Shown: piece by piece, positions 1 to 64,000 of the stretch
Layout of the letters: the number at the start of each line of letters is the position of its first letter
Numbering within the stretch: position 1 is the first letter of the stretch
NCBI GenBank assembly: GCA_021325455.1
Contig: JAJPHD010000001.1
Location: 154,306-218,305 of the forward strand
DNA from: Actinomycetota bacterium
GTDB lineage: Bacteria; Actinomycetota; Acidimicrobiia; Acidimicrobiales; JAJPHD01
Direction of reading: 5' to 3'
Length of the DNA: 64,000 nt
Made by a program: the position numbers and the translations under genes
The notes under the pieces: model-generated
Seen by the model: the letters and a program-made list of their open reading frames with translations, nothing else
The model's database searches: none
Told to the model about the DNA's origin: nothing

Positions 1-757
1 CCAGATAGCGGATCACCCTGTCTGACGATGACTGGACGGCCACCCGGCAGCCCACGGCGCAGCTGGTGCAGGTGCTCTCGCACTGCTCCAGGTCCCAGGG
101 CCGGGCCTTGAACCGGTAGGGAGTGGCCGTGAGGGCCCCCACGGGGCAGATCTGCACCGTGTTGCCACTGAAGTAGGAGTCGAAGGGCAGCTCGGGGAAG
201 GTGTTGACCTCGAGGTGGTCCCCCCGGCTGATGAAGTTGATGAGGGCCTCGCCGGCCACCTCGGTGGCGAAGCGGGTGCAGCGGTCGCACTGGATGCAGC
301 GCTCCCGGTCCAGGGCCACGAGCGAGCTGATCCAGATGGGCTTGGCGAAATGGACCTTCTCCTCGACGAGACGGCTCTCCCCCGGGCCCCAGGTCATGGT
401 CTGGTCCTGGAGGGGGCACTCACCCCCCTTGTCGCAGACGGGGCAGTCCAGGGGATGGTTGACGAGGAGGAACTCGAGGATCCCGTCCTGGGCCTTCTTC
501 ACCTTGTCGCTGGTGGTGACCACCTCCATCCCGTCGGCTGCGTCCATGAAGCAGGCGGGCTGGAGGGAGAAGCCCCTCGGCCCCTTCACCTCGACCAGGC
601 ACATGCGGCACATCCCCACCGGGCGCATCCTGGGGTGGTAGCAGAAGCGGGGTATGTAGGTGCCCGCCCGCTCGGCAGCGGCGATGATCTTCTCGCCCTT
701 GCGGGCGGGGACAGGCCGGCCGTCCAGCACCATGGTGAGGGTCTCGTCGTCAGGCAT
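1..757 (-). CDS. nuoG: NADH-quinone oxidoreductase subunit G (partial, C-terminal part off the window)
   Basis: This is the N-terminal 252 residues of the large Fe-S subunit of respiratory complex I, on the cytoplasmic peripheral arm, which passes electrons from NuoF/E towards NuoB. The frame stays open through base 1, so the gene continues outside. Visible cofactor ligands are the 2Fe-2S cysteines (FCYHP, MCRMC, PACF), the His-Cys cluster (HPLDCPVCDKGGEC) and a ferredoxin-type 4Fe-4S set (RCIQCDRC, ICPVGA). The ATG start at 757 overlaps the last bases of nuoF, so it is translationally coupled as the last visible gene of the nuoABCDEFG order. Confidence 0.95.
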   Translation of the reverse strand, partial: MPDDETLTMVLDGRPVPARKGEKIIAAAERAGTYIPRFCYHPRMRPVGMCRMCLVEVKGPRGFSLQPACFMDAADGMEVVTTSDKVKKAQDGILEFLLVNHPLDCPVCDKGGECPLQDQTMTWGPGESRLVEEKVHFAKPIWISSLVALDRERCIQCDRCTRFATEVAGEALINFISRGDHLEVNTFPELPFDSYFSGNTVQICPVGALTATPYRFKARPWDLEQCESTCTSCAVGCRVAVQSSSDRVIRYL

Positions 758-2054
758 ACGGGCAGGCCCCGTCCTTTATGTGCACCAGGAACTCGTCTCT
801 GAACATCCGGATGGCGGAGTAGATGGAAGGCGGGATCGACGGCCCCAGGGGGCAGATCGTGGTCTGCTGGGGGGGCCACACCAGCTCGGGGGAGATGTTG
901 TCACAGACGTCCAGCAGCAGGTCCAGGTCCTCCTCCCGGCCGGCTCCGTCCTCGATGCGGCGCATGATCTTCTCCAGCCAGCCCGACCCCACCCGGCAGG
1001 GGGTGCACTGCCCGCACGACTCCCGGGCGAAGAACCGGGTGATGCGCCAGGCCGCCCGTACGGCGCAGGTGGTGTCGTCCATCACCACCACCGACCCCGA
1101 GCCGAGCATGGAGCTGTGCTTGGCCACCTCGTCCTGGGACAGGGGAAGGTCGACCAGCTCGGGTCCGAACCAGGGCGAGGACGCACCGCCCGGGATGAAG
1201 GCCTTGAGGGTCCGCCCGGCCCGCAGGCCCTGGCCGTAGACCGGGGCGTGGATCAGGTCGGAGAAGGTGGTCTTGGCCATCTCCACCTCGTAGTTGCCCG
1301 GCCGGCGGACGTGGCCCGACAGGGCGAAGAGCCGGGTCCCCGTGGAGGAGCCCTCCCCCAGCGAGGCGAAGGCGTCGCCCCCGTGGAGGACGATCCAGGG
1401 GATGTTGGACATGGTCTCCACGTTGTTGACCACGGTCGGCTCACCATAGAGGCCCATGGCGGCCGGGTAGTACGGGGGCTTGATCCGGGGAAAGCCACGC
1501 TTGCCCTCCAGGGATTCGAGCAGGCCGGTCTCGTCCCCGCAGATGTAGGCCCCCGCACCGGGGTGGACCACGACATCCACCGAGAACCCGGAGCCGAAGA
1601 TGTCCCTGCCCACGGCGCCGTAGCGGTAGGCCTCGTTCAAGGCCGACTGCATGCGCTCCAGGCCCAGGGCGAACTCCCCCCGCACGTATATGAACACCTG
1701 GGCCGCCCCTATGGCATAGGCGGTGATCAGGGACCCCTCCAGGATCTGGTGAGGGTCGCACTCTATGAGCAGGTGGTCCTTGAAGGTGGCGGGCTCGCTC
1801 TCGTCCCCGTTCACGGTGAGGTAGCGCACCGGGTTGGGCCGCAGCATGGACCACTTCCGCCCGGCCGGGAAGCCGGCGCCTCCCCGGCCCAGCAGGCTCG
1901 CCTTGCTGACCTCGGCGGCCACGTCCTCGGGGTGCATGGACAGGGCCTTACGCAGGGCCCGGTAGCCGCCCGTGGCCAGGTAGCGCTCGAGGGTGTGGGA
2001 GTCGGCGTGCTGGCGCAGCCGCGCCGTCACTATGGGGGCGGCGTCGGTTATCAC
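750..2054 (-). CDS. nuoF: NADH-quinone oxidoreductase subunit F
   Basis: NuoF is the 51-kDa NADH-oxidising subunit of complex I; it binds NADH, FMN and a 4Fe-4S cluster. The 434-residue product has the FMN/NADH glycine-rich loop (GRGGAGFPAGRKW), the second nucleotide motif (CGDETGLLESLEG) and the 4Fe-4S motif ESCGQCTPCRVG near the C-terminus. The GTG start at 2054 overlaps the nuoE stop in GTGA. A much longer open frame upstream is only a shadow of nuoE. It overlaps nuoG by 8 bases at its end. Confidence 0.96.
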   Translation of the reverse strand: MITDAAPIVTARLRQHADSHTLERYLATGGYRALRKALSMHPEDVAAEVSKASLLGRGGAGFPAGRKWSMLRPNPVRYLTVNGDESEPATFKDHLLIECDPHQILEGSLITAYAIGAAQVFIYVRGEFALGLERMQSALNEAYRYGAVGRDIFGSGFSVDVVVHPGAGAYICGDETGLLESLEGKRGFPRIKPPYYPAAMGLYGEPTVVNNVETMSNIPWIVLHGGDAFASLGEGSSTGTRLFALSGHVRRPGNYEVEMAKTTFSDLIHAPVYGQGLRAGRTLKAFIPGGASSPWFGPELVDLPLSQDEVAKHSSMLGSGSVVVMDDTTCAVRAAWRITRFFARESCGQCTPCRVGSGWLEKIMRRIEDGAGREEDLDLLLDVCDNISPELVWPPQQTTICPLGPSIPPSIYSAIRMFRDEFLVHIKDGACPYA

Positions 2055-2776
2055 GCCGACCCCTTGCCGCCCTGCTTCCCCCCCTGCCCCTGCTGGGCCT
2101 GCTCCCTCTTCTCCACCGCTTCCCGGGCCGCCTTGCGCTGCTCGAGGGCCTGGTCGGAGGCGGCCCGCTCGGCCAGCACCTCCTCCCTCGCCACCCGCAG
2201 GCCTCCTTCCCTTCTCACCCGGTTGAGGATGCCGTGGCGGGGCACCTCCCCCTCCAGGCGCCCGGCCGCCAGGTCCTCCACCAGGGCGTCGAACCCGTCG
2301 TGGGTCAGGGGGCCGAAGAAGCGCCAGTTCACGGTGAGGCAGGGCGCCTTGTCGCACAGGGCGATGCACTCCACCTCCTCCAGGGTGAACAGGTTGTCCG
2401 CCGTGGTGGCCCCCGCCCGGGTCCCCAGGCGCTCCTCGGCGTGCTCGAGCAGCTCGATGCCGCCGTTCAGCAGACAGGCGATGTTCGTGCACACGCCGAT
2501 CACGTACTTCCCGACCGGCTCGGTATGGAGCATGTCGTAGAAGCTGGCGGTGCCGAGCACCTCGGCCGGCGTCACCCCGATCAGATCGGCCACCTCCACC
2601 ATCGCCTGGGGGGTGAGCCATCCATGCTCGGCTTGGACCAGGTGGCAGAGGGGCACGAGAGCCGAGCGAGGCTCCGGGTACAGGGCCACCAGCTCGCGGG
2701 CCTGAGCCAGGGCCTCGGGGCTGAGGCCCCCTGCCGGGCGCGCCTCCGGTCCGGCGGTGTCCGCAGGGCCGGTCAT
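2051..2776 (-). CDS. nuoE: NADH-quinone oxidoreductase subunit E
   Basis: NuoE is the 24-kDa thioredoxin-fold subunit that carries a 2Fe-2S cluster next to NuoF. The 241-residue protein shows the cluster cysteines in CTNIACLLNGG and, about 40 residues later, ECIALCDKAP. The C-terminal 60 residues are a charged, Gln/Lys/Gly-rich tail beyond the usual domain, longer than in most homologues and of unknown role. The ATG at 2776 sits in an ATGA overlap with the nuoD stop; upstream in-frame codons would run back into nuoD. Confidence 0.95.
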   Translation of the reverse strand: MTGPADTAGPEARPAGGLSPEALAQARELVALYPEPRSALVPLCHLVQAEHGWLTPQAMVEVADLIGVTPAEVLGTASFYDMLHTEPVGKYVIGVCTNIACLLNGGIELLEHAEERLGTRAGATTADNLFTLEEVECIALCDKAPCLTVNWRFFGPLTHDGFDALVEDLAAGRLEGEVPRHGILNRVRREGGLRVAREEVLAERAASDQALEQRKAAREAVEKREQAQQGQGGKQGGKGSA

Positions 2777-4167
2777 CAGCGGTCCACCTCCCCCATCACC
2801 GGGTCCACCGACGAGATGACGGCCACGGCGTCGGCCACCAGGCCCCCCTTCAGCATGACCGGCAGGCTCTGGAGGTTCACGAAGGACGGCCCCCGGATGT
2901 GGAGGCGGTAGGGCTTGGGGGAGCCGTCGGACACCAGGTAGCAACCCAGCTCACCCCGTGGAGACTCCACGGCCACGTACACCTCGCCCTCCGGCACCCT
3001 GAACCCCTCGGTGAAGATCTTGAAGTGGTGGATGAGGGCCTCCATGGACTGGTCGATCCGGCCCCTGGGCGGCGGCGTCACCTTCTTGTCCTGCACCCGG
3101 TAATCGCCCGTCGGCATCCTGTCCAGGATCTGGCGGATGATCTTCACCGACTCCCGCATCTCGTTGAGTCGCACCGCGTACCGGTCGAAGGTGTCGCCGT
3201 AGGTCCCCACCACCACGTCGAAGGCCACCTGGTCGTAGTACAGGTACGGCATGGTGCGGCGGAGGTCCCAGGGGACCCCCGAGGCCCGCAGGATGGGGCC
3301 GGTGGCCGAGAGGGCGATGGCAGTCTCCTGGCTCATCTGGCCGACTCCCTCGGTGCGCTCCCGGAAGATGGGCTGGCCCGTGAACAGCTCGTCGTACTCG
3401 TGCAGGCGCGGCGGGATCATCTCGCAGATGGCCGACACGTCGTCCTCCCAGCCATCGGGAAGGTCCGCCGCCACCCCTCCCGGGCGGATGTAATTGTGGT
3501 TCATGCGCAGGCCGGTGACCTTCTCGAAGAAGGAGAGCACCACCTCCCGCTCCCGGAACCCGTAGATCATCATGGAGGTGGCACCCAGGTCCATCCCGTT
3601 GGTCGCCATCCACATGAGATGGGAGGAGAGGCGGTTGAGCTCGCACATGAGCATGCGGATCCAGGTCGCCCGGGGAGGTATCTCCACGCCCAGGAGGGCC
3701 TCGGTGGCCAGGGAGAAGACCAGCTCGTTGTGGAGGGGGGAGAGGTAGTCCATGCGGGTGACGTTGGTCGCCCCCTGCACATAGGTGAGCTCCTCCCCCG
3801 TCTTCTCCATGCCCGTGTGCAGATAGCCCACCACCGGCTTGGTGCGCAGCACCGTCTCGCCGTCGAGCTCCATCATCACCCGGAGCACCCCGTGGGTGGA
3901 GGGGTGCTGAGGACCCATGTTGATGATCATGGTCTCGTCCTCGGACACCTCGACGTCGATGTCCGAAGGGTCGATGGCGACGCCCTCAGGCAGGCGGAGC
4001 ACCGCCCCCTCCTGGCGGTGCAGCTCCTCGGCCCGGGTGCGCAACCGCTCGGCCATCTCCTGGGGTCCCTCGGAGGTCTCGGCCACGAGGGCCGTGCTCT
4101 CCCACCGGCCCGAGCGGGGAGGCGGGCCCGCCGGCCGGGGCGACTGCTGGACGTCGTAGGTGGTCAT
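2776..4167 (-). CDS. nuoD: NADH-quinone oxidoreductase subunit D
   Basis: NuoD is the 49-kDa quinone-site subunit of complex I, related to the hydrogenase large subunit. The 463-residue protein starts its conserved core about residue 80 with [14 protein letters not shown], followed by [13 protein letters not shown] and ending in the [13 protein letters not shown]-terminus that is typical of NuoD. The first 75 residues are a divergent, Pro/Arg/Glu-rich extension. The ATG start at 4167 overlaps nuoC by four bases (ATGA), and its stop overlaps nuoE the same way, so translation of the operon is coupled. Confidence 0.97.
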
Positions 4168-4748
4168 CGGGGGCCGGGTGCCTCCTTGAACTGCACCGGC
4201 ACACGCCCGACGGAGTAGTCCTTGCGCAAGGGGAAGCCCTCCCAGTCCTCGGGCATCAGTATGCGGGTGAGGTCAGGGTGGCCCTCGAAGCGGATGCCGA
4301 ACATGTCGTACGTCTCCCGCTCCATGGCGTCGGTGCCAGGGTAGAGGTCGAACAGCGTGGGCAGCGTCGGATCGTGGTCGGGCACCTGGACCCTCACCCG
4401 TACCCGCCGGCGGTGGCGGAGGGAGACCACCGACAGGACCACCTCGAAGCGCTCGGGCCTCACCCCCTCGGGCAGGGCCCGGGTGGGATGGGCCAGGTAG
4501 TCCACGCCGCAGAGGTCGCTCACCATCTCGAAGCCGTCCCGCAGCATGGTGCTCATCAGGTCCCGGTACAGCTCCCGGGGGGGGTGGAGGACCAGCTCGC
4601 CCCGGGGATGGGAGGTGGGCAGGCCGTAGCTGGGCGGGCCGGTCAGCCTGCCGTCGGGCGCCCTCCTGACCTCGCCGGCCCCCGGCAGGGCGGCGCCATC
4701 TCCCTCCCGGCGCCGCTTCTCGCCGGTGCCTTCGGACCCGATGAGCAT
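4164..4748 (-). CDS. nuoC: NADH-quinone oxidoreductase subunit C
   Basis: NuoC is the 30-kDa peripheral-arm subunit that packs against NuoD. The 194-residue product carries the family signature near residues 130-165 ([27 protein letters not shown]) in short conserved blocks, then the GFPLRKDY motif. The N-terminal 40 residues are variable. The ATG at 4748 shares one base with the nuoB stop (TGATG), which argues for re-initiation by the same ribosomes. A longer upstream frame of 365 codons overlaps nuoB and is rejected. Confidence 0.94.
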
Positions 4749-5320
4749 CAGCGTGCTGTCCCTACCGTGACCCGACGCGGCTCGTTGCTGGCCCGGTCGG
4801 GGAGGGGAGCCTGGAGATGGAGCCCTGCGCCCCCTTGGCGCGACCGGCGGCGCTGGAGTATCTCCCCGGTGCGGATCTTCTCGTGCAAGGTGAGGATGGA
4901 GTGCATGAGCGTCTCGGGGCCGGGCGGGCACCCGGGGGCGTAGACGTCCACGGGGACCACCTGGTCCACTCCCTGGACGATGGCGTAGTTGTTGAACATG
5001 CCCCCGGTGGAGGCGCAGACTCCCATGGAGATGACCCACTTGGGCTCCATCATCTGGTCGTAGACCTGGCGCAGCACAGGGGCCATCTTCTGGCTCACCC
5101 GCCCGGCCACGATCATGAGGTCCGCCTGGCGGGGGGAGGCCCGGAAGACCTCCATCCCGAAGCGGGCCAGGTCGAAGTCGGCGGCCCCGGCGGCCATCAT
5201 CTCGATGGCGCAGCACGCCAGCCCGAAGGTGGCCGGCCAGACGCTGTTGCGCCGGGCCCACTTGACCATCTCCTCCAGGGGGGCGGTGAGGAAGTTGTGG
5301 TGGAGGCGCTCTATCCCCAC
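4748..5320 (-). CDS. nuoB: NADH-quinone oxidoreductase subunit B
   Basis: NuoB holds the terminal 4Fe-4S cluster N2 that reduces quinone. The 190-residue product has the ligand pattern [18 protein letters not shown] and APGCPPGPE expected of the family. I place the start at the GTG at 5320 because it follows an AGGCGG ribosome-binding site at good spacing and gives the usual N-terminus ([10 protein letters not shown]); a frame start at 5455 would add 45 residues that overlap nuoA. The nuoA stop lies four bases upstream. Confidence 0.95.
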
Positions 5321-5324
5321 GGCG

Positions 5325-5819
5325 CTACGCCGCCTCGTCCCGGCCGGGCTCAGGCCCGGGACCGTACCGGCGAACGGTCGACTCCGTGGTCCGCATGCCA
5401 CCTCCCATGGTGGGCGGGCGCAGGCGCTTGGCCGGCCCCCAGTCCAGGGCCCCATTGCTCAAGAGGTAGAGGAAGGAGGCGAACACCAGGGCCGAGAACA
5501 CCAGGATCTCGGTCAGGCCGAACGTGGAGAGCTGGCGGTAGACCACGGCCCAGGGGTACAAGAAGATGATCTCGATGTCGAAGATGATGAAGATCATCGC
5601 TATCAGGTAGAAGCGCACAGGGAAGCGCTCGGCGGGGGCCCGGCTGGGCACGATCCCGCACTCGTAGGGGGCGGTCTTGGCCTTGGTGGGCTTCTTGGGT
5701 CCGAGCCGGCCGGAGGCGAAGAAGGAGAGGCCGGCGAACAGCCCGGACAGGCAGATCAAGAAGAAGATGCCGAGGTAGGTGCTGAACCCGGTAGCTGGCG
5801 CTCCTACAACCGCTGGCAC
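5325..5819 (-). CDS. nuoA: NADH-quinone oxidoreductase subunit A
   Basis: NuoA is a small membrane subunit of complex I at the junction of the membrane and peripheral arms. The 164-residue protein has three hydrophobic segments (about residues 13-34, 70-90 and 100-120) and the conserved loop YECG followed by [11 protein letters not shown]. The start is the GTG at 5819, seven or so bases after a strong AAGGAGGTGA ribosome-binding site (bases 5826-5835, minus strand). It is the first gene of the seven visible nuo genes. The hydrophilic C-terminal tail of about 35 residues is longer than usual. Confidence 0.93.
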
Positions 5820-6005
5820 TGGCCTTCACCTCCTTCCCTGACAGAGCCCGGAGAGCGATCCACGGACCACCATAAAGGGGAGGTGCCGGTCAGGAAGCTC
5901 ACCCTCCGACCTTCCCGTTTCTACCACCTTCCCCGGCGAAACGGCACATCGTGGCCCTCACGCCCCCGACCGCTCCCGGGAGCCGCCGGCTAGCCTCGCA
6001 CCCCC
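5820..6005. promoter_or_regulatory. Divergent promoter region between nuoA and the geranylgeranyl-reductase gene
   Basis: This 186-base gap must hold the nuo promoter (minus strand) and the promoter of the flavoprotein gene (plus strand). On the plus strand TAGCCT at 5991-5996 lies nine bases before the ATG at 6006 with no Shine-Dalgarno, which fits a leaderless -10 box. On the minus strand a strong ribosome-binding site precedes nuoA, so nuo has a normal leader. I see no clear operator. Confidence 0.55.
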
Positions 6006-7289
6006 ATGGTCAACCAGCCCCGGCACCGCTACGACGCCCTCATCGTAGGGGCCGGGCCGGCCGGCTCCTCCTGCGCCTACTGGCTGGCCGAGGCGGGCTG
6101 GGACGTGTGCGTGGTGGAGCGCAAGCGGTTCCCCCGGGAGAAGACCTGCGGGGACGGGCTCACCCCCCGGGCGGTGCGCCAGCTCGAGGACATGGGGCTG
6201 GGCCGGGAGCTGGGCGGCCACCACCGCTTCGAGGGACTGCGGGCCATTGCCGGCGGGCGGGCCCTGGAGCTGGCCTGGCCCCGGCATCCCGAGTATCCGA
6301 GCTACGGCTACGTGGTCACCCGGGCCGAGCTGGACTCGCTGGTGGCAGGGCGGGCGGAGCGGGCCGGGGCAACCATCCGCTACGCGACCGAGGCCGTGAG
6401 CCCCCTCAGGGAGGGCGGTTCGGTGCGGGGGGCGGTGGTGCGGGGACCGGACGGGCCCGAGACCGTGGCCGCCCGCTATGTGGTGGTGGCCGACGGTGCC
6501 AACTCCCGCTTCGGCCGAGCACTCGGCGTGGCGAGGGAGAGAAGGTGGCCCCTGGGGCTGGCGATCCGGGGCTACTACCTCTCCCCCCGGTCGGCCGAGC
6601 CCTGGATCGAGTCCCATCTCGACCTCCGGGACGGGGACGGCGCCGTCCTGCCCGGGTACGGATGGGTCTTCCCTCTCGGGGACGGCCGGGTGAACGTGGG
6701 GGTGGGCCTGCTCTCCACCTCGGCCCGCTGGAAGGGGGTCAACACCACCCGCCTCATGGAGGCCTTCGTGGAGGCCGTGCCGGCCTCGTGGGGGCTGTCC
6801 CCCGCCACCTGCTGCTCCCCCCCCACGGGGGGAAAGCTGCCCATGGGCCTCTCGCTGCGCCCTCACGCCGGCCCCAGCCACCTGGTGGTTGGGGACGCCG
6901 GGGGGTCGATCAACCCCTTCAACGGGGAGGGGATCGCCTATGCCTACGAGACCGGCCGTATGGCCGCCTTCTCGGTGGGTCAGGCCCTGGCCGGCAACGA
7001 CCCGACCGCCCTGGCCGCCTACCCCCGGCGCCTGGAGGAGGCTTACGGCACCTACTACCGGGTGGCCCGGGCCTTCGTCCGCCTCATCGGCCGGCCCCGG
7101 CTCCTCTCCGTCCTGGTCGGGACGGGCATGCGCAGCCGCCCGCTCATGGAGTGGGTGCTGCGCATCATGGCCAACCTCCTCCGCCCGGAGGAGGTGGGGC
7201 CCGCCGAAGCCGCCTACCGGGCCGTGGCCGCCCTGGCCCACCTGGCCCCCCTCTCGCCCGCCGACCAGCCCCCCGCGCCCACCAGCTGA
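6006..7289 (+). CDS. Geranylgeranyl-reductase-family FAD-dependent oxidoreductase
   Basis: A 427-residue flavoprotein of the geranylgeranyl reductase family, which saturates isoprenoid chains; in actinobacteria close relatives act on menaquinone side chains or lipids. It has the N-terminal FAD Rossmann motif VGAGPAGSSCAYWLAEAG (about residues 15-32), the family motif CGDGLTPRAVRQL near residue 48, and the second FAD motif VVGDAGGSINPFNGEGI near residue 295. It is divergent from nuoA, which supports a role in making the quinone used by complex I; that link is inference. The ATG at 6006 lacks a ribosome-binding site but has TAGCCT nine bases upstream (leaderless signature). Confidence 0.85.
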   Translation: MVNQPRHRYDALIVGAGPAGSSCAYWLAEAGWDVCVVERKRFPREKTCGDGLTPRAVRQLEDMGLGRELGGHHRFEGLRAIAGGRALELAWPRHPEYPSYGYVVTRAELDSLVAGRAERAGATIRYATEAVSPLREGGSVRGAVVRGPDGPETVAARYVVVADGANSRFGRALGVARERRWPLGLAIRGYYLSPRSAEPWIESHLDLRDGDGAVLPGYGWVFPLGDGRVNVGVGLLSTSARWKGVNTTRLMEAFVEAVPASWGLSPATCCSPPTGGKLPMGLSLRPHAGPSHLVVGDAGGSINPFNGEGIAYAYETGRMAAFSVGQALAGNDPTALAAYPRRLEEAYGTYYRVARAFVRLIGRPRLLSVLVGTGMRSRPLMEWVLRIMANLLRPEEVGPAEAAYRAVAALAHLAPLSPADQPPAPTS

Positions 7290-7305
7290 TCCCGGCTGTG
7301 GGCCA

Positions 7306-7319
7306 GGGCGTCGGCGCCC
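7306..7319. terminator. Short hairpin between convergent genes
   Basis: GGGCG and CGCCC form a five-base-pair stem around TCGG in the 47-base gap between the flavoprotein stop and the hemL stop. There is no T-run, so it could only be a weak two-way terminator. Confidence 0.25.
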
Positions 7320-7336
7320 CCGGCCGGAGGGAGGTC

Positions 7337-8602
7337 CTAGTCCACGAGGGACGACAGGGCCTCCTCGGCGGCGGCCATGGTGTGGGCCAGCTCCTCGGGC
7401 CCGTGGGCCAGGCTGGGGAACACCGCCTCGTACGCCCCGGGGGCGAAGGCCACCCCCCGCTCCAGCATGGCCCGGAAGAAGCGGGCATAGCGATCTCCGG
7501 CGGCCGCCGCCCGCGCACCCTCGTAGTCGACCACGGGCTCATCGGCGAAGAACAGCCCGAGCAGAGGTCCCACCCGGGGGACCTGGAGGGGGACCCCGGC
7601 CCGGCCGGCCGCCGCCAGCAGGCCCGAGGCCAGCTCGGCAGCAGTGGCGGACAGGATGGAATAGGCCTCCGGGCCCAGCTCCCCCAGAACAGCCAGGCCC
7701 GCCGCCGTGGCGAGCGGGTTCCCCGACAGGGTCCCGGCCTGGTACACGGGCCCTGTCGGGGCCAGCACCTCCATGACCTCCCGGCGCCCCCCGAAAGCGG
7801 CCAGGGGAAGGCCCCCACCGATGACCTTGCCGAAGCACCACAGGTCGGGGCAGACCCCGCTCCACTCGCTAGCCCCGCCCCGCCCCACCCGGAACCCCGT
7901 TATGACCTCGTCGAACACGAGCAGGGCCCCGACGCTGTCACAGGCCTCCCGCAGCCCGGCGAGGAAGCCTTCCGCGGGGGGCACCAGGCCCATGTTGGCG
8001 GCGACGGGCTCCACCAGCACGCAGGCCACGTCCGAGCCGAGCTCGGGGACCCGGTTGAAGGGTGAGACCACCGTGTCGGCCACTGCCCCCGCCGGCACGC
8101 CCGCCGAGCCGGGCAGCCCCAGGGTGGCCACCCCACTGCCGCCGCTGGCCAGCAGGGCGTCGGCGTGCCCGTGGTAGCAGCCGGCGAACTTCACCACCCG
8201 GTCCCGGCCCGTGTACCCCCGGGCCACCCGGACGGCGCTCATGGCCGCCTCGGTGCCCGTCCCGACCAGGCGGACCTGCTCGCAACCGGGCACTCGCCGG
8301 GCGATCTCCTCGGCCAGCACCACCTCGGCCTCGGTGGGGGCCCCGTAGGTCGTGCCTCTCCGAGCGGCGGCGCTGACCGCCTCCACCACGGCGGGATGGG
8401 CGTGGCCCAGTATCGAGGCCCCGTACGACTGGACGTAATCGACGTAGCGCCGGCCCTCGACGTCCCACACGAAGGGGCCCTCCGCCCGGGCGACAAAGTA
8501 GGGGGAGCCGCCCACTGCCTGGAACGCCCTCACCGGCGAGTTCACCCCGCCCGGGGTCACCCGGCAGGCCCGCTCGAAGAGAGCCCGGTTGGTGCTCCCC
8601 AC
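7337..8602 (-). CDS. hemL: Glutamate-1-semialdehyde 2,1-aminomutase
   Basis: HemL converts glutamate-1-semialdehyde to 5-aminolevulinate, the second step of the C5 haem pathway, in the cytoplasm. The 421-residue protein has the N-terminal signature TPGGVNSPVRAF, the PLP-contacting LVFDEVITGFR (D231) and the PLP lysine in CFGKVIGGGLP (K259), and is the usual length of the family. The GTG start at 8602 lies three bases after the hemB stop, so the two genes form one transcription unit. Together with hemA further along the same strand this makes the whole C5 route present. Confidence 0.96.
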   Translation of the reverse strand: MGSTNRALFERACRVTPGGVNSPVRAFQAVGGSPYFVARAEGPFVWDVEGRRYVDYVQSYGASILGHAHPAVVEAVSAAARRGTTYGAPTEAEVVLAEEIARRVPGCEQVRLVGTGTEAAMSAVRVARGYTGRDRVVKFAGCYHGHADALLASGGSGVATLGLPGSAGVPAGAVADTVVSPFNRVPELGSDVACVLVEPVAANMGLVPPAEGFLAGLREACDSVGALLVFDEVITGFRVGRGGASEWSGVCPDLWCFGKVIGGGLPLAAFGGRREVMEVLAPTGPVYQAGTLSGNPLATAAGLAVLGELGPEAYSILSATAAELASGLLAAAGRAGVPLQVPRVGPLLGLFFADEPVVDYEGARAAAAGDRYARFFRAMLERGVAFAPGAYEAVFPSLAHGPEELAHTMAAAEEALSSLVD

Positions 8603-8605
8603 GCT

Positions 8606-9607
8606 CTAAGCCTGCAGGGCCTCGGCCAGCTCGGCCGCCGCGTAGGTGAGCACCAGGTCGGCACCGGCCCGGCGGATGGCCGTCAGGTGCTCCCTCAGCA
8701 CGGCCGGGCCGTCGATCCAGCCCCGCTCGGCCGCCGCCTTCACCATGGCGTACTCGCCGCTCACGTGGTAGGCGGCCAGGGGCACGTCCACAGCCGCCCT
8801 CACGTCGGCTATGACGTCCAGGTAGGCGAGAGCCGGCTTCACCATCACCAGGTCGGCCCCTTCGGCCACGTCCTCCGCCACCTCCAGGCGGGCCTCGCGC
8901 CGGTTACGGGGGTCCAGCTGGTAGCTGCGCCGGTCGCCTCCCCCGGCGATGCTCACGTCCACCGCCTCCCGGAAGGGACCGTACAGAGCCGAGGCGTACT
9001 TGGCCGCGTAGGCCAGTATGGCCACCTCGGGATGGCCGGCACCGTCCAGGGCGTCCCGGATGGCCCGCACCTGACCGTCCATCATCCCGCTGGGGGCCAC
9101 GACGTCGGCACCAGCGGCGGCCTGGGCCACCGCCACCCGGCCGTACAGCTCCAGCGTTCGGTCGTTGTCCACCCGGCCTGAGCCGTCCAGCACCCCGCAG
9201 TGGCCATGGTCGGTGTACTCGTCCAGGCACAGGTCGGCCATGAGCACCATCTCGTCCCCGAGCTCGTCCCGCAGCTCGCGCAGGGCCACCTGGACCACCC
9301 CGGAGGGGGCGAAGGCACCGGAGCCCGAGGGGTCCTTGGTGGCCGGGACGCCGAACAGGATGAGGCCCGGGATGCCCAGGCCCGCCAGGTGCCTGGCCTC
9401 CTTCACCGCCGACGCCACGGTGTGCTGCATCACGCCGGGGAGCGAGGCCACCGGCCTGGGCTCTTCTATCCCCTCCCTCACGAAGATGGGGGCGACCAGG
9501 TCGTCCACCGACAGCCGGGCCTCGGCCACCAGCCGCCGCACGACCGGGGTCCTCCTCAGCCGGCGGAGACGGCGGGCCGGGAACGTCACGGCCCAAAGCG
9601 TAGCCAC
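8606..9607 (-). CDS. hemB: Delta-aminolevulinic acid dehydratase (porphobilinogen synthase)
   Basis: HemB condenses two 5-aminolevulinate molecules to porphobilinogen. In the 333-residue product the two Schiff-base lysines are seen in AYAAKYAS (K203) and MVKPALAYLD (K257), and the C-terminal YHVSGEYAM is intact. The metal site reads DLCLDEYTDHGHCG, with two cysteines and an aspartate rather than the three cysteines of classical zinc enzymes. The start is uncertain: GTG at 9607, or GTG at 9589 six codons later; neither has a clear ribosome-binding site. It is followed three bases later by hemL. Confidence 0.95.
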   Translation of the reverse strand: MATLWAVTFPARRLRRLRRTPVVRRLVAEARLSVDDLVAPIFVREGIEEPRPVASLPGVMQHTVASAVKEARHLAGLGIPGLILFGVPATKDPSGSGAFAPSGVVQVALRELRDELGDEMVLMADLCLDEYTDHGHCGVLDGSGRVDNDRTLELYGRVAVAQAAAGADVVAPSGMMDGQVRAIRDALDGAGHPEVAILAYAAKYASALYGPFREAVDVSIAGGGDRRSYQLDPRNRREARLEVAEDVAEGADLVMVKPALAYLDVIADVRAAVDVPLAAYHVSGEYAMVKAAAERGWIDGPAVLREHLTAIRRAGADLVLTYAAAELAEALQA

Positions 9608-9608
9608 C

Positions 9609-9661
9609 GTCCGGGCCCGGACGCGTTCCCGGGCCGCGGCACCAAGGCCGCGGCCCGGGAA
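9609..9661. terminator. Two adjacent palindromes between hemB and the secreted-protein gene
   Basis: GTCCGGGCCCGGAC at 9609-9622 is a perfect 14-base palindrome. Next to it TTCCCGGGCCGCGGC (9626-9640) and its exact complement (9647-9661) form a 15-base-pair stem with a six-base loop (ACCAAG). The large stem lies 24 bases beyond the stop of the upstream secreted-protein gene and can terminate it; there is no T-run. The smaller palindrome touches the hemB start and could be an operator. The roles are inferred from position. Confidence 0.6.
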
Positions 9662-9685
9662 GGGAAGCTCGCCCCGCGGGGCCGG

Positions 9686-11494
9686 CTAGGGCCGGGGAGC
9701 GCTGTAGAGGTAGGTGTCCCAGTCGGTGTAGTTGTCCCGCAGCACGGGGCCCACGTACTCGGTCGCCATGTAGATGCGCTGGTCGAAGGACTGACCGGCC
9801 GAGTAGTCACCGTACCGGCAGGACGTGCCGAACCCGAAATACGGGTAGCAGCTGAAGTCGTCCAGCGGCGCCGTCCCCGCCGTCGCCTGGTGGACACGGC
9901 CCCGCACTCCCCGGGTGCCCAGGACGTACGCATAGGCCGGGGTGGGGTAGGTCGAGTCGCCGGCCACGGCGAAGTTCATGTAGCCGAGGCCATTGTAGGC
10001 CACCTCGATGCTCGGGTAGAGCAGGTTCTGGCTGGTAGCCAGGGTGCCCTGGCTCACCACCGAGGCGGACACCGAGCTCCCCGAGACCGACGGCTTCAGC
10101 ACCACCCAGTCCGCTCCCGACCGCTCCTGACCCTGGTAGGGCACGATGGTCGAGTACTCGGCGTAGAGGTTGCCCTGGGTGTAGGTGACCTCCTGGACGG
10201 CGTCGAAGTCGGTGTCGAGCTGGGCCTCGCCGTCCCCCACGGACTGGCCGAGAGGGATGGGCCCGGCCTTCTGGGTGGCGTTGGGCGGCTGGCCGTACTC
10301 GTGCACCCCGACGGGGGAGCTCACCAGCGTGGGGGTGCCCCCGCTGTTGAGGACGGACGTGTCGAGCAGGGCGTAGACCTCGAGCCGCCGGCCGTAGAGG
10401 GCGTCACCGTTGGACTCGACGAAGTACTCCGTGCTCGGCATGTGGGCGTACTGGGGGACCGACGCCGGGGACAGGTGGTAGGTCTGCCCGAAGATGTCGG
10501 TCGGCACCCGGTACTTCACCACCCGCGGGGTCCCGCTCATGCTCGTGGCGTCGCCCTCCAGCTGGCGCTTGGACATGGCGTAGAGGATCACGCCGTTGTA
10601 GCCCGAGGTCTCCCCGAACTCGTTGGTGGCGATGTAGAAGCCATTGGCATCGGCCCCGATCTGGTCGTAGTCGCCGAAGCAGGGGCAGTTGGGCTGGCCC
10701 GAGTCGGTGGTGTCGATCGAGAACGTGGCGTAGGTGCCGAACGGGTCGGAGGTCGAGCTCACGTCGATGAACTGGGTGCTCGTCGGGTTCTGCGAGTTGC
10801 CCACGTCGAACATGGTGAGGAACCACCGGTGGCTGCCCGGGTCCCAGTAGACGCGGGGATCGGACATGGCGGCCGTGGCCGGCTGGCCGAAGAGCTCGTA
10901 GGCGGGGATGCTCCCGAGGAGCGCCTGGCCGCGGGTGTTGTAGATGGCAAGGGCATCATTGACGAACTCCACCTCCACGGTCCCGGCCGAGCTGGGGCCG
11001 ACGGCCAGGCCCTGGTCGGGAGGGGTCACGTCGGGGATGCCCTGGTACGGAACGTTGACCGAGGCGCTGTTGGGAGCGGTCAGCCCGGTGAAGCCGCTCT
11101 CCCCGGCCACGTTGCCGGTTATGGAGGAGGTGGCCGTGGCGGCCGCGGCGGTGCGGAAGGCCTTGGGCATGCCCGCCGACCGGCTCTGCAGGGCCTGCTG
11201 GCGGGCAGGGGTCAGCTTCATGGGCACGGTGCGCCCGGCCTGGCTGGCCGAGGCCCCGCTCCGGGCCGCCGCCACCCGGCCGGCGTAGTTCTGGGACAGC
11301 TGCTTCAGGTTCACCGTTCCCACCCGGTGGGCGCTCAGGACCCCGGAGGCCTGGTAGCGCCGGGTGGTGCTGGTCTGGGCGTGGGCTGCCGTGGCGGGCA
11401 GGGCCAGGAGGCCCCCGATGAGGCTTGCCGCCCCCACCCCCCCGGCCATGGCCCGCAGGCCCAGCCGGTGGGTCCTCCCCCTTCGTTCTCTCAT
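9686..11494 (-). CDS. Large secreted protein of unknown function, probable beta-propeller
   Basis: A 602-residue exported protein I do not recognise. From the ATG at 11494 (after a purine-rich GGAGAGGGAGAC ribosome-binding site) it has Arg-rich N-region, a hydrophobic core near residues 16-36 and an Ala-x-Ala site (TAAHAQ), a classic signal peptide. The mature part is rich in Gly, Ser, Tyr, Trp and Asn and contains propeller-like repeats such as DPRVYWDPGSHRWFLTMFD and GDYDQIGADANGFYIATNEFGE, plus a CPC pair. It is compositionally like the second secreted protein at 23.5-25 kb. It sits on the same strand between cobA-hemD and hemB, inside an otherwise haem-only series, but has its own long leader and a terminator behind it. 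Confidence 0.75.
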   Translation of the reverse strand: MRERRGRTHRLGLRAMAGGVGAASLIGGLLALPATAAHAQTSTTRRYQASGVLSAHRVGTVNLKQLSQNYAGRVAAARSGASASQAGRTVPMKLTPARQQALQSRSAGMPKAFRTAAAATATSSITGNVAGESGFTGLTAPNSASVNVPYQGIPDVTPPDQGLAVGPSSAGTVEVEFVNDALAIYNTRGQALLGSIPAYELFGQPATAAMSDPRVYWDPGSHRWFLTMFDVGNSQNPTSTQFIDVSSTSDPFGTYATFSIDTTDSGQPNCPCFGDYDQIGADANGFYIATNEFGETSGYNGVILYAMSKRQLEGDATSMSGTPRVVKYRVPTDIFGQTYHLSPASVPQYAHMPSTEYFVESNGDALYGRRLEVYALLDTSVLNSGGTPTLVSSPVGVHEYGQPPNATQKAGPIPLGQSVGDGEAQLDTDFDAVQEVTYTQGNLYAEYSTIVPYQGQERSGADWVVLKPSVSGSSVSASVVSQGTLATSQNLLYPSIEVAYNGLGYMNFAVAGDSTYPTPAYAYVLGTRGVRGRVHQATAGTAPLDDFSCYPYFGFGTSCRYGDYSAGQSFDQRIYMATEYVGPVLRDNYTDWDTYLYSAPRP

Positions 11495-11661
11495 GTCTCC
11501 CTCTCCTCGCTCTCGTGGCACTGCGCTCATGGGCGCGACAGAGAACGGGGATTGCACCGTGTCCCCCGGGACCGCCTACCCCTCGCAGAGCCCCCACCAC
11601 CTATGGGTGAGAAGCGGAAGCTAACACCGCCTCGCCGCAACGGCAAGCGCTTCTGGGGCTC

Positions 11662-13155
11662 CTACCGGTCCGGACTGGGTCCGCGACGGCCCCCCCGCCG
11701 GGCAGCCTCCGCCTCCAGGGCTGCCACCAAGCCGGTGATGGTGTGGCTCCCGGCCACCACATCGACGTGCAAGCCCCGCGACGCGGCCTCGGCGGCTGTG
11801 ACGGGTCCGATGCATGCCACCAGGGGCGGCGTCGCCTCCCTCCCGGCCACCTCCAGCCACCCGTTCACGGTCGAGGGCGCCGTGAACGTGATGGCGTCGG
11901 CCTGCCTGGCCCAGGCCAGGTCATCGGCCGAGGGCCCCGGCTGGGGACGGCCGGTCCGGTAGGCCTCGACCACCACGACCTCCCAGCCCGCCGAACGCAG
12001 GCCCTCGGGCAGCACGTCGCGGGCCACGGCGGCCCGGGGGAGCAGGACCCTGCCTCCTGCCTGCGGGGGCGGCGGGAAGCTCGCCACGAGGTCCTCCGCC
12101 ACATAGGTGCCGGGCACGAGGTCGGCCACGATCCTGTGCTCCTCCAGGGCCTTAGCCGTGGCGGGCCCGATGGCCGCCACCTTGGCCGCACCGAGGTCCC
12201 GAGCGTCGCGGAGCAGGGGGAGGAAGCGCCGGACGGCGTTGGCGGAGGTGAACACCACCCAGTGGTACTCCCGGGCCCGCCCCGCCTCGCGGGCCAGGGC
12301 CACCCCGCCGTCGGCGGGGCCCTCGATGCTTATGACCGGGATGCTGCGCGCCACCGCCCCTGCCTCCGCCAGCCGGGCCACCAGGGCCGCCGCCTGGCCC
12401 GGGGCCCTGGTCACCACCACCCTCCAGCCCAGGAGGGGCCGCCGGGAGTACCAGCCGAGGTCGAGGGCCGACACGGCACCGATCACCATGGTGGCAGGGG
12501 GCTTCACCTCCACCTGGCCCAGCTGGCCGAGGGTGGTCCGGACCACCTCCTGGAACGGGCGCGTCCCCCAGCGCACGGCCAGGACCGGCGTCCCCGGGTC
12601 CCGGCCGCCGGCCATGAGGCGGGTGGCGATGTGGCCCCGGTGGGCCACTCCCATGAGGACCACGATCGTCCCCCCGGCCCTGGCCAGGGCCTCCCAGTCC
12701 ACCTCGGCATCGAGAGCCTGGCGGTGGTGGCCGGTCACCACCGTGAAGGAGGTCGCCAGGCCCCGGTGGGTCACCGGCACCCCGGCATAGGCGGGGGCTG
12801 CCACCGCCGAGGTGATGCCCGGCACCACCTCGTAGGCCACCCCCGCCTCCTCCAGGGCCAGCGCCTCCTCACCCCCCCGGCCGAACACGAAGGGATCCCC
12901 TCCCTTGAGGCGCACCACACACCGTCCCGACCGGCCTGCCTCCACCAGGAGGCGGTTGATGCCGCCCTGGTCCACCGGGGTTCCCGGTTGCTTGCCCACG
13001 TCCACCCGCTCAGCGGAGGGGGGAGCCAGCTCCAGGAGCTCAGCGCTGGTCAGGCGATCATGGACCACCACGTCGGCCCGGGCGAGCAGCTCGGCCGCCC
13101 GCACCGTGAGCAGCCCCGGGTCCCCGGGGCCCGCTCCCACGAGGTAGACGGTCAT
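11662..13155 (-). CDS. cobA-hemD: Fused uroporphyrinogen-III C-methyltransferase / uroporphyrinogen-III synthase
   Basis: A 497-residue fusion. Residues about 1-245 are the SAM-dependent CobA/SumT domain that makes precorrin-2 for sirohaem and corrinoids: N-terminus MTVYLVGAGPGDPG, VVRLKGGDPFVFGRG, VPGITSAVAAPAYAG and GTIVVLMGV. Residues about 255-485 are a HemD domain that closes and inverts the tetrapyrrole ring, with WVVFTSANAVRRF and FTAPSTVNGW. The ATG at 13155 overlaps the hemC stop (ATGA). Such fusions are common in actinobacteria. It shares the operon with hemA and hemC and feeds both haem and sirohaem. Confidence 0.93.
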   Translation of the reverse strand: MTVYLVGAGPGDPGLLTVRAAELLARADVVVHDRLTSAELLELAPPSAERVDVGKQPGTPVDQGGINRLLVEAGRSGRCVVRLKGGDPFVFGRGGEEALALEEAGVAYEVVPGITSAVAAPAYAGVPVTHRGLATSFTVVTGHHRQALDAEVDWEALARAGGTIVVLMGVAHRGHIATRLMAGGRDPGTPVLAVRWGTRPFQEVVRTTLGQLGQVEVKPPATMVIGAVSALDLGWYSRRPLLGWRVVVTRAPGQAAALVARLAEAGAVARSIPVISIEGPADGGVALAREAGRAREYHWVVFTSANAVRRFLPLLRDARDLGAAKVAAIGPATAKALEEHRIVADLVPGTYVAEDLVASFPPPPQAGGRVLLPRAAVARDVLPEGLRSAGWEVVVVEAYRTGRPQPGPSADDLAWARQADAITFTAPSTVNGWLEVAGREATPPLVACIGPVTAAEAASRGLHVDVVAGSHTITGLVAALEAEAARRGGRRGPSPDR

Positions 13156-14063
13156 GGTCGCCCGGGCCGCCGCAGGAGGGCCCGCCCGCCGCAACCGTCG
13201 AGCAACCCCAGGGCCACCTCCCGGCCCAGGGCGACCGGGTCGTCACCGGTGGCCCGCTGGCGCAGGAGCACCCTGCCGTCGGGTGAGGCGATCAGGCCGT
13301 CCAGCTCCAGCCCGTCAGGGACGGGCCGGGAGTGGGCGGCGATGGGCAGCTCGCACCCGGCGCCCATCTCGCCGAGAAAGGAGCGCTCGGCCTCCACCAT
13401 GGCCCGGCAGAGGGGGTCATCGATCTCCCCGAGGAGCCCGACCAGCTCTTCGTCCTCCTCCCGGCACTCGACAGCCAGGGCTCCCTGGGCCACCTGGGGC
13501 AGCACCAGGCCGGGCTCGAGGATCTGCGCAGCGCGCTCCCTCCAGCCCAGGCGGTCGAGGGCCGCCATCGCCACCACCACGGCCCCGCCGGGAGGGACCT
13601 TCTCCAGGCGGGTGCCGATGTTCCCCCGCAGGTCCACAAAGGCCAGGTCAGGACGGAGCCAGGACAGCTGGGCCCGGCGGCGGGCCGACCCTGTCGCCAC
13701 CAGGGCCCCCGGTCCCAGCTGCTCCAGGGACCGGCCCACGAGGGCGTCGCGGGGATCCCCCCGCTCGGGCACGGCGGCGAGCACCAGGCCCGGGACGGGG
13801 GCGGAGGGCAGGTCCTTGGCCGAGTGAACGGCGAGGTCGGCCCGGCCCTCGAGGACGGCCGACTGCACCTCCTTGACGAAGACGCCCTGACCTCCGATGG
13901 CGCTGATGCTGCGCTCCCCCTGCCGGTCACCGGAGGTGTCGACCAGCACCAGCCGGACCTGCGCCCCCAGGCCCTCGAGCTGGGCGCCCACCCGCCCGGC
14001 CTGCCAGCGGGCCAGGGGGCTGCCCCGCGTGGCGAGGCGGAGGGGGCGGGAGGCGGCCCTCAG
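13152..14063 (-). CDS. hemC: Hydroxymethylbilane synthase, probable CTG start
   Basis: HemC polymerises four porphobilinogens to hydroxymethylbilane. The conserved N-terminus RLATRGSPLARWQA is encoded upstream of the first ATG/GTG/TTG in frame (GTG at 13991), which would cut 24 residues including this conserved strand. In that frame no standard start exists before hemA coding sequence; the best candidate is CTG at 14063-14061, overlapping the hemA stop in CTGA. This gives 303 residues, the normal family length. Other motifs are AVHSAKDLP (catalytic Asp) and the dipyrromethane cysteine in GAGCELP. Translation would be coupled to hemA. Confidence 0.88.
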   Translation of the reverse strand: MRAASRPLRLATRGSPLARWQAGRVGAQLEGLGAQVRLVLVDTSGDRQGERSISAIGGQGVFVKEVQSAVLEGRADLAVHSAKDLPSAPVPGLVLAAVPERGDPRDALVGRSLEQLGPGALVATGSARRRAQLSWLRPDLAFVDLRGNIGTRLEKVPPGGAVVVAMAALDRLGWRERAAQILEPGLVLPQVAQGALAVECREEDEELVGLLGEIDDPLCRAMVEAERSFLGEMGAGCELPIAAHSRPVPDGLELDGLIASPDGRVLLRQRATGDDPVALGREVALGLLDGCGGRALLRRPGRP

Positions 14064-15337
14064 AGGCGGAACAGCGTGCGCAGGGCCTCCCCGAGGCGCT
14101 CCGCCTTGGGCGTGCCAGCCGTTTCCTTGAGGGCCATGGTGGGCTCGTGCAGCACCTTGGCCAGGAGCTGTCGGGTCAGGGCCTCGACCATCTCACGATC
14201 CTCCGGGCCCAGGCGAGCCAGCCGGGACCGGTAGCGCTCGAGCTCGGCCAGGCGCAGCGTCTCGGCCCTCTGGCGGAGGGCCGAGACCATGGGCGAGGCG
14301 GTACGGGAAGCCCGCCGCTCCAGGTAGCGCTGGACCTCGTCGGCCACGATGGCCCGCACCTTGCCCACCTCGGCCTGGCGGCCGGACACGCCGGCCCGGG
14401 CGAAGGCGGCCAGGTCCTCCATGTCGAGAAGGCCCACCCCGGGGAGGTCCCGTACCTCTCGGTCGATGTCCCTCGGGACGGCCACATCCACCACGAGGAG
14501 GGGGCGGTGCTGGCGGAGGGCCATGGCCGGGGCCAGCTCCTCGGCCCCGATTATGACGGTGGGGGAGCTGGTCGAGGCCAGCAGCACGTCGACGTCCAGG
14601 AGGGCTTCCCCGAGCCGGGCCGGATCCATCGGGTGGCCGAGGTCCACGGGCTGGCCCCCGATCCTCCCGGCCAGGGCCCTGGCCCGCTCCCAGGTGCGGT
14701 TGGCGACGAGGACCCGGGCCCCTGCCCCGGCCAGGGCGGTGGCCATCGCCTCCCCCATCTCCCCCGTGCCCAGCACCAGGACCGAGGAGCCCTCGAGCCT
14801 GCCGCCCAGGTGCTGGCGGGCCAGGGACACGGCGGACTGGGAGATCGACGTCGTCCCCCTGGCGATACCGGTCTCGGAACGAGCCCGCTTGCCCACGGTC
14901 ACGGCCTGGCGGAACAGGTCCGAAAGGGTGGGACCGGCGGCATCCTCCTCCCTGGCCCGCTCCCAGGCCCGCCTCACCTGGGCCAGGATCTCGCTCTCAC
15001 CCAGGACGGCCGAGTCCAGCCCGGCGGCGACCTCGAACAGGTGGGTGACGGCAGCGTCGTCGAAGTAGCAGTAGAGGTGGTCGCTCACCTCCTCGGGACG
15101 GCTCAGGCTCAGGTCGGCCAGCAGGCGCCGCACCTCGGCCAGGCCGGCGTGGAACCTCTCGGCCACGGCATAGACCTCGGTGCGAGCGCAGGTGGACAGG
15201 ACGACGACCTCGGACAGGCTGCCCGGGTCGAGGAGGCTGCGCAGGACCTTGGGCAGGGCGGCATCGCTCACCGTCGTGCGCTCCAGCACCCCGAGGGGGG
15301 CTGTCCGCTGGTTGAGGCCTACGACAACGACAGACAC
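14060..15337 (-). CDS. hemA: Glutamyl-tRNA reductase
   Basis: HemA reduces glutamyl-tRNA to glutamate-1-semialdehyde, the first committed step of the C5 pathway. The 425-residue product has the nucleophilic cysteine in VLSTCARTEVY (C50, the canonical position), LGESEILAQVR, the NADPH-binding loop LGTGEMGEAMA near residue 190, VANRTWERA, and the C-terminal dimerisation domain. The GTG start at 15337 lies inside the end of the precorrin-2 dehydrogenase gene (19-base overlap). Its stop overlaps the hemC CTG codon. Confidence 0.95.
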   Translation of the reverse strand: MSVVVVGLNQRTAPLGVLERTTVSDAALPKVLRSLLDPGSLSEVVVLSTCARTEVYAVAERFHAGLAEVRRLLADLSLSRPEEVSDHLYCYFDDAAVTHLFEVAAGLDSAVLGESEILAQVRRAWERAREEDAAGPTLSDLFRQAVTVGKRARSETGIARGTTSISQSAVSLARQHLGGRLEGSSVLVLGTGEMGEAMATALAGAGARVLVANRTWERARALAGRIGGQPVDLGHPMDPARLGEALLDVDVLLASTSSPTVIIGAEELAPAMALRQHRPLLVVDVAVPRDIDREVRDLPGVGLLDMEDLAAFARAGVSGRQAEVGKVRAIVADEVQRYLERRASRTASPMVSALRQRAETLRLAELERYRSRLARLGPEDREMVEALTRQLLAKVLHEPTMALKETAGTPKAERLGEALRTLFRL

Positions 15338-15996
15338 GCCTTGAGCCGCTCCCTTGCTTCCTCTACCCGGCCGGCTCGGACCAACCCGAGCATGTCGGAG
15401 TCCAGCACAGTTTGCCAGTCGAGGCCGGAGGTGGGCCTCCCCCTCTGCCTGAGCTCCTCCCGGGCCTCGGAGAGCAGGCCGGCCAGGACGGAGTACTCGG
15501 GGCCCACCTCACCGGCCAGCCGGTCCCTCAGCCAGGAGGCCAGGGCCGGGCTCTGGCCCGCCGTGGCCACGGTGACCGTCACCTGGCCCTGCCGCAGTAC
15601 GGAGGGCAGGGTGAACGAGCAGGCCTCCGCATCGTCGGCCACGTTCACCCACATCCCGGCCCTCTCGGCCTCGTCGGCCACGGCCCGGCTGACCATGGGG
15701 TCGTCCACTGCCACCATGACCAGCCAGTAGCGCCGACCGGCAGGCCCGGCCGGGCCGGAGGCCAGCTCACCCGGCCGCCAAGGTCTCTCCTCCCACGTCA
15801 AGCTGGCCGGGCCGGTGACGATCCCCGAGAGGCGCCGCACCTCGGCGCCGACCCGCGAGGCCACCACGTGCACCCGGGCCTGGCACCGGAGCAGGGCCTC
15901 GGCCTTGCGGGCGGCCACCGCCCCTCCCCCCACCACCAGGCAGGGTCGCCCGGCCACCACCAGGCTCACCGGATAGTGAGGAACGCCTTGCGCCAT
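15319..15996 (-). CDS. Precorrin-2 dehydrogenase (sirohaem synthase N-terminal, Met8/SirC type)
   Basis: A 225-residue NAD-dependent enzyme that oxidises precorrin-2 to sirohydrochlorin, and in some homologues also chelates iron. The start YPVSLVVAGRPCLVVGGGAVAARKAEALL carries the NAD Rossmann glycines, seen here in short pieces (VVGGGAVAARK), followed by NVADDAEACSFTLPS, a block typical of CysG-N/Met8. The ATG at 15996 lies 14 bases after the ligase stop. Its position ahead of hemA and with the CobA domain downstream shows that sirohaem and haem synthesis are co-expressed. Confidence 0.9.
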   Translation of the reverse strand: MAQGVPHYPVSLVVAGRPCLVVGGGAVAARKAEALLRCQARVHVVASRVGAEVRRLSGIVTGPASLTWEERPWRPGELASGPAGPAGRRYWLVMVAVDDPMVSRAVADEAERAGMWVNVADDAEACSFTLPSVLRQGQVTVTVATAGQSPALASWLRDRLAGEVGPEYSVLAGLLSEAREELRQRGRPTSGLDWQTVLDSDMLGLVRAGRVEEARERLKACLSLS

Positions 15997-16010
15997 GGGA
16001 CAGGCCGAGG

Positions 16011-17501
16011 TCAGGGCCGGCCCAGGGCTCGCCGCAGGACCTCGCCGGTGGCGATGCGGGGCAGGGCGTCCGCCACCACCACCTCCACGGGGCACTTGTA
16101 CCGGGCCAGGTACCGGGCACAGTGGTCGATCAGCTCCTTTTCGCCGGGCGGGTCGGCTCCGGGGGCAGGCACCACATAGGCCCGCACCGCCTCGCCGGAG
16201 CGCCGATCGGGGAACCCTGCCACGGCCGCCTCCGCCACGGCGGGGTGGGCGGCCAGCACCGCCTCGACCTCGCCGGGGAAGACGTTGAACCCGGACACGA
16301 CGATCAGGTCCTTGGCCCGGTTGACCAGGTGCAGCGACCCTGCCCCGTCCACCACGGCCACGTCCCCCGTGTGCAGCCAGCCGTCGGGACCGAGGACCCG
16401 AGCGGTGGCCCCGGGTGCGCCCCAGTACCCGGCAAAGACGTTGGGGCCCCGGACCCAGATCTCGCCGGGGTCCCCGGGCAGGGCCTCGCCCCCGCCCTCG
16501 TCCACCAGCCGCAGCTCCAGGCCCGGAAGGGGTGCGCCCACCGAGCCCGGGCCTGCCCGGCCATCGACCAGGGTGGAGGCCACCACCGGTGATGCCTCCG
16601 TGAGCCCGTAGCCCTGCCCGAGCGGTATCCCGAAGCGGTCGGTGAACCGCTCGGCCACCTCCCGGGGCAGGGCGGCGCCCCCGGACACGGCCAGCCGGAC
16701 CGAGCGGAGGACCGCCGCCTCCCCGGTCCCGGCCCAGGCCGCGAACATGGGCGGCGCGCCGGCGACCACGCTCACCTGGTGCTCCTCGACGGCGGCCAGG
16801 GCCTCCGAGGGGCCTCCCCGCGCCAGAAGCACCAGTCCGGCGCCGGTGGCCAGGGCCAAGCCCAGGACCACGTTGAGGCCGTAGATATGGAAGAGGGGAA
16901 GGGCGGCCAGGCACCTGTCATCCGGGTGGATGGCATGGGCAGGCACTCCCAGCACCTGGTCCTGGTTGGCCAGGAGGTTGCCGTGGGTGAGCATGGCCGG
17001 CTTGGGGCTGCCCGCCGTCCCGGATGTGAAGAGCAGGACGGCCAGGTCGTCCCGTTCCCTGGGGACCGGCTCCAGGGCCCCTGGACCGGGAGCGCTCGAG
17101 CCCGGGCCTGCCTCGGCCGGGGAGCCCGGGACCAGCACATGGCCCGGCCCGGCGCCGGCCTTGCCCAGGTCGGCCAGGGCTGCCGCTCCTCCGGGGTCTC
17201 CCACGGCCGCCTTGGCCCCCACCGCCGCCAGCTCCCGGGACAGCTCGGCGGGAGGGCTGGCCGGGTTGAGGGGGACGGCCACCGCCCCCGTCGCCAGCAC
17301 CCCCAGGTAAGCCGCCACGAACAGGGCCTGAGAGCCCGCCACGATGGCCACCCGGTCGCCGGGACCCACCCCGCGGGAAGCCAGGCCCCGCTGCCACCCC
17401 CCCGCCTCGGAACACAGCTCGCCCCAGGTCCAGGACCGGCTGCCGCACCGGAGGGCCATGGCCCCCGATGGGTGGCGCTGAGCCAGCTCAGCCAGGTTCA
17501 C
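16011..17501 (-). CDS. AMP-dependent acyl-CoA synthetase/ligase, substrate unknown
   Basis: A 496-residue ANL-superfamily adenylating enzyme. The phosphate-binding motif LLFTSGTAGSPKPAMLTH lies near residue 155, followed by GYGLTEASPV, the GDVAVVDGAGSLH hinge region and RAKDLIVVSGFNVFP, with a C-terminal lysine in LPRIATGEVLRR. It most resembles medium/long-chain fatty-acyl-CoA ligases, but the substrate cannot be read from sequence. I use the GTG at 17501; the longer upstream frame is a shadow of the SAM hydrolase gene. It sits between that gene and the haem genes, an association of unclear meaning. Confidence 0.82.
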   Translation of the reverse strand: MNLAELAQRHPSGAMALRCGSRSWTWGELCSEAGGWQRGLASRGVGPGDRVAIVAGSQALFVAAYLGVLATGAVAVPLNPASPPAELSRELAAVGAKAAVGDPGGAAALADLGKAGAGPGHVLVPGSPAEAGPGSSAPGPGALEPVPRERDDLAVLLFTSGTAGSPKPAMLTHGNLLANQDQVLGVPAHAIHPDDRCLAALPLFHIYGLNVVLGLALATGAGLVLLARGGPSEALAAVEEHQVSVVAGAPPMFAAWAGTGEAAVLRSVRLAVSGGAALPREVAERFTDRFGIPLGQGYGLTEASPVVASTLVDGRAGPGSVGAPLPGLELRLVDEGGGEALPGDPGEIWVRGPNVFAGYWGAPGATARVLGPDGWLHTGDVAVVDGAGSLHLVNRAKDLIVVSGFNVFPGEVEAVLAAHPAVAEAAVAGFPDRRSGEAVRAYVVPAPGADPPGEKELIDHCARYLARYKCPVEVVVADALPRIATGEVLRRALGRP

Positions 17502-17559
17502 TGCCGTGACTGGGCCGTCCCCACCAGGGGTGCTCGCCGGCCGGGCCCTCGGTCGCCGG

Positions 17560-18402
17560 TCAACCCGGCCCCACCGGCCGGCGCAGCACGACCTCGGTGC
17601 CCGGGGAGATCCCCAGGCGGCTCGCCGCTGGCGCCCGGTCGAGCACCAGTGCCGGCAACCCGCTCGAGTCCACCACCAGGCCCAGCTCACCGGGGGCGAG
17701 GTCGGCAAAGGCCCGGGCCCGGCGGGCCCTCGCCGCCGGGCGGCCGGCCAGGTGGACCTCCACCGCCGCCCCCAGCCGGTCCAGCTCGCTCGGGGGCACG
17801 TCCAGCTGGGCGTTGCCGAACCGGTCCACCCACAGGACGTCGCAGGCCACCCCGTCGGGAAGCGGCCTCGGGGCTGATTGCGGGCCGGGGACCAGGCTGG
17901 CGGGGTCGACCTCCTCGCCCAGGTCGTCCAGGTTCGCCCCCCTGGCCAGGGCGGCGGCCGCCGGGGCGAACACGTCGCGTCCGTCGAAGGTCGGACCGGC
18001 GGCCGGCCCACCACCGACGGCTGGGTCCGAGAAGACCGGGTAGCGGGCGGGAGGCAGCCTGACGGCCCGGGCCGCCCCGCCCAGGACGGCCAGGGCCGGC
18101 ATCAGGAGCCCGTTGTCGGGGGCCACGAAGCGCAGCGAGTCGCCCCGTGCCGGTTCGACGGCCAGGGCTCTCCGGGCCGTACCCACCCCGGGGTCCACCA
18201 CTCCCAGCACGACCCCCGGGGCCAACCAGGAGACGGCCCGGCGCAGGGCCAGGGAACCGGCCCTGATGTCGTGAGGAGGGATGTCGTGGGTGAGGTCCAC
18301 GACCAAGGCCTCCGGGGCCAGGCGCCGGAGCACGGACTTGACCACGCCGACGAACTCATCGGCGAGCCCGTAGTCGGTGAGGAAGCTGATGGTCGGGTTC
18401 AT
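17560..18402 (-). CDS. SAM hydrolase / SAM-hydroxide adenosyltransferase (DUF62 family)
   Basis: A 280-residue member of the DUF62 family, which cleaves S-adenosylmethionine with water to adenosine and methionine (or is related to chlorinase/fluorinase). Visible motifs are FLTDYGLADEFVGVVK at the N-terminus, DLTHDIPPHDI, VVDPGVGTARRALAV and the FVAPDNGLLMPAL block, then DRFGNAQLDV in the C-terminal domain. The DPGVGT block fits the hydrolase branch rather than halogenases. The ATG at 18402 is the family start; TATGGT 15 bases upstream may be the -10 box. It heads the minus-strand haem-associated series. Confidence 0.87.
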   Translation of the reverse strand: MNPTISFLTDYGLADEFVGVVKSVLRRLAPEALVVDLTHDIPPHDIRAGSLALRRAVSWLAPGVVLGVVDPGVGTARRALAVEPARGDSLRFVAPDNGLLMPALAVLGGAARAVRLPPARYPVFSDPAVGGGPAAGPTFDGRDVFAPAAAALARGANLDDLGEEVDPASLVPGPQSAPRPLPDGVACDVLWVDRFGNAQLDVPPSELDRLGAAVEVHLAGRPAARARRARAFADLAPGELGLVVDSSGLPALVLDRAPAASRLGISPGTEVVLRRPVGPG

Positions 18403-18510
18403 GGCAGCGTCATGACGACCATAGGGGCTCCCGGCCCAGGGCGCTTGCCTTGGGGGCGCCGGGCCGGGGTTACACAAGGCGGTGGACCGGCTGACCGGCC
18501 CCCGCCCGTG

Positions 18511-18717
18511 CTAGCCGGCCTCGGTGTACCTCTCGACCAGGTACTTGTCCACGTCCTCCTCCCGCAACCGGTAGGACCGGCCCACCCTGATCGCCGGCAA
18601 CTGGCCGGAGCCGATGAGGCGGTAGACGGTCATGTTGGAGACCCGCAAGGTGGCCGCCACCTCGGCCACGGTGAGGTAGCGAGCCCGGGTGTGCTGTGGA
18701 CCTGTCAGTGGAATCAC
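18511..18717 (-). CDS. Small helix-turn-helix regulator, excisionase/BldC-like
   Basis: A 68-residue single-domain protein with a MerR/excisionase-type winged helix: YLTVAEVAATLRVSNMTVYRLI (shown in part), then the GQLPAIRVGRSYRLREEDVD wing. The length is the same as that of BldC of Streptomyces, a developmental regulator, but the sequence is nearer to generic excisionase-family proteins. I choose the GTG at 18717 because GGAG stands at the right distance; a frame start at 18801 adds 28 low-complexity residues. There is no integrase beside it, so a chromosomal regulator is more likely than a phage Xis. Confidence 0.75.
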   Translation of the reverse strand: MIPLTGPQHTRARYLTVAEVAATLRVSNMTVYRLIGSGQLPAIRVGRSYRLREEDVDKYLVERYTEAG

Positions 18718-19037
18718 CCCTTCTCCGCGCCCCTGACTGTACGCCTGCCCGGAGGGGATGGGAAAGCGGAACCGGGCCACGAGCCCGCAGGCCCCCTCCA
18801 CGTGGTCTCTTGCCGGCCCGCCTCCATGGCACTACGGTCGCTCAGGTCGGTCCGAGGGGCGTAGCCTGGCCCCGTTCGGGGAAGTGCGAGGTCGGCGAGG
18901 TTCCTCGGGCCGGCTCTTGAAGGGGCGGGGAGGGGGCGCAGGGAGCTGCCCCGCCCCCGGGTCCGTGGATGGGGTCGGCGAGACGGTTCTCCGCCAAGCC
19001 CCGGGTCCAGGCCGGGCCCCTTGGCCCGAGGCCCGGG
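18718..19037. other. Non-coding stretch with two hairpins
   Basis: No convincing gene lies between the HTH gene start and the glycosyltransferase stop. GGGGCGGGG at 18922-18930 pairs with CCCCGCCCC at 18949-18957. Nearer the glycosyltransferase stop CCGGGCC (19012-19018) pairs with GGCCCGG (19030-19036), a likely terminator for that gene. The part next to 18717 should hold the HTH promoter, but I cannot assign boxes. Confidence 0.5.
19012..19036 (-). terminator. Hairpin directly behind the MshA-like gene
   Basis: Seven-base-pair perfect stem (CCGGGCC/GGCCCGG) with an 11-base loop, starting two bases after the stop codon at 19038. It has no T-run, as is usual for G+C-rich actinobacterial terminators. 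Confidence 0.5.
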
Positions 19038-20282
19038 CTAGTCGCAGGCCACGAGGCGGCGGGCCGTGAGCCGGTGGTACAGCTCGAGGAGCCGGGCCGC
19101 GGCCTCCGACCAGCTGTAGCGCCGGGCCCGGGCCGCGGCCTGGCGGGACAGGGCCCGGGCCAGGCCGGGGTCGCTCAGGACCTGCACGGCCCGGGAGGCG
19201 AAGGCCACCGAGTCCCTCCCCTCGACCAGGTAGCCCGTCGCCCCGTCATCGACCAGGGAGAGGAGGCCCCCCACGGCCGAGGCCACGACCGGCACCCCGC
19301 AGGCGGCCGCCTCCAGGGCCACCAGGCCGAAAGACTCGGACCGGCTGGGGACCAGGCACAGGTCCATGGCCCGGTACCAGGTCGAAAGGAGCTCGTGGGG
19401 TTGGGGCTCGACGAAATGGACGGCCGTGCCCAGCCCCAGGCCACCGACCAGGGACCTCAACCGGCTGAGCTCGGCCTCCCCCTGTGGCCCGCTGGGGCCC
19501 CCGATCACCACCAGCTCGGCCGGCAGGCTCCTGCGGACGGCGGCCAGGGACCTCACCGCCACCTCGGCACCCTTCAGGGGTTGTATGCGCCCGACGAAGG
19601 CCAGCAGATGGCCTCCTTCGGCCAGACCCACCGCCCGGCGGGCCTGGGCCTTGTCACCGGGGGCGAAGAAGGCGTGGTCCACCCCGGGAGCGACCAGCTC
19701 GATGCGCTCGGGCTGGGCGCCGTAGAGCTGGACGAGCTGGTCGGCCTCGGCGGCGCAAGAGGCCAGCACGGCATCGGAGCAGGCGATGATCTCCGCCTCG
19801 GCCTCCGCCCTGCGGGCCGGCTCCGAGGCCACCACCTCCTCCATGCTGGCCTCGGCCTTCACCCGGTCCAGGGTGTGGAAGGTGGACACGAGAGGGACGC
19901 CCAGCTCGTGCTTGATGACATGGCCGGCCAGCCCCGAGAGCCAGTAGTTGGCATGGACCGCATCGGGCACGCAGCCCTCGCCGCCGGCCCCCATCCGGGC
20001 CAGCACCCCCGCTGTGAACTCCCCGGCCAGGTCGGCCATCGCTTCCTTGGGCACTGGCTCCAGAGGGCCGGCGGGGATGTGGTGCACCGCCAGCCCGGGC
20101 TCGACCATCACCGAGGGGGGCAGCTCCTCCGACCAGGCCCGCGTGTAGACGTCGCAGTGCACCCCCGCCCGGGCCAGGGCGGTGGACAGCTGGAGGACAT
20201 AGACGTTCATGCCGCCGCCGTCGCCCGTCCCGGGCTGGGCCAGCGGCGACGTATGGAAGGAGAGGACCGCCAGGCGCCGCAC
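19038..20282 (-). CDS. GT4 glycosyltransferase, MshA-like (D-inositol-3-phosphate glycosyltransferase)
   Basis: A 414-residue GT-B retaining glycosyltransferase. The N-terminus HTSPLAQPGTGDGGGMNVYV is nearly the MshA signature for binding inositol phosphate; the UDP-GlcNAc part has GRIQPLKGAE, the EX7E-type block SESFGLVALEAAACG and VVASAVGG. MshA starts mycothiol synthesis from UDP-GlcNAc and inositol-3-phosphate. No other msh gene is in the window, so a different acceptor cannot be excluded. The GTG at 20282 is preceded by TAGGGT with eight bases between and no ribosome-binding site, the leaderless pattern. Confidence 0.78.
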   Translation of the reverse strand: MRRLAVLSFHTSPLAQPGTGDGGGMNVYVLQLSTALARAGVHCDVYTRAWSEELPPSVMVEPGLAVHHIPAGPLEPVPKEAMADLAGEFTAGVLARMGAGGEGCVPDAVHANYWLSGLAGHVIKHELGVPLVSTFHTLDRVKAEASMEEVVASEPARRAEAEAEIIACSDAVLASCAAEADQLVQLYGAQPERIELVAPGVDHAFFAPGDKAQARRAVGLAEGGHLLAFVGRIQPLKGAEVAVRSLAAVRRSLPAELVVIGGPSGPQGEAELSRLRSLVGGLGLGTAVHFVEPQPHELLSTWYRAMDLCLVPSRSESFGLVALEAAACGVPVVASAVGGLLSLVDDGATGYLVEGRDSVAFASRAVQVLSDPGLARALSRQAAARARRYSWSEAAARLLELYHRLTARRLVACD

Positions 20283-20381
20283 CGGCGGCCACCCTATCGT
20301 GGCAGGCGAAACTATCGAGAGTCCGGGAGGGGGCCGGGCCCTCGCCCCGGCCGGACCGCCCCGCCCCCCGCTGCCCCGGCC

Positions 20382-20411
20382 GGCCGCCGGCCCCGTCGCC
20401 GGCCGGCGGCC
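20382..20411 (-). terminator. Strong GC hairpin behind sodX
   Basis: GGCCGCCGGC (20382-20391) and GCCGGCGGCC (20402-20411) form a perfect ten-base-pair stem with a ten-base loop, just past the stop of the protease gene at 20418. Confidence 0.6.
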
Positions 20412-20417
20412 CCCGCC

Positions 20418-20831
20418 TCAGCTCCGGCGGGCCCCCACCCTGGCTCGGCCTCCCGGGGCCACCCTTCCGGCTCTGGCCGGGGGTCCGTAGCGCCAGACCA
20501 CCTTCTGCCTTACCCGGTCCCTGGGCACCGGGCCGAAGGTCCGGCTGTCGGTGCTGGCCCCCGGGTTGTCCCCCTCCACCCACACCACCGGGCGACCGCC
20601 CGAGCCCGCCCCCGCCCATACCACCCTCTTGACCAGGTCCCGGTCCCCCACCCGGGGGTCGGCCACCACCACCAGGTCCCCGGCCCGCACCCGCCTGGTG
20701 CGGGCCACGAGGAGGCGGTCCCCGGGCAGGAGGGTGGGGGCCATGCTCTCTCCCACCACCTCCACCCGGTCCAGCCCCGCCCACCGGAGGACGGCGACCG
20801 CCCCTCCCACCAGCCCCACCGTGAACTTCAC
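20418..20831 (-). CDS. sodX: Nickel-type superoxide dismutase maturation protease
   Basis: A 137-residue S24/S26-type (signal peptidase-like) serine protease that cuts the NiSOD propeptide to expose the nickel-binding N-terminal histidine. The catalytic serine is in GESMAPTLLPGD (S29) and the lysine in DLVKRVVW (K68), followed by VEGDNPGASTDSR, the usual late motif. The N-terminus is only weakly hydrophobic. It is divergent from sodN, the expected partner. The GTG at 20831 has TACCCT seven bases upstream and no ribosome-binding site, so it is probably leaderless. The C-terminal 25 residues are Arg/Gly/Pro-rich. Confidence 0.9.
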   Translation of the reverse strand: MKFTVGLVGGAVAVLRWAGLDRVEVVGESMAPTLLPGDRLLVARTRRVRAGDLVVVADPRVGDRDLVKRVVWAGAGSGGRPVVWVEGDNPGASTDSRTFGPVPRDRVRQKVVWRYGPPARAGRVAPGGRARVGARRS

Positions 20832-20838
20832 GGACCGC

Positions 20839-20848
20839 AGGGTAGGGT
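20839..20848. promoter_or_regulatory. Overlapping back-to-back -10 boxes of sodX and sodN
   Basis: On the minus strand TACCCT (20844 down to 20839) lies seven bases before the sodX GTG. On the plus strand TAGGGT (20843-20848) lies ahead of a 26-base or so leader that carries AAGGAG (20869-20874) before the sodN ATG. The two hexamers share two bases, so the two promoters should compete for polymerase. No known nickel or iron regulator site is evident to me. Confidence 0.5.
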
Positions 20849-20880
20849 GAGTGGGTCAACCCGAGATCAAGGAGCACGGC

Positions 20881-21300
20881 ATGCGCATGTCGATACGCCT
20901 ACTGTCCCTCGTAGATCGGCTGAGCCCTCCCCGCCTCGCTCAGGCCCACTGCGACCTGCCCTGCGGGGTGTACGACCCGGCGCAGGCACGCATCGAGGCG
21001 GAGTCCGTGAAGGCCATCATGGAGAAGTTCCACAGCTCCGATGACAACGTCTTCAAGACCCGCGCCGTCCAGATAAAGGAGGAGCGGGCCGAGCTGGTGA
21101 AGCACCACCTCTGGGTGCTGTGGACCGACTACTTCAAGCCTGCCCACCTGGAGCGCTACCCCCAGCTGCACCAGCTGTTCTGGAAGGCAACCAAGGCCGC
21201 CGGCGAGTCCAAGCACAGCACGGACGTGGCCGTGGCCCAGGACCTCCTCGACCAGATCGCCGAGATCGACAAGATCTTCTGGGAGACCAAGCAGGGCTGA
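20881..21300 (+). CDS. sodN: Nickel superoxide dismutase
   Basis: A 139-residue precursor of the nickel-containing superoxide dismutase, which disproportionates superoxide in the cytoplasm as a hexamer. A 22-residue propeptide is followed by the nickel hook HCDLPCGVYDP, where His23, Cys24 and Cys28 of the precursor become His1, Cys2 and Cys6 after cleavage by SodX. The mature part is then 117 residues, the same as in Streptomyces NiSOD. The ATG at 20881 is chosen over an in-frame GTG at 20851 because AAGGAG stands six bases before it. Confidence 0.96.
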   Translation: MRMSIRLLSLVDRLSPPRLAQAHCDLPCGVYDPAQARIEAESVKAIMEKFHSSDDNVFKTRAVQIKEERAELVKHHLWVLWTDYFKPAHLERYPQLHQLFWKATKAAGESKHSTDVAVAQDLLDQIAEIDKIFWETKQG

Positions 21301-21308
21301 GCGCCGAG

Positions 21309-21346
21309 CCAGCCGGGGCCGGGGCCTGGTGCCAGGCCCCGGCTGG
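21309..21346. terminator. Two-way terminator between sodN and the MoaD-like gene
   Basis: CCAGCCGGGGCC (21309-21320) pairs perfectly with GGCCCCGGCTGG (21335-21346). An alternative inner stem GGGGCCTGG/CCAGGCCCC with a two-base loop can also form. It fills the 47-base gap between two convergent stops. Confidence 0.7.
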
Positions 21347-21347
21347 G

Positions 21348-21584
21348 TCAGCCTCCCGACACCGGCGGCAGCACCGCCACCTCGTCGTCCTCACTCACGG
21401 GAGCCTCCTCCCCCGTCGGCAGGCCGTTGAGCCACACCCGGCTCCCGGCCAGCACCCCGGCGAACTGCCCCCCGTACCTATTTCTGGCCTCGGCCAGGAC
21501 CTCGCCCACCGTGGCCCCCGCCAGCTCGGCCCGGCCGGTCCCGGCGGCCTCCCGGGCGGCGGCAAACAGACGCAGGACGGCCAC
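21348..21584 (-). CDS. MoaD/ThiS-family ubiquitin-like sulfur carrier
   Basis: A 78-residue beta-grasp protein that ends in the di-glycine tail (PPVSGG) needed for adenylation and thiocarboxylation. Conserved parts are VLRLFAAAREAAG at the N-terminus, LNGLPT and the EDDEVAVLPPVSGG end. Such proteins donate sulfur for molybdopterin, thiamine or thio-amino-acid synthesis. No MoaE, MoeB or thi gene is nearby, so the pathway is open. GTG at 21584 follows GGGAGG at good spacing; the gene lies 14 bases after a MaoC-type gene. Confidence 0.82.
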   Translation of the reverse strand: MAVLRLFAAAREAAGTGRAELAGATVGEVLAEARNRYGGQFAGVLAGSRVWLNGLPTGEEAPVSEDDEVAVLPPVSGG

Positions 21585-21598
21585 GAGGGACCTCCCGG

Positions 21599-22447
21599 CT
21601 AGTCCCGGACCTCGGCCCGGCCGTGGGTGATGACCGTCCGGCCCCCACTTGACGCCTCGAAGGCATAGGCGTGGCCTCCGTCCACCCGCCCGGCGTCGTA
21701 GACGGTGGTCACCAGGTCGTTCCCGGGGAAGACGAAGCCGCCGAACCGCACCGCCAGCCGGGCCAGGCGGGCAGGGTCGTCGCCGGCTGCCAAGCGGATC
21801 ACTGCCTGGCCGCACATGGCCATGACGCAAAGCCCGTGGGCGATTATCCCGGGCAGGCCCACGCTCCTGGCGAAGTCCTCGTCCACGTGTATGGGCATCT
21901 GGTCCCCGGAGGCGTCGCGGTACCGGTAGGTCTGGTCCTCGTCCACGTGCACCGTGTGGGAGCCGACCGGAGAAGAGCGTGCCCCCTCGGGGAAGGTGTG
22001 GCTCGGCTTGTCGGGACCAGCGCTTCCCCCCCCGGTCATGCCCCTTATGAACAGCGTCACGTACTGGTCCAGGACCGCCTCGCCCCCTTCGGCGTCGGTG
22101 CTGCGCACCAGGATCGTGAATCGGGTCCCCGATGGCCCCACCCGCACGCTGTGGGCCTGGGCCCGCGTAGCCAGGGAGCGCCCGGGCACCAATGGCCGGT
22201 GGAAGTGCATGTCCTGCTCACCGTGCACCACCATCATCAGGGCCTCGGCGGGCACCACGTCCCCGGCGGCCAGGCCCATGGCCTCCCAGGTGGGCACCAC
22301 CCCGAAGAGGGGAGGGGCCAGCTTCCCCGACCGGTACGCCTCGTTGGGGTCGTTGGTGGCGTCGGCATAGGCCCTGGCCCGCTCGGGGTCGATCGGCTCC
22401 ACCCGCTCGGGGTAAACGGTCCCCAGCTTGTCCAAGGGCAGCGCCAC
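21599..22447 (-). CDS. MaoC-type double hot-dog dehydratase
   Basis: A 282-residue protein with two hot-dog halves. The C-terminal half has the hydratase-2 signature GDQMPIHVDEDFARSVGLPGIIAHGLC (in part), with Asp and His in the places of the catalytic pair; the N-terminal half (DPERARAYADATNDPNEAY, HGEQDMHFHRPL) is the usual decayed partner domain. It should hydrate trans-2-enoyl-CoA in fatty-acid or steroid breakdown. The GTG at 22447 has GGGAG five bases upstream; the frame start at 22888 is discarded because it overlaps the divergent metallopeptidase gene. Confidence 0.82.
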   Translation of the reverse strand: MALPLDKLGTVYPERVEPIDPERARAYADATNDPNEAYRSGKLAPPLFGVVPTWEAMGLAAGDVVPAEALMMVVHGEQDMHFHRPLVPGRSLATRAQAHSVRVGPSGTRFTILVRSTDAEGGEAVLDQYVTLFIRGMTGGGSAGPDKPSHTFPEGARSSPVGSHTVHVDEDQTYRYRDASGDQMPIHVDEDFARSVGLPGIIAHGLCVMAMCGQAVIRLAAGDDPARLARLAVRFGGFVFPGNDLVTTVYDAGRVDGGHAYAFEASSGGRTVITHGRAEVRD

Positions 22448-22504
22448 GCCTGCTCCCGCTCCTTTCTCCTCCGCCCCGGCCCGTCGACAGGCTAGCGTCG
22501 CGCC

Positions 22505-22987
22505 GTGGAGGTCGAGGTCGTCCGCAGCCCCCGCCGTCACCGCACCGTCCAGGCCCGCCGGGTCGGGGACGTCCTCAGGGTCAGCATCCCGGCCACCATG
22601 ACCAAGGCCGAGGAGCAACGGTGGGTGGCCGAGATGGTGGCGAGGGTGGAGCGAAGGATCCAGGCCAGCCGGATCGATCTCGGCACGCGAGCCCGGGAGC
22701 TGGCCCGGCGGCACCGCCTTCCCCTCCCGAGCACCATCCGCTGGGTGGACAACCAGCACTGCCGCTGGGGGTCGTGCACCCCCGCTGAGGGGACGGTGAG
22801 GATCTCCTCCCGCCTCACCTCGGTCCCCCCCTGGGTCCTGGACTATGTCATCGTCCACGAGCTGGCCCACCTGGTGACCCCGAGCCATGATCGGCGCTTC
22901 TGGTCCCTGGTGAACCGCTACCCCAGGGCCGAGCGTGCCCGTGGCTACCTCATGGCCATGGGGGCCGAGGCCGACCTAGACACCTGA
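22505..22987 (+). CDS. YgjP-like (DUF45) zinc metallopeptidase
   Basis: A 160-residue cytoplasmic protein with the zinc-protease motif HELAHL (residues 118-123) and the family block WGSCTPAEGTVRISSRL about 30 residues earlier, followed by SHDRRFWSLVNRY where the third ligand side is expected. The substrate of these proteins is unknown. The GTG at 22505 has TAGCGT six bases upstream and no ribosome-binding site, so it looks leaderless; it is divergent from the MaoC-type gene with only 57 bases between them. Confidence 0.83.
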   Translation: MEVEVVRSPRRHRTVQARRVGDVLRVSIPATMTKAEEQRWVAEMVARVERRIQASRIDLGTRARELARRHRLPLPSTIRWVDNQHCRWGSCTPAEGTVRISSRLTSVPPWVLDYVIVHELAHLVTPSHDRRFWSLVNRYPRAERARGYLMAMGAEADLDT

Positions 22988-23048
22988 TCAGGAGTGGCAC
23001 CCGCTCCCAGCGGCGTGGCCGCCGGCCGTCTGTCCCCGGGTTCGGCCC

Positions 23049-23438
23049 TCAAGCCTGACCGGAGGCGCTCCTCGCCTCCCGCTCGGCGGCTTCCTGGTCC
23101 TCGAGGCACAGCCGGGCCGCAGGTATGGCCTCCAGGCGGTCGGAGGCTATGGGCCTGCCGCAGGCCTCACAGGTCCCGTAGGTACCCTCCTCCAGGCGGC
23201 GGAGGGCATGCTCCACGTCCGCCAGCTCGGCCGAGACCTGCTCGTAGATGGAGAGGTCCCGCTCCCGGTCGAAGGTCTCGGTCCCCACGTCGGCCTGGTG
23301 CTGGTCAGAGCCGGACAGCTCGGACAGGTTGGCACTCTCTGACTCGCTGGTGAGGCCGGACCGCTCGAACTCGTCCCGCAGCCCGGCCAACCTGGCTCGC
23401 TCGCTCTCCAGGTGCTCGCGGGCGGCGGACTGTTCCAT
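23049..23438 (-). CDS. DksA/TraR-type zinc-finger protein
   Basis: A 129-residue protein with an N-terminal coiled coil (residues about 1-30 and 55-80) and a C-terminal zinc-finger-like end GTYGTCEACGRPI ... LCLEDQ. DksA-type proteins enter the RNA polymerase secondary channel. Only three of the four usual cysteines are present: the last CxxC is CLED. The acidic tip residues of DksA are not obvious. The ATG at 23438 has TACCAT seven bases upstream and no ribosome-binding site (leaderless pattern). Confidence 0.82.
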   Translation of the reverse strand: MEQSAAREHLESERARLAGLRDEFERSGLTSESESANLSELSGSDQHQADVGTETFDRERDLSIYEQVSAELADVEHALRRLEEGTYGTCEACGRPIASDRLEAIPAARLCLEDQEAAEREARSASGQA

Positions 23439-23477
23439 GGCCGCGATGGTACCCCGGCCGGGCCTGGCCCATCCCCC

Positions 23478-25037
23478 TCAGCCGATGGACGTCCCGGACA
23501 CCTGCGTGGCGTAGTCGGTGTGGTCGCAGGACACAGTGTTGGTCTCGGCCGACGTGCACTCGCCGGCGTTGGCCGTGCCCACGTTGTCCGAGTACTGGTC
23601 GTCCGAGTAGGCGATGGAGGCCAACCCCGTGGTCGGACTCACGGCCACCCCGAAGTCGTCGTAGAGGTCCCGGTTGTCGTTCCCGTTGGTCGTGCAGGAG
23701 ACCCCGCCCTGGCAGACTCCGCCGTAATGGACGACCGGCGTGACCTGGTGCTGGGTCCAGCCCCCGCCCTTCAGGACCTTCAGGTCCTGGGAGAAGAAGA
23801 CGTACCAGGGCTCGTTCTGGCAGGTGTAGGTGCCGGTGCTGCCGCAGGTCTGGTAGTTGGCCGCTGCCGGGGTGCCGTAGTAGACGATGTCCACCTCGCC
23901 GGCCGACCCTGCCGCCATCCAGGGGTAGATGGCCGTGGTGGCCGACCCGGAATTCACCTTGACGGGCTTGCTCCAGCGCTGGCCGTGGTCGGTGGAGTAG
24001 CTGACGTAGACGTTGTGGTCGTTGGACCACGATGCATAGACGTTGCCGGCCGAGTCCACCGCCACGTTGGGGAAGTTGTTGTCGAGGCCCTGGTTGGGGT
24101 TGCCGTTGTAGACCACGTAGTCGGTGAAGCTGAGCACGGGCTCGCCCCCGGCGCTCACTCCCGTCGGTGTTCCCACCGCCATGTAGGCGGTGCTCAGGTT
24201 GGAGCAGGTGACCACCTGGCTGACCCCGGGCGGGCAGCCGACGAAGATCTGGTAGACGTCACCGGTCCTCTGGTCCACGGCGATGTTGCCGATCTCGTTG
24301 CCCTCCATGGTGGCGGCGTAGATGCTGGGCTGGGCCGGGTTGATGGCGTCGTAGGTGTCGACGCTGGTGGGGACGCCGTTCACCGTCTGGCCCTCGTTGA
24401 CGATGATCTCGTCCCCGGCCCCGATGGCGTGGTACGAGACGTAGAAGCCGTTGGCCCCGTAGGGGGCGATCCATTCCCTGTCGTCGGCCGGCACGGTGGC
24501 CGACAGCTCGTTGCTGGTCCAGGTGTTCCCCGCGTCCTGGGAGGCGCTCACGGTCACGTCACCCAGGGTGAGGCTGGCCACGTAGATGTTGTAGGTGCCG
24601 GAGCTGTTCTTGACCGGAGCGGTGGCCAGGTCGGTGTCGCCGCCGCCGGGGGCGACACCGGTGGCCCCGCTCACGGCTGAGATGGCATTGGGCTGGGGAA
24701 GGGAGGTGTAGGAGAGGCCGTTGTCGGTCGACCTCCAGGCGTCGGTTCCGGCGCCCAGGCCGTTCTCCGACGAGATGAAGAAGGAGCCGTCCCGGGCGGC
24801 CCGGATCTGAGGCTCGGCGGCCTGGTTGTAGGTGCTGGTCGAACCGGGCGGCGGAGGCGGGAGAGGGGCATGGACGAACTCACCGGCGGCACCACCCTTC
24901 CCGCCCGGACGGTGCCCGGTCCCATGCCGGGAATGGCCGGTTGAGGCATGGGCCGCCCCGGGCGCCACTGCCAGGGGCAACGAGGCCGCTGCCAATGCCA
25001 CCGCCCAACGTCCCCCGTGCCGGCGCCAAGCTCCCAT
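23478..25037 (-). CDS. Secreted BNR/sialidase-like beta-propeller protein of unknown function
   Basis: A 519-residue exported protein. The ATG at 25037 follows AAAGGAGGGG; the N-terminus has RR, a hydrophobic core and a TAT/Sec-like cleavage region ending in AAHAS. A His/Gly/Pro-rich spacer (to about residue 65) leads to repeats with Asp-box-like elements (SRSTDNGLSYTSL-type, QDAGNTWTS, STDHGQRWSKP) typical of sialidase-fold propellers. Sialidase active-site arginines are not evident to me, so enzyme activity is not claimed. Two Cys pairs suggest disulfides. It resembles the 9.7-11.5 kb secreted protein in composition and in the GANGFYVSYH-type motif. Confidence 0.75.
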   Translation of the reverse strand: MGAWRRHGGRWAVALAAASLPLAVAPGAAHASTGHSRHGTGHRPGGKGGAAGEFVHAPLPPPPPGSTSTYNQAAEPQIRAARDGSFFISSENGLGAGTDAWRSTDNGLSYTSLPQPNAISAVSGATGVAPGGGDTDLATAPVKNSSGTYNIYVASLTLGDVTVSASQDAGNTWTSNELSATVPADDREWIAPYGANGFYVSYHAIGAGDEIIVNEGQTVNGVPTSVDTYDAINPAQPSIYAATMEGNEIGNIAVDQRTGDVYQIFVGCPPGVSQVVTCSNLSTAYMAVGTPTGVSAGGEPVLSFTDYVVYNGNPNQGLDNNFPNVAVDSAGNVYASWSNDHNVYVSYSTDHGQRWSKPVKVNSGSATTAIYPWMAAGSAGEVDIVYYGTPAAANYQTCGSTGTYTCQNEPWYVFFSQDLKVLKGGGWTQHQVTPVVHYGGVCQGGVSCTTNGNDNRDLYDDFGVAVSPTTGLASIAYSDDQYSDNVGTANAGECTSAETNTVSCDHTDYATQVSGTSIG

Positions 25038-25275
25038 CGTCCCCTCCTTTGAGGTCCGGTGCTCTAGGCCGAACAGGCTAGTCCGTCGACATCCGGAGTT
25101 CAAAGTTGGAGGCGCTGCCTTCCCCTACCGGCCGGCGCAGGCCGCCGCTGGCATGGCTCGGCCGGCGGGGGGCGGGCACCTGCAGGCGGGGGGGCACCTG
25201 CCGGCGGGCGAGGGCACCGGCCGGGGGGGCGGCCCGGGCCAAGAGGTCCCCGCCGGTGGGCCTAGCATCGCGACC

Positions 25276-25348
25276 GGGCCGCTAGCTCATCGGGTAGAGC
25301 AGGGGACTTTTAATCCCAAGGTGCCGGGTTCGAGCCCCGGGCGGCCCA
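25276..25348 (+). tRNA. tRNA-Lys (anticodon TTT)
   Basis: A 73-base cloverleaf: acceptor GGGCCGC pairs with GCGGCCC, D-arm AGCTCATCGGGTAGAGC, anticodon loop CTTTTAA, T-arm CCGGGTTCGAGCCCCGG. The discriminator is A; the CCA end is not encoded. Confidence 0.95.
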
Positions 25349-25496
25349 CCTGCCCGATCGGGCCGGGGCCCCGCGGGCAGGTCCGAGCCCGGCACCGCTG
25401 CCTCCCATCGACCGTTGCCCTTCACCGGCCGACCAGCGGTTCCCGTCTTCGGGGGCGCGACCAAGAGGGCCGCCCCCTGCGGGCAAACTTCCCGGC

Positions 25497-26384
25497 ATGG
25501 CCTGGACCCTCCCCCAACGCTGGCGGACGCGCCACGAACTCAAGGTCCCCCGGACGACCCCCTACTTCTGGCTGGGCAAGGGCGTGTCGACGGCCTTGGG
25601 CGAAGCCACGTCGGACTACCTCGTCCACACCATCCACCCCGTGCCCGCCGTCCTGCTCGGCTTCGCCGGCTTCGTGGTGGCCATGGTCCTGCAGCTGAGG
25701 GCACCGCGGTACCTCGCCTGGACCTACTGGTTCGCGGTGGGGATGGTGGGGATCTTCGGCACCATGGCCGCCGACGTGGTGCACGTGGGCATGGGGATCC
25801 CCTACTTCATCTCGGCCCCCTTCTTCGCCATCGTCCTCGCCGCCGTCTTCGTCACCTGGAACGCCACCGAGCCCACCCTGTCGGTCCATGCCATCGACAC
25901 CTTCCGGCGGGAGCTCTTCTACTGGGCGGCGGTGGTGGCCACCTTCGCCCTGGGCACGGCCGCCGGCGACCTGACCGCGGTCACCTTCCACATCGGCTAC
26001 CTCCCCTCCATCGCCCTGTATGCCGCCATCATCACCGTCCCAGCCATCGGCTACTGGCGCGGGCGCTGGAGCCCGGCCTTCGCCTTCTGGTTCGCCTACG
26101 TGGTCACCCGCCCCCTGGGGGCATCCGTCGCCGACGGCTTCGGCAAGCCCCCCTCCCTGGGCGGCCTGGGCTACGGCGACGGCCGCGTGGCTCTGGTCCT
26201 CGCCATCATCATGGTCCTGGTCGTCGCCTATCTGGCCCGCACCAAGGTCGACGTCCAGCGGGGGGGACGCCACGCCCGCTCCAGGTACACGGTGATGGAG
26301 GATCCCAGCGGCAACATCGTGGGCATCGTGCCACGCGTGGACCCCTGGCCCGAGGAGGAGGAGTCCGGCCGGGCCCCGGGGTGA
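25497..26384 (+). CDS. COG4705-type multi-pass membrane protein of unknown function
   Basis: A 295-residue inner-membrane protein with about seven hydrophobic helices between residues 45 and 250. Conserved features of the family seen here are VPRTTPYFWLGKGVSTALGE (an amphipathic start), LAWTYWFAVGMV, ATEPTLSVHAIDTFRRELFYW and FALGTAAGDL. The biochemical role of the family is not known. The C-terminal 45 residues are hydrophilic and acidic. The ATG at 25497 is the only start that keeps the N-terminal motif; CAAACT seven bases upstream may be a weak leaderless -10. It stands alone after tRNA-Lys. Confidence 0.75.
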   Translation: MAWTLPQRWRTRHELKVPRTTPYFWLGKGVSTALGEATSDYLVHTIHPVPAVLLGFAGFVVAMVLQLRAPRYLAWTYWFAVGMVGIFGTMAADVVHVGMGIPYFISAPFFAIVLAAVFVTWNATEPTLSVHAIDTFRRELFYWAAVVATFALGTAAGDLTAVTFHIGYLPSIALYAAIITVPAIGYWRGRWSPAFAFWFAYVVTRPLGASVADGFGKPPSLGGLGYGDGRVALVLAIIMVLVVAYLARTKVDVQRGGRHARSRYTVMEDPSGNIVGIVPRVDPWPEEEESGRAPG

Positions 26385-26456
26385 TCGGCCCGCCCCGGCC
26401 GGCCCGTTCCGCCACCAGCCTGAGCTCAGTGATACCGGGCGTTCCTAATCTTGACG

Positions 26457-29400
26457 GTGGTGCTGGTGGTCCACAGATCGGAGCGGGCCGACCTCCTGGT
26501 CGACGCCCTCGGAGACCTGCTGCTCGAGCCTCTCGATGACCCCATGGCCCAGGAGGTGGTCGCTGTGCCCACCAGGGGGGTCGAGAGGTGGCTCACGCAG
26601 AGGCTGTCCCATCGCCTCGGTGCCGGGCCCGACCGGGGGGACGGCGTCTGCGCCAACCTGCACTTCCCCTTCCCGGGGAGCCTGATCGGAGCCGCCACCG
26701 CCCGGGCCTGCGGGTTCGATCCTGACTCCGACCCATGGCCCCCCGAGCGCTCCGTCTGGCCTCTGATCGACGTAGTCGACGCCCACCTGGACGACGAATG
26801 CCTCCTTCCCCTGGCCCGCCACCTCCGCAGCTCGTCGCCTTGCCCGTCCGAGCCCCCGGGCCCCCGGCGCTACCCGGCCCTACGCCACCTGGCCGACCTC
26901 TTCGACCAGTACTCCGTGCACCGGCCCCACATGATCCTGTCGTGGGCCGGGGGCTCCTACGAGGGCACTGGCAACGACGGGCGCCATCGCTGGCAGGCCG
27001 ACCTCTGGCGCCTGCTGCGGGACCGGATAGGCACGCCCAGCCCGGCGGAGCGGCTGGAGACGGCCGCCACCCGCCTGGCCGAGCGGCCCGACCTCGCCGA
27101 GCTGCCCGCCCGCATCTCCCTGTTCGGGTTGACCCGGCTACCGTCCAGCCACCTCCAGGTCCTTCAAGCCCTGGCCCGGGGGCGGGACGTGCACCTGTTC
27201 CTGCTCCACCCCTCTGCGGCGCTGTGGGAGAAAGTGGACGCCCTCCGGATGTCGCCCCGCCAGCTGGCTGGCCTGGCGCGCCAGGAGGACCCCACAGCGT
27301 GCCTTCCCTCCAACCCGCTGCTGCGCTCCTGGGGGCGGGACGCCCGGGAGATGCAGCTGGTGCTGGGGGCCCGAGACGTCGTCGCCGGCGAGCACCGGCC
27401 GGTGCCGCCAGGGGCCCCGACCCTGCTCGGGCTCATACAGGCCGACATCAGGGCCGACCGCCCGCCTCCGGGACCACCGGGGCCGGGGCAGGCGGACACC
27501 CGGCCCCTGCTGCGTCCCGATGACACCAGCCTGCGCATCCACTCGTGCCATGGCCGTTACCGGCAGGTCGAGGTCATGCGGGACGCCATCCTGCACCTGC
27601 TGGCCGACGATCCGAGCCTCGAGCCCCGCGACGTCATAGTCATGTGCCCTGACATCGAGGCCTTCGCCCCCCTCATCCATGCCGCCTTCGGTTCCGGGGA
27701 GGAGGCGGTGATGGGCACCGAGCCAGCTTCGGACGGCCGGCGCTTGCCCACCCTCAGGGTCCGCCTGGCAGACCGGTCCCTGCGCCAGACCAACCCCCTC
27801 CTGGCCGTGGCCGCCCACCTCCTGGAGCTCGCCGACGGCCGGGTCACCACCTCCCAGGTGCTGGACTTCGCCGCCCGCGAGCCCGTGAGCCGGCAGTTCG
27901 GCTTCGACGAGGAGGACCTGTCCCGCATCGAGGGATGGGTGGAGGCCGCCGGGATCCGCTGGGGCCTGGACGGGGACCACCGGGCCCGCTGGCACCTGGA
28001 AGGCCTGGATGCCAACACCTGGCGGGCGGGGATCGACCGGCTGGCCCTGGGGGTGGCCATGACCGAGGAGAGCCTGAGGCTGTTCGGGGAAGTCCTGCCC
28101 CTTGACGACGTGGCGAGCACGGAGGTCGACCTCGCCGGGCGGTTCATGGAGATGGTGGAGCGGCTGCGCGCCGCCGTCGGGGAGCTGAGCCGCCAGCGCC
28201 CGGTGGCAGAGTGGGTGGGCGCCCTGGAGCTCGCCACCGAGAGCCTGGCTGTAGCCGGCCCGGGGGAGAGGTGGCAGCACGAGCAGCTCCGCCGGGTCCT
28301 GGAGGAGGTGGTGGTGGAGTCGGGCGGAGGGGCGACCTGCCTGCAGCCCGCCGAGGTCCGCTCCCTCCTGGCGGCCCGCCTGCAGGGGCGTCCCACACGA
28401 GCCAACTTCCGCACCGGCGACCTGACCGTGTGCACCCTGGTCCCCATGCGCTCGGTCCCCCACCGCGTCGTGGGCCTGCTGGGCCTGGACGATGACTCCT
28501 TCCCCCGGCGCCGGGACCAGGACGGTGACGACCTGCTGCTGGCCCACCCGGTCGTGGGCGACCGGGATGCCCGCCGCGAGGACCGCCAGCTGCTCCTCGA
28601 TGCGGTCCTGGCTGCCACACAGCACCTCGTGATCACATACGAGGGCAGGGACCAGCGCCACAACCGGGAACGCCCCCCTGCCGTGCCGGTAGCCGAGCTC
28701 CTGGACACCGTGGACCGCACGGTGCGGCTGGAGGAGCCTGTCCCTGCTCGCCGAGCCGTGGTCGTCGAGCACCCCCTTCACCCCTTCGACCAGCGTAACT
28801 TCCTCCCCGGGGCCCTCAAGGTCCCCGGTCCCTGGGGCTACGACCCCGTGAACCTGGAGGGGGCGCGCCGGGCCGCCCGGCCCCGCCGGCCGAGGCCCCC
28901 CTTCCTGCCCCAGCCGCTCCGGCCCATGGCGAGCCCCGAGGTGAGCCTTCACTCCCTGGTGCGGTTCACGAAGCACCCCGTGAAGGAGTTCCTGCGGTCC
29001 CGGATCGGGGTCTACCCTTCCGAGAACAAGGAGCACGTCCGGGCGGCGGTGCCCCTGTCCCTGAACGCCCTCGAGGAATGGGGTGCGGGGGACCGGCTGC
29101 TGCAGGCCCGGCTGGAGGGCGTGGACATGGAGCGGGCCTGTGCCGCCGAGCGGGGCCGCGGGCTGCTGCCCCCCGGGGGCCTTGGCCAAGAGGTGCTGGA
29201 TCGTCTGGCCGGCAAGGTTGAGCCGCTGGTGGACAGGGTGCTCTCGCTCCCCTGCTCCCGGGTGGAGCCCACCTCCATGGACATACACGTCCCCCTCCCG
29301 GGCGGCCGCCTCCTGGTGGGAACGGTCGCCGGCGTCAGGGGAGGGACCCTCCTCCGGCCCCACTACGCCCGGTTGGGGCCCCAGCACCGACTGGACTCCT

Positions 29401-29903
29401 GGGTCCTCTTCCTGGCCCTCACCGCTGCCCATCCGGAGCTCGAGGTATCGGCCATCACCATCGGCAGGAGGGGTGGGAGGAGCTCGAAGTGCGACGCCGC
29501 CCGCCTGGGCCCGTTGCTGGGGGGACCCCGGGCCAGGCAGGCCCAGGCCCTGAAGGCCCTGGAGGATCTCGTGGACCTCTACGACCGGGGGCTACGCGAG
29601 CCGCTCCCCCTCTGCTGCAAGACCTCGGCCGCCTGGGCCGAGGCCCGCAGGGAGAGACGGGACCCCTGCCAGGACTGCTTGAAAGCATGGAGGTCCCAGG
29701 ACGGCCCGCCCGGTGAGAACCGGGATCCGGCCCATGTCCTGGTCTTCGGGGCCGGGGCCCCCCTGGACGCCCTGTGCCAGTCGTCGCCTCGGGACGATGA
29801 GGACGGGCCGGGATGGGCCATGGACGAGCACCACCGGTTCGGGCGGCTGGCCCGCCGGCTCTGGGACCCGCTCCTCGAGGTCGAGAAGCGGGAAAGCCTC
29901 TGA
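26457..29903 (+). CDS. recC: Exodeoxyribonuclease V subunit gamma (RecC)
   Basis: RecC is the scaffold and Chi-scanning subunit of RecBCD, with a dead helicase and nuclease fold. The product is about 1148 residues. Typical N-terminus: VHRSERADLLVDAL, EVVAVPTRGVERWLTQRLS; later SIHSCHGRYRQVEVMRDAIL (in part), MPMRSVPHRVVGLLGL-type block and the C-terminal region with FGRLARRLWDPLL. The longest frame begins at TTG 26451, but that codon sits in a TAATCT -10 box (26446-26451), so the GTG at 26457 or 26460 is the likelier, leaderless start. Its stop shares one base with the recB ATG. Confidence 0.92.
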   Translation: MVLVVHRSERADLLVDALGDLLLEPLDDPMAQEVVAVPTRGVERWLTQRLSHRLGAGPDRGDGVCANLHFPFPGSLIGAATARACGFDPDSDPWPPERSVWPLIDVVDAHLDDECLLPLARHLRSSSPCPSEPPGPRRYPALRHLADLFDQYSVHRPHMILSWAGGSYEGTGNDGRHRWQADLWRLLRDRIGTPSPAERLETAATRLAERPDLAELPARISLFGLTRLPSSHLQVLQALARGRDVHLFLLHPSAALWEKVDALRMSPRQLAGLARQEDPTACLPSNPLLRSWGRDAREMQLVLGARDVVAGEHRPVPPGAPTLLGLIQADIRADRPPPGPPGPGQADTRPLLRPDDTSLRIHSCHGRYRQVEVMRDAILHLLADDPSLEPRDVIVMCPDIEAFAPLIHAAFGSGEEAVMGTEPASDGRRLPTLRVRLADRSLRQTNPLLAVAAHLLELADGRVTTSQVLDFAAREPVSRQFGFDEEDLSRIEGWVEAAGIRWGLDGDHRARWHLEGLDANTWRAGIDRLALGVAMTEESLRLFGEVLPLDDVASTEVDLAGRFMEMVERLRAAVGELSRQRPVAEWVGALELATESLAVAGPGERWQHEQLRRVLEEVVVESGGGATCLQPAEVRSLLAARLQGRPTRANFRTGDLTVCTLVPMRSVPHRVVGLLGLDDDSFPRRRDQDGDDLLLAHPVVGDRDARREDRQLLLDAVLAATQHLVITYEGRDQRHNRERPPAVPVAELLDTVDRTVRLEEPVPARRAVVVEHPLHPFDQRNFLPGALKVPGPWGYDPVNLEGARRAARPRRPRPPFLPQPLRPMASPEVSLHSLVRFTKHPVKEFLRSRIGVYPSENKEHVRAAVPLSLNALEEWGAGDRLLQARLEGVDMERACAAERGRGLLPPGGLGQEVLDRLAGKVEPLVDRVLSLPCSRVEPTSMDIHVPLPGGRLLVGTVAGVRGGTLLRPHYARLGPQHRLDSWVLFLALTAAHPELEVSAITIGRRGGRSSKCDAARLGPLLGGPRARQAQALKALEDLVDLYDRGLREPLPLCCKTSAAWAEARRERRDPCQDCLKAWRSQDGPPGENRDPAHVLVFGAGAPLDALCQSSPRDDEDGPGWAMDEHHRFGRLARRLWDPLLEVEKRESL

Positions 29904-32900
29904 TGGGCGGTCCTCCCGCACCCGACACCTCCGGCAGGGTCCAATCCCCACCCCGAGCTGAGCCCCTGCCCTTCGACCTGTGCGGGTCGCTGCCCGGTCC
30001 CGGCATAACCCTGCTCGAGGCCAGCGCCGGGACGGGCAAGACATTCACCGTCACCTCCCTGGTGACCAGGCTGGTGGCCGAGGGGCACTGCCTCCTATCG
30101 GAGATCCTGGCCATCACCTTCACCCGGATGGCAACAAGCGAGCTGCGTGACCGGGTGCGGGCCCACCTGGCCTCGGCCGAGACGGCACTGGCGTCGTTCC
30201 TGGACGGAGGGGCCCGGACCCCGCCAGGGGACCGGGTGCTCGCCCTTTTGGCCACTGGCGACCGGGCTCAGGTCCGGGACCGGCACCGGCGCCTCGCCGA
30301 CGCCCTGGCCACCTTCGATGAGGCCACCATCACCACCACGCACGGCTTCTGCCACCTGGTCCTGTCCGGGCTGGGGGTGACCGGCAACCTGGCAACCGGA
30401 GCCGAGCTGACGGAGGATGCGGCTGACATGGTGGAGGAGGTCATTGACGACCTCCTCCTGCGCCGTCTCCTCAGGCACGGGAGCCCACCCTTCTCGAGGG
30501 AGGAGGCCGCAGACGCCGTGAGGGCCGCTCTCGGGAACCCCGATGCCCTCCTCGATCCCCCGCCCTCCGAGAGCCGCTCCGGGCTCCTGCGGCGCTTGGC
30601 CGAGAAGGCCCGGGCCGAGGTCTCCCTCCGCCTCCTCGAGGCCAACCTCCTTACCTACGACGACCTCCTCGTCCGCCTGGAGGCCTCGCTCGCAGACCCG
30701 GCCAGCAAGGAGGCCGCCTGTAGGCTCCTTCGGGAGCGCTACCGGGTGGTGCTGGTGGACGAGTTCCAGGACACCGATCCCATCCAGTGGAGCATCCTGA
30801 AGGCTGCCTTCGGCTCGGGCCAGACCACCCTGGTCCTGATCGGGGACCCGAAGCAGGCCATCTTCGCCTTCCGGGGGGCTGACGTGTTCGCCTACCTGGA
30901 GGCGGGCCGGTGCGCCCGGCACCGCTTCACGCTCGTGGAGAACTGGCGCAGCGACCAGGCCCTCCTCGATGCCTGCGACCGGGTCCTCAGCCCCCTGCTC
31001 CTCGGCCATCCTGAGATCCCGTACCGGACCGTGCGGGCCAGCGAGGATCACCAGGCCTCCGGCCTGGAAGGGGCCCCCGTGGCCGCCGCCCTGCGGGTCA
31101 GGGTGGTCTTCGCCGCCGACCACCGGCTGCCCGTCACGCCCAAGCAGCAGCAACCAAGCAAGACGGCCGTCGTCGACTGGGTGGCCCGCGACCTGGCCCG
31201 CGACGTGGTCGAGCTGCTGGACTCCGATGCCCGGCTGGTGCGCCGGGACCCCGATGGCAGGGCCCCGCCAGGGCGGGCACTGCTCCCCGGGGACGTGGCC
31301 GTCCTAGTCAGGCAGAATAGGCACGCCCTCCGCGTGCAGGAGGCCCTCCTGGCCGCCGGGGTGCCGGCCGTGGTGAGCGGCACCGACAGCGTGTTCGCCA
31401 CCTCCAGCGCCCAACAGTGGCTCGTGGTGCTGGAGGCCCTGGAGCAACCGGGGGACCGGGCCCGGGCCGCCGCCGCCGCCCTGACCCCCTTCCTGGGCTT
31501 GACAGCAGAGCAACTGGCCGCTGCCGAGGCCTCGACCTGGGAGGAGCTGTACCGCCGCCTCCACCTGTGGTCCGACGTCCTGCGCCAGCGGGGGGTTGCC
31601 TCCCTCATGCGGGCCATGTCCCTGGAAGGTGGCCTCACCCCCCGCCTGCTCGAGCTTGACGTCGGTGAGCGTGAGCTCACGGACCTCAACCATGTGGGCG
31701 AGCTGCTCCACGCCGAGGCCTCCGCCCACCAGCTGGGGGCCCCGGCCCTTCGGGCCTGGCTGGCCGGGCGCATCACCCGGGCAGGGAAGGAGGCCACCGA
31801 CGCCGAGGAGCGCAGTCGGCGGACCGAGTCCGACGCAGAGGCCGTGCAGGTGCTCACGGTCCACCGGGCCAAGGGGCTCGAGTTCCCGGTCGTCTACTGC
31901 CCCTATCTGTGGGAGCAGCCCGCCTGGAGGGGCAAGGGGAAGCCCGTCCTCTTCCACGACCCCGATGACGAGCGGCGCCACCTCGACCTCGGCGGGGGGG
32001 ATACCAGCAACGACCACCCGTCTCCCCAGGAGCTGTCCTTGACCGAGGAGCGCGGCGAGGACCTGCGCCTCCTCTACGTGGCGCTCACCCGTGCCCGCCA
32101 CCAGGTGGTGATCTGGTGGGCAAGGACCGGGGAAGCCCCTTACTCACCTCTGGGGCGCCTGCTCACCGCCCGCGACCAGGACGGCAGCGTCAAGACCAGG
32201 GGGAAGGTGCCCAAGGACGGCGAGGTGTGGGACCTGGTCACCAAGTGGGCCCAGGAGTCGGCGGGTGGCATCAGCGCCGAGCGATGCGCCCCGCTCCCAT
32301 CTACCCCACCCAGGCTCGGTGGCACCTCGAGCACCTCGAGGGACGAAGCCCGTGGGCGCCTGGAGGCAGCCCGTCTCGGACGCAGGCTCGACCTCAGCTG
32401 GAGACGCACCTCGTACAGCGGTATCACCGCCCCCTACCACGAGGGCATGATCATCGGGAGCGAGCCCGAGGACCCCCTCCTCACCGACGAGCCGGACGCC
32501 GATGGCGCCCCTCCAGCGCCCGCTCCGGTAACGGCTGGTCCTGAAGACCAGCAGGTCCAGCTCCGGAGCACCCGGTGCCTGCTCGCTGACCTGAAGGGGG
32601 GGAGGGAGGTCGGCTCCTTCGTGCACCGGGTGCTGGAGCAGGTCGATTTCGCTGCTCCCCACCTTCAGGCCGAGCTGGTGGCGGCCATCGCCACTGAGCA
32701 CGGCCGCAGGCCCGTGCAGCTCCGACGCCAGCCGGCGGGCCCCGAGGGCATGCCCGCCCCCCCAGCAGGCCAGGACACGGACCTGGAGGGCTCCCCTCCG
32801 GGCCCCACGGGCATGCTGGCGGCCGGACTGGCCGCCGCCATAGAGACACCCCTCGGCGACCTGGCAGGCGGGGTGCGGCTCCGGGACCTGGCCCGTGGCG

Positions 32901-33493
32901 ACCGCCTCGACGAGATGGGCTTCGAGCTTCCGGTGGTCGGAGGTGACGATCCCCGGGCAGCCCTGGCCACGGCCGACATGGCCCACCTCCTCTCCCGGCA
33001 CCTCGGGCCCGGGAGCTCTCTACAGGACTACCCCCGTCGCCTGGCGGACCCCGTCCTGGCCAGCCAGCTCCGAGGGTACCTGACGGGCAGCCTGGACCTG
33101 GTCTTCCGCCTGCGTCGCCCCGGGCAGGCCCAGCGGTTCTACGTCGTCGACTACAAGACCAACTGGCTGGGCGAAGAGGGCGCCCCCCTGAGCGCCTGGC
33201 ACTACCGGCCGGCAGCCCTGGAGGCCGAGATGCAAAGGGCCCACTACCCCCTCCAGGCTCTCCTCTACCTGGTTGCCCTGCACCGCTACCTCCGGTGGCG
33301 CCTCCCCGGGTACGACCCGGAGGCGAACCTGGGTGGGGTCCTCTACCTCTTCCTGCGGGGCATGCTCGGGCCCACCACTCCCGTCGTGGGAGGCCAGCCA
33401 TGCGGGGTCTTCTCCTGGAAGGTCCCTCCCCACCTGGTGGCTGACCTGTCCGACCTCATGGACAGGGGGGCCAGAGGAGACGGTCATCCATGA
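29903..33493 (+). CDS. recB: Exodeoxyribonuclease V subunit beta (RecB)
   Basis: RecB is the 3'-5' helicase and the nuclease of RecBCD, acting on double-strand ends. The 1196-residue protein has Walker A EASAGTGKTFTV (residues 39-50), motif II VLVDEFQDTDPIQW, the UvrD-type RAKGLEFPVVYCP block and a C-terminal nuclease domain with GSLDLVF ... VVDYKTNWLG, where D1083 and K1085 match the catalytic Asp/Lys of the E. coli enzyme. Start and stop are both in overlaps with recC (TGATG) and recD (ATGA). It is near the normal length, and all domains appear intact. Confidence 0.95.
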   Translation: MGGPPAPDTSGRVQSPPRAEPLPFDLCGSLPGPGITLLEASAGTGKTFTVTSLVTRLVAEGHCLLSEILAITFTRMATSELRDRVRAHLASAETALASFLDGGARTPPGDRVLALLATGDRAQVRDRHRRLADALATFDEATITTTHGFCHLVLSGLGVTGNLATGAELTEDAADMVEEVIDDLLLRRLLRHGSPPFSREEAADAVRAALGNPDALLDPPPSESRSGLLRRLAEKARAEVSLRLLEANLLTYDDLLVRLEASLADPASKEAACRLLRERYRVVLVDEFQDTDPIQWSILKAAFGSGQTTLVLIGDPKQAIFAFRGADVFAYLEAGRCARHRFTLVENWRSDQALLDACDRVLSPLLLGHPEIPYRTVRASEDHQASGLEGAPVAAALRVRVVFAADHRLPVTPKQQQPSKTAVVDWVARDLARDVVELLDSDARLVRRDPDGRAPPGRALLPGDVAVLVRQNRHALRVQEALLAAGVPAVVSGTDSVFATSSAQQWLVVLEALEQPGDRARAAAAALTPFLGLTAEQLAAAEASTWEELYRRLHLWSDVLRQRGVASLMRAMSLEGGLTPRLLELDVGERELTDLNHVGELLHAEASAHQLGAPALRAWLAGRITRAGKEATDAEERSRRTESDAEAVQVLTVHRAKGLEFPVVYCPYLWEQPAWRGKGKPVLFHDPDDERRHLDLGGGDTSNDHPSPQELSLTEERGEDLRLLYVALTRARHQVVIWWARTGEAPYSPLGRLLTARDQDGSVKTRGKVPKDGEVWDLVTKWAQESAGGISAERCAPLPSTPPRLGGTSSTSRDEARGRLEAARLGRRLDLSWRRTSYSGITAPYHEGMIIGSEPEDPLLTDEPDADGAPPAPAPVTAGPEDQQVQLRSTRCLLADLKGGREVGSFVHRVLEQVDFAAPHLQAELVAAIATEHGRRPVQLRRQPAGPEGMPAPPAGQDTDLEGSPPGPTGMLAAGLAAAIETPLGDLAGGVRLRDLARGDRLDEMGFELPVVGGDDPRAALATADMAHLLSRHLGPGSSLQDYPRRLADPVLASQLRGYLTGSLDLVFRLRRPGQAQRFYVVDYKTNWLGEEGAPLSAWHYRPAALEAEMQRAHYPLQALLYLVALHRYLRWRLPGYDPEANLGGVLYLFLRGMLGPTTPVVGGQPCGVFSWKVPPHLVADLSDLMDRGARGDGHP

Positions 33494-35412
33494 CCACCAG
33501 CTCAGGCGCCCTCAGCGACCCCGAGGCGGCCGAGAGGGGTGCCGGCGTCGCCCTCGGGCTGCCCCCCCAGGACCCGCTCGGTGCCTTCAACCGGGCCGGT
33601 GTCCTCAGCCCCGCCGACGTGCACGTCGCCGGCAGCCTGGGGCGCCTCGGGCACGAGAGCTGCCCGGACGTCCTCCTGGCTGTGGCCCTGGCCGTGCGCG
33701 CCCCGCGCCTCGGCCACGTTCACGTCGACCTGGCCACCGTACGCCTCACGGCCATCGCCGGCGACGAGGAGGACGGGGACTTGGCCTCCCTGCCCTGGCC
33801 CGACCCCACCAGGTGGCTGGCCCGGGTCCGGGCCAGCCCCCTGGTGGCCGGCGAGCAGGGACCGGACGACCGCCCCCTCCGCCTGGTCGGCACCGCCCTC
33901 TACCTGGACCGTCACTGGAGGGACGAGGTGGCGGTGGCCGCCGACATCCTGGCCCGGGTGGGCTCGGGGCCCCTCCCGGCCCAGGACCAAGCCCTTTCCC
34001 CGGGCCTGGCCCGCCTCTTCCCCGAACCCGACAGCGGCGAGCAGAGGGATGCCGTGGAATCGGCCGTCCGGCTCCACTTCTCCGTCATCGCCGGCGGGCC
34101 GGGAACCGGCAAGACCACCACCGTCGCCAGGCTGCTGGCCCTCCTGGGCGAGCAGTGGCCCGGTTCCCGCCCGCCCCGGGTCGCCCTTGCCGCTCCCACA
34201 GCCAAGGCGGCAGCCCGCATGGAAGAGGCGATATACGCCGAGGCCTGCCGTATGGACACCCTCCCTCAGGTTCGTTCCTGGCTGGCCTCGCTCAGGGCCT
34301 CCACCCTGCACCGCCTGCTGGGTCCGGACCCCCGAAGGCCCAACCGGTTCCGCCACAACCGGCGCAACCACCTCCCCCATGACGTGGTCATCGTGGACGA
34401 GGCCTCCATGGTCGCCCTCTGGCTCATGGCCAGGCTGGTTGAAGCGGTGCGCCCCGGGGCCCGTCTGGTGCTTGTCGGTGACCCCGGGCAGCTGGCCTCG
34501 GTCGAGGCGGGCGCCGTGCTCGGGGACGTGGTGGGCCCGGCCCTGGGAGGCAGCCCCGGGGGAGGGCCGCCGCCACCTCCCGAACCTGACCCGCCTGGCC
34601 ACAGCGGGAAGCGCCGGGCTCGGCCCGGCATCGCCACCAGCATCTCCATGCTCCGGGTCAACCACCGCTCCCGTGGGACCCTGGCTGAGCTGTCTTCCGC
34701 CATCCGGGCGGGCGACGAGGACGGGGTCGTGGCCACCCTTGCTTCCGGAGACCCCTCGGTCCGCTGGCTCCGGGTGGAGGTGGGCACTGCCGCCCCGACG
34801 GAGATGGCGCCTGTCCTCGACGCCGCCGCCGCTCACGCCACGCCCATGCTGGCCGCTGCTCGAGCCGGAGACGGGCAGCGCGCCCTGGAGGAGCTGGGAC
34901 GGTTCCGCCTGCTGTGCGCCCACCGGCGAGGGCCCACCGGGGCATCCACCTGGAGCACGAGGATCGAGGAACGGCTGGCGGAGACCGTCGACTGGCTGCC
35001 CCCCCAGGGCCCCTGGTACGTGGGGCGGCCCCTCATCGTGACCGTCAACGACTACAGCCTGGGCCTCTTCAACGGGGACTGCGGGTTGGTGGTGGCCGGG
35101 GCCCGGGGCATGGAGGCGGCGTTCCGCCAGGGCAGCTCGGTCGTAAGCGTCAGCCCCTTCCGGCTCCTCAACGTCGACACAGTCTTTGCCATGACCATCC
35201 ACAAGTCCCAGGGCTCGGAGTTCGACGAGACGGCCGTGCTCCTCCCCGGGCCGGCCTCCCGCCTCCTCACCCGTGAGCTCCTCCTGACCGCCACCACCCG
35301 GGCCCGCCAGCGCCTGATCCTGGCCGGCACCGAGGAGGCCGTCCGGGCCGCGGTGCGCCGGCCCATCGCCAGAGCGTCGGGCCTGACCAGGCGCCTCTGG
35401 GGCGAGGCTTGA
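33490..35412 (+). CDS. recD: Exodeoxyribonuclease V subunit alpha (RecD)
   Basis: RecD is the 5'-3' helicase motor of RecBCD. The 640-residue protein has Walker A AGGPGTGKTTTV (about 201-212), TAKAAARM (motif Ia), DEASMV (motif II), GDPGQLASVEAG (motif III), a Gly/Pro-rich insertion near residues 350-375, and the C-terminal MTIHKSQGSEFDE plus TTRARQRL motifs of the 1B family. The ATG at 33490 overlaps the recB stop. RecC-RecB-RecD as a tight three-gene operon is the usual order. Confidence 0.95.
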   Translation: MTTSSGALSDPEAAERGAGVALGLPPQDPLGAFNRAGVLSPADVHVAGSLGRLGHESCPDVLLAVALAVRAPRLGHVHVDLATVRLTAIAGDEEDGDLASLPWPDPTRWLARVRASPLVAGEQGPDDRPLRLVGTALYLDRHWRDEVAVAADILARVGSGPLPAQDQALSPGLARLFPEPDSGEQRDAVESAVRLHFSVIAGGPGTGKTTTVARLLALLGEQWPGSRPPRVALAAPTAKAAARMEEAIYAEACRMDTLPQVRSWLASLRASTLHRLLGPDPRRPNRFRHNRRNHLPHDVVIVDEASMVALWLMARLVEAVRPGARLVLVGDPGQLASVEAGAVLGDVVGPALGGSPGGGPPPPPEPDPPGHSGKRRARPGIATSISMLRVNHRSRGTLAELSSAIRAGDEDGVVATLASGDPSVRWLRVEVGTAAPTEMAPVLDAAAAHATPMLAAARAGDGQRALEELGRFRLLCAHRRGPTGASTWSTRIEERLAETVDWLPPQGPWYVGRPLIVTVNDYSLGLFNGDCGLVVAGARGMEAAFRQGSSVVSVSPFRLLNVDTVFAMTIHKSQGSEFDETAVLLPGPASRLLTRELLLTATTRARQRLILAGTEEAVRAAVRRPIARASGLTRRLWGEA

Positions 35413-35423
35413 GGCTCGTCCCC

Positions 35424-36050
35424 GTGACGCGGACCGGCGCCTACCCCGGATCCTTCAACCCCCTCACCGTCGCCCACCTGTCCATCGCCGAGGCCGCCCG
35501 GGAGGAGCTCGACCTGGACCGGGTCGACCTGGTGGTGTCACGGGTGGCCCTGGCCAAGGAGCACGTCGAGCACCCCGCCCTCCACCACCGCCTGGGCGTT
35601 CTGCACCAGGCGGCCAGGCGCCTCCCCTGGCTGGGTGTCGTCCTGAGCGAAGCCCAGCTGGTGGTGGACCTGGCCGCCGGCTACGACGCGGTGATCCTGG
35701 GGGCGGACAAGTGGGCCCAGGTGCAGGACCCCGCCTTCTACGGCGGGTCCCGCCGGCGGCGGGACGAGGCCCTGGACCGCCTGCCCCTGGTGGCCCTGGC
35801 GAGAAGGGGCCCGCACCCGCTCCCCACTATGCCCGGGCGCGTGCACGTGCTCGAAGTGCCAGGAGCAGCAGGCATCTCCTCCACGGGGGCCCGGGCCGGC
35901 AGGACGCACTGGATGGCCCCCGAGGCGGCCGAGTTCGACCGCCTCACCGGCGCCTGGTCCGACCCCCCTCGCTACCGGCGCTGGCTGGCCGGCCACGGTC
36001 AGGGCGGCGATGAGGAGCCTCCCATCCGTCCACGGCGAGGTGATGCCTAG
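35424..36050 (+). CDS. NadD-like nucleotidyltransferase
   Basis: A protein of about 208 residues from the HIGH-motif nucleotidyltransferase superfamily. The ATP-binding start is GAYPGSFNPLTVAHL (TVAH in place of TxxH) and the late block GISSTGARAGR corresponds to the ISSTxxR of NadD/NMN adenylyltransferases; the middle has a VILGADKWAQVQDPAFYGG block. Whether it makes NAD is not certain, because housekeeping NadD is usually near rsfS/obgE. The start is unsure: TTG at 35409 overlaps the recD stop (TTGA), while GTG at 35424 has GAGG upstream and leaves a tighter N-terminus. Confidence 0.72.
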   Translation: MTRTGAYPGSFNPLTVAHLSIAEAAREELDLDRVDLVVSRVALAKEHVEHPALHHRLGVLHQAARRLPWLGVVLSEAQLVVDLAAGYDAVILGADKWAQVQDPAFYGGSRRRRDEALDRLPLVALARRGPHPLPTMPGRVHVLEVPGAAGISSTGARAGRTHWMAPEAAEFDRLTGAWSDPPRYRRWLAGHGQGGDEEPPIRPRRGDA

Positions 36051-36079
36051 GCCCCGGGCACCTGGCCAGGACGGGCGGG

Positions 36080-36162
36080 CGGAGGGAGAGGGATTCGAAC
36101 CCCCGGGGCTCTCGCCCAAGGCTTTTCAAGAGCCTCGCATTAGGCCGCTCTGCCATCCCTCC
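36080..36162 (-). tRNA. tRNA-Ser (anticodon TGA)
   Basis: Class II cloverleaf: acceptor GGAGGGA/TCCCTCC, anticodon loop CTTGAAA, a long variable arm (GGGCGAGAGCCC region) and T-arm with GGGGGTTCGAATCCC. Discriminator G fits serine. CCA is not encoded. Confidence 0.95.
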
Positions 36163-36269
36163 AGCCGGCCAGCCTACGCCACCCGCCCCTCCGCCACCGG
36201 CCGGGACCGGGATGGTTCCCACCCCCGGGGGCCGGGCAGGGGACCGGGAACGGGCAGGATAGTGGGGTC

Positions 36270-37034
36270 ATGGACGAGCCCTCCCTTCGCCGCCTCCTCG
36301 AGGACGTCCGCTCCGGCGCCCTCCCTCCCGACCAGGCCGCGGCCCGGCTCCGCCGCCTGCCCTACGCCGACCTGGGCTTCGCCCGCATCGACCATCACCG
36401 GCGGCTACGCCAGGGGGTGGCCGAAGCCGTCTACGGCCCGGGCAAGTCCCCCGAGCAGTGCGCCAGCATCGTGGCCGAGCTGCTGGCGGAGCCCCAGGGC
36501 GGTCCCGTCCTGCTGTCGCGTGCCAACCAGGCCCAGGTCGACGCCGCCCTAGCCACCAACCCCGGTGGCCAGGTCACCTGGGCGGGAGAGCGCCTCGGGG
36601 CCGGGCCGGCCACCGTCGCCTGGCGCCAGAGCCCCGCCCGCCCCGGGCGGGTCATGGTCATCACGGCGGGGACGGCGGACCTCCCCGTGGCCAGGGAGTG
36701 CGTGGCCACCCTCGAGGCCTACGGGCTCCGACCCGAGCTGCTGGTGGACTGCGGGGTGGCGGGCGTGCACCGTCTTCTCACCCACGTGGATGACCTGGCC
36801 CAGGCCGATGCCGTCGTGGTGGTGGCCGGGATGGAGGGAGCCCTGGCCAGCCTGGTGTCGGGCATCACGGCGGCACCCGTGGTAGCCGTCCCCACCAGCG
36901 TCGGTTACGGCGCCGCCCTGGAAGGGGTCACGGCCCTGCTGGCCATGCTCTCCTCCTGCGCTGCGGGCATGACGGTGGTGGGCATCGACAACGGGTTCGG
37001 TGCCGCCTGCGCCGTGGCCCGCCTCCTCCAGTGA
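36270..37034 (+). CDS. larB: Nickel-pincer cofactor biosynthesis carboxylase LarB
   Basis: LarB carboxylates nicotinic acid adenine dinucleotide and hydrolyses it in the first step towards the nickel-pincer nucleotide of lactate racemase and related LarA enzymes. The 254-residue protein has a variable N-terminal helical domain and a PurE-like C-terminal domain: ITAGTADLPVAREC, VDCGVAGVHRL, VVVVAGMEGALASLVSG and VPTSVGYGAALEG, with a late GIDNGFGAAC. It is coupled to larC by a GTGA overlap. ATG at 36270 follows GATAGT by six bases, a weak leaderless signature. Confidence 0.92.
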   Translation: MDEPSLRRLLEDVRSGALPPDQAAARLRRLPYADLGFARIDHHRRLRQGVAEAVYGPGKSPEQCASIVAELLAEPQGGPVLLSRANQAQVDAALATNPGGQVTWAGERLGAGPATVAWRQSPARPGRVMVITAGTADLPVARECVATLEAYGLRPELLVDCGVAGVHRLLTHVDDLAQADAVVVVAGMEGALASLVSGITAAPVVAVPTSVGYGAALEGVTALLAMLSSCAAGMTVVGIDNGFGAACAVARLLQ

Positions 37035-38272
37035 GCGACACGCCGGGCACCGGGGCCCGGGCGGCCACCGTGGCCTGGTTCCACTGCTTCGCAGGCATAG
37101 CCGGGGACATGGCCCTGGGCAGCCTCCTCGACGGCGGGGCCGACCTGGACGAGGTGCTCAGGATCCTGGAGCCCCTTCCGCTCCGGGGCTGGTCGCTCTC
37201 GGCCGAGAGGGTCCTGCGGGGGGGTGTGGCCGCCACCCGGGCCGTGGTAAGGGCCCGGGACGACGGCGTGGTGCGCACCTATGCCCACATCGTGGGGATG
37301 ATCGAGGAGGCCCGCCTCCCCCCCCGGGTGCGGGACCGCTCCCTGGCCACCTTTGCCGCCCTGGCCCGGGCCGAGAGCCGGCTCCACGGCCGCCCGGTCT
37401 CCCAGGTCCACTTCCACGAGGTCGGTGGCCATGACGCCATAGTCGACATCGTCGGCACCTGCGCTGCCCTGGAGGTGCTGGAGGTGGAGACGGTGAAGTC
37501 CAGCCCCGTGGCCACCGGCATGGGGGTGGTCCGGGCCGGACATGGCCTCCTCCCCAACCCCGCCCCCGCCGTCCTGGAGCTGCTACAGGGGGTGCCTACC
37601 GAGGGCCGGGACCTCCCGGTGGAGCTAACCACCCCCACGGGGGCCGCCCTGCTGGCGGCCACGGCCTCCAGCTACGGCCCCCTCCCGCCCCTGGTGGTCG
37701 AGTCCACCGGGTACGGGGCGGGGAGCAGGGAGATCGACGGCCTGCCCAACGTCGTCCAGGTCGTCCTCGGCCGAGCCGCCGGGCAGGTCGGCACCGGGTC
37801 GGCCTTCCCCGCCGGCCAGCCCGTGGCCCTGCTGGAGGCCAACCTGGACGACGCCACGGGCGAGGTCCTGGCCCATGCCGTGGCCAGCCTGCTGGAGGCG
37901 GGAGCCCACGACGCCTGGGTGACTCCCGTCACCATGAAGAAGGGCCGGCCGGGCCATGTGCTCTCGGTGCTCTCGGACCCGGCCCTGGCCGGCTCCCTGG
38001 CCGGCCTCCTCCGGGCCGAGACCGGCACCTTGGGAGTGAGGGGCACGACCCTGCAGCGATGGCCCGCCCCCCGCTCCCTCGAGGAGGTGGAGGTGGCCGG
38101 CTACCCGGTGAGGGTGAAGGTCAGCCCCGGGAGGGTAAAGGCCGAGCACGACGACGCCGCCCGGGTCGCCCGTCGCACCGGCCTCCCTCTGCGGGAGGTC
38201 ACCAGGCAGGCCGAGTCGGCATGGTGGCAGGCCCGGCCCGAGCCCTGGGAGCCGCCGCCCAGTGCCGGCTGA
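37031..38272 (+). CDS. larC: Nickel-pincer cofactor nickel insertase LarC
   Basis: LarC is the CTP-dependent cyclometallase that inserts nickel into the pincer nucleotide. The 413-residue product starts its conserved region with FHCFAGIAGDMALGSLLDGG, then VHFHEVGGHDAIVDIVG, an ELTTPTGAALL block and a C-terminal domain with NLDDATGE and VTMKKGRPGHV. It is one uninterrupted frame, unlike larC of Lactiplantibacillus that needs a frameshift. GTG start at 37031 overlaps the larB stop. larE and larA are not in the window. Confidence 0.92.
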   Translation: MSDTPGTGARAATVAWFHCFAGIAGDMALGSLLDGGADLDEVLRILEPLPLRGWSLSAERVLRGGVAATRAVVRARDDGVVRTYAHIVGMIEEARLPPRVRDRSLATFAALARAESRLHGRPVSQVHFHEVGGHDAIVDIVGTCAALEVLEVETVKSSPVATGMGVVRAGHGLLPNPAPAVLELLQGVPTEGRDLPVELTTPTGAALLAATASSYGPLPPLVVESTGYGAGSREIDGLPNVVQVVLGRAAGQVGTGSAFPAGQPVALLEANLDDATGEVLAHAVASLLEAGAHDAWVTPVTMKKGRPGHVLSVLSDPALAGSLAGLLRAETGTLGVRGTTLQRWPAPRSLEEVEVAGYPVRVKVSPGRVKAEHDDAARVARRTGLPLREVTRQAESAWWQARPEPWEPPPSAG

Positions 38273-38299
38273 GGGGGAGCCGGCTGGCAGGCTGACGGG

Positions 38300-39808
38300 C
38301 TAGCTGGCCACGTACTCGGGCACCACCGCTCCCGGGCCACCCGGGCCAGAGCGCCGCGCCGCCAGCTGGCGGATCCGGCTCTCCCCCGAGACGTCCTCCA
38401 GGGACCGGCGGGCCGGCTCAGGCAGGATGAGGGTGAGGAGCAGGCCCACCACAGCGAAGGCGGCCGTGACGGTGAGGGTGCCCCTCAGGCCGGCGGTGGC
38501 CGTGAGCAGCGGGAACACGAACACCCCGATGAAGGCCCCCACCTTGGCCGTCCCTGCCGACAGCCCGTGGCCGGTGGTGCGGGCCTGCACCGGGAAGAGC
38601 TCGGCGGAGAGCACGAAGGTGGTGGTGTTGGGCCCGAACTCGGAGAAGAAGTAGCTGACCGCGTACACGGCCAGGAACGGGATGGCCGCCGACGCCACCC
38701 CCGGGACGAGGCCTATGGCCAGGAAGGACGCCGCCATCACGGCGAAGCCGATGAGCTGGAGGCGCCGGTGGCCGATGCGGTCCATGGTGGCGGTGGCGAG
38801 CAGGTAGCCGGGCAGCGCCGCAATGGCGAAGATGGCCAGGCTCCACTCCAAGGTGGTGAGGAGGCTGGCATGGGGGGCGACATCGCTCAGGATCACCGGG
38901 GTGGAGATGGAGTTGCCGTAGTAGGCGTAGTCGAAGAGGAACCAGGTGCCTGCCGTCCCGAGCAGGGTGAGCAGGATGCGCCGGTCGCTGAGCAGAGCCC
39001 TCAAGCCCAGGCGCCTGACGCCGCCGGTGAGCGGCCTTGCCTCCCCTTCGCCCTCCACGGCCAGCTGCCCGTGCGAGTACCTGGCCAGCTCCATCGCCGC
39101 CTCGTCGGCCCGGCCCTCGACGCCCACCGAGAACCGCGGCGACTCCGGCATGCGCCGGCGGAACCAGATCACGGCGCCCGCCGGCACCGCTCCCAGGCCC
39201 AGCATGAGCCGCCAGGCGACGGCCGGTGACACGTGGGAGGCCAGCAACACGATGCCCACGAGCGGACCCACGATGAGGCCCAGGGCCTGCATGGAGAACA
39301 CCAGCCCGACCAGCTTGCCCCGGTCCCTCTGGTTGGCGAACTCGCTCATGAGAACGGCGCTCACCGGGTAGTCGCCGCCGATGCCTATGCCGAGGACGAA
39401 GCGGGCCAGGATGAGCCAGACAATGCCGGGGGCGAAGGCCGAGGCCAGGGCCCCTATGACCATGATGGCGGCCTCGACCCCGTAGATCTTCCTCCGCCCG
39501 AACAGGTCGGCTATCCGGCCGAACACGAACGCCCCCACGAAGGCGGCGATGAGGGCAGTGCTGCCCAGCAGGGACACCTGGGTGGGGGTCAGGTGCCACT
39601 GCCCCTTCAGGATGGTGAGGGCTGCCCCGATGATGAACAGGTCGTAAGCGTCGGTGAAGAAGCCGATGCCCGTCACCGCGGCGGCGCGCAGGTGGAAGCT
39701 GCCGATGCGGGCCCCGTTCAGGGCCTCAACCACCCCATTGTTGATAGACGCGGTGCCCACTCCCGCCGGACCCGCCGTTCCTACTGCCAGGCCACTCTTG
39801 TCGTCCAC
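38300..39808 (-). CDS. MFS transporter, probable phosphate:proton symporter type
   Basis: A 502-residue 12-helix major-facilitator protein. The first helix motif GIGFFTDAYDLFIIG, GRIADLFGRRKIYG (MFS signature A) and GIGIGGDYPVSAVLMSEF match the Pho84/PHS branch that takes up inorganic phosphate, followed by MPESPRF at the end of the N-half and EFGPNTTTFVLSAELFP in the C-half. It is divergent from phoU, which supports a phosphate role. Aromatic-acid carriers have similar motifs and cannot be excluded. GTG start at 39808; TAGGGC touches it, with no clear ribosome-binding site. Confidence 0.8.
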   Translation of the reverse strand: MDDKSGLAVGTAGPAGVGTASINNGVVEALNGARIGSFHLRAAAVTGIGFFTDAYDLFIIGAALTILKGQWHLTPTQVSLLGSTALIAAFVGAFVFGRIADLFGRRKIYGVEAAIMVIGALASAFAPGIVWLILARFVLGIGIGGDYPVSAVLMSEFANQRDRGKLVGLVFSMQALGLIVGPLVGIVLLASHVSPAVAWRLMLGLGAVPAGAVIWFRRRMPESPRFSVGVEGRADEAAMELARYSHGQLAVEGEGEARPLTGGVRRLGLRALLSDRRILLTLLGTAGTWFLFDYAYYGNSISTPVILSDVAPHASLLTTLEWSLAIFAIAALPGYLLATATMDRIGHRRLQLIGFAVMAASFLAIGLVPGVASAAIPFLAVYAVSYFFSEFGPNTTTFVLSAELFPVQARTTGHGLSAGTAKVGAFIGVFVFPLLTATAGLRGTLTVTAAFAVVGLLLTLILPEPARRSLEDVSGESRIRQLAARRSGPGGPGAVVPEYVAS

Positions 39809-39934
39809 GCCCTACAGCTTGGTGGACCCGGGTGACGGGCCCCTCAACCTCAGGTGAACAGCAGGTAGCGCGTCGATGAAACCATGGCGACACCGTCCTC
39901 CGGCGGCCCGCACCGGCCTCAGTAGGGTAGGGAG

Positions 39935-40573
39935 GTGGTGACCCCAGGAGCAGCCGAGCCATCGTTGATGGAGAAGGTGGACGGCGAGGTCGCCCGCCTC
40001 CTGGCGCTGGTGAGGGAGGGCCTGGCCGGCGCCACGGAGGCCCTGCTGCACCAGGATCGGGCCCGGGCAGAGGCCCTGGTGGCCCGGGACCAGGAGATCG
40101 ACGAGCTGTCCCGCCAGGTGGAGGAGCTGGTGCGCGAGCGCCTGGACCGCATGAACCTCACCCGGGAGGAGCTTGCCTACCTCATCACCGTCCTCCAGAT
40201 CCTCCCCGAGCTGGAGCGCAGCGCCGACCTGGCCGAGCACATCGCCCAGCGGGCCGGCCATGGCCTGGGCCGGGACATGACCCCCCGCAGCAGGGGCATT
40301 GTCCAGCGCATGGCCGAGGTGGGCCTGGAGATGTGGCACCTCGTGGCCGAGGCCTATGCCGACCGGGCCACCGACGCCGCCGGTGAGCTGGACGAGGCCG
40401 ACGAGGAGCTGGATGCCCTCCACACCAGCCTCACCGCCGAGGTGGCCAAGGGCACCATGCCCGTGCCGGTGGCCACCGAGCTCACCCTCATCGCCCGCTT
40501 CTACGAACGTCTGGGGGACCACGCCGTCAACCTGGGACGGCGCATCGCCCGGCTGGGCCCGGGCATGCCGTAG
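39935..40573 (+). CDS. phoU: Phosphate-signalling protein PhoU
   Basis: A 212-residue all-helical protein with the two PhoU three-helix repeats. Typical are the metal-binding-type acid runs DQEIDELSRQVEELV and DEADEELDALHTSL, and the end LTLIARFYERLGDHAVNLGRRI. PhoU links the Pst transporter to the PhoR-type sensor and represses the phosphate regulon. The GTG pair at 39935/39938 is preceded by TAGGGT at 39923-39928, so either codon (6 or 9 bases away) may be a leaderless start; ATG at 39968 is a less likely option. No pst genes are close. Confidence 0.9.
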   Translation: MVTPGAAEPSLMEKVDGEVARLLALVREGLAGATEALLHQDRARAEALVARDQEIDELSRQVEELVRERLDRMNLTREELAYLITVLQILPELERSADLAEHIAQRAGHGLGRDMTPRSRGIVQRMAEVGLEMWHLVAEAYADRATDAAGELDEADEELDALHTSLTAEVAKGTMPVPVATELTLIARFYERLGDHAVNLGRRIARLGPGMP

Positions 40574-40669
40574 GGGCCGCCAGCTGGGCAGCGCCCCGGG
40601 AGGTTCCCGGTGGGGCCGGACCGGGGCCGTCCCGACCCACGCCCACCCCCCTTTACCAGGGCTTTGACG

Positions 40670-40753
40670 TGGGCGAGGGGGGACTTGAACCCCCACGAGG
40701 TTGCCCTCACAGGAACCTGAATCCTGCGCGTCTACCTATTCCGCCACTCGCCC
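40670..40753 (-). tRNA. tRNA-Leu (anticodon CAG)
   Basis: Class II tRNA: acceptor GGGCGAG/CTCGCCC, anticodon arm AGGA-TTCAGGT-TCCT with CAG, long variable arm (GAGGGCAACCTC), T-arm GGGGGTTCAAGTCCCCC. Discriminator A; CCA not encoded. Confidence 0.95.
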
Positions 40754-40845
40754 GAGTGCGCCCGCCTACGTTAGCGTCAGGGGCCAGAGCGCGGACCACT
40801 CTGGCCCACGCACCCCTTGTGGGGACCGGTAGGCTGTTGCAGACC

Positions 40846-41502
40846 ATGGTACTCCAGCAGTTCGAGCGCCGGCTCGAACGTCTCGTCGAAGGCGCCTTCG
40901 CCAAGGCCTACCGCCGGGGTCTCCAGCCCCTGGAGATCGGGCGGAGGCTGGCCCGCGAGATGGACCTGCACCGCACCATGGGCGTCCATGGCATCATCGC
41001 CCCCAACGCCTTCACCGTGGCCCTCTCCGAGGCCGACCTGGAGCGCTTCGAGTCCTTCGCCGAGGCCCTGGCCCGGGAGCTGGCCGAGGCGGCCCGGGAG
41101 CACGCCCAGACCGAGGGTTACGGCTTTCTCGGCCCGGTCGAGGTGACCCTGGAGCGGGCCCCCGACCTGCCCGCCGGCATCTTCGAGGTGGAGGCCGAGG
41201 TGCGGCAGGCCCCGGGAGGGTACCCGCCCGCCTACCTGGTCCTGCCCGACGGCCAGCGGCTCAGCATCGGCGACGAGCCCGTCCTGCTCGGGCGCCTGCC
41301 CAGCTGCACGGTGGTCATGGAGGACCCCAACGTGAGCCGCCGCCATGCCGAGGTGAGCCGCCAGGGCGACGAGGTGGTCCTGGTGGACCTGGGGTCCACC
41401 AACGGCACCAAGGTGAACGGCGAACGTGTGACCCGGTGCCGGCTGATGGACGGCGACAAGATCACCCTGGGCATGACCACTCTGTCCTTCGAGGGCCAGT
41501 GA
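40846..41502 (+). CDS. fhaA: FhaA-type protein (DUF3662 + FHA domain)
   Basis: A 218-residue cytoplasmic phosphothreonine reader of the cell-wall growth cluster. Residues 1-115 are the DUF3662 domain (QFERRLERLVEGAFAKAYRRGL in part, HGIIAPNAFTV); a short linker, without the long Pro-rich middle of mycobacterial FhaA, leads to a C-terminal FHA domain: LLGRLPSCTVVMEDPNVSRRHAEV and LGSTNGTKVNGE. ATG at 40846 is preceded by TAGGCT with ten bases between, a leaderless pattern; the longer frame runs back into tRNA-Leu and is rejected. The stop overlaps fhaB (GTGA). Confidence 0.92.
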   Translation: MVLQQFERRLERLVEGAFAKAYRRGLQPLEIGRRLAREMDLHRTMGVHGIIAPNAFTVALSEADLERFESFAEALARELAEAAREHAQTEGYGFLGPVEVTLERAPDLPAGIFEVEAEVRQAPGGYPPAYLVLPDGQRLSIGDEPVLLGRLPSCTVVMEDPNVSRRHAEVSRQGDEVVLVDLGSTNGTKVNGERVTRCRLMDGDKITLGMTTLSFEGQ

Positions 41503-42029
41503 TCCCTGAGCCGCTGCTCCAGATACTCAAGTACTGCCTCCTGGCCCTTCTGTGGCTGTTCTTCCTGCGCGTGCTGCGGGCGGTGTGGGCCGAGGTCAAG
41601 CGGAGCCGCGCCGACCAGGCCGAGAGCGCCCCGCCCCGGCGCCGGGCGCCCGCCCCGGCGCCTGCCGGCGAGCCTGTGGCCCACCGGGCGGCTCCTCCGC
41701 CCCCCTCCCCCTGGGCCCGTCCCGAGGACGGCTCAGGGCCCCTGCGCCTTTCGGTGCTCGAACCTCCCGAGCACCGGGGCAAGACCTTCGAGCTGGCGGA
41801 GGAGACCACGGTGGGGAGGGGGAAGGAGTGCGGGGTGGCCCTCCCCTTCGACAGCTTCACCTCCAGCCGCCACGCCCGTCTCTGGCGGGAGGACGGCCAG
41901 GTCTGGGTGGAGGACCTCGGGTCCACCAACGGCACCTACCTGAACAAGCGCCGGCTCACCGCTCCGGCCACCCTGGCCCGGGGCGATCGCCTCCAGGTAG
42001 GCCAGACCGTGCTGGAGGTGGGTCGGTGA
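41499..42029 (+). CDS. fhaB: FhaB/FipA-type membrane-anchored FHA protein
   Basis: A 176-residue protein with one N-terminal transmembrane helix (about residues 6-26, YCLLALLWLFFLRVLRAV), a Pro/Ala-rich linker and a C-terminal FHA domain with TVGRGKECGVALPF, SSRHARLW and LGSTNGTYLNKRRL. The conserved Arg, Ser and Asn that bind phosphothreonine are all present. In mycobacteria FipA is phosphorylated by PknA and links FtsZ and FtsQ. Start GTG at 41499 and stop are both in four-base overlaps with fhaA and pstP. Confidence 0.9.
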   Translation: MIPEPLLQILKYCLLALLWLFFLRVLRAVWAEVKRSRADQAESAPPRRRAPAPAPAGEPVAHRAAPPPPSPWARPEDGSGPLRLSVLEPPEHRGKTFELAEETTVGRGKECGVALPFDSFTSSRHARLWREDGQVWVEDLGSTNGTYLNKRRLTAPATLARGDRLQVGQTVLEVGR

Positions 42030-43390
42030 CCCTGCTCCGGTCGGGCTCGGCCACCGACGTGGGCCGGGTCCGGCAGGTGAACCAGGACTGCGTGCTGGAG
42101 ACGGGCTCGTTGTTCGCCGTGGCCGATGGCATGGGCGGCCATGCCGGCGGGGAGGTGGCCTCCCGCACGGCCATCGATGCCCTGGCCCGGGCCTTCCAGC
42201 CCCCTGCGGAGGGGCTCCCCCCTGCCGGGCTGCTGATCGAGGCCGTGGAGACGGCCAACCAGGCCGTGTGGGAGCAGGCCCAGGCCGACTCCGACCTGTG
42301 GGGCATGGGCACCACCCTCACCACCCTGGCCCTGGTGGAGGAGGAGGGCCGGGAGGAGCTGGCGGTGGCCAACGTGGGCGACTCCCGCGCCTACCTGCTG
42401 AGCGGGGGTGACTTCACCCAGCTCACCGCCGACCACAGCCTGGTGGAGGAGATGGTCCGCAGCGGGGAGCTGAGCGCGGCCCAGGCCGCCCACCACCCCA
42501 AGCGCCACATCATCACCCGGGTGATCGGCGTCGAGCCCACCGTCGACGTGGACGCCTGGCTGCTGCGGCCCGTCACCGGCGACAGGATCCTGCTGTGCAG
42601 CGACGGCCTGGTGGACGAGGTCAGCGACGAGGACATCGCCTCCGTGCTGGCCGAGGTGGAGGACCCGGGCCAGGCCGCCCGGGACCTGGTCACCCTGGCC
42701 CGGGAGCACGGGGGACGGGACAACATCACCGTGATCGTGGTGGATGTGGTCGCCGGAGCCGAGGGCGGGGGGGCCGGGACCACCTCGGCCGCCGTCGGCC
42801 CGGCAGGGCCTCCCACTTCGGCCGACCCGGGCGGGGGCTCCATCGGCCCCCCGCCCAGCCAGGCCGCCAACCCGGCGGCGGCTTCGGGTGGCACCGGGGT
42901 AGCCCTGGCCACCGCCACCCGTACGCCGGTCACCAGCCGGGTCCAGGTACCCAGCGCCTCCCCCACCCAACCCCGGCCCCTCCGCCCACCGCAGGCCCCG
43001 CCCCGCTCATCCCGGCCCGTCACCTTGCGGGTGGTGGGCTTCCTGGTGCTGCTGGCGGCGGTGATCGCCGCCGTGGTGGGAGCGGTGGCCTGGTACGCCA
43101 CCGGGTCGTACTACGTGGGCCTGGCCGGCCGGCGGGTGGCCATCTACCAGGGTCGCCCCGGCGGCTTCCTCTGGTTCCAGCCCCACGTCGTGGACCGGAC
43201 CAGCCTCACCACCGGTGAGGTCCTCCCCTCGCGCCGCCCGGACCTGCGGGCCGGCATGCAAGAGCCCTCGCTGGCTGCCGCCCGCCGCTACGTGGCCAAC
43301 CTGCGCCAGGAGGCGGCCAGCCTCCCCCAGTTCCACCCCAGCCGGACGCACCACAAGGCCTCGACCACCACCACCTCGGGGAGGTCATAG
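42026..43390 (+). CDS. pstP: PP2C-type Ser/Thr protein phosphatase
   Basis: A 454-residue membrane phosphatase that reverses PknB-type phosphorylation. Residues 1-235 are the PPM domain with the metal Asp motifs NQDCVL, ADGMGGHAGGE, GTTLTTL, VGDSRAYL, CSDGLVDE and GRDNITVIVVD. A Pro/Ala/Gly-rich linker leads to a transmembrane helix near residue 335-355 (VVGFLVLLAAVIAAVVGAVAW in part) and an outside domain of about 95 residues ending in a Thr/Ser-rich tail. GTG start at 42026 overlaps fhaB; pbpA follows five bases later with no rodA between. Confidence 0.93.
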   Translation: MTLLRSGSATDVGRVRQVNQDCVLETGSLFAVADGMGGHAGGEVASRTAIDALARAFQPPAEGLPPAGLLIEAVETANQAVWEQAQADSDLWGMGTTLTTLALVEEEGREELAVANVGDSRAYLLSGGDFTQLTADHSLVEEMVRSGELSAAQAAHHPKRHIITRVIGVEPTVDVDAWLLRPVTGDRILLCSDGLVDEVSDEDIASVLAEVEDPGQAARDLVTLAREHGGRDNITVIVVDVVAGAEGGGAGTTSAAVGPAGPPTSADPGGGSIGPPPSQAANPAAASGGTGVALATATRTPVTSRVQVPSASPTQPRPLRPPQAPPRSSRPVTLRVVGFLVLLAAVIAAVVGAVAWYATGSYYVGLAGRRVAIYQGRPGGFLWFQPHVVDRTSLTTGEVLPSRRPDLRAGMQEPSLAAARRYVANLRQEAASLPQFHPSRTHHKASTTTTSGRS

Positions 43391-43395
43391 GCCCC

Positions 43396-44856
43396 ATGGA
43401 CAGGCAGATCAGGCGGTTCGGGGTGGTGGCCATAGTCCTTTTCTTCATCCTGTTCCTGCAGCTCAACAACCTCCAGATAATCCAGGGCCCCAAGCTGGCC
43501 AATGCCCCCGGCAACGCCAGGCGCATCACGAAGGAGTTCGCCCACCCGAGAGGGGTGATCCAAACAGCCGATGGCGTGGTGGTGGCCAAGTCAGTGCGCA
43601 CCAACGACCTCTACAAGTGGAAGCGGGTCTACCCCCACGGGCCCCTGTACGCCGACGTGACCGGGTACTTCTCCATCATCTACGGGCTCACCGGTGTGGA
43701 GCAGACCTACGACCAGTACCTCTCGGGGCGCAATGCCCCCATCACGCACCTCTCGGACCTCCTCACACCCGACGCCCAGCGGGTCGACAACGTCACCCTC
43801 ACCATCTCCTCCAAGCTGCAGCAGGTGGCAGCCGGGGCCCTGGGCAACCGGCAGGGGGCGGTGGTGGCCCTCGACCCCCGCACCGGCGCCATCCTGGCCA
43901 TGGTCAGCCAGCCCACCTTCGACCCCAACAAGCTGGCCTCGCACGACTCCTCCGAGGTGCACCGAGCCTGGTCCACGTACCTGAAGGACCCCAGCCAGCC
44001 CCTCGTCCCCGCCGCCTACCGGGTGCGCTACCCCCCCGGCTCCACCTTCAAGGTCATCACCTCGTCAGCGGTCTACGACCACAAGCCGGCCCTGGCCCAC
44101 AAGAGCATCCGCCCTGCTTCCCAGATCCAACTGCCCGATACCACCAACACCTTCCACAACTACGACAACGAGGTCTGCGGCGGCACCCTGCCCGCGCTGC
44201 TCAAGGTGTCCTGCGACACCGGGTTCGCCAAGATCGGCCTGGCCCTCGGAGCGAGCAACCTGGCCGCCGAGGCCGACGCCTTCGGCTTCAACAAGACGCC
44301 CCCGCTCGACGTGTCCCCGCCCCCCGTGCCCTCCAACTTCCCGGCCCCCTCCAGCTTCGCCAACAACCTCCCCGGCCTGGCCTTCTCGGCCATCGGCCAG
44401 GAGAACGTGGCCGCCACCCCGCTCGAGATGGCCCTGGTGGCCGGCACCATCGCCGACCACGGCACGATGATGGCCCCCCACGTGATGAGCCAGATCCGCG
44501 ACAACCAGGGCAACCTGGTGAAGCAGTGGACCCCCCATCCCTGGCTGCGGCCCACCTCGGCTGCCACGGCCCGCAAGGTGAAGAGGCTCATGGTGGGGGT
44601 GGTGAACGGGGGGACGGCCACCGACATCGCCCTGCCCGGGGTCCAGTTGGCGGCCAAGACCGGGACCTCCCAGCTGGGCCCGGGCAACAACGACACCGAC
44701 GACTGGATGATCGCCTTCGGGCCCGCCGGCCCGGGCCAGACGCCCAAGGTGGCGGTGGCGGTGGTCGTCCCGCACCAGGCACCCAGCGCCACTGGCGCCT
44801 CCGTGGCCGGGCCCATCGTCAAGGCCGTCATCTCTGCCGCTCTGGGGACGCCGTGA
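43396..44856 (+). CDS. pbpA: Class B penicillin-binding protein (PbpA)
   Basis: A 486-residue transpeptidase that cross-links peptidoglycan outside the membrane. One N-terminal helix (residues 9-27) anchors it; the transpeptidase domain has the nucleophile motif PGSTFK (S216, K219) and KTGTS (421-425). The middle SxN motif reads SCD (272-274), with Asp in place of the usual Asn, then TGFAKIGLALG. It lies between pstP and pknB in the classic actinobacterial order, but the rodA gene that normally precedes it is absent. ATG at 43396. Confidence 0.92.
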   Translation: MDRQIRRFGVVAIVLFFILFLQLNNLQIIQGPKLANAPGNARRITKEFAHPRGVIQTADGVVVAKSVRTNDLYKWKRVYPHGPLYADVTGYFSIIYGLTGVEQTYDQYLSGRNAPITHLSDLLTPDAQRVDNVTLTISSKLQQVAAGALGNRQGAVVALDPRTGAILAMVSQPTFDPNKLASHDSSEVHRAWSTYLKDPSQPLVPAAYRVRYPPGSTFKVITSSAVYDHKPALAHKSIRPASQIQLPDTTNTFHNYDNEVCGGTLPALLKVSCDTGFAKIGLALGASNLAAEADAFGFNKTPPLDVSPPPVPSNFPAPSSFANNLPGLAFSAIGQENVAATPLEMALVAGTIADHGTMMAPHVMSQIRDNQGNLVKQWTPHPWLRPTSAATARKVKRLMVGVVNGGTATDIALPGVQLAAKTGTSQLGPGNNDTDDWMIAFGPAGPGQTPKVAVAVVVPHQAPSATGASVAGPIVKAVISAALGTP

Positions 44857-44908
44857 GAGCGCCCCTCCTGAACCGTCCCTATCCGCCGTCGCCCCCCCGG
44901 GCCCGCCC

Positions 44909-44914
44909 TAGGCT
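44909..44914 (+). promoter_or_regulatory. -10 box of pknB (leaderless type)
   Basis: TAGGCT ends nine bases before the ATG at 44924, with no ribosome-binding site. It lies in the 67-base gap after pbpA, so the kinase can be expressed apart from the upstream genes. Confidence 0.5.
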
Positions 44915-44923
44915 CTGATTGTC

Positions 44924-46894
44924 ATGGCCACCGAGTCGCCGGTCTACAACGGCCGCTACGAGCTGGTCCGGCAAGTGGCCAGGGGCGGGATGGCCGAGGT
45001 CTACCTGGCCCGTGACCTCCTGCTCGACCGTCCCGTGGCTCTCAAGGTCCTCTTCCCCGAGCTGTCGGTGGACCGCTCGTTCGTGGCCCGGTTCCGGCGG
45101 GAGGCTCAGGCCGCAGCCAACCTGAGCCACCCCAACATCGTCCCCATCTTCGACTGGGGCGAGGCCGACCGCACCTACTTCATCGTGATGGAGTACGTGG
45201 ACGGCCATCCCCTGTCATCCATCCTCAAGGCGGAGGGCCCCCTGCCCGCCGACCGGGCTGCCGCCATCGGGGCCGAGGTGGCCGCCGCCCTGGCCTACGC
45301 TCACCGCCACGGTGTCATCCACCGTGACGTCAAGCCCGGCAACGTCCTCATAAGCAACGACGGGACGGTCAAGGTGGCCGACTTCGGCATCGCCAGGGCC
45401 GCCGGGACCGACGAGACCCTGACCCAGACCGGAGCCGTTATGGGGACGGCCACCTACTTCTCGCCCGAGCAGGCCCAGGGCAAGCCCGTGGATGCCCGCA
45501 GCGACGTGTACGCCCTCGGGGTCGTGCTGTACGAGTGCGTGACCGGCTCCCCCCCCTTCTCGGGTGACAACCCGGTGGCCATCGCCTACAAGCACGTGAG
45601 CGAGGAGCCCGTACCGCCGCGGGAGCTGAACCCCAGCCTGCCCCCCGACTTCGAGCGGATCATCCTCCACGCCATGGCCAAGTCGCCGGCCGCCCGCTAC
45701 CAGGGGGCCGACGACCTGCGAGCAGACCTGCTGGCGTTCCAGCAGGGCCGGTCGGTGGCCGCTCCGCCCCCGACCCTGGTGGCCGCCGGCGCCATACCGA
45801 CCGCGGTCCAGGCCGCGGTGGGAGCGCCCACGGCCCGCATCCCCACCGCCGTGGGGGCTCCCACCTACGCCGAGCCGTACTACCCCGAGGAGGAGGAAGA
45901 GGAGCGCCCCGCCCGTACCGGCCTCTACGTCTTCCTGCTGGCAGTGCTCCTGGCAGCCACCGGGGTCGTGGTCTACCTCATCCTGTCCAGCCTGGGCGTC
46001 CTGTCGGTCACCACCAAGGTGACCGTCCCCAACGTCACCAACATGTCCCTGTCGCGCGCCGAGTCGGTGCTCAAGCACGACCATCTGCTCGCCAACGTCC
46101 ACCGCTCGCCCCACGGGGGGACGCCGAACACCGTCTACCACCAGTCACCAGGGGCCGGGGCCCACCTGACCCGGGGCAGCGCCGTGGACCTCGACGTCAC
46201 CACCGGCCCCCACGACTACGCCATCCCCAACGAGGTGGGCAAGTCCTACTCGGCGGCTGCCTCGGCCCTGCAGGCGGCGGGCTTCAAGGTGAGGCACTCC
46301 GTCCAGCACAATGCCAAGGCGTCCGGCACCGTCATCGGCCAGAACCCCACCGGTAGCGCCCCCCACGGCAGCACCGTCCACCTCCTGGTCTCGAGTGGCC
46401 CGGCGCCGGTCACCGTCCCCTCGGTGAGCGGCGACAGCCCCAGCCAGGCGGGCAACATCCTGGGCCAGCACGGGCTCAACGTGGGCAGCACCAGCTATGC
46501 CCAGTCCTCGACCATCAGCCAGGGTCTGGTGATCAACACCCAGCCTCCCGCCGGCCAGCAGGTGAGCCCCGGCACCACCGTGGGCCTCATCGTCTCGGAG
46601 GGCCCCCCCACGGCCGTCGTCCCACCCGTGGTGGGCGACACCGCCAGCCAGGCCCAGGCAACCCTCAAGAACGCCGGCTTCGGGGTGAGCACCACCTACC
46701 GGACCGTGCACAAGAAGCGGGAGGACGGGATCGTCCTCTCCCAAAGCCCGAGCGCCAACCAATCGGTCACCCCGGGCACCACGGTCACCCTCACGGTGGG
46801 CCGATACACCGCCCCCACTACCACCACCAGCTCGACCACCTCGACCACCTCCGCCTCGACCACCACGACCACCACCAAGCACCACCACCACTGA
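44924..46894 (+). CDS. pknB: PASTA-domain Ser/Thr protein kinase PknB
   Basis: A 656-residue receptor kinase that senses muropeptides/lipid II and controls growth and division. Kinase domain at 12-275: VARGGMAEVYLA, ATP lysine K41, HRDVKPGN (D135), DFG (153-155), and an activation loop with TQTGAVMGT. One transmembrane helix is near residues 328-350. Outside are four PASTA repeats (about 365-635), then a Thr/Ser-rich tail that ends in KHHHH. Both a second kinase gene (pknA) and rodA, usual in mycobacterial clusters, are missing here. ATG at 44924. Confidence 0.96.
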   Translation: MATESPVYNGRYELVRQVARGGMAEVYLARDLLLDRPVALKVLFPELSVDRSFVARFRREAQAAANLSHPNIVPIFDWGEADRTYFIVMEYVDGHPLSSILKAEGPLPADRAAAIGAEVAAALAYAHRHGVIHRDVKPGNVLISNDGTVKVADFGIARAAGTDETLTQTGAVMGTATYFSPEQAQGKPVDARSDVYALGVVLYECVTGSPPFSGDNPVAIAYKHVSEEPVPPRELNPSLPPDFERIILHAMAKSPAARYQGADDLRADLLAFQQGRSVAAPPPTLVAAGAIPTAVQAAVGAPTARIPTAVGAPTYAEPYYPEEEEEERPARTGLYVFLLAVLLAATGVVVYLILSSLGVLSVTTKVTVPNVTNMSLSRAESVLKHDHLLANVHRSPHGGTPNTVYHQSPGAGAHLTRGSAVDLDVTTGPHDYAIPNEVGKSYSAAASALQAAGFKVRHSVQHNAKASGTVIGQNPTGSAPHGSTVHLLVSSGPAPVTVPSVSGDSPSQAGNILGQHGLNVGSTSYAQSSTISQGLVINTQPPAGQQVSPGTTVGLIVSEGPPTAVVPPVVGDTASQAQATLKNAGFGVSTTYRTVHKKREDGIVLSQSPSANQSVTPGTTVTLTVGRYTAPTTTTSSTTSTTSASTTTTTTKHHHH

Positions 46895-46909
46895 GGGCAG
46901 GGGGCCGGT

Positions 46910-47503
46910 TCAGCCGACGGCCAGCGGCGCCGAGGAGAGGAAGGAGCGGAGGATCCGCCGGCCGACGGAGGTGAGGACCGACTCGGGATGGAACTGGACG
47001 CCCTCGACCGGGTGCTGGCGGTGGCGCAGTCCCATCACCAGTCCGTCGGCGGTCCAGGCCGTCACCTCCAGATCGGGCGGGACCGAGCTCTCCTCCACCA
47101 CGAGGGAGTGGTACCGGGTGGCCTCGAACGGGCTCTCCAGGCCCGCCAGCACCCCCTGGCCTCGATGGTGGATGGGGGAGGTCTTCCCGTGGACGATCTG
47201 GGGTGACCTCACCACCCTGGCCCCGTAGGCCTGGCCCACGCACTGGTGCCCCAGGCACACGCCGAGGACGGGCACCCGGGGGCCCAGCTCGGCAACGATG
47301 GCCATGCTGATGCCTGCGTCCTCGGGCCGCCCCGGGCCCGGCGAGACCACGATGGCATCGGGCCGGAGGGCGGCAGCGCCGGCCACGGAGATGGCGTCGT
47401 TGCGGTGGACCATCACCTCTGCCCCCATCTCCCCCAGGTCCTGCACCAGGTTCCAGGTGAACGAGTCGTAGTTGTCGACGACGAGGACCCGGGGGGCGGC
47501 CAC
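46910..47503 (-). CDS. Class I glutamine amidotransferase, PabA/TrpG type
   Basis: A 197-residue glutaminase subunit that supplies ammonia to an aminodeoxychorismate or anthranilate synthase. Seen: VVDNYDSFTWNLVQ, VSPGPGRPEDAG, nucleophile in VLGVCLGHQ, and the His-Glu pair in VEGVQFHPESVLT. The synteny with crgA and pknB equals that of the gene called trpG in Mycobacterium, whose product probably serves folate synthesis as PabA. GTG at 47503 with TAGCGT six bases upstream (leaderless). It is divergent from crgA with 35 bases between and converges on pknB. Confidence 0.92.
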   Translation of the reverse strand: MAAPRVLVVDNYDSFTWNLVQDLGEMGAEVMVHRNDAISVAGAAALRPDAIVVSPGPGRPEDAGISMAIVAELGPRVPVLGVCLGHQCVGQAYGARVVRSPQIVHGKTSPIHHRGQGVLAGLESPFEATRYHSLVVEESSVPPDLEVTAWTADGLVMGLRHRQHPVEGVQFHPESVLTSVGRRILRSFLSSAPLAVG

Positions 47504-47509
47504 CCTGTC

Positions 47510-47529
47510 ACGCTAGCCCCCGGTATCGT
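47510..47529. promoter_or_regulatory. Divergent leaderless promoters of pabA and crgA
   Basis: On the minus strand TAGCGT (47515 down to 47510) is six bases before the pabA GTG. On the plus strand TATCGT (47524-47529) is nine bases before the crgA ATG. Each -35 region must lie inside the other gene's leader or start. Confidence 0.5.
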
Positions 47530-47538
47530 GTCGGGGAC

Positions 47539-47790
47539 ATGGCCAGGCGGAGGACCAAGGCCAAGCCGGCCCCGGTGCAGAGCGGCCGCTACACCCCGCC
47601 CATCCCCCGCCGGCGCCGCTCGAGCCCGGCGTGGATGGGCGTCCTGCTCCTGGTCCTCCTGGTCCTCGGTGTGCTGGCCATCATCCTCAACTACCTGAAG
47701 GTGCTGCCCGGAGGAGCCACGGACTGGTACCTGCTGCTAGGGCTGGTCCTGATCTGCGCCGGCTTCGGCGTGGCCACTCAATACCGATGA
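47539..47790 (+). CDS. crgA: Cell-division protein CrgA
   Basis: An 83-residue divisome protein that binds FtsZ, FtsQ, FtsI and other PBPs and coordinates septum growth in actinobacteria. It has a basic cytoplasmic N-terminus with the conserved RYTPPIPRRRR, SPAWMGVLLL opening the first helix (about 32-52), the periplasmic loop NYLKVLPGG, and a second helix (WYLLLGLVLICAGFGVAT in part). ATG at 47539. The pairing with pabA and pknB is conserved near the origin of many actinobacteria. Confidence 0.93.
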   Translation: MARRRTKAKPAPVQSGRYTPPIPRRRRSSPAWMGVLLLVLLVLGVLAIILNYLKVLPGGATDWYLLLGLVLICAGFGVATQYR

Positions 47791-47812
47791 TGTAACCACA
47801 GGTCTGTAGTTC

Positions 47813-47839
47813 TCCCCAGACATGTCCACAGGCTGGGGA
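47813..47839. terminator. Hairpin between convergent crgA and thiolase genes
   Basis: TCCCCAG (47813-47819) pairs with CTGGGGA (47833-47839) in the 112-base gap. The region also holds three 9-mers that resemble high-GC DnaA boxes (see findings), but a two-way terminator is the simpler reading. Confidence 0.4.
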
Positions 47840-47902
47840 CAACGGTGACTGGAAGGTGGGGGCGGGCCGGACGAGCTACCTTTCGCCCTCTCCGATAGCC
47901 CC

Positions 47903-49081
47903 TCAGCCCAAGCGCTCGATCACCGTGGCGTTCGCCATGCCCCCGCCTTCGCACATGGTCTGGAGGCCCCAGCGCCCCCCGGCCCGCTCCAGCTCGTTCA
48001 CCAGGGTGGCCAGCAGCTTGGCCCCGGTGCAGCCGAGCGGGTGCCCGAGGGCAATGGCCCCCCCATTGGGGTTCACCCGGGACATGTCCGGGTGGTGCTC
48101 CTTCTGCCATGCCAGCACCACGGAGGCAAAGGCCTCGTTGATCTCGATGGCGTCCATGTCGTCCAGGCCCAGCTTGGCCTTCTCCAGCACCCTGGAGGTG
48201 GCCGGGATGGGCCCCGTGAGCATGGTCACGGGGTCCACGCCCGCCAGGGCGAAGGCGTGGAAGCGGGCCCTCGGGGTGAGGTCCAGGCTGGCCGCCTTCT
48301 CCTCGCTCATGATCAGGACGGCGGCCGCCCCGTCGGTGATCTGGGACGAGTTGCCTGCGGTCACCTTGCCGTCGGGCTTGAAGGCCGGCTTCAGGCCGGC
48401 CAGGGTCTCCACCGAGGTCCCCGGGCGCAGGCCCTCGTCGGCGGAGAGCACCTCGTCGGTCTCGTTGCCGTTGTCGTCCTTCACCCTGACCGGGATGATC
48501 TCTGGGTCGAAGCGGTGCTCCTCGGTGGCCTGCACGGCCCGGCGCTGGCTCTCGGCCCCATAGGTGTCCAGCTCCTCCCGGCTGAGCCCCCACCGGTCGG
48601 CGATCATCTCCGCCGAGATGCCCTGGGGAACCAGCCCGCCGGCAGGCGCATAGCGGGCCATCATCCTGGGGCCAAAGGGCATCCCCACCCCCTGGCCGAG
48701 CGATGAGCCCATGGGAACCCTGGTCATGCACTCCACCCCTGCGGCGATGACGACCTCGTAGGCGCCTGCCATCACCCCTTGAGCGGCAAAATGGGCCGAC
48801 TGCTGCGACGACCCGCACTGGCGGTCAACGGTGGTGCCCGGCACCGACTCGGGCCATCCCGCAGCCAGCACGGCGTTGCGCCCGATGTTCAGCGCCTGCT
48901 CCCCCACCTGCATGACACAGCCCATGATCACATCGTCGACCTGGGCGGGGTCGAGGTCGTTGCGCCGGGCCAGGGCCGCAAGCACCTCGGCGGCCAGGTC
49001 GGCAGGATGCCAGCCCCGGAGCTTGCCGTTGCGCTTGCCCCCGGCGGTCCGAACAGCGTCCACGATCACGGCGGTGGTCAT
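47903..49081 (-). CDS. Acetyl-CoA C-acyltransferase (thiolase), FadA5-like
   Basis: A 392-residue degradative thiolase that splits 3-ketoacyl-CoA with CoA. The acyl-forming cysteine is in VDRQCGSSQQS (C89), and the C-terminal catalytic pair is in GGAIALGHPLGCTG and CEGGGMANA (C377); INEAFAS carries the usual Asn. The VPMGSSLGQGVGMPFG loop resembles thiolases of fatty-acid and steroid side-chain breakdown. ATG at 49081 follows GGGAAGGGAG, a normal ribosome-binding site with leader. No beta-oxidation partner is adjacent. Confidence 0.9.
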   Translation of the reverse strand: MTTAVIVDAVRTAGGKRNGKLRGWHPADLAAEVLAALARRNDLDPAQVDDVIMGCVMQVGEQALNIGRNAVLAAGWPESVPGTTVDRQCGSSQQSAHFAAQGVMAGAYEVVIAAGVECMTRVPMGSSLGQGVGMPFGPRMMARYAPAGGLVPQGISAEMIADRWGLSREELDTYGAESQRRAVQATEEHRFDPEIIPVRVKDDNGNETDEVLSADEGLRPGTSVETLAGLKPAFKPDGKVTAGNSSQITDGAAAVLIMSEEKAASLDLTPRARFHAFALAGVDPVTMLTGPIPATSRVLEKAKLGLDDMDAIEINEAFASVVLAWQKEHHPDMSRVNPNGGAIALGHPLGCTGAKLLATLVNELERAGGRWGLQTMCEGGGMANATVIERLG

Positions 49082-49165
49082 CGGCTCTCCCTTCCCCGAG
49101 TCGGCTCCCAGGGGAAACTAGACCGCACCGTCGAGGATCCCCGCCGGACACCAAACGCTCTCTTG

Positions 49166-49202
49166 CTGTCATAGCATCTCGCTATCTTCGATGGCATGAC
49201 AG
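49166..49202. promoter_or_regulatory. Imperfect inverted repeat, candidate operator upstream of the thiolase
   Basis: CTGTCATAGCATC (49166-49178) and GATGGCATGACAG (49190-49202) match as inverted arms at 11 of 13 positions around an 11-base centre; inside it ATAGC and GCTAT form a nested repeat. It is in an unusually A+T-richer patch, 85-121 bases before the thiolase start, where a TetR-type repressor would act. Confidence 0.4.
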
Positions 49203-49348
49203 GAGCCAGCCCGGCCCAGCAGGTAGGGATGCTGGTCCCGGGGCGCCGGGCCGGCCGGCCAGGTCCCATCGGCCCCGCAGGGGTGCCCACCACCCGGCGG
49301 TTCCCACTCACACGAACCTCTTGGCTTCGGCTCCTGTGAGGCCCGGCC

Positions 49349-50002
49349 GTGGCCGGTCCCTCCGCCCTGGATGCCACGGCCTGGGCCCGGCTGGCCTCCT
49401 GGTGCCGCTGGGTACCGCCCCCCGGTCCGGGCGTGTGCCGCCTGTGCCGGGGCTGCCCGGGGCCCGGCTGGGCCCTCTGCTGGAGCTGCGCCCGGGTGGT
49501 GGAGCAGGTGAGCAGGCCCTGCCTCAGGGTGGTCCCCATCACCCTCTACGAGGTGGGCAGCTCGGTCCACGGGGTGCTGCGGGGCTACAAGGACAGTGCC
49601 TCGGCCCTCGCCCGGCGGCGCCACCAGGCCACCTTGGCTGCCCTCCTCGGCCGCTTCCTCTCCGAGCACCGGCCCTGCCTGACGGGAGGCACCTCCGGCT
49701 GGGACCTGGTCACCACCGTGCCGTCCACCAGGGGGCGCGGCGGTTTGCACCCCCTGGCCCAGACCATCCAGGCCGTCCCCGCCCTGGCCCGCCGGCACCA
49801 GGAGCTGCTGACCTGGAGCGGGGGGCACCTCGGCCACATCCAGGCCAGCGACGGGGCCTTTGGTGTCGTCCGCCCGGTGGGAGGGGCGAGGGTCCTGGTC
49901 CTGGACGACACCTGGACCTCCGGGAGCCGGGCCCAGAGCGCCGCCTCCGCCTCGCCCTCGCCGGCGCCCGAGTGGTCGCCGTGGTGGTGGCGGGCCGGGT
50001 GA
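49349..50002 (+). CDS. ComF-like phosphoribosyltransferase, apparent frameshift near the 3' end
   Basis: A 217-codon frame for a double-zinc-ribbon phosphoribosyltransferase-like protein. The N-terminus has CRLCRGC and CWSC (zinc ligands); the PRPP-type motif is VLVLDDTWTSGSRAQSAA. Directly after it the frame gives an unlikely Ser/Pro/Trp end, while the -1 frame continues with LALAGARVVAVVVAGRVIDP and WWARVRSRPFSFEVC, the kind of end expected. So a single-base change near 49945-49965, real or a sequencing error, has split the C-terminus; the shifted frame runs to 50154 and overlaps the convergent kinase. Function of these standalone ComF-like proteins is unknown. Confidence 0.65.
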   Translation: MAGPSALDATAWARLASWCRWVPPPGPGVCRLCRGCPGPGWALCWSCARVVEQVSRPCLRVVPITLYEVGSSVHGVLRGYKDSASALARRRHQATLAALLGRFLSEHRPCLTGGTSGWDLVTTVPSTRGRGGLHPLAQTIQAVPALARRHQELLTWSGGHLGHIQASDGAFGVVRPVGGARVLVLDDTWTSGSRAQSAASASPSPAPEWSPWWWRAG

Positions 50003-50092
50003 TCGACCCGTCCTCCGGGGAGCACGCTGGGCGCTGGTGGGCAAGGGTGCGTTCCCGGCCCTTCTCCTTCGAGGTCTGCGCCCTGGAGGCTG

Positions 50093-51859
<1,767 letters not shown>

Positions 51860-51938
51860 CACTCCACGCTACCCGGGTGGCACCGCCCGACCGGGCCGCC
51901 CCACCAGGGCAGGACCGGTCCGCCCTTCGCCGGCAGCC

Positions 51939-52661
51939 TCAGCTCACCAGGCGGGCCACCTTCCCGACCCGGCCCACCGCCGACTCGGGGGAGATGTGGC
52001 TGGCCACCTTGGCCAGGCTGGCACCGGCGGCGGCGCCCCCCTTGGCCCCCTTGGCCGCCCTCTTGGCCGTCTTGCCGACCCACTTGGCCTCCTCGCGGAC
52101 CTGGCCGGCGATACCGGACCCCTCGGCCCGGCGGGCCCGCTTGGCCGCCTCCTTGGCCTCGGCCCGGGCTTCCTCCAGGGCGGCCCGCTCGGCCTCGAGC
52201 TGCTCCCGGGCTTCGGCCGCCTCGGCCTCCGCCCGGCGGCGGCGGCGCCTCGACCGGCGGGAGCTGAGCTCGTCCAGGATCAGGGCCGCAGCCATGCCGG
52301 CCAGCCAGGTGTCCTTGGCCAGGGCCGTCCCCTGGTCGTTGGGACGCAGGCTGTTCTCCTGGTGGGCCGACGGCGTGCGGACGTACAGCCCGACCAGGCT
52401 GCCCGAGAACCCGGCCAGGGCCAGGCCCGCCATCCACGACGGGATGAACGGTGCGAGGAGTGTGGCGCCCAGGGCCACCTCTCCTGCCCCCAGGGCCTGG
52501 CCAAAGGGCTCGGGGTCGACCCGCTTCAGCATCGGATAGGCAACCGTGGCCATCTCGTGCAGGTGCTTGGCCCTCTCGTGCTCCATGCCCAGCTTGGACA
52601 GGCCCGAGTTCAAGATGAACGCCCCCGCTGCCAAGCGCAAGGGGACATGAGACATACGCAC
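51939..52661 (-). CDS. DoxX-like membrane protein with long Ala/Glu/Arg coiled-coil tail
   Basis: A 240-residue protein I cannot name precisely. Residues 1-130 hold about four hydrophobic segments with the DoxX-like start PLRLAAGAFILNSGLSKLG. Residues 133-190 are a highly charged helix rich in Arg, Ala and Glu (RRSRRRRRRAEAEAAEAREQ in part), likely a coiled coil, and the end is Lys/Ala/Gly-rich. GTG at 52661 has AGGAGG nine bases upstream. It lies alone between the kinase and the methyltransferase; function unknown. Confidence 0.65.
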   Translation of the reverse strand: MRMSHVPLRLAAGAFILNSGLSKLGMEHERAKHLHEMATVAYPMLKRVDPEPFGQALGAGEVALGATLLAPFIPSWMAGLALAGFSGSLVGLYVRTPSAHQENSLRPNDQGTALAKDTWLAGMAAALILDELSSRRSRRRRRRAEAEAAEAREQLEAERAALEEARAEAKEAAKRARRAEGSGIAGQVREEAKWVGKTAKRAAKGAKGGAAAGASLAKVASHISPESAVGRVGKVARLVS

Positions 52662-52703
52662 GGATACCGACCTCCTCGTGTTGGTGCCAGCTGACGACCA
52701 GAC

Positions 52704-53531
52704 TTACCCGGCCGGCCGTCCCCGGAACCCGGGCACCCCGGGCAGGGCCACCGGCCTGACCCCCAGGCGGCGGGCTGCCACCTCCACCCACCTCGGGTCG
52801 TGGTCGGAGAGGATGGCCTTGCCTCCCACCTCCCGGGCCGCTTGGCCGGTGGTGCCCGAGCCGCACATGGGGTCCACCACGATATCCCCCTCCCCGAGCA
52901 CCATGCGAAGGAGGGTGGAGAAGACCTGGCAGGGCTTCTGGGAGGGGTGGCCCGTCCGCTCGGCCCGGCCCACGAACCCCACCAGGAGAGGGGCCTCCAG
53001 CACGCTCGGGGGCCCGGGGAGATAGCGCAGCTTGCCGGCCCTCTTCTTCTCCAGCTGGGCCGGGGTGAGGAAGTGCTCGGGATAGAGCCGGGCCCCGGGC
53101 CTGGAAAGGTGCAGGCAGGTCATCTGGGCCGAGCGCCATCCCCTTATGACCGAGGGGTTGTTTTTGTAGTACCAGGTCAGCCAGGACACCAGCTGAAGGG
53201 GGGCGGGGAGGCGCTCGAGCTGGCCGGCCACGATCTCGGGAAAGCCCCACAGGTAGACGTGGTCGGCGACGGCCCCCGCCCCTGCCAGCAGCCCGTCCAG
53301 GAACTCCCGGTAGTCGGGCCTGACCCCGCCCGCGCCCTTGTTGTACCAGGGGTCGAGCATGGCGCAGGTGGGCGCCAGACCCAGCTCGGCGACCAGGCCC
53401 AGGGTGCGAGAGGCTTCCAGGGGGCTCAGCACCACCACCCCGTCCCTCTCCATGGCCTCCTCCACCATCGCCCGGGCCGCCTGCAGCTCAGGGCGGCAGG
53501 CGGGCTGGCTGAGGATGCTCCGGCCGGCCAC
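52704..53531 (-). CDS. Orphan beta-class DNA methyltransferase (N4-C or N6-A)
   Basis: A 275-residue SAM-dependent DNA methyltransferase in beta order: catalytic motif IV first (DPWYN at 60-64), target-recognition part in the middle, then the TGHPSQKP motif near residue 195 and the SAM motif VDPMCGSGTTGQAA near 217. The catalytic motif is DPWY instead of DPPY. No restriction endonuclease is nearby, so it is probably an epigenetic or housekeeping methylase. GTG at 53531 with TAGCTT six bases upstream (leaderless). Confidence 0.85.
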   Translation of the reverse strand: MAGRSILSQPACRPELQAARAMVEEAMERDGVVVLSPLEASRTLGLVAELGLAPTCAMLDPWYNKGAGGVRPDYREFLDGLLAGAGAVADHVYLWGFPEIVAGQLERLPAPLQLVSWLTWYYKNNPSVIRGWRSAQMTCLHLSRPGARLYPEHFLTPAQLEKKRAGKLRYLPGPPSVLEAPLLVGFVGRAERTGHPSQKPCQVFSTLLRMVLGEGDIVVDPMCGSGTTGQAAREVGGKAILSDHDPRWVEVAARRLGVRPVALPGVPGFRGRPAG

Positions 53532-53616
53532 GCCGCCAAGCTACCCACCAACCCCCCCGGGTTGGCGGAACCGGCGGCAGCGGCATAGAACCGGGGTGAA
53601 GACAGGAGGTAACGCC

Positions 53617-54360
53617 ATGTACGACGGGATGATGGCAGAAAGCGTCCGCATCACCGGCCACGGCGGGGACGAGATCGAGGCCTATTTCGCCCGCCCCCTG
53701 GGCCCGGGCCCTTACGGAGGGGTGGTGGTGATCCACCACATGCCCGGTTACGACGCCGCCACCAAGGAGATCACCCGGACCTTCGCCACCCACGGCTACA
53801 CGGCCATCTGCCCCAACCTCTACTGGCGGGAGGCCCCCGGGGCCAGCCCCGACGACGCCGCCGCGGTGGTGCGGGCGGCAGGGGGGGTCCCCGACGAGCG
53901 GCTGGTCGGCGACGTGGACGGGGCGGCCCGCTATCTGCGCTCGCTCACCTACAGCAACGGCAAGGTCGGGGTCATCGGGTACTGCTCGGGAGGCAGGCAG
54001 GCCTTCCTGGCCGCCTGCAGCCTGCCCCTCGATGCCGCCGTCGACTGCTACGGGGCCTTCATCGTGGGCAGCCCCCCGGAGGGGATGCCCCTCAAGGTGG
54101 GGCCGATCGTGGGCATGACCGAGCACCTCTCCTGCCCCCTGCTCGGGCTGTTCGGCGCCGAGGACAGCTTCCCCTCCCCCGAGGAGACCTCGCAGCTGGA
54201 GGAGGAGCTGGCCCGTCACGCCAAGACCTATGAGTTCCACACCTACGAGGGGGCGGGGCACGCCTTCTTCGCCGTCGACCGTCCGAGCTACCGGCCCGAG
54301 GCCGCCACGGACGGCTGGGAGCGGATCTGGGCCTGGTTCGGGCGCTACCTGGCCGCCTAG
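53617..54360 (+). CDS. Dienelactone hydrolase-family alpha/beta-hydrolase
   Basis: A 247-residue cytoplasmic hydrolase. The nucleophile is a cysteine in GYCSGG (C123), as in dienelactone hydrolases; the acid is in GAEDSFPS and the histidine in GAGHAFFA. VIHHMPGYDAATKEITR and CPNLYWRE are typical of the family. Natural substrates of most members are not known. ATG at 53617 has AGGAGGT six bases upstream; a longer upstream frame overlaps the methyltransferase and is dropped. The small DUF6295-type gene follows 11 bases later, so they are probably co-transcribed. Confidence 0.88.
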   Translation: MYDGMMAESVRITGHGGDEIEAYFARPLGPGPYGGVVVIHHMPGYDAATKEITRTFATHGYTAICPNLYWREAPGASPDDAAAVVRAAGGVPDERLVGDVDGAARYLRSLTYSNGKVGVIGYCSGGRQAFLAACSLPLDAAVDCYGAFIVGSPPEGMPLKVGPIVGMTEHLSCPLLGLFGAEDSFPSPEETSQLEEELARHAKTYEFHTYEGAGHAFFAVDRPSYRPEAATDGWERIWAWFGRYLAA

Positions 54361-54371
54361 GAGGAGACCCC

Positions 54372-54638
54372 ATGTGCACCTACCGAACCGACAAGGTGGA
54401 GGTGACCGGCAGCGGGAAGGGGCCGGGGGGATGGTTCCGGCTCAAGGAGGCTGTCGTCTACTTCGACCATCCCCAGCACTCCCCCGCCGACCACACCCTC
54501 AACATCGACTTTGCGAACCGGGACCTCGGCCCCGACAGCAGGGTGGCGGTGGAGCTGTCCCCGGAGTCGGCCCTGGCGCTGGCCCGGGCCATCCAGGCCA
54601 GCCTGGACGCCGCGCCACCCGGCCTGATCCCCCGCTGA
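54372..54638 (+). CDS. Small conserved protein, DUF6295-like
   Basis: An 88-residue soluble protein beginning MCTYRTDKVEVTGSGKGPGG, with WFRLKEAVVYFDHPQHSPADHT and LNIDF, VAVELSPESA, the pattern I associate with the DUF6295 family of actinobacteria; the family label is from memory. No catalytic motif is evident. AGGAGGAGACCCC lies just before the ATG at 54372. It is coupled with the hydrolase gene ahead of it, so a shared pathway is plausible but unproven. Confidence 0.75.
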   Translation: MCTYRTDKVEVTGSGKGPGGWFRLKEAVVYFDHPQHSPADHTLNIDFANRDLGPDSRVAVELSPESALALARAIQASLDAAPPGLIPR

Positions 54639-54689
54639 GGCGCCAGCCGGTCGTCGGGCGCCGCCCGGCGCCGGCGGGGCCACCTTCCC

Positions 54690-55922
54690 ATGGCCGGCCA
54701 ACGGCCCTCTTCCCGTAGCCGGGGGGCGGGGAACCGTCTCCGCCCCCTCCAGTTCATCGTGGCCTTCGGGGCCGTGAGCATGCTGGGCGACTTCGTCTAC
54801 GAGGGGGCCCGGGCGGTGGTGGGCCCCTACCTGGCCACCCTTGGAGCGGGAGCGGCCCTGGTGGGCTTCATCACCGGCGCCGGGGAGGCGGTGGCCCTGG
54901 TCCTGCGCCTGGCCAGCGGGCCAGTGTCGGACCGCACCAGGCGCTATTGGCCCCTAGCCATCTCCGGCTATGCGGTCACCATGGTGGCGGTGCCGGTGCT
55001 GGCCGCCGCCCAGGCGCTGTGGCAGGCAGCCCTGGCCACGGTGGGTGAGCGCTTCGGCAAGGCGGTGCGCAGCCCGGCGCGTGACACCATGCTGGCTCAG
55101 GCCGGCACGGGCATGGGGAGGGGGTGGGCCTTCGCCCTCCACGAGGCCCTGGACCAGTCGGGGGCCCTCTTCGGCCCCCTCCTGGTGGCGGCCATGGTGG
55201 GGATCTCCGGTTACCGCCTCGGCTTCCTGGTCCTGGCCGTCCCGGCCGCCCTCTGCCTGGCGGTGCTGGGGATGCTCCGCTGGGCCGTGCCGGACCCCGG
55301 GGCGTACGAGAGGGCAGGTCCGCAGGTGCCTTCCCAGGCTGGCCCCGCCAGGCCGGGGGAGCCGGCCCCCGGGCAACCAGGGTCCTTCTCCCGGCGCTTC
55401 TGGGCCTACGTGGCCTTCACCTCGCTCACCATGGCGGGCTTCGCCACCTTCGGGGTCCTCTCCTACCACCTCCAGGTCCGCCACGTCGTGCCGGGGTGGC
55501 AGATCCCGGTCATCTACGCCCTAGCCATGGCGATGGACGCCCTGGCCTCCCTCGCCTCGGGACGGGTGTACGACCGTGTCGGGCTCAAGGTCCTCCTGGC
55601 CCTCCCCGTCCTGGCCGCCGCCGTGCCCGCCCTCTCCTTCTCCCTGCGACCAGCCTTCGTATGGGTGGGGGGAGTGGTCTGGGGAGCGGCCATGGGGGTC
55701 CAGGACTCCACCATGAGGGCGGCCGTGGCCGACCTGGTGCCCCCTTCCCGCCGGGGCACCGGCTACGGGGTCTTCGCCACGTGCTACGGCCTGGCCTGGC
55801 TGGCGGGCTCCACCGCTCTAGGGGCCCTCTATGGGGTGTCCCTGGCCTCGGCGGTGGCCTTCGTGGTGGTGGTCCAGGCCCTGGCCCTGGTGTCCTTTGC
55901 CGGCTGGCTGGCCCGGCCATAG
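54690..55922 (+). CDS. MFS transporter, unknown substrate
   Basis: A 410-residue 12-helix carrier. It begins FIVAFGAVSMLGDFVYEGAR, an N-helix pattern common in an actinobacterial MFS group; GPVSDRTRRYWPL is signature A; VGERFGKAVRSPARDTMLA is the helix 4-5 loop, and SGRVYDRVGLKVLL is the repeated A-motif in the second half. A Pro/Gly-rich cytoplasmic loop is near residues 205-235. Substrate cannot be read from sequence. ATG at 54690; no clear ribosome-binding site or -10 box is seen. Confidence 0.8.
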   Translation: MAGQRPSSRSRGAGNRLRPLQFIVAFGAVSMLGDFVYEGARAVVGPYLATLGAGAALVGFITGAGEAVALVLRLASGPVSDRTRRYWPLAISGYAVTMVAVPVLAAAQALWQAALATVGERFGKAVRSPARDTMLAQAGTGMGRGWAFALHEALDQSGALFGPLLVAAMVGISGYRLGFLVLAVPAALCLAVLGMLRWAVPDPGAYERAGPQVPSQAGPARPGEPAPGQPGSFSRRFWAYVAFTSLTMAGFATFGVLSYHLQVRHVVPGWQIPVIYALAMAMDALASLASGRVYDRVGLKVLLALPVLAAAVPALSFSLRPAFVWVGGVVWGAAMGVQDSTMRAAVADLVPPSRRGTGYGVFATCYGLAWLAGSTALGALYGVSLASAVAFVVVVQALALVSFAGWLARP

Positions 55923-56211
55923 TTGATCCGCTGACCGGAGCCGGGGGCCGCCCGTCCACCCCGGGGCCCGGGTCCGGGCGGTCGAACCCTCAGGCCGCCC
56001 AGCCGCTGTCGGGGGCAGTCTCCAACTCCCTGCTCAGCTCCCAAGTCCAGCACCGCTCTTCCCGGAGGGGTCTGAACCCTCTGGACCTCAGGGCTTTCCT
56101 GAGTTGTCGCTATTCGAACTCTGGCGAGGTTCGCGACAGGCTGACGTTGCTCCTCAAGGGCGAGCGTTGACATCCAATTCACGTCACACCCTCCACTTAC
56201 GCTGGCAAGCC
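55923..56211. other. Non-coding stretch holding the left copy of a repeat
   Basis: No gene is convincing here. The composition shifts from the very G+C-rich core to a lower-GC patch at about 56090. It contains TGAGTTGTCGC-T-ATTCGAA (56100-56118) and an inverted TTCGCGACA at about 56130. Confidence 0.5.
56100..56118 (+). repeat. Left copy of 19-base direct repeat
   Basis: TGAGTTGTCGC then T then ATTCGAA; the second copy at 57031-57049 differs only at the middle base (G). The pair encloses two unknown small genes and looks like the ends or subterminal sites of a short mobile element. Confidence 0.6.
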
Positions 56212-56751
56212 ATGGATATCCTGGGTGTGCTATGGATCGACGCTTCCGAGGTTGCCGGTGCCATAGCGACCGCACTCGGCCTTCTCGGTGCCGTCGCGAT
56301 CGCGGTGTTCTACGGACGGAAGGCGACCGCACAGGTGACGGGGGAGGCGTACGTCGCCGATGGTGCGGTCCTGTTGAGCGCTCGCCCGTCTGTCTCCGCC
56401 GTCGGGCTGTTCCGGCTGAAATTGGGGGACCATGACGCAGCGACGATCCGTGTAACGGAGATGATCCACATCGAGGGCGGCCTCCGAGACGGCCGGCACT
56501 GGGACGCCGAGGCTGTCTTCGGTGGCTCCTTCGTGGACGGAGGTGAGACCCTTCTGACGACGGTCGTCTTTCCCCTCGGCGCTCTGCCCGCCGAGGTGGT
56601 GGGCTGGAGAGTGTCGTTTGGCGTAACGGTGCAGCGGTGGCCGTCCGGCCGCCAATGGTCGTGGGCCGACCAGGTCTTCGGGCCTCGACCGACCGGTACA
56701 CTAGGCGCAGGCAAGGAGGACGGACATGGCGAAGGCATCGTCGACGACTAA
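56212..56751 (+). CDS. Unknown membrane-anchored protein in lower-GC accessory patch
   Basis: A 179-residue product from the ATG at 56212. An N-terminal hydrophobic helix (about residues 8-32, VAGAIATALGLLGAVAIAVFYG in part) is followed by a beta-rich soluble part with GEAYVADGAVLLSARPSVSAVG, FRLKLGDHDAATIRVTEM and VVFPLGALPAEVVGWRVSF. I do not recognise it. The codon use is less G+C-biased than that of the neighbours, which suggests recent gain. Its end overlaps the next small gene by 26 bases. Confidence 0.55.
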   Translation: MDILGVLWIDASEVAGAIATALGLLGAVAIAVFYGRKATAQVTGEAYVADGAVLLSARPSVSAVGLFRLKLGDHDAATIRVTEMIHIEGGLRDGRHWDAEAVFGGSFVDGGETLLTTVVFPLGALPAEVVGWRVSFGVTVQRWPSGRQWSWADQVFGPRPTGTLGAGKEDGHGEGIVDD

Positions 56752-56923
56752 GGCCATGCAGTCGGAGCTGACGAAGAAGGCTAAGGATAGGGTCCCCGAG
56801 GGCCGCGGATTCGTAGCCTCTTCGCAGCCGGCGGGGGGTGAAGGCCCCGCCTCCGTGCGGCCACCGAACAATGGCTCGGACGGGTCGACCAGTTCGGCCT
56901 CACCGCAAGACAGGCAGAACTGA
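56726..56923 (+). CDS. Small hypothetical protein (65 aa)
   Basis: ATG at 56726 follows AAGGAGG six bases upstream, one of the best ribosome-binding sites in the window, which is the main evidence. The product is hydrophilic: a Lys/Thr/Ser-rich first third (KKAKDR) and a Gly/Ser/Pro/Asn-rich, probably disordered rest. It overlaps the end of the 179-residue gene and is probably translated from the same mRNA. No function can be suggested. Confidence 0.45.
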   Translation: MAKASSTTKAMQSELTKKAKDRVPEGRGFVASSQPAGGEGPASVRPPNNGSDGSTSSASPQDRQN

Positions 56924-57030
56924 ACAACTGAACCAACCTCCTTGATCCTGAGAACCTGGGGTTCGATTATCCTCGACTGGCGCGTCCACATCGTGCTGAC
57001 CTGCCGGGTTGTCGCGAATCTGAGTGGTGC

Positions 57031-57049
57031 TGAGTTGTCGCGATTCGAA
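57031..57049 (+). repeat. Right copy of 19-base direct repeat
   Basis: TGAGTTGTCGC then G then ATTCGAA; just before it GTTGTCGCGAA occurs again at 57008-57018. See the left copy at 56100-56118. Confidence 0.6.
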
Positions 57050-57253
57050 TCCAGCCGCGCTGTCCACGAGCCGAGCAACTCTGCAAGCTCATCAGCTCCG
57101 TGGACATGACGGACGACACGTCCAAGGTTGCACATCCTTCGCGCCCCTGAGTCGGGTCCGCTGTTGTTGGTGTCAACGCTGGTCACTTCAGGAAGTAGGT
57201 CGCTTTGGCGGCTACCGCGACCCCATCCGCCCCGTCACTCCGCTGCGTCGGGC

Positions 57254-57526
57254 GCTTCCATCAGCGCCGATATCCAAGCTGCCAAGGACCGCCTGGGTGA
57301 CCTCGACGCCAACCTCGGCGAGTGGCAAGAGATCCTGGAGCTGGCGGCCACGTTCGCCACCCGGTGCGGCGACCCCTACGCCAAGGCGTCCGACCGCACC
57401 CGCAAGCAGTTCAACGCTGCCGTGTTCGAGCGCCTCGACGTGAAGGACGGCCCGCTCTGCCACGAGCAGTACCGGCTCCCCTTCGACGACGTCTTCAGCG
57501 TGTCCAGGTTCGAATACAAAACTCGG
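57254..57526 (+). pseudogene. C-terminal remnant of a large serine recombinase
   Basis: The frame encodes AAKDRLGDLDANLGEWQEI, then ATRCGDPYAKASDRTRKQFNAAVFERL and FDDVFSVSRFEY (shown in pieces), the helical C-terminal tail typical of large serine recombinases of actinobacterial phages and integrative elements. The catalytic resolvase and zinc domains are missing, and upstream codons look random, so this is a relic. It ends at the tRNA-Ala gene, which suggests that it marks one end of an old integration. Orientation is towards the tRNA. Confidence 0.6.
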
Positions 57527-57527
57527 G

Positions 57528-57600
57528 TGGAGACGAGGAGACTCGAACTCCCGACCCCCTGCTTGCAAAGCAGGTGCTCTGCCAACTGAGCTACGTCCCC
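57528..57600 (-). tRNA. tRNA-Ala (anticodon TGC)
   Basis: Acceptor GGGGACG/CGTCTCC (one G-T pair), D-arm AGCTCAGTTGGCAGAGC, anticodon loop TTTGCAA, T-arm GGGAGTTCGAGTCTCC. Discriminator A; CCA not encoded. In Mycobacterium the equivalent tRNA lies beside tRNA-Ile after gyrA; here 4.1 kb separate them. Confidence 0.95.
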
Positions 57601-57631
57601 GTGCCCCTCGATCATAGGGGGTGGGCCTTCC

Positions 57632-58195
57632 CTAGTGATGGTGGTGGGCGGCCCTGGTGAAACGCTGCTGGCAGACCTCGTAGCCCCGGAACGTGTGGGT
57701 GTGGGACACGCAACGCTGCAGCTGGTTGATGTCCGTGGCGTGATGGAGGACGAACACGCCGGTCGCGATCAGCAGGCCGACGGAAACGGCCAACCCCACA
57801 CCCCCGGCGAACACCCCGAAGGTGGCCTGGGCCCGGCTCCCCCCTTCCCCCCTCAGGACCTTGCTCCGGGCGGACAGGCCGAGAGCAACCGCGACAGCAC
57901 CCAGGATCAGCCCCAGGGCCGGGACCAGGACCATGAAGAGAAGGCTCAGAAAGCCGCACGCCAGCGCTCCAAGGCCCCTTCCACCCGTGGAGGAGGCCCC
58001 CTCTGCCGCCTGGTCCCCGGCGCTGAGCTGGCGCTGCGAGACGGGACGCGAAGGGGGCGCGAACTCGTCTTCCGCGGCTCGGGCCGCGCTGCGGTCCTGG
58101 CGCTTGCTCCTCTCGGGGCGGGCCCAGGTCCCACCCGGGTCGTCCAGCCCCGAGCGCCGGGGGAGTCCCCAGGACCTAGACCTGGCGGCCCTCAT
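57632..58195 (-). CDS. DUF4190-like membrane protein with a His4 end
   Basis: A 187-residue protein: a charged, Ser/Arg/Gln-rich cytoplasmic N-half, then two hydrophobic helices (about residues 75-105 and 125-150) with LGLILGAVAVALGLSARSKVLRG between them, the pattern of DUF4190-type proteins, and an outside tail with two cysteines ending in AAHHHH. The ATG at 58195 overlaps the stop of the dehydrogenase-like gene (ATGA), so the two are coupled. Function unknown; the His tail could bind metal. Confidence 0.62.
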   Translation of the reverse strand: MRAARSRSWGLPRRSGLDDPGGTWARPERSKRQDRSAARAAEDEFAPPSRPVSQRQLSAGDQAAEGASSTGGRGLGALACGFLSLLFMVLVPALGLILGAVAVALGLSARSKVLRGEGGSRAQATFGVFAGGVGLAVSVGLLIATGVFVLHHATDINQLQRCVSHTHTFRGYEVCQQRFTRAAHHHH

Positions 58196-59247
58196 CGTGG
58201 CCCCGTGACCTGCTCTCCCCTGCGCCCCGTGCCCGGCTGTGCCGGCTGGCCGGGACGATCCCCATTCCCGGCGTCGAGCACCGCGGCCCGCACCCCTAGC
58301 TGTGCCAGCTCGTGGAGCAGGGGGACCGGGTCGGTGACCATCTCGGCCAGGCCGGCGGCGCCGGGGCGCGCCAGACGGCCGGCCACCGCCCAGGATGCCG
58401 CGATGGCGGCGACCGTGCCGGCCGCCACCGCGGGCCGATCCACGGCCCCCAGCACCACGCTGGCCGGCTCCCCGTTCGTCGTTCCTCTTACCTCGACCCT
58501 CACGGCCCCCAGGGTCCCCTCGACCTGAGGACGGCCGATGGGGGGCAGCAGTGATGCGTACCTCTCACGCCGGGTCGCCCCGATCCTGGCCACGATCTCG
58601 GCGTCAGGGAAGGCCGGCGCCAAGAGCAAGGGGTCAGCCACCCTTGCCGGCGCGCACCCCTGGCCCCCCACGGGTTCGGGGAACCAGCACAGCTCTCTCC
58701 CGGTGCCGGCGAGGGATCGCATCCAGGGCCCCAGCCGCCACCGCGGGGTGGACACCGAGGCGAGAGCCTTCTGCCTACCCCGAGCGCAGGCCGGGCCCCC
58801 ACTCCCCCACCGGGCCACCCGGATCTCGTGCACCCGCTCGAGGTCGTGGGCGGCATGACGAGCGAGGACACAGCTCAAGCCCGGCGAGAACCCAGCGCCG
58901 ACCACCAGATGGCATCCCCGCCCACTGGCCTTGCCGTCGAGCTCCAGCAACCGGCGCGCCGCCTGGTCGTCATCGGTCACCGACACCACGTGGACCCCCA
59001 GGTCCAGGGCCTGCTCCGCAAGGGAGTGGTGAAGGCCGGGGCTGGCGAGGACAACCACCTCTGAAGCCGACACCGACCGGGCCGACCAGGGTCCGGCGGC
59101 GGCCCCCGGTCCCAGGGCCTCGGCCACGGCCGCGCCCCGGGCCCGGTCGGGGTCCACGACCAGGACGGAGCTCTCGCCCGGGAGCGACATGAGCTGCCGG
59201 GCGACGCGGCTCCCCACCGCCCCCGACCCCACCACCACCGCCCTCAC
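58192..59247 (-). CDS. Saccharopine-dehydrogenase-like NAD(P)-binding protein
   Basis: A 351-residue protein with an N-terminal Rossmann motif VVGSGAVGSRVARQL, SEVVVLASPGLHHSLAEQAL and VVSVTDDDQAA, followed by VVGAGFSPGLSC, the layout of the LYS9/saccharopine reductase-like family. The substrate is unknown: many family members act on small amino acids or lipids, and lysine-pathway genes are not near. GTG at 59247. The gene is coupled to the DUF4190-like gene downstream. Confidence 0.75.
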   Translation of the reverse strand: MRAVVVGSGAVGSRVARQLMSLPGESSVLVVDPDRARGAAVAEALGPGAAAGPWSARSVSASEVVVLASPGLHHSLAEQALDLGVHVVSVTDDDQAARRLLELDGKASGRGCHLVVGAGFSPGLSCVLARHAAHDLERVHEIRVARWGSGGPACARGRQKALASVSTPRWRLGPWMRSLAGTGRELCWFPEPVGGQGCAPARVADPLLLAPAFPDAEIVARIGATRRERYASLLPPIGRPQVEGTLGAVRVEVRGTTNGEPASVVLGAVDRPAVAAGTVAAIAASWAVAGRLARPGAAGLAEMVTDPVPLLHELAQLGVRAAVLDAGNGDRPGQPAQPGTGRRGEQVTGPR

Positions 59248-59298
59248 GGCATGCCCCGTCCGGGCAGGGAGCCTCTCACCGTCCCCACCGAGCCCCGG

Positions 59299-59436
59299 CT
59301 AGCGCAGGTCGGGTCCGGCCAGTTCCCGCCAGGTCCCTGGCGAGTGGTTGCGGTCGGGCCCGCCCCGTCGCCGCGCCAGAGCTGCCGCCAGACCGGCGGC
59401 CACCAGGGCGAACATGAATCGCTGCGACAGCTTCAT
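59299..59436 (-). CDS. 45-residue single-pass membrane microprotein
   Basis: From the ATG at 59436 the product has the N-terminus MKLSQRF, a hydrophobic helix (about residues 7-20, MFALVAAGLAAALA), an Arg stop (RRR) and a polar tail ending in AGPDLR. The positive-charge distribution puts the tail in the cytoplasm. It has no ribosome-binding site; instead the ATG touches the last arm of a tRNA-like structured element. A longer frame from 59496 would cross that element. The protein is a good candidate because of its charge and helix pattern, but it is short and unproven. Confidence 0.4.
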   Translation of the reverse strand: MKLSQRFMFALVAAGLAAALARRRGGPDRNHSPGTWRELAGPDLR

Positions 59437-59540
59437 GAGCGGGGCCCACCGGGATCGAACCGGACTGCCCGACCCCAGCGCCGGGCACCAAGGCATGAGC
59501 CCCTTGGCACCATCGAACTATAGTGCCGACCCGCCGCTCA
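59436..59540 (-). ncRNA. tRNA-like cloverleaf element, not a canonical tRNA
   Basis: On the minus strand outer arms TGAGCGG/CCGCTCA (59534-59540 with 59436-59442) enclose four hairpins: GCAC/GTGC (59523-59526 with 59507-59510), CAAGG/CCTTG (59502-59506 with 59489-59493, eight-base loop GGCTCATG), TGCCCG/CGGGCA (59482-59487 with 59466-59471) and CCGG-TTCGATC-CCGG (59449-59463), the last exactly like a T-arm. The order matches acceptor, D, anticodon, variable and T arms of a class II tRNA, but the anticodon loop has eight bases and no standard T33-anticodon-R37 layout, and the acceptor has a bulge. It may be a decayed tRNA, an unusual tRNA or a structured leader. Confidence 0.4.
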
Positions 59541-59635
59541 GCCCTTCGGACCGGTGCCGGTCTGCCGGTCGAGCCAGCCCTGGGTCCAGGCACCCCTTCC
59601 GGTCCCTGTCACTCCCGGTTTCTACTCTCGGGGCG

Positions 59636-60169
59636 ATGACAGCCGCCGTCGCCGTCCTGGGGATATTGCTCGCCCTCGTCCTGGTCCTCCTGGTGCGTCT
59701 CTACGCCTACAAGGCGACCCACCCCTACACCGGAGCCCAACTCGAGCGCGCCCGCCAAGACAGCGTGGTGGCCAGCCGGGCCGTCGTCACCGGCCAGGTG
59801 AAGGAGCACCTCCTACCCCTGCTGCCCGAGTGGCCCTACAACCCCCGGGATGCCAAGTTCCTCGGCCAGCCTGTCGACTTCGTGGTGTTCGAGGGCCTGT
59901 CCGACAACGTGGTGGACCGCGTCGTCTTCGTCGAGGTCAAGACGGGCAGATCGGGCGCTCTCAGCCAACGGGAGCGGTCCGTGCGCGACGCCGTGCGAGC
60001 CGGCAACGTCGCTTACGAGGTGATCAAGCTGGGTGCCACGAGGGAGTCACCTCGTCCCGCCCCCCTCGCCCCAGGGGAAGCGGGCGACCTCCCGGACCAG
60101 CCCGCGCAGCCGGGCCCTCAGCCCGCTCACCCGGTCCGGCGCCGGAAGGACCCCCGCCCCCCGGCATGA
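59636..60169 (+). CDS. Membrane-anchored Holliday-junction-resolvase-like nuclease (COG4741 type)
   Basis: A 177-residue protein with an N-terminal transmembrane helix (residues 3-24) and a nuclease-like domain with PVDFVVFEGLSDN and VVFVEVKTGRSGALSQRERSVRDAV; the Asp ... Glu-x-Lys set fits the PD-(D/E)XK fold of predicted Holliday-junction-resolvase-related endonucleases. The C-terminal 35 residues are Pro-rich. ATG at 59636 has TACTCT seven bases upstream (leaderless). It converges with the acetyltransferase gene with one base between stops. Confidence 0.75.
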   Translation: MTAAVAVLGILLALVLVLLVRLYAYKATHPYTGAQLERARQDSVVASRAVVTGQVKEHLLPLLPEWPYNPRDAKFLGQPVDFVVFEGLSDNVVDRVVFVEVKTGRSGALSQRERSVRDAVRAGNVAYEVIKLGATRESPRPAPLAPGEAGDLPDQPAQPGPQPAHPVRRRKDPRPPA

Positions 60170-60170
60170 G

Positions 60171-60647
60171 CTACGGGGCTCCTCGGCGCCCGTCTGCCCG
60201 AGGGCGAGCGAGAACCATGACGGTGGCAGTGTCCGGGCACAGGGAGGCCACCTCCTCGGAGGCATTGACCGGCCCCCGGAGGTCGGCCCGGTTCATGACC
60301 CCGAAGCCCAAGCGGGCAAAATAAGCCCTCGCCGTGGTCGTAAGGAGGACGATCTCCTCTGCCTGGCTCCCGGCCTCCGCTATGGCCGTCTCCACCAGGG
60401 CTCGACCCGTACCCACACCACGGTACGAGGGGTCCACGGCAAGAGACCGCAGCAAAGCCTGGGCCCCATAGGGCTCGAGCCCCACGCAGCCCACCACCCG
60501 GCCGTCGCCGTCCCGGGCCAGCCAGAATCGGCCCTTCCCGGCCCTGATCCCTCCCGTGGGGAGGCCGACCCGGGTCACCAGCCGCTCCACCTCGTCCAGC
60601 TCGGACGGGTCAGCCACGGCGATCGTCGCCCTGTCGTTCCTGTTCAC
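60171..60647 (-). CDS. GNAT-family N-acetyltransferase, ArsN2-like
   Basis: A protein of about 158 residues with the acetyl-CoA motif LRSLAVDPSYRGVGTGRALVE and the C-terminal LLTTTARAYFARLGF. The LPTGGI ... VVGCVGLEPYGAQALLRS pattern resembles ArsN-type acetyltransferases linked to arsenic resistance, but no ars gene is nearby and substrates vary. I choose GTG at 60647, which has AGGGG at the right distance, over the TTG at 60668. Confidence 0.78.
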   Translation of the reverse strand: MNRNDRATIAVADPSELDEVERLVTRVGLPTGGIRAGKGRFWLARDGDGRVVGCVGLEPYGAQALLRSLAVDPSYRGVGTGRALVETAIAEAGSQAEEIVLLTTTARAYFARLGFGVMNRADLRGPVNASEEVASLCPDTATVMVLARPRADGRRGAP

Positions 60648-61014
60648 GATCGGCCCCTGGCCCTCCAACCGGTCATTGCCTGCGACCGACCCTAGCGCCG
60701 CGGTGTCACGGTGTTCAGCGAGCCACCAGTTCCTTGCGTCACCCCGAGACTAAGCGCAGGCAGTCACACCTTGTACCACCGTGGCAACTATGGAATGGGA
60801 TCACCGTCCGCCCTCACGACCAGCATCAGGGCCTTCGCCAGTCCAGATCACGGTTGAGGCTTTCCAGCCGGTTCCGGGTTGCGGCTAGACAAGCTTGGCC
60901 CTTCTATCAGCAGTCCGGTGCCTACGTCTGCCAGCCCAACCGGTCATTCCGGGAGGGCCTGACGCACCTCGGCTTCTATACAGATGGGGCCATCCAAACA
61001 CTCATCCCCGCTAT
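60648..61014. other. Stretch without an intact gene
   Basis: Apart from a gene fragment at its right end (60893-61018, plus strand) I see no gene, promoter or stable hairpin. Composition is lower in G+C than the core, as in other decayed parts of this island. Confidence 0.5.
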
Positions 61015-61018
61015 TCAG
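60893..61018 (+). pseudogene. Fragment of an unknown gene
   Basis: The frame gives AWPFYQQSGAYVCQPNRSF and HLGFYTDGAIQTLIPAIQ, which read like real protein (aromatic, Gly and Asp placement) while the codons before and after do not. After 61018 the frame enters the antisense of the next relic. I take it as a truncated relic; the family is not known to me. Confidence 0.35.
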
Positions 61019-61472
61019 TCCAGCGTCACGTCCACGCCGTAGGCCCGGGCGGCCTCGGCGAGTGTCGGCAGCAGGACCTTGTGGACCTCTCCTTGAACCT
61101 CCGCACCGCCGCCCTGCCCGATCCCGATCACCGGCAGGGCCACCATGGGTGGTCGGTCTCCGCCGGGCGACAGCTCCTCCGCCGCCCTCCGCACGAACTC
61201 CTCACCGGCGTCCGCGTACCACCTCGGATCCTCGCCTGGCCAGCTCCCCACACATCCCAGCCATATCTGGGGTGAGTGCTCACCGCCACCGAACGGGATG
61301 ACCCGCCTCCCATTCCAGGAATGGCCCGAGTCCGCGACCCGGCCCTCAGGCCGAAGGCGGGGCGGAAGGCCTCCGTGACCTCGAACACCGCGTCGGTAGG
61401 AAGGAGCCAGGCGTCACACCGGAGCTTGGTCACGTCGCCCTGGATCACGAACAGATGGCCAGTGCTGCTCAC
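61015..61472 (-). pseudogene. Frameshifted and truncated relic, macro/SIR2-type N-terminal region
   Basis: From GTG 61472 (GGAGG five bases upstream) one frame encodes TGHLFVIQGDVTKLRCDAWLLPTD and EVTEAFRPAF. Near 61345 the sense switches frame to GRVADSGHSWNGRRVIPFGG, IWLGCVGSWPGEDPRWYADAGEEF and PPMVALPVIGIGQGGG, and stops at 61015. I recall such N-terminal regions in proteins that carry a SIR2-like part behind; that part is absent here. So the gene is broken by at least one frameshift and a 3' deletion. The family call is from memory and tentative. Confidence 0.5.
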
Positions 61473-61732
61473 GCCACCCTCCTCCACCCTTGGGATCGGG
61501 CAGAGTGTAGGCGTTGCCGTGACTCCTCCTCGACGACCCCATCTCCTTTCCCACCCATCCGGCGCCCTTACCGCCGGGCCGGTCGAAGGCCCAGCAGTTG
61601 GCAAGAAGGAGTGCCCAATTATCGGGTCAGAACATCCTCGTTGCCGTGGTGAGATTAACCGCGGACGGACGCTGAATTCGGGAGCGCCGTCGGCGGCGAA
61701 TGAGAGGACCGTTACCTGGAAGAGACAGGCAG

Positions 61733-61806
61733 TGGGGCTAGCTGGACTCGAACCAGCGACCTCAGCATTATCAGTGCTGCGCTCTAACCAGCTGAGCTAT
61801 AGCCCC
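61733..61806 (-). tRNA. tRNA-Ile (anticodon GAT)
   Basis: Acceptor GGGGCTA/TAGCCCC, D-arm AGCTCAGCTGGTTAGAGC, anticodon loop CTGATAA, T-arm GCTGGTTCGAGTCCAGC. Discriminator A; CCA not encoded. It follows the gyrA-DUF3566 pair as in Mycobacterium. Confidence 0.96.
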
Positions 61807-61819
61807 CGGCGTTGCGAGC

Positions 61820-62260
61820 CTACCTCGCCGCCCGCCCCGACGAGTCCCGCTCCTCGAAGATCACCCCCACGCCACCCACCAGGTCCGCAACCAGGTTGTA
61901 CACGATGGCGAGGATGGTGTTGACCACCGTCCCTATCCCCACCAGGACCAGGCCCACGTACACACCGAAGTGCAGGACCCGGGAGCCGAGGTGGCTGATG
62001 CGGGAGAAGCCGATCCGCACAATGAAGCTCTGCAGGTGGTGGATGGCGCCGGCAGCCACCGCCACCTGCCAGATGATGACCCCCGCCACCAGGGCCACAG
62101 CCAGCAGGCCCAGGTAGAAGAGGAGGGAGATGAGGAGCACGGTGTGGGCGTCGACGTGCCTCACCCGGCGGCGCACCCAGTGGCTCCGGGCCCGGGCCTG
62201 GGCCCGGGTGGAAGCGGCCGCCCGGGTGGCCCGCCCGGCCGGGGCGGGGGGCGCCCTCAC
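61820..62260 (-). CDS. DUF3566 membrane protein
   Basis: A 146-residue protein with a basic, Ala/Arg-rich cytoplasmic start, VRHVDAHTVLLISLLFYLG opening helix 1, a second helix near residues 98-125, and the characteristic FSRISHLGSRVLHFGVYVGLVLVGIG and NTILAIVYNLVADLVGGV (in pieces) of the DUF3566 domain. It is found next to gyrA in most actinobacteria and may have a membrane or division role; this is not established here. GTG at 62260 overlaps the gyrA stop (GTGA). Confidence 0.93.
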   Translation of the reverse strand: MRAPPAPAGRATRAAASTRAQARARSHWVRRRVRHVDAHTVLLISLLFYLGLLAVALVAGVIIWQVAVAAGAIHHLQSFIVRIGFSRISHLGSRVLHFGVYVGLVLVGIGTVVNTILAIVYNLVADLVGGVGVIFEERDSSGRAAR

Positions 62261-64000
62261 CGCCCGGCCTCCTCGCCATTGGCCAGCACCGGGGCCACGG
62301 AGGCGACCACCTGGCCCGGATCGAGGTGCATGACCCGCACGCCTGTGGCATCCCGGCCCTGCGAGGCGATCTCCCGGACCGGTGTGCGGATGGTCACACC
62401 GTTGGAGGAGATAAGCAGGACCTCGTCCTCCAGCCCCACCATGAAGGCCGAGACGACGTAGCCACGGCGGGCGGTGAGCCTGATGCCCCGCACCCCGAGG
62501 CCTCCCCTGGCCTGGCGGGAGAAGCGGTCCAGCTTGGTGCGCTTGCCGTAGCCGGCATCGGTAACGAGCAGGATGTCGGCCTCGTCCCGGGCCACGTCGC
62601 AGGACACCACCTCGTCCCCGGGCCGCAGCCGCATCCCGTGCACCCCTGCTGCCGACCTACCCATCGGACGCACCTCCTCCTCGGAGAAGCGGATCGTCAT
62701 GCCCTGGCGGGACACGAGGAAGAGGTCCTGGTGGCCGTCGGTGGGCACCACCCGCACCAGCTCGTCCCCCTCCTTGAGGCCCAGGGCGATGAAGCCCTCC
62801 CGGCGAGACTTGTCGTACTCGGCCAGCTCGGTCTTCTTCACCTGCCCCAGGCGGGTGACGAACACCAGGAACCGGTTGGTCTCGTAATCCCGGGTGTCGA
62901 TCACGGCCTGGATGCTCTCCCCCGGCTCCAGGGGGAGCAGGTTGACAATGGCCGTGCCCCGGGCCGTGCGCTCCTTCATCGGGATCTCGTGTGCCTTGAG
63001 CCGGTAGACGCGGCCCCGGTTGGAGAAGAACAGGAGGTAGGCGTGGGCCGTGGTGTGGATGATGTGGGCCACCAGGTCCTCGGTCTTGAGGCGGGTGCTG
63101 CGCACCCCCCGTCCGCCCCGGCCCTGGGTGCGGAAGGCGCTGGCCTGCATGGCCTTGACGTAGCCCGCCCGGCTCATGGTGACGACCAGCTCCTCGTCGT
63201 CTATGAGGTCCTCGGCGTCCAGGTCCCCGGGGTCGAAGGTGATGCGCGAGCGCCGGGGCTGGGCGTAGGCCTCCCTTACCCGGGACAGCTCGTCCTTGAT
63301 GACCTGGCGCAGCCGGGCGGGGTCGGCGAGGATGGCCTCCAGCTCGGCGATCCGCTGGCGCAGCTCGTTGAGCTCTCCCTCCAGCTCGGCCCGGCCCAGG
63401 CGGGTGAGGCGTCCCAGCTGCATCTCGAGGATGTGGTTGGCCTGCACCTCGCTGAAGGAGAACGGCTCGGACATGAGGCCGTCCCGGGCAGCGGCCCGGT
63501 TCTCCGAGGACCGGATGAGGGCGATGATGGCGTCGAGCTGGTCGATGGCCCGCAGGAGGCCCTCGACGATGTGGGCCCGGTCCTGGGCCTGGCGCAGCCG
63601 GTGCTCCGACCGCCGCCTCACCACCTCGACCTGGTGGTCCACGTAGGCCCCGAGCATCTGGGCCAGGTTGAGGGTGCGGGGCACCCCGTCCACCAGGGCC
63701 AGCATGTTGACCCCGAAGCTGGACTGGAGGGGGGTGTGCTTGTAGAGGTTGTTGAGCACGACGTTGGCGTTGGCATCCCGCTTGAGCGAGATCACCAGCC
63801 TGGTCTGGCCCTTGGCCGACAGGTTCCTCACATCCCGTATCCCCTCCAGCTCCCTGCTGTCGGCCAGCTCCTTGATCTTGGCGGCTATGCCCATGATGGA
63901 CGTCTGGTAGGGGATCTCGGTCACCACGATCTCCTGGCCCCCGCGGTGCTCCTCGATCTCGGCCACGGCCCGCATCCTGATCGAGCCCCGCCCCGTGCGG
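62257..64000 (-). CDS. gyrA: DNA gyrase subunit A (partial, N-terminal part off the window)
   Basis: About 580 C-terminal residues of GyrA. The reading frame is open to base 64000, so the start and the catalytic tyrosine are outside. Present are the end of the breakage-reunion domain (EIPYQTSIMGIAAKIKELAD, NHILEMQLGRLTRL), the coiled-coil tower (DHQVEVVRRRSEHRL) and the complete C-terminal beta-pinwheel with the GyrA box QGRGGRG and repeated blades such as RLPTDGHQDLFLV-type and YGKRTKLDRF. GyrA wraps DNA for negative supercoiling. It is co-transcribed with the DUF3566 gene. Confidence 0.97.
   Translation of the reverse strand, partial: RTGRGSIRMRAVAEIEEHRGGQEIVVTEIPYQTSIMGIAAKIKELADSRELEGIRDVRNLSAKGQTRLVISLKRDANANVVLNNLYKHTPLQSSFGVNMLALVDGVPRTLNLAQMLGAYVDHQVEVVRRRSEHRLRQAQDRAHIVEGLLRAIDQLDAIIALIRSSENRAAARDGLMSEPFSFSEVQANHILEMQLGRLTRLGRAELEGELNELRQRIAELEAILADPARLRQVIKDELSRVREAYAQPRRSRITFDPGDLDAEDLIDDEELVVTMSRAGYVKAMQASAFRTQGRGGRGVRSTRLKTEDLVAHIIHTTAHAYLLFFSNRGRVYRLKAHEIPMKERTARGTAIVNLLPLEPGESIQAVIDTRDYETNRFLVFVTRLGQVKKTELAEYDKSRREGFIALGLKEGDELVRVVPTDGHQDLFLVSRQGMTIRFSEEEVRPMGRSAAGVHGMRLRPGDEVVSCDVARDEADILLVTDAGYGKRTKLDRFSRQARGGLGVRGIRLTARRGYVVSAFMVGLEDEVLLISSNGVTIRTPVREIASQGRDATGVRVMHLDPGQVVASVAPVLANGEEAGR

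Follow-up and report, generated by a model that had tools for sequence, protein, structure and literature searches.

The window (the whole stretch of 64,000 nucleotides analyzed here) belongs to a genome of 2.95 Mb in 28 contigs. It carries the genes for nickel superoxide dismutase (sodN) and its maturation protease (sodX) back to back, on either side of a short gap in which two -10-like boxes on opposite strands have two bases in common. The features of the locus are as follows.

20418..20831, minus strand: sodX, nickel-SOD maturation protease (S26 family), start codon GTG 20831; Pfam PF10502, E 9.2e-18
20881..21300, plus strand: sodN, nickel superoxide dismutase, start codon ATG 20881; Pfam PF09055, E 5e-47, 160.1 bits
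20832-20880: gap between sodX and sodN, 49 nt
20844..20839, minus strand: TACCCT, probable sodX -10 box, 7 nt from GTG 20831 (leaderless geometry, matching the genome-wide peak at 6-9 nt)
20843-20848, plus strand: TAGGGT, probable sodN -10 box, 32 nt from ATG 20881, with GGG in front (GRG lead-in)
20843-20844, both strands: TA, the bases common to TACCCT and TAGGGT
20869-20874, plus strand: AAGGAG, sodN ribosome-binding site, 6 nt upstream of ATG 20881
20832, minus strand: predicted sodX transcription start, placed by box geometry (nearest purine 20831, the G of GTG)
20855..20880, plus strand: predicted sodN leader, 26 nt, its start site placed from the box

SodN passes the family models, scoring 165.5 bits against TIGR02753 (cut-off 90), and carries the sequence HCDLPCGVY, which we take to be the nickel-SOD hook motif. 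Its top matches in named genomes, among the matches listed, came mostly from metagenome genomes, acidimicrobial or otherwise actinobacterial, and from Acidiferrimicrobium, at no more than 79% identity, and on this basis we regard the source as an acidimicrobial actinobacterium. SodX scored 61.8 bits against TIGR02754 (sod_Ni_protease), slightly below the cut-off of 63.25, and its gene adjoins sodN. A search of plasmid records gave no matches for SodX and only two records for SodN. The simple gene caller that we used placed the start of sodN at GTG 20851. We ruled this start out in favor of ATG 20881, because the latter has a ribosome-binding site and leaves 22 residues before HCDLPC, as is the case in many relatives. 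Beyond the end of sodX, on the same strand, lies a glycosyltransferase gene (19038-20282, minus strand) whose best NCBIfam model is MshA (mycothiol), at 413.7 bits against a cut-off of 462.5; this MshA-like gene has a leaderless-type TAGGGT box of its own.

The original prediction held that TACCCT and TAGGGT share two bases on opposite strands within the gap, that sodN has a ribosome-binding site and a leader, and that sodX looks leaderless. Letters and distances agree with the first statement, and AAGGAG agrees with the second, the leader itself being predicted from the box. The third is borne out by a TANNNT box 7 nt before the GTG, by the many such starts elsewhere in the genome, and by a scan for ribosome-site words, which found none upstream of GTG 20831 or of two inner GTG codons at 20819 and 20810. 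The first T's of the two boxes are offset by +1, and the -10 elements share bases in one of the registers known from bidirectional promoters. The transcription starts predicted from box geometry, at about 20831-20832 for sodX and about 20855 for sodN, would lie 23-24 bp apart. Neither box has a convincing -35 element (the best match is 3/6 for sodN and 2/6 for sodX), and the sodX box has no purine lead-in. Both TANNNT boxes are probably real; the sodX mRNA looks leaderless and the sodN mRNA looks leadered. A perfect palindrome of 15 bases at 20819-20833, spanning the sodX start codon, was considered as an operator candidate and treated as chance, since 14 such repeats (arms of 7 with 1 base between) occur in the 64-kb window and, by eye, none like it was seen in the upstream regions of relatives that were inspected.

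An independent check on the sodX box is the frequency of such boxes before other starts in the same genome. A passage of PMC3160421 gives the leaderless signature in Actinobacteria as TANNNT about 12 nt before the start; sodX has the first T of its box at about this distance and no ribosome-site word. Our own-genome set consisted of 20 stretches and the window, 417,210 bases after one overlap was removed (an overlap of 305 bases remains). Genes were called with a simple codon model, by the same caller that misplaced the sodN start, and we counted the 227 starts preceded by 30 free bases. TANNNT is rare in this set (0.00063 per base per strand). Nevertheless, it stands 6-9 nt before 48 of the 227 starts, or 12 per position, while the flanking positions 0-5 and 12-29 (24 positions, with 10-11 left out) hold 12 boxes, or 0.5 per position, so that the enrichment at 6-9 nt is about 24-fold. 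Leaderless genes are thus routine in this genome, and sodX, with its box at 7 nt, fits among them. Because the caller had put sodN at GTG 20851, sodX is not one of the 48, and it therefore serves as an outside test of the signature.

The 48 leaderless-type starts resemble sodX in several details: GTG is the start codon in 24 of them, and the box reads TACCCT in three. Across their promoters we found no -35 signal, the mean best match to TTGACA being 2.52 of 6 bases as against 2.45 in shuffled sequence. Promoters of M. tuberculosis are described in parts of PMC3898074 as having an SRN lead-in at the -10 box and no -35 signal; the SRN lead-in is missing from 20 of our 48 boxes. As far as the relevant parts of PMC3160421 and PMC3898074 describe them, the leaderless genes of those studies are like sodX in combining TANNNT, 6-9 nt from the start codon, with the lack of a -35 signal and of a ribosome site. 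They are unlike it in that the TA of the sodX box is shared by a partner promoter on the opposite strand. Closely juxtaposed divergent promoters as such are already called a common feature of M. tuberculosis in a passage of PMC3898074.

How much the shared bases mean depends on how easily they come about. Given one box, a TA-sharing box on the opposite strand requires only an A four bases upstream. This A accompanies 42 of the 270 intergenic TANNNT boxes (15.6%, where a single shared site may be counted from both strands), and A makes up 14.4% of intergenic DNA. Boxes before starts are more frequent than chance would give, but their sharing is not: TA sharing is ordinary in this genome, at about the base-composition rate once boxes exist. 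Among the 36 divergent gaps of up to 300 nt, boxes are found on both strands in 29 and a TA-sharing pair in eight, namely the sodX/sodN gap, positions 22489-22498 of the window, and six gaps elsewhere. The second pair in the window lies between called genes at 21599-22447 (minus strand) and 22505-22987 (plus strand, with a leaderless-type box at 6 nt). The window also contains, at 47503-47539, back-to-back genes with a 35-nt gap whose leaderless-type boxes, TAGCGT and TATCGT, do not overlap.

We compared the gap with those of related genomes. In the class, sodN was present in 222 of the 395 genomes searched. One sample comprised 70 loci (the window's own, 29 other best matches, and 40 chosen from the same order) and another comprised 80 named loci among the matches listed. 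Nine of the 70, in which the hook motif was not found, were dropped, followed by 16 of the remaining 141 (nine with AT-rich upstream sequence, five duplicates, and two without a start), which left 125 loci. With the orientation of sodX rechecked by its serine motif, the pair is divergent in 118 of these; sodX lies downstream on the same strand in five and was not found in two. Of the 125 loci, 109 have a TANNNT box whose first T lies 31-95 nt before the sodN start, and 99 have exactly one such box. The bases before these 99 single boxes are strongly biased (75 have G at -3, 93 a purine at -2, and 64 G at -1), and this GRG lead-in resembles the M. tuberculosis SRN as described in part of PMC3898074. 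Given its presence in 109 loci and the strong GRG-TA context in 99, the plus-strand box, judged by its conservation, is a sodN promoter of long standing that relatives have kept.

The opposite box shows another pattern. In the 99 loci with a single sodN box, the base that would create it is A in 10, T in 40, G in 25, and C in 24, while A accounts for 18.8% of the bases in the same regions; the TA overlap is not generally kept, and A is if anything rarer than expected. Since 89 of the 99 loci have no TA-sharing opposite box, comparative support for the sodX box comes from a few loci. Comparison of the gap in related genomes, which the original prediction had proposed, thus upholds the divergent pair but not the overlap. 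We also considered the GRG before TA as a trace of an opposite -10 box, and ruled this out because the last base needed for such a box is the A found in those 10 loci, with T four times as frequent.

The 10 loci with the A differ in what follows it. In the window and in Thermoactinospora rubra (L131), a sodX start stands at leaderless position after the shared box; in L131, TACTCT lies 6 nt before the sodX GTG and shares its TA with TAAGGT, which is the layout of the window. In L137, L144, and L163, sodX starts further from the shared box and has a ribosome-site word, and on both counts it appears leadered. In L162 the only leaderless position lies before a TTG, far upstream of where sodX usually starts; L104 has the A but no sodX was found there; and in the last three, L110, L141, and L159, sodX begins too far from the box for the two to be clearly linked.

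We consider it probable that the sodX/sodN gap holds a compact bidirectional promoter, with starts in the 23-bp class and one leaderless arm, that of sodX, and that the two genes are transcribed nearly independently at ordinary activity, with no need for selection on their ratio. Both boxes would be read by the housekeeping sigma factor, for the most part with no -35 element. Transcription of sodN would begin at about 20855 and produce the 26-nt leader, and that of sodX would begin at about 20831-20832 and produce a leaderless mRNA. An A four bases upstream of the T of the sodN box probably gave rise to the sodX box in this lineage. From the shared element we predict that bidirectional transcription should occur, with momentary steric exclusion: one polymerase at a time would occupy the site, sodX and sodN would be transcribed nearly independently at ordinary activity, and only strong induction of sodN would reduce sodX.

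This reading draws on the bidirectional promoters studied by Warman, Grainger and colleagues, which are defined by divergent start sites 7-25 bp apart (PMC10268837). According to passages of PMC12825309, the commonest start spacing is 18 bp, spacings of 10 and 23 bp are frequent too, and two opposing polymerases cannot be bound simultaneously. Five such promoters in E. coli are described there as too weak at basal activity for much competition, so that one direction was nearly unaffected when the other was lost, and activating one direction tends to lower the other. The claim that sodX and sodN cannot fire at once would accordingly apply to one template at one moment, but in E. coli such exclusion has little effect at basal activity. 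As far as these sources describe them (PMC12825309 in part, PMC10268837), the sodX/sodN gap is like the known cases in its pseudo-symmetrical -10 elements, which lie on opposite strands and share bases, and in its predicted spacing of 23 bp, a common one by the passages of PMC12825309. The E. coli examples often lie between divergent, functionally linked genes, and sodX and sodN are likewise divergent. The gap differs from them in having TANNNT rather than TATAAT, in belonging to a GC-rich actinobacterium, in that one transcript is predicted to be leaderless, and in that its starts are predicted rather than mapped.

In Streptomyces, too, sodN and sodX flank an intergenic region, which a passage of PMC3919588 reports to be highly conserved among streptomycetes. 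The 5' end of sodN is mapped there, with part of the ribosome site within the first 18 nt, and the ribosome site near the sodN 5' end is a further likeness to the window. The same passages describe a difference, in that Streptomyces sodN is under post-transcriptional control by the s-SodF RNA. We searched the literature on sodX with sodN, on their divergent promoters, and on bidirectional and leaderless transcription in actinobacteria, and judging by titles and opening abstract lines no paper described the overlap. Among the matches listed by a search on mapped starts in Acidimicrobia-named organisms, none named the group.

Three other explanations of the two boxes were weighed. It is unlikely that only the sodN box is used, with TACCCT arising incidentally from the G-rich AGGGTAGGGT repeat and sodX transcribed from a different promoter, perhaps within sodN. 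The repeated AGGGT AGGGT does yield TACCCT for free, and the sodN box is conserved where the opposite box is not. However, TACCCT sits in the 6-9 nt range of leaderless starts, where TANNNT is 24-fold more frequent than in the flanks, and a chance box at these four positions would be expected at only about 0.9% of starts from the flanking rate, or about 0.25% from the whole-genome rate. We find it quite unlikely that the sodX box is used but that translation begins, after a short leader, at one of the inner GTG codons. Both codons are in frame, 4 and 7 codons inside GTG 20831, and the length of SodX before its catalytic serine varies among relatives; against this, neither has a ribosome-site word before it, and the leaderless spacing belongs to GTG 20831. 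Finally, it is most improbable that, as originally proposed, the overlap persists because mutually exclusive promoters would fix the ratio of protease to substrate: the pair does consist of an enzyme and its processing protease, is divergent in nearly all of the 125 loci, and recurs in L131 with the same shared-TA leaderless layout, but the A of the opposite box falls short of its share of the same regions, and sharing within the genome is at chance.

A catalytic protease, moreover, requires no fixed ratio to its substrate. A dosage feature would be expected to be kept, yet the base of the opposite box is not kept while the gene pair is, and ratio control is for this reason unsupported. The behavior of the E. 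coli promoters, with little competition at basal activity and a tendency for activation of one direction to lower the other (passages of PMC12825309), points the same way. Because sodX would fall, strong induction of sodN would shift the ratio of protease to substrate, not hold it.

On the preferred reading of a compact bidirectional promoter, the gap between sodX and sodN offers a clean, readable, and probable example with a leaderless arm, in a GC-rich actinobacterial lineage, and overlaps of this kind arise at about the base-composition rate. It also carries a caution. Shared promoter bases are no proof of regulatory design without comparison; here relatives retain the gene pair but for the most part not the overlap.

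A second arrangement of the two promoters appeared among loci whose sodX and sodN boxes do not overlap. In 13 of the 88 loci examined (L032, L041, L042, L045, L050, L051, L055, L057, L061, L116, L149, L152, and L153) the first T's are exactly 16 bases apart; nine of these loci are of one genus (f5, g12) and four are named. Three further loci (L037, L039, and L062) likewise have 16 bases, and the spacing is 15 in L048 and 13 in L028. On the sodN strand, the sodX box of the first 13 reads ACGCTA, ACGATA, or ACGTTA, and the sodN box of the 16-base loci is mostly TAACCT, at 48 to 68 from the sodN start in the 13. The sodX box is 6-8 nt before a start in 12 of the 13, and likewise in the other, L050. 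The 15 intervening bases are variable, save for TGAC or a similar sequence right before the sodN box. A simple reading of these sequences would place the sodX box inside the sodN core promoter, with a fixed internal spacing. The loci are related (L055 and L116 are almost identical, for example) and for this reason are not independent.

We offer as a highly doubtful suggestion that the interior of the sodN core promoter has repeatedly been the source of the sodX -10 box, along two routes or more: TA sharing, which would be leaderless in the window and L131 and leadered in L137, L144, and L163, and a leaderless box at 16 bases in one genus of Acidimicrobiia and close loci. If such arrangements were selected, induction of the nickel SOD would automatically lower the protease, or both genes would be tied to one polymerase-binding site. 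In one further relative, L011, the sodN leader contains a GGAGCTCC palindrome that reads as a ribosome-site word on either strand, one available to sodN and the other to a possible sodX ATG within that leader.

What the first reader, a model, noticed from the sequence alone, without database searches (positions are those of the whole stretch)
59436..59540. tRNA-like four-hairpin element ending exactly at the start codon of a microprotein gene
The arms listed in the annotation reproduce the order of a class II tRNA, including a T-arm with TTCGATC, but the anticodon loop has eight bases, the acceptor is bulged and no CCA or normal discriminator follows. The 3' outer arm ends in the ATG of a 45-residue membrane protein. 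Three readings: a decayed tRNA, a non-canonical tRNA (for example of the long-acceptor, short-T-stem kind), or a tRNA-mimic leader that gates translation. Within a region bordered by tRNA-Ala and tRNA-Ile this is the strangest structure of the window.
Basis: partly seen in the sequence, partly recalled or inferred. Interest (0 to 1): 0.6.

Follow-up and report, generated by a model that had tools for sequence, protein, structure and literature searches.

The report
tRNA-Ile relic abutting microprotein start codon
The odd structure is not a working tRNA but the worn-down remains of an isoleucine tRNA gene whose acceptor and T arms still pair, apparently kept because tRNA-cutting enzymes can trim it off and so form the front end of the messenger RNA that starts right behind it.

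Summary
A T-arm and an outer helix do end at the start codon of a microprotein, on the minus strand. The four-hairpin class II cloverleaf is the wrong parse: its "D-arm" holds a promoter -10 box (TATAGT).

Related genomes show what it is. Across Acidimicrobiales the order is gyrA – small membrane protein – tRNA-Ile(GAT) – conserved ~45-aa microprotein – oxidoreductase. The element sits exactly in the tRNA-Ile slot. The working tRNA-Ile now lies 2.2 kb upstream (61732-61806) and the genome has a full tRNA set.

Read in tRNA-Ile register, the element is a 64-nt relic (59440-59503). It keeps a 7-bp acceptor and a T-arm, has lost the D and anticodon arms, lies 13 nt after the -10 box, and ends 3 nt before the ATG.

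Six other relics abut the same gene, on 3-5 separate branches of the gene tree; acceptor and T-arm covary. None of the seven has a Shine-Dalgarno or a promoter at the ATG. Loci that lost the tRNA entirely often have a -10 placed for leaderless initiation (23 of 46).

Best explanation: a bacterial "t-element", a tRNA-derived minihelix cut by tRNA-processing enzymes to give a leaderless mRNA. Origin and structure are supported by sequence; cleavage is inferred.

The parts
59517..59522 (-). putative -10 box TATAGT of the relic/microprotein operon
   Evidence: 13 nt before the relic's GGGG. TANNNT lies 10-14 nt before GGGGCT in 63 of 107 intact tRNA-Ile loci, background 0.2 per position. Relics G077 and G099: 14 and 13 nt.
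59440..59503 (-). tRNA-Ile relic (64 nt): acceptor 5' strand 59497-59503, middle 59465-59496, T-arm 59448-59464, acceptor 3' strand 59441-59447, discriminator-like G 59440
   Evidence: position in the conserved tRNA-Ile slot; minihelix test; covariation with six other relics
59466..59487 (-). single hairpin TGCCCG-GCGCTGGGGT-CGGGCA replacing D and anticodon arms
   Evidence: sequence; fold constrained to acceptor and T-arm -35.1 versus MFE -37.9 kcal/mol; G077 and G099 also have one hairpin here
59437..59439 (-). 3-nt spacer CTC between relic and start codon
   Evidence: sequence; other relics have about 2 nt
59299..59436 (-). conserved microprotein (45 aa, N-terminal hydrophobic stretch)
   Evidence: HMM match in 179 of 182 loci that carry the downstream oxidoreductase; no Pfam or NCBIfam family above cut-off
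58192..59247 (-). NAD-binding oxidoreductase-like gene downstream of the microprotein
   Evidence: GFO_IDH_MocA PF01408, E 3.7e-8; syntenic across the order
61732..61806 (-). intact tRNA-Ile(GAT), displaced 2.2 kb from the microprotein
   Evidence: ARAGORN, Rfam 77.2 bits
59433..59510 (-). possible 25-codon leaderless upstream ORF whose stop overlaps the microprotein start (ATGA)
   Evidence: GTG 6 nt after the -10; absent from the other six relics; probably chance

Best explanation
The element is a degenerate copy of tRNA-Ile left in the ancestral tRNA-Ile slot after the working gene became separated by about 2.2 kb. It no longer codes a tRNA: D-arm and anticodon arm are gone. The acceptor helix, T-arm, tRNA-type promoter and tight junction with the microprotein start codon remain. 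Most likely it works as a t-element. The transcript starts about 6-7 nt after TATAGT. The acceptor/T-arm minihelix is recognised by RNase P (5' side) and by the enzyme that cuts tRNA 3' ends. That 3' cut, 0-3 nt before the AUG, leaves a leaderless mRNA for the microprotein-oxidoreductase operon, as is expected where an intact tRNA-Ile abuts the gene. Shown by sequence: slot, promoter register, minihelix, covariation, absence of Shine-Dalgarno and start-codon promoter. Inferred: transcription, both cuts, leaderless translation.
For: Synteny: 108 distinct loci have an intact tRNA-Ile within 200 nt upstream of the microprotein. In 29 of them the start codon follows 1-5 nt after the discriminator, and all 29 lack a Shine-Dalgarno-like motif and a -10 at the start. 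The seven relics behave the same way: 0/7 and 0/7. Of 46 loci with neither tRNA nor abutting relic, 23 have TANNNT 6-9 nt before the start codon, the leaderless promoter arrangement (background 4.8%). Window relic: minihelix score 41 (intact abutting class: minimum 43, median 45), 0 of 5000 shuffles, top of 3836 ATG/GTG sites; -10 in tRNA register. Seven relics: 91.7% of acceptor and T-arm cells paired versus 83.9% shuffled (0/500), 8 double-changed cells versus 3.2 (0/500), slid controls at most 62% paired. Against the window's own tRNA-Ile the relic has double changes A7-U66 to C7-G66 and U51-A63 to C51-G63 (sequence). Repeated retention: relics need 5 changes on the oxidoreductase tree, at least 3 forced by well-supported branches; G277's nearest row, G078, has an intact abutting tRNA-Ile. 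Three relics that do not abut the gene kept the T-arm but lost the 5' acceptor strand. Biochemistry from papers: RNase P cleaves acceptor + T-arm minihelices (PMC11143913); actinobacterial tRNA 3' ends are cut between the Cs of CCA or a few nt downstream (PMC3848588, PMC4681348).
Against: No transcript or cleavage data exist for these genomes. In the window the free MFE (-37.9) beats the T-arm fold (-35.1 kcal/mol) by 2.8 kcal/mol, and pair 49-65 of the T-stem is lost. No protein passes the NCBIfam RNase Z cut-off in this genome (best 45 of 293 bits), so the 3' enzyme is unnamed. The covariation sample is only seven sequences, partly related, and part of the T-arm variation is shared with intact tRNA-Ile of relatives. 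The relics were picked partly because they have these arms.
Confidence: 0.6

Rival explanations
1. Neutral relic: a displaced or decaying tRNA-Ile copy (for example the 3' remnant left when DNA integrated at the tRNA) with no present function; the arms persist because too little time has passed.
For: tRNA-Ile lies 2.0-2.2 kb upstream in the window, G077 and G099. G216 has tRNA-Ile plus two 3' fragments in a row (8206, 6864, 3586 on C287), as repeated integration would leave. Non-abutting relics are visibly decaying (G061, G216).
Against: In most abutting relics the middle of the tRNA is unrecognisable while acceptor and T-arm stay paired through double changes. The start codon stays 2-3 nt from the helix end. 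No alternative promoter or Shine-Dalgarno has arisen at the start. The pattern recurs on at least 3 branches.
Confidence: 0.25
2. A functional non-canonical tRNA (armless, tRNA-Sec-like or of the long-acceptor, short-T-stem kind).
For: 7-bp acceptor and T-loop TTCGATC; weak Rfam tRNA-Sec match of 15.9 bits.
Against: No anticodon arm in register, no conserved anticodon across relics. The genome has a full tRNA set, with intact tRNA-Ile and tRNA-Sec. Acceptor plus T-stem sum to 11 bp, not 12.
Confidence: 0.03
3. A structured leader that regulates translation of the microprotein (tRNA-mimic binding a factor), without cleavage.
For: Helix ends at the start codon; conserved position; no Shine-Dalgarno.
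Against: The same junction occurs with 29 intact tRNA genes that must be processed anyway; no link of the downstream genes to tRNA or isoleucine metabolism was found.
Confidence: 0.08
4. Translational coupling: a leaderless 25-codon ORF (GTG at 59510) ends in ATGA overlapping the microprotein start.
For: GTG 6 nt after TATAGT, stop overlaps the start.
Against: Found only in the window; none of the other six relics has an ORF starting 4-12 nt after its -10.
Confidence: 0.04

Closest known systems
Plant mitochondrial t-elements (for example 5' cox1 and 3' ccmC in Arabidopsis)
   Same: tRNA-derived, not aminoacylated, placed at mRNA ends; RNase P and RNase Z cleavage can define the mRNA end (PMC11658184)
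   Different: [quoted passage not shown] here a bacterium, D and anticodon arms gone, cut expected to make a leaderless mRNA; cleavage not shown
Haloarchaeal t-element upstream of 5S rRNA (Haloferax volcanii)
   Same: tRNA-like element whose 3' side is cut by tRNase Z to form the 5' end of the next RNA (PMC4326828)
   Different: Archaeal, upstream of an rRNA, not an mRNA
Bacterial tRNA-mRNA co-transcripts such as E. coli tRNA-tufB (from memory)
   Same: tRNA processing frees a downstream mRNA
   Different: The tRNA is functional and the mRNA has an ordinary leader
DLW-39 microprotein locus of other Actinomycetota (NF038356)
   Same: tiny hydrophobic protein between tRNA-Ile and tRNA-Ala
   Different: In four loci inspected it starts about 40-80 nt after tRNA-Ile with a purine-rich leader; the Acidimicrobiales protein does not match the model
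Rfam RF00005 tRNA and RF01852 tRNA-Sec
   Same: acceptor plus T-arm
   Different: below threshold; no D or anticodon arm

Membership tests
tRNA | covariance-model score above the Rfam gathering threshold | tested here: not met
   no RF00005 hit at gathering; RF01852 15.9 of 47 bits
tRNA | anticodon arm and D-arm | tested here: not met
   middle 32 nt folds as one hairpin; no shared anticodon among relics
tRNA | aminoacylated, CCA-tailed product | not testable with these tools
   needs RNA
t-element (tRNA-derived processing signal) | descends from a tRNA gene | tested here: met
   tRNA-Ile slot, promoter register, clearer relics in relatives
t-element (tRNA-derived processing signal) | keeps an acceptor/T-arm substrate for RNase P and tRNase Z | tested here: met
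   caveat: the window MFE prefers another fold by 2.8 kcal/mol
t-element (tRNA-derived processing signal) | lies at the end of a mature RNA | tested here: inconclusive
   2-3 nt before the start codon in all seven, but the mature RNA end itself is not mapped
t-element (tRNA-derived processing signal) | is cleaved by RNase P and tRNase Z | not testable with these tools
   no RNA data; RNase Z not recognised above cut-off in this genome
long-acceptor, short-T-stem tRNA (allo-tRNA kind) | acceptor plus T-stem of 12 bp as 8/4 or 9/3 with a usable anticodon (features from memory) | tested here: not met
   7 bp acceptor with 4 bp T-stem in tRNA register, no anticodon arm
recent integration-site (att) remnant of tRNA-Ile | exact repeat of the tRNA 3' end | tested here: not met
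   longest exact match of the element to any own tRNA is 11 nt, and to a tRNA-Met; no matching direct repeat in 59380-62300

The most novel reading that the evidence does not exclude
A class of bacterial t-elements: when tRNA-Ile leaves its slot beside the microprotein operon, the old tRNA loses its decoding parts but its acceptor/T-arm is kept by selection, repeatedly in Acidimicrobiales, because cutting it off is how the operon's leaderless mRNA 5' end is made.
Probability: 0.5. Interest if true: 0.72.

Novelty: new variant of a known kind. Interest (0 to 1): 0.6.

Why it matters
t-elements are described in plant mitochondria and a haloarchaeon; searches of the held library found no bacterial case, though that library is incomplete. 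If cleavage is confirmed, this would be a bacterial pseudo-tRNA kept as an mRNA end-forming signal. It would link tRNA maturation to leaderless translation, and show how a "dead" tRNA can stay under selection on half of its structure. It also explains why tRNA finders see nothing here.

Tried and rejected
Direct DNA search of 59 relatives: only self and a 26-nt chance hit in a stretch without a tRNA. Class II cloverleaf: rejected once the -10 box and tRNA-Ile register were seen. tRNA-Sec: the genome has a normal one. Missing-tRNA idea: set complete. Remnant of another own tRNA: local alignment no better than shuffles (10 of 100 as good). Recent att duplication: no long identical repeat. Acceptor 5' strand alone by free search: not significant in single relics (p 0.11-0.50), so not used alone. 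Upstream-ORF coupling: not conserved. The first microprotein finder (regex) failed and was replaced by an HMM. A sigma-70 scan that requires a -35 finds nothing; the -10 claim rests on comparative spacing.

Full report
WHAT IS THERE. The finding lies on the minus strand between a divergent Holliday-junction-endonuclease-like gene (59636-60169, Pfam PF10107) and a microprotein gene followed by an oxidoreductase (58192-59247). The hairpins and the abutting ATG are real. ARAGORN and Rfam see no tRNA; the best relevant sub-threshold hit is tRNA-Sec at 15.9 bits. That hit already pointed to the right register, with acceptor GGGGCUC/GGGCCCC inside 59440-59504.

WHAT IT DESCENDS FROM. No DNA homolog was found by direct search, so the locus was followed through the oxidoreductase in relatives. 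The usual order in Acidimicrobiales is gyrA, a small membrane protein (window 61820-62260), tRNA-Ile(GAT), a conserved ~45-aa microprotein, then the oxidoreductase. A microprotein HMM matches 179 of 182 loci. In the window, tRNA-Ile sits 2.2 kb further up, with other genes between, and the element sits where tRNA-Ile should be. G077 and G099 have the same arrangement: tRNA-Ile, about 2 kb, then a relic whose 3' half is plainly tRNA-Ile (GAGGTCGCTGGTTCGACTCCAGCTGGCTCCA in G099), then the microprotein.

In that register the window relic is GGGGCTC-(32 nt)-TCCGG-TTCGATC-CCGGT-GGGCCCC-G. Exactly 13 nt upstream is TATAGT. In intact tRNA-Ile loci TANNNT lies 10-14 nt before GGGGCT in 63 of 107 cases, against a background of 0.2 per position; G077 and G099 have 14 and 13 nt.

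IS IT MORE THAN CHANCE. A score for T-stem, T-loop and acceptor placed 1-6 nt before a start codon gives 41 for the window. The intact abutting loci have a minimum of 43 and a median of 45. None of 5000 dinucleotide shuffles reaches 41, and no other of 3836 ATG/GTG sites in the window does. The acceptor 5' strand alone is weak evidence in GC-rich DNA.

IS THE STRUCTURE KEPT. Seven relics abut the microprotein start: window, G077, G099, G277, G251, G135, G305. On their acceptor and T-arm, 91.7% of cells pair (0 of 500 shuffles as high), with 8 double-changed cells versus 3.2 (0 of 500); sliding the partner drops pairing to 27-62%. The tool warns that related sequences can exceed such shuffles, and part of the T-arm variation exists in intact tRNA-Ile too, so this is support and not proof. 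Acceptor plus T-arm is part of the free MFE in five relics. In the window and G305 an alternative fold is 2.2-2.8 kcal/mol better. Three relics that do not abut the gene (G061, G216 and locus L175) keep a T-arm but no good 5' acceptor strand.

HOW OFTEN DID IT HAPPEN. On the oxidoreductase tree relics need 5 changes, at least 3 forced by well-supported branches. G277's relic is nearest to G078, where an intact tRNA-Ile ends 2 nt before the ATG (locus L079). Within the family of G251, G211 has an intact abutting tRNA-Ile (locus L207). G277 is a MAG with 6% contamination and two copies of the locus, so it counts less.

WHAT IT PROBABLY DOES. The loci sort by how translation could start. Abutting intact tRNA-Ile: 29 loci, no Shine-Dalgarno and no -10 in any. 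tRNA-Ile 5-20 nt away: 16 of 18 have a Shine-Dalgarno-like motif. No tRNA or abutting relic: 23 of 46 have TANNNT 6-9 nt before the start, the leaderless promoter layout, against 4.8% background. Relics: 0 of 7 and 0 of 7, like the abutting tRNAs. The simplest common account is that the tRNA's, or the relic's, 3' cut makes the leaderless 5' end. Known biochemistry fits: RNase P accepts acceptor plus T-arm minihelices (PMC11143913), and in Propionibacterium acnes and Streptomyces tRNA 3' ends are cut between the Cs of CCA or a few nt downstream (PMC3848588, PMC4681348). The 3' enzyme here is unnamed; RNase Z is not recognised above cut-off. Transcription, cleavage and translation are inferred.

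WHAT IT RESEMBLES. It would work like a t-element. These are tRNA-derived structures at RNA ends cut by RNase P and tRNase Z, known from plant mitochondria (PMC11658184) and Haloferax (PMC4326828). The descent and structural criteria were met; the biochemical criterion could not be tested, so it is not filed as a proven member. No bacterial case was found in the held library.

THE MICROPROTEIN. It has no Pfam or NCBIfam family above cut-off. In other Actinomycetota the slot between tRNA-Ile and tRNA-Ala holds DLW-39, with a longer leader. The two may be counterparts; this is inference from synteny and size.

Noticed in passing
window 59299-59436: The microprotein is a conserved, unnamed ~45-aa family present at nearly every oxidoreductase locus examined in Acidimicrobiales, in the slot held by DLW-39 in other Actinomycetota.
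   Followed up: partly
G216 C287: 8206-8280, 6864-6890, 3586-3618 (minus): tRNA-Ile followed by two further copies of its 3' end, as left by repeated integration at the tRNA.
   Followed up: no
loci L118, L124, L130, L132, L145, L151-L156 and others: Another clade solves the same junction differently: GGAGG Shine-Dalgarno immediately after the tRNA-Ile discriminator (CCCCA-CGGAGG), about 12 nt before the microprotein start.
   Followed up: partly
L188, L191, L193, L200, upstream of the relic: These relics have an extra 5' hairpin between the TAGGTT -10 and the relic (for example CTCGTCC...GGACGAG), not seen in window, G077 or G099.
   Followed up: no
window 60171-60668 (-): GNAT protein matching NCBIfam ArsN2 (arsenic resistance N-acetyltransferase, 128.1 bits, cut-off 125), within the DNA that separates tRNA-Ile from the relic.
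   Followed up: no
window 60700-61604 (-): Stretch with a partial ORF (61128-61604, ...VIQGDVTKLRCDAWLLPTD...) and no NCBIfam match; looks like a broken gene.
   Followed up: no
G277 C40 and C233: One MAG holds two microprotein-oxidoreductase loci, one with the relic and one with tRNA-Ile about 1.9 kb upstream; duplication or mixed bin.
   Followed up: no
G000 C17:207721-208350: The own genome has no RNase Z above the NCBIfam cut-off (best 45 of 293 bits); the tRNA 3' endonuclease is unclear.
   Followed up: partly
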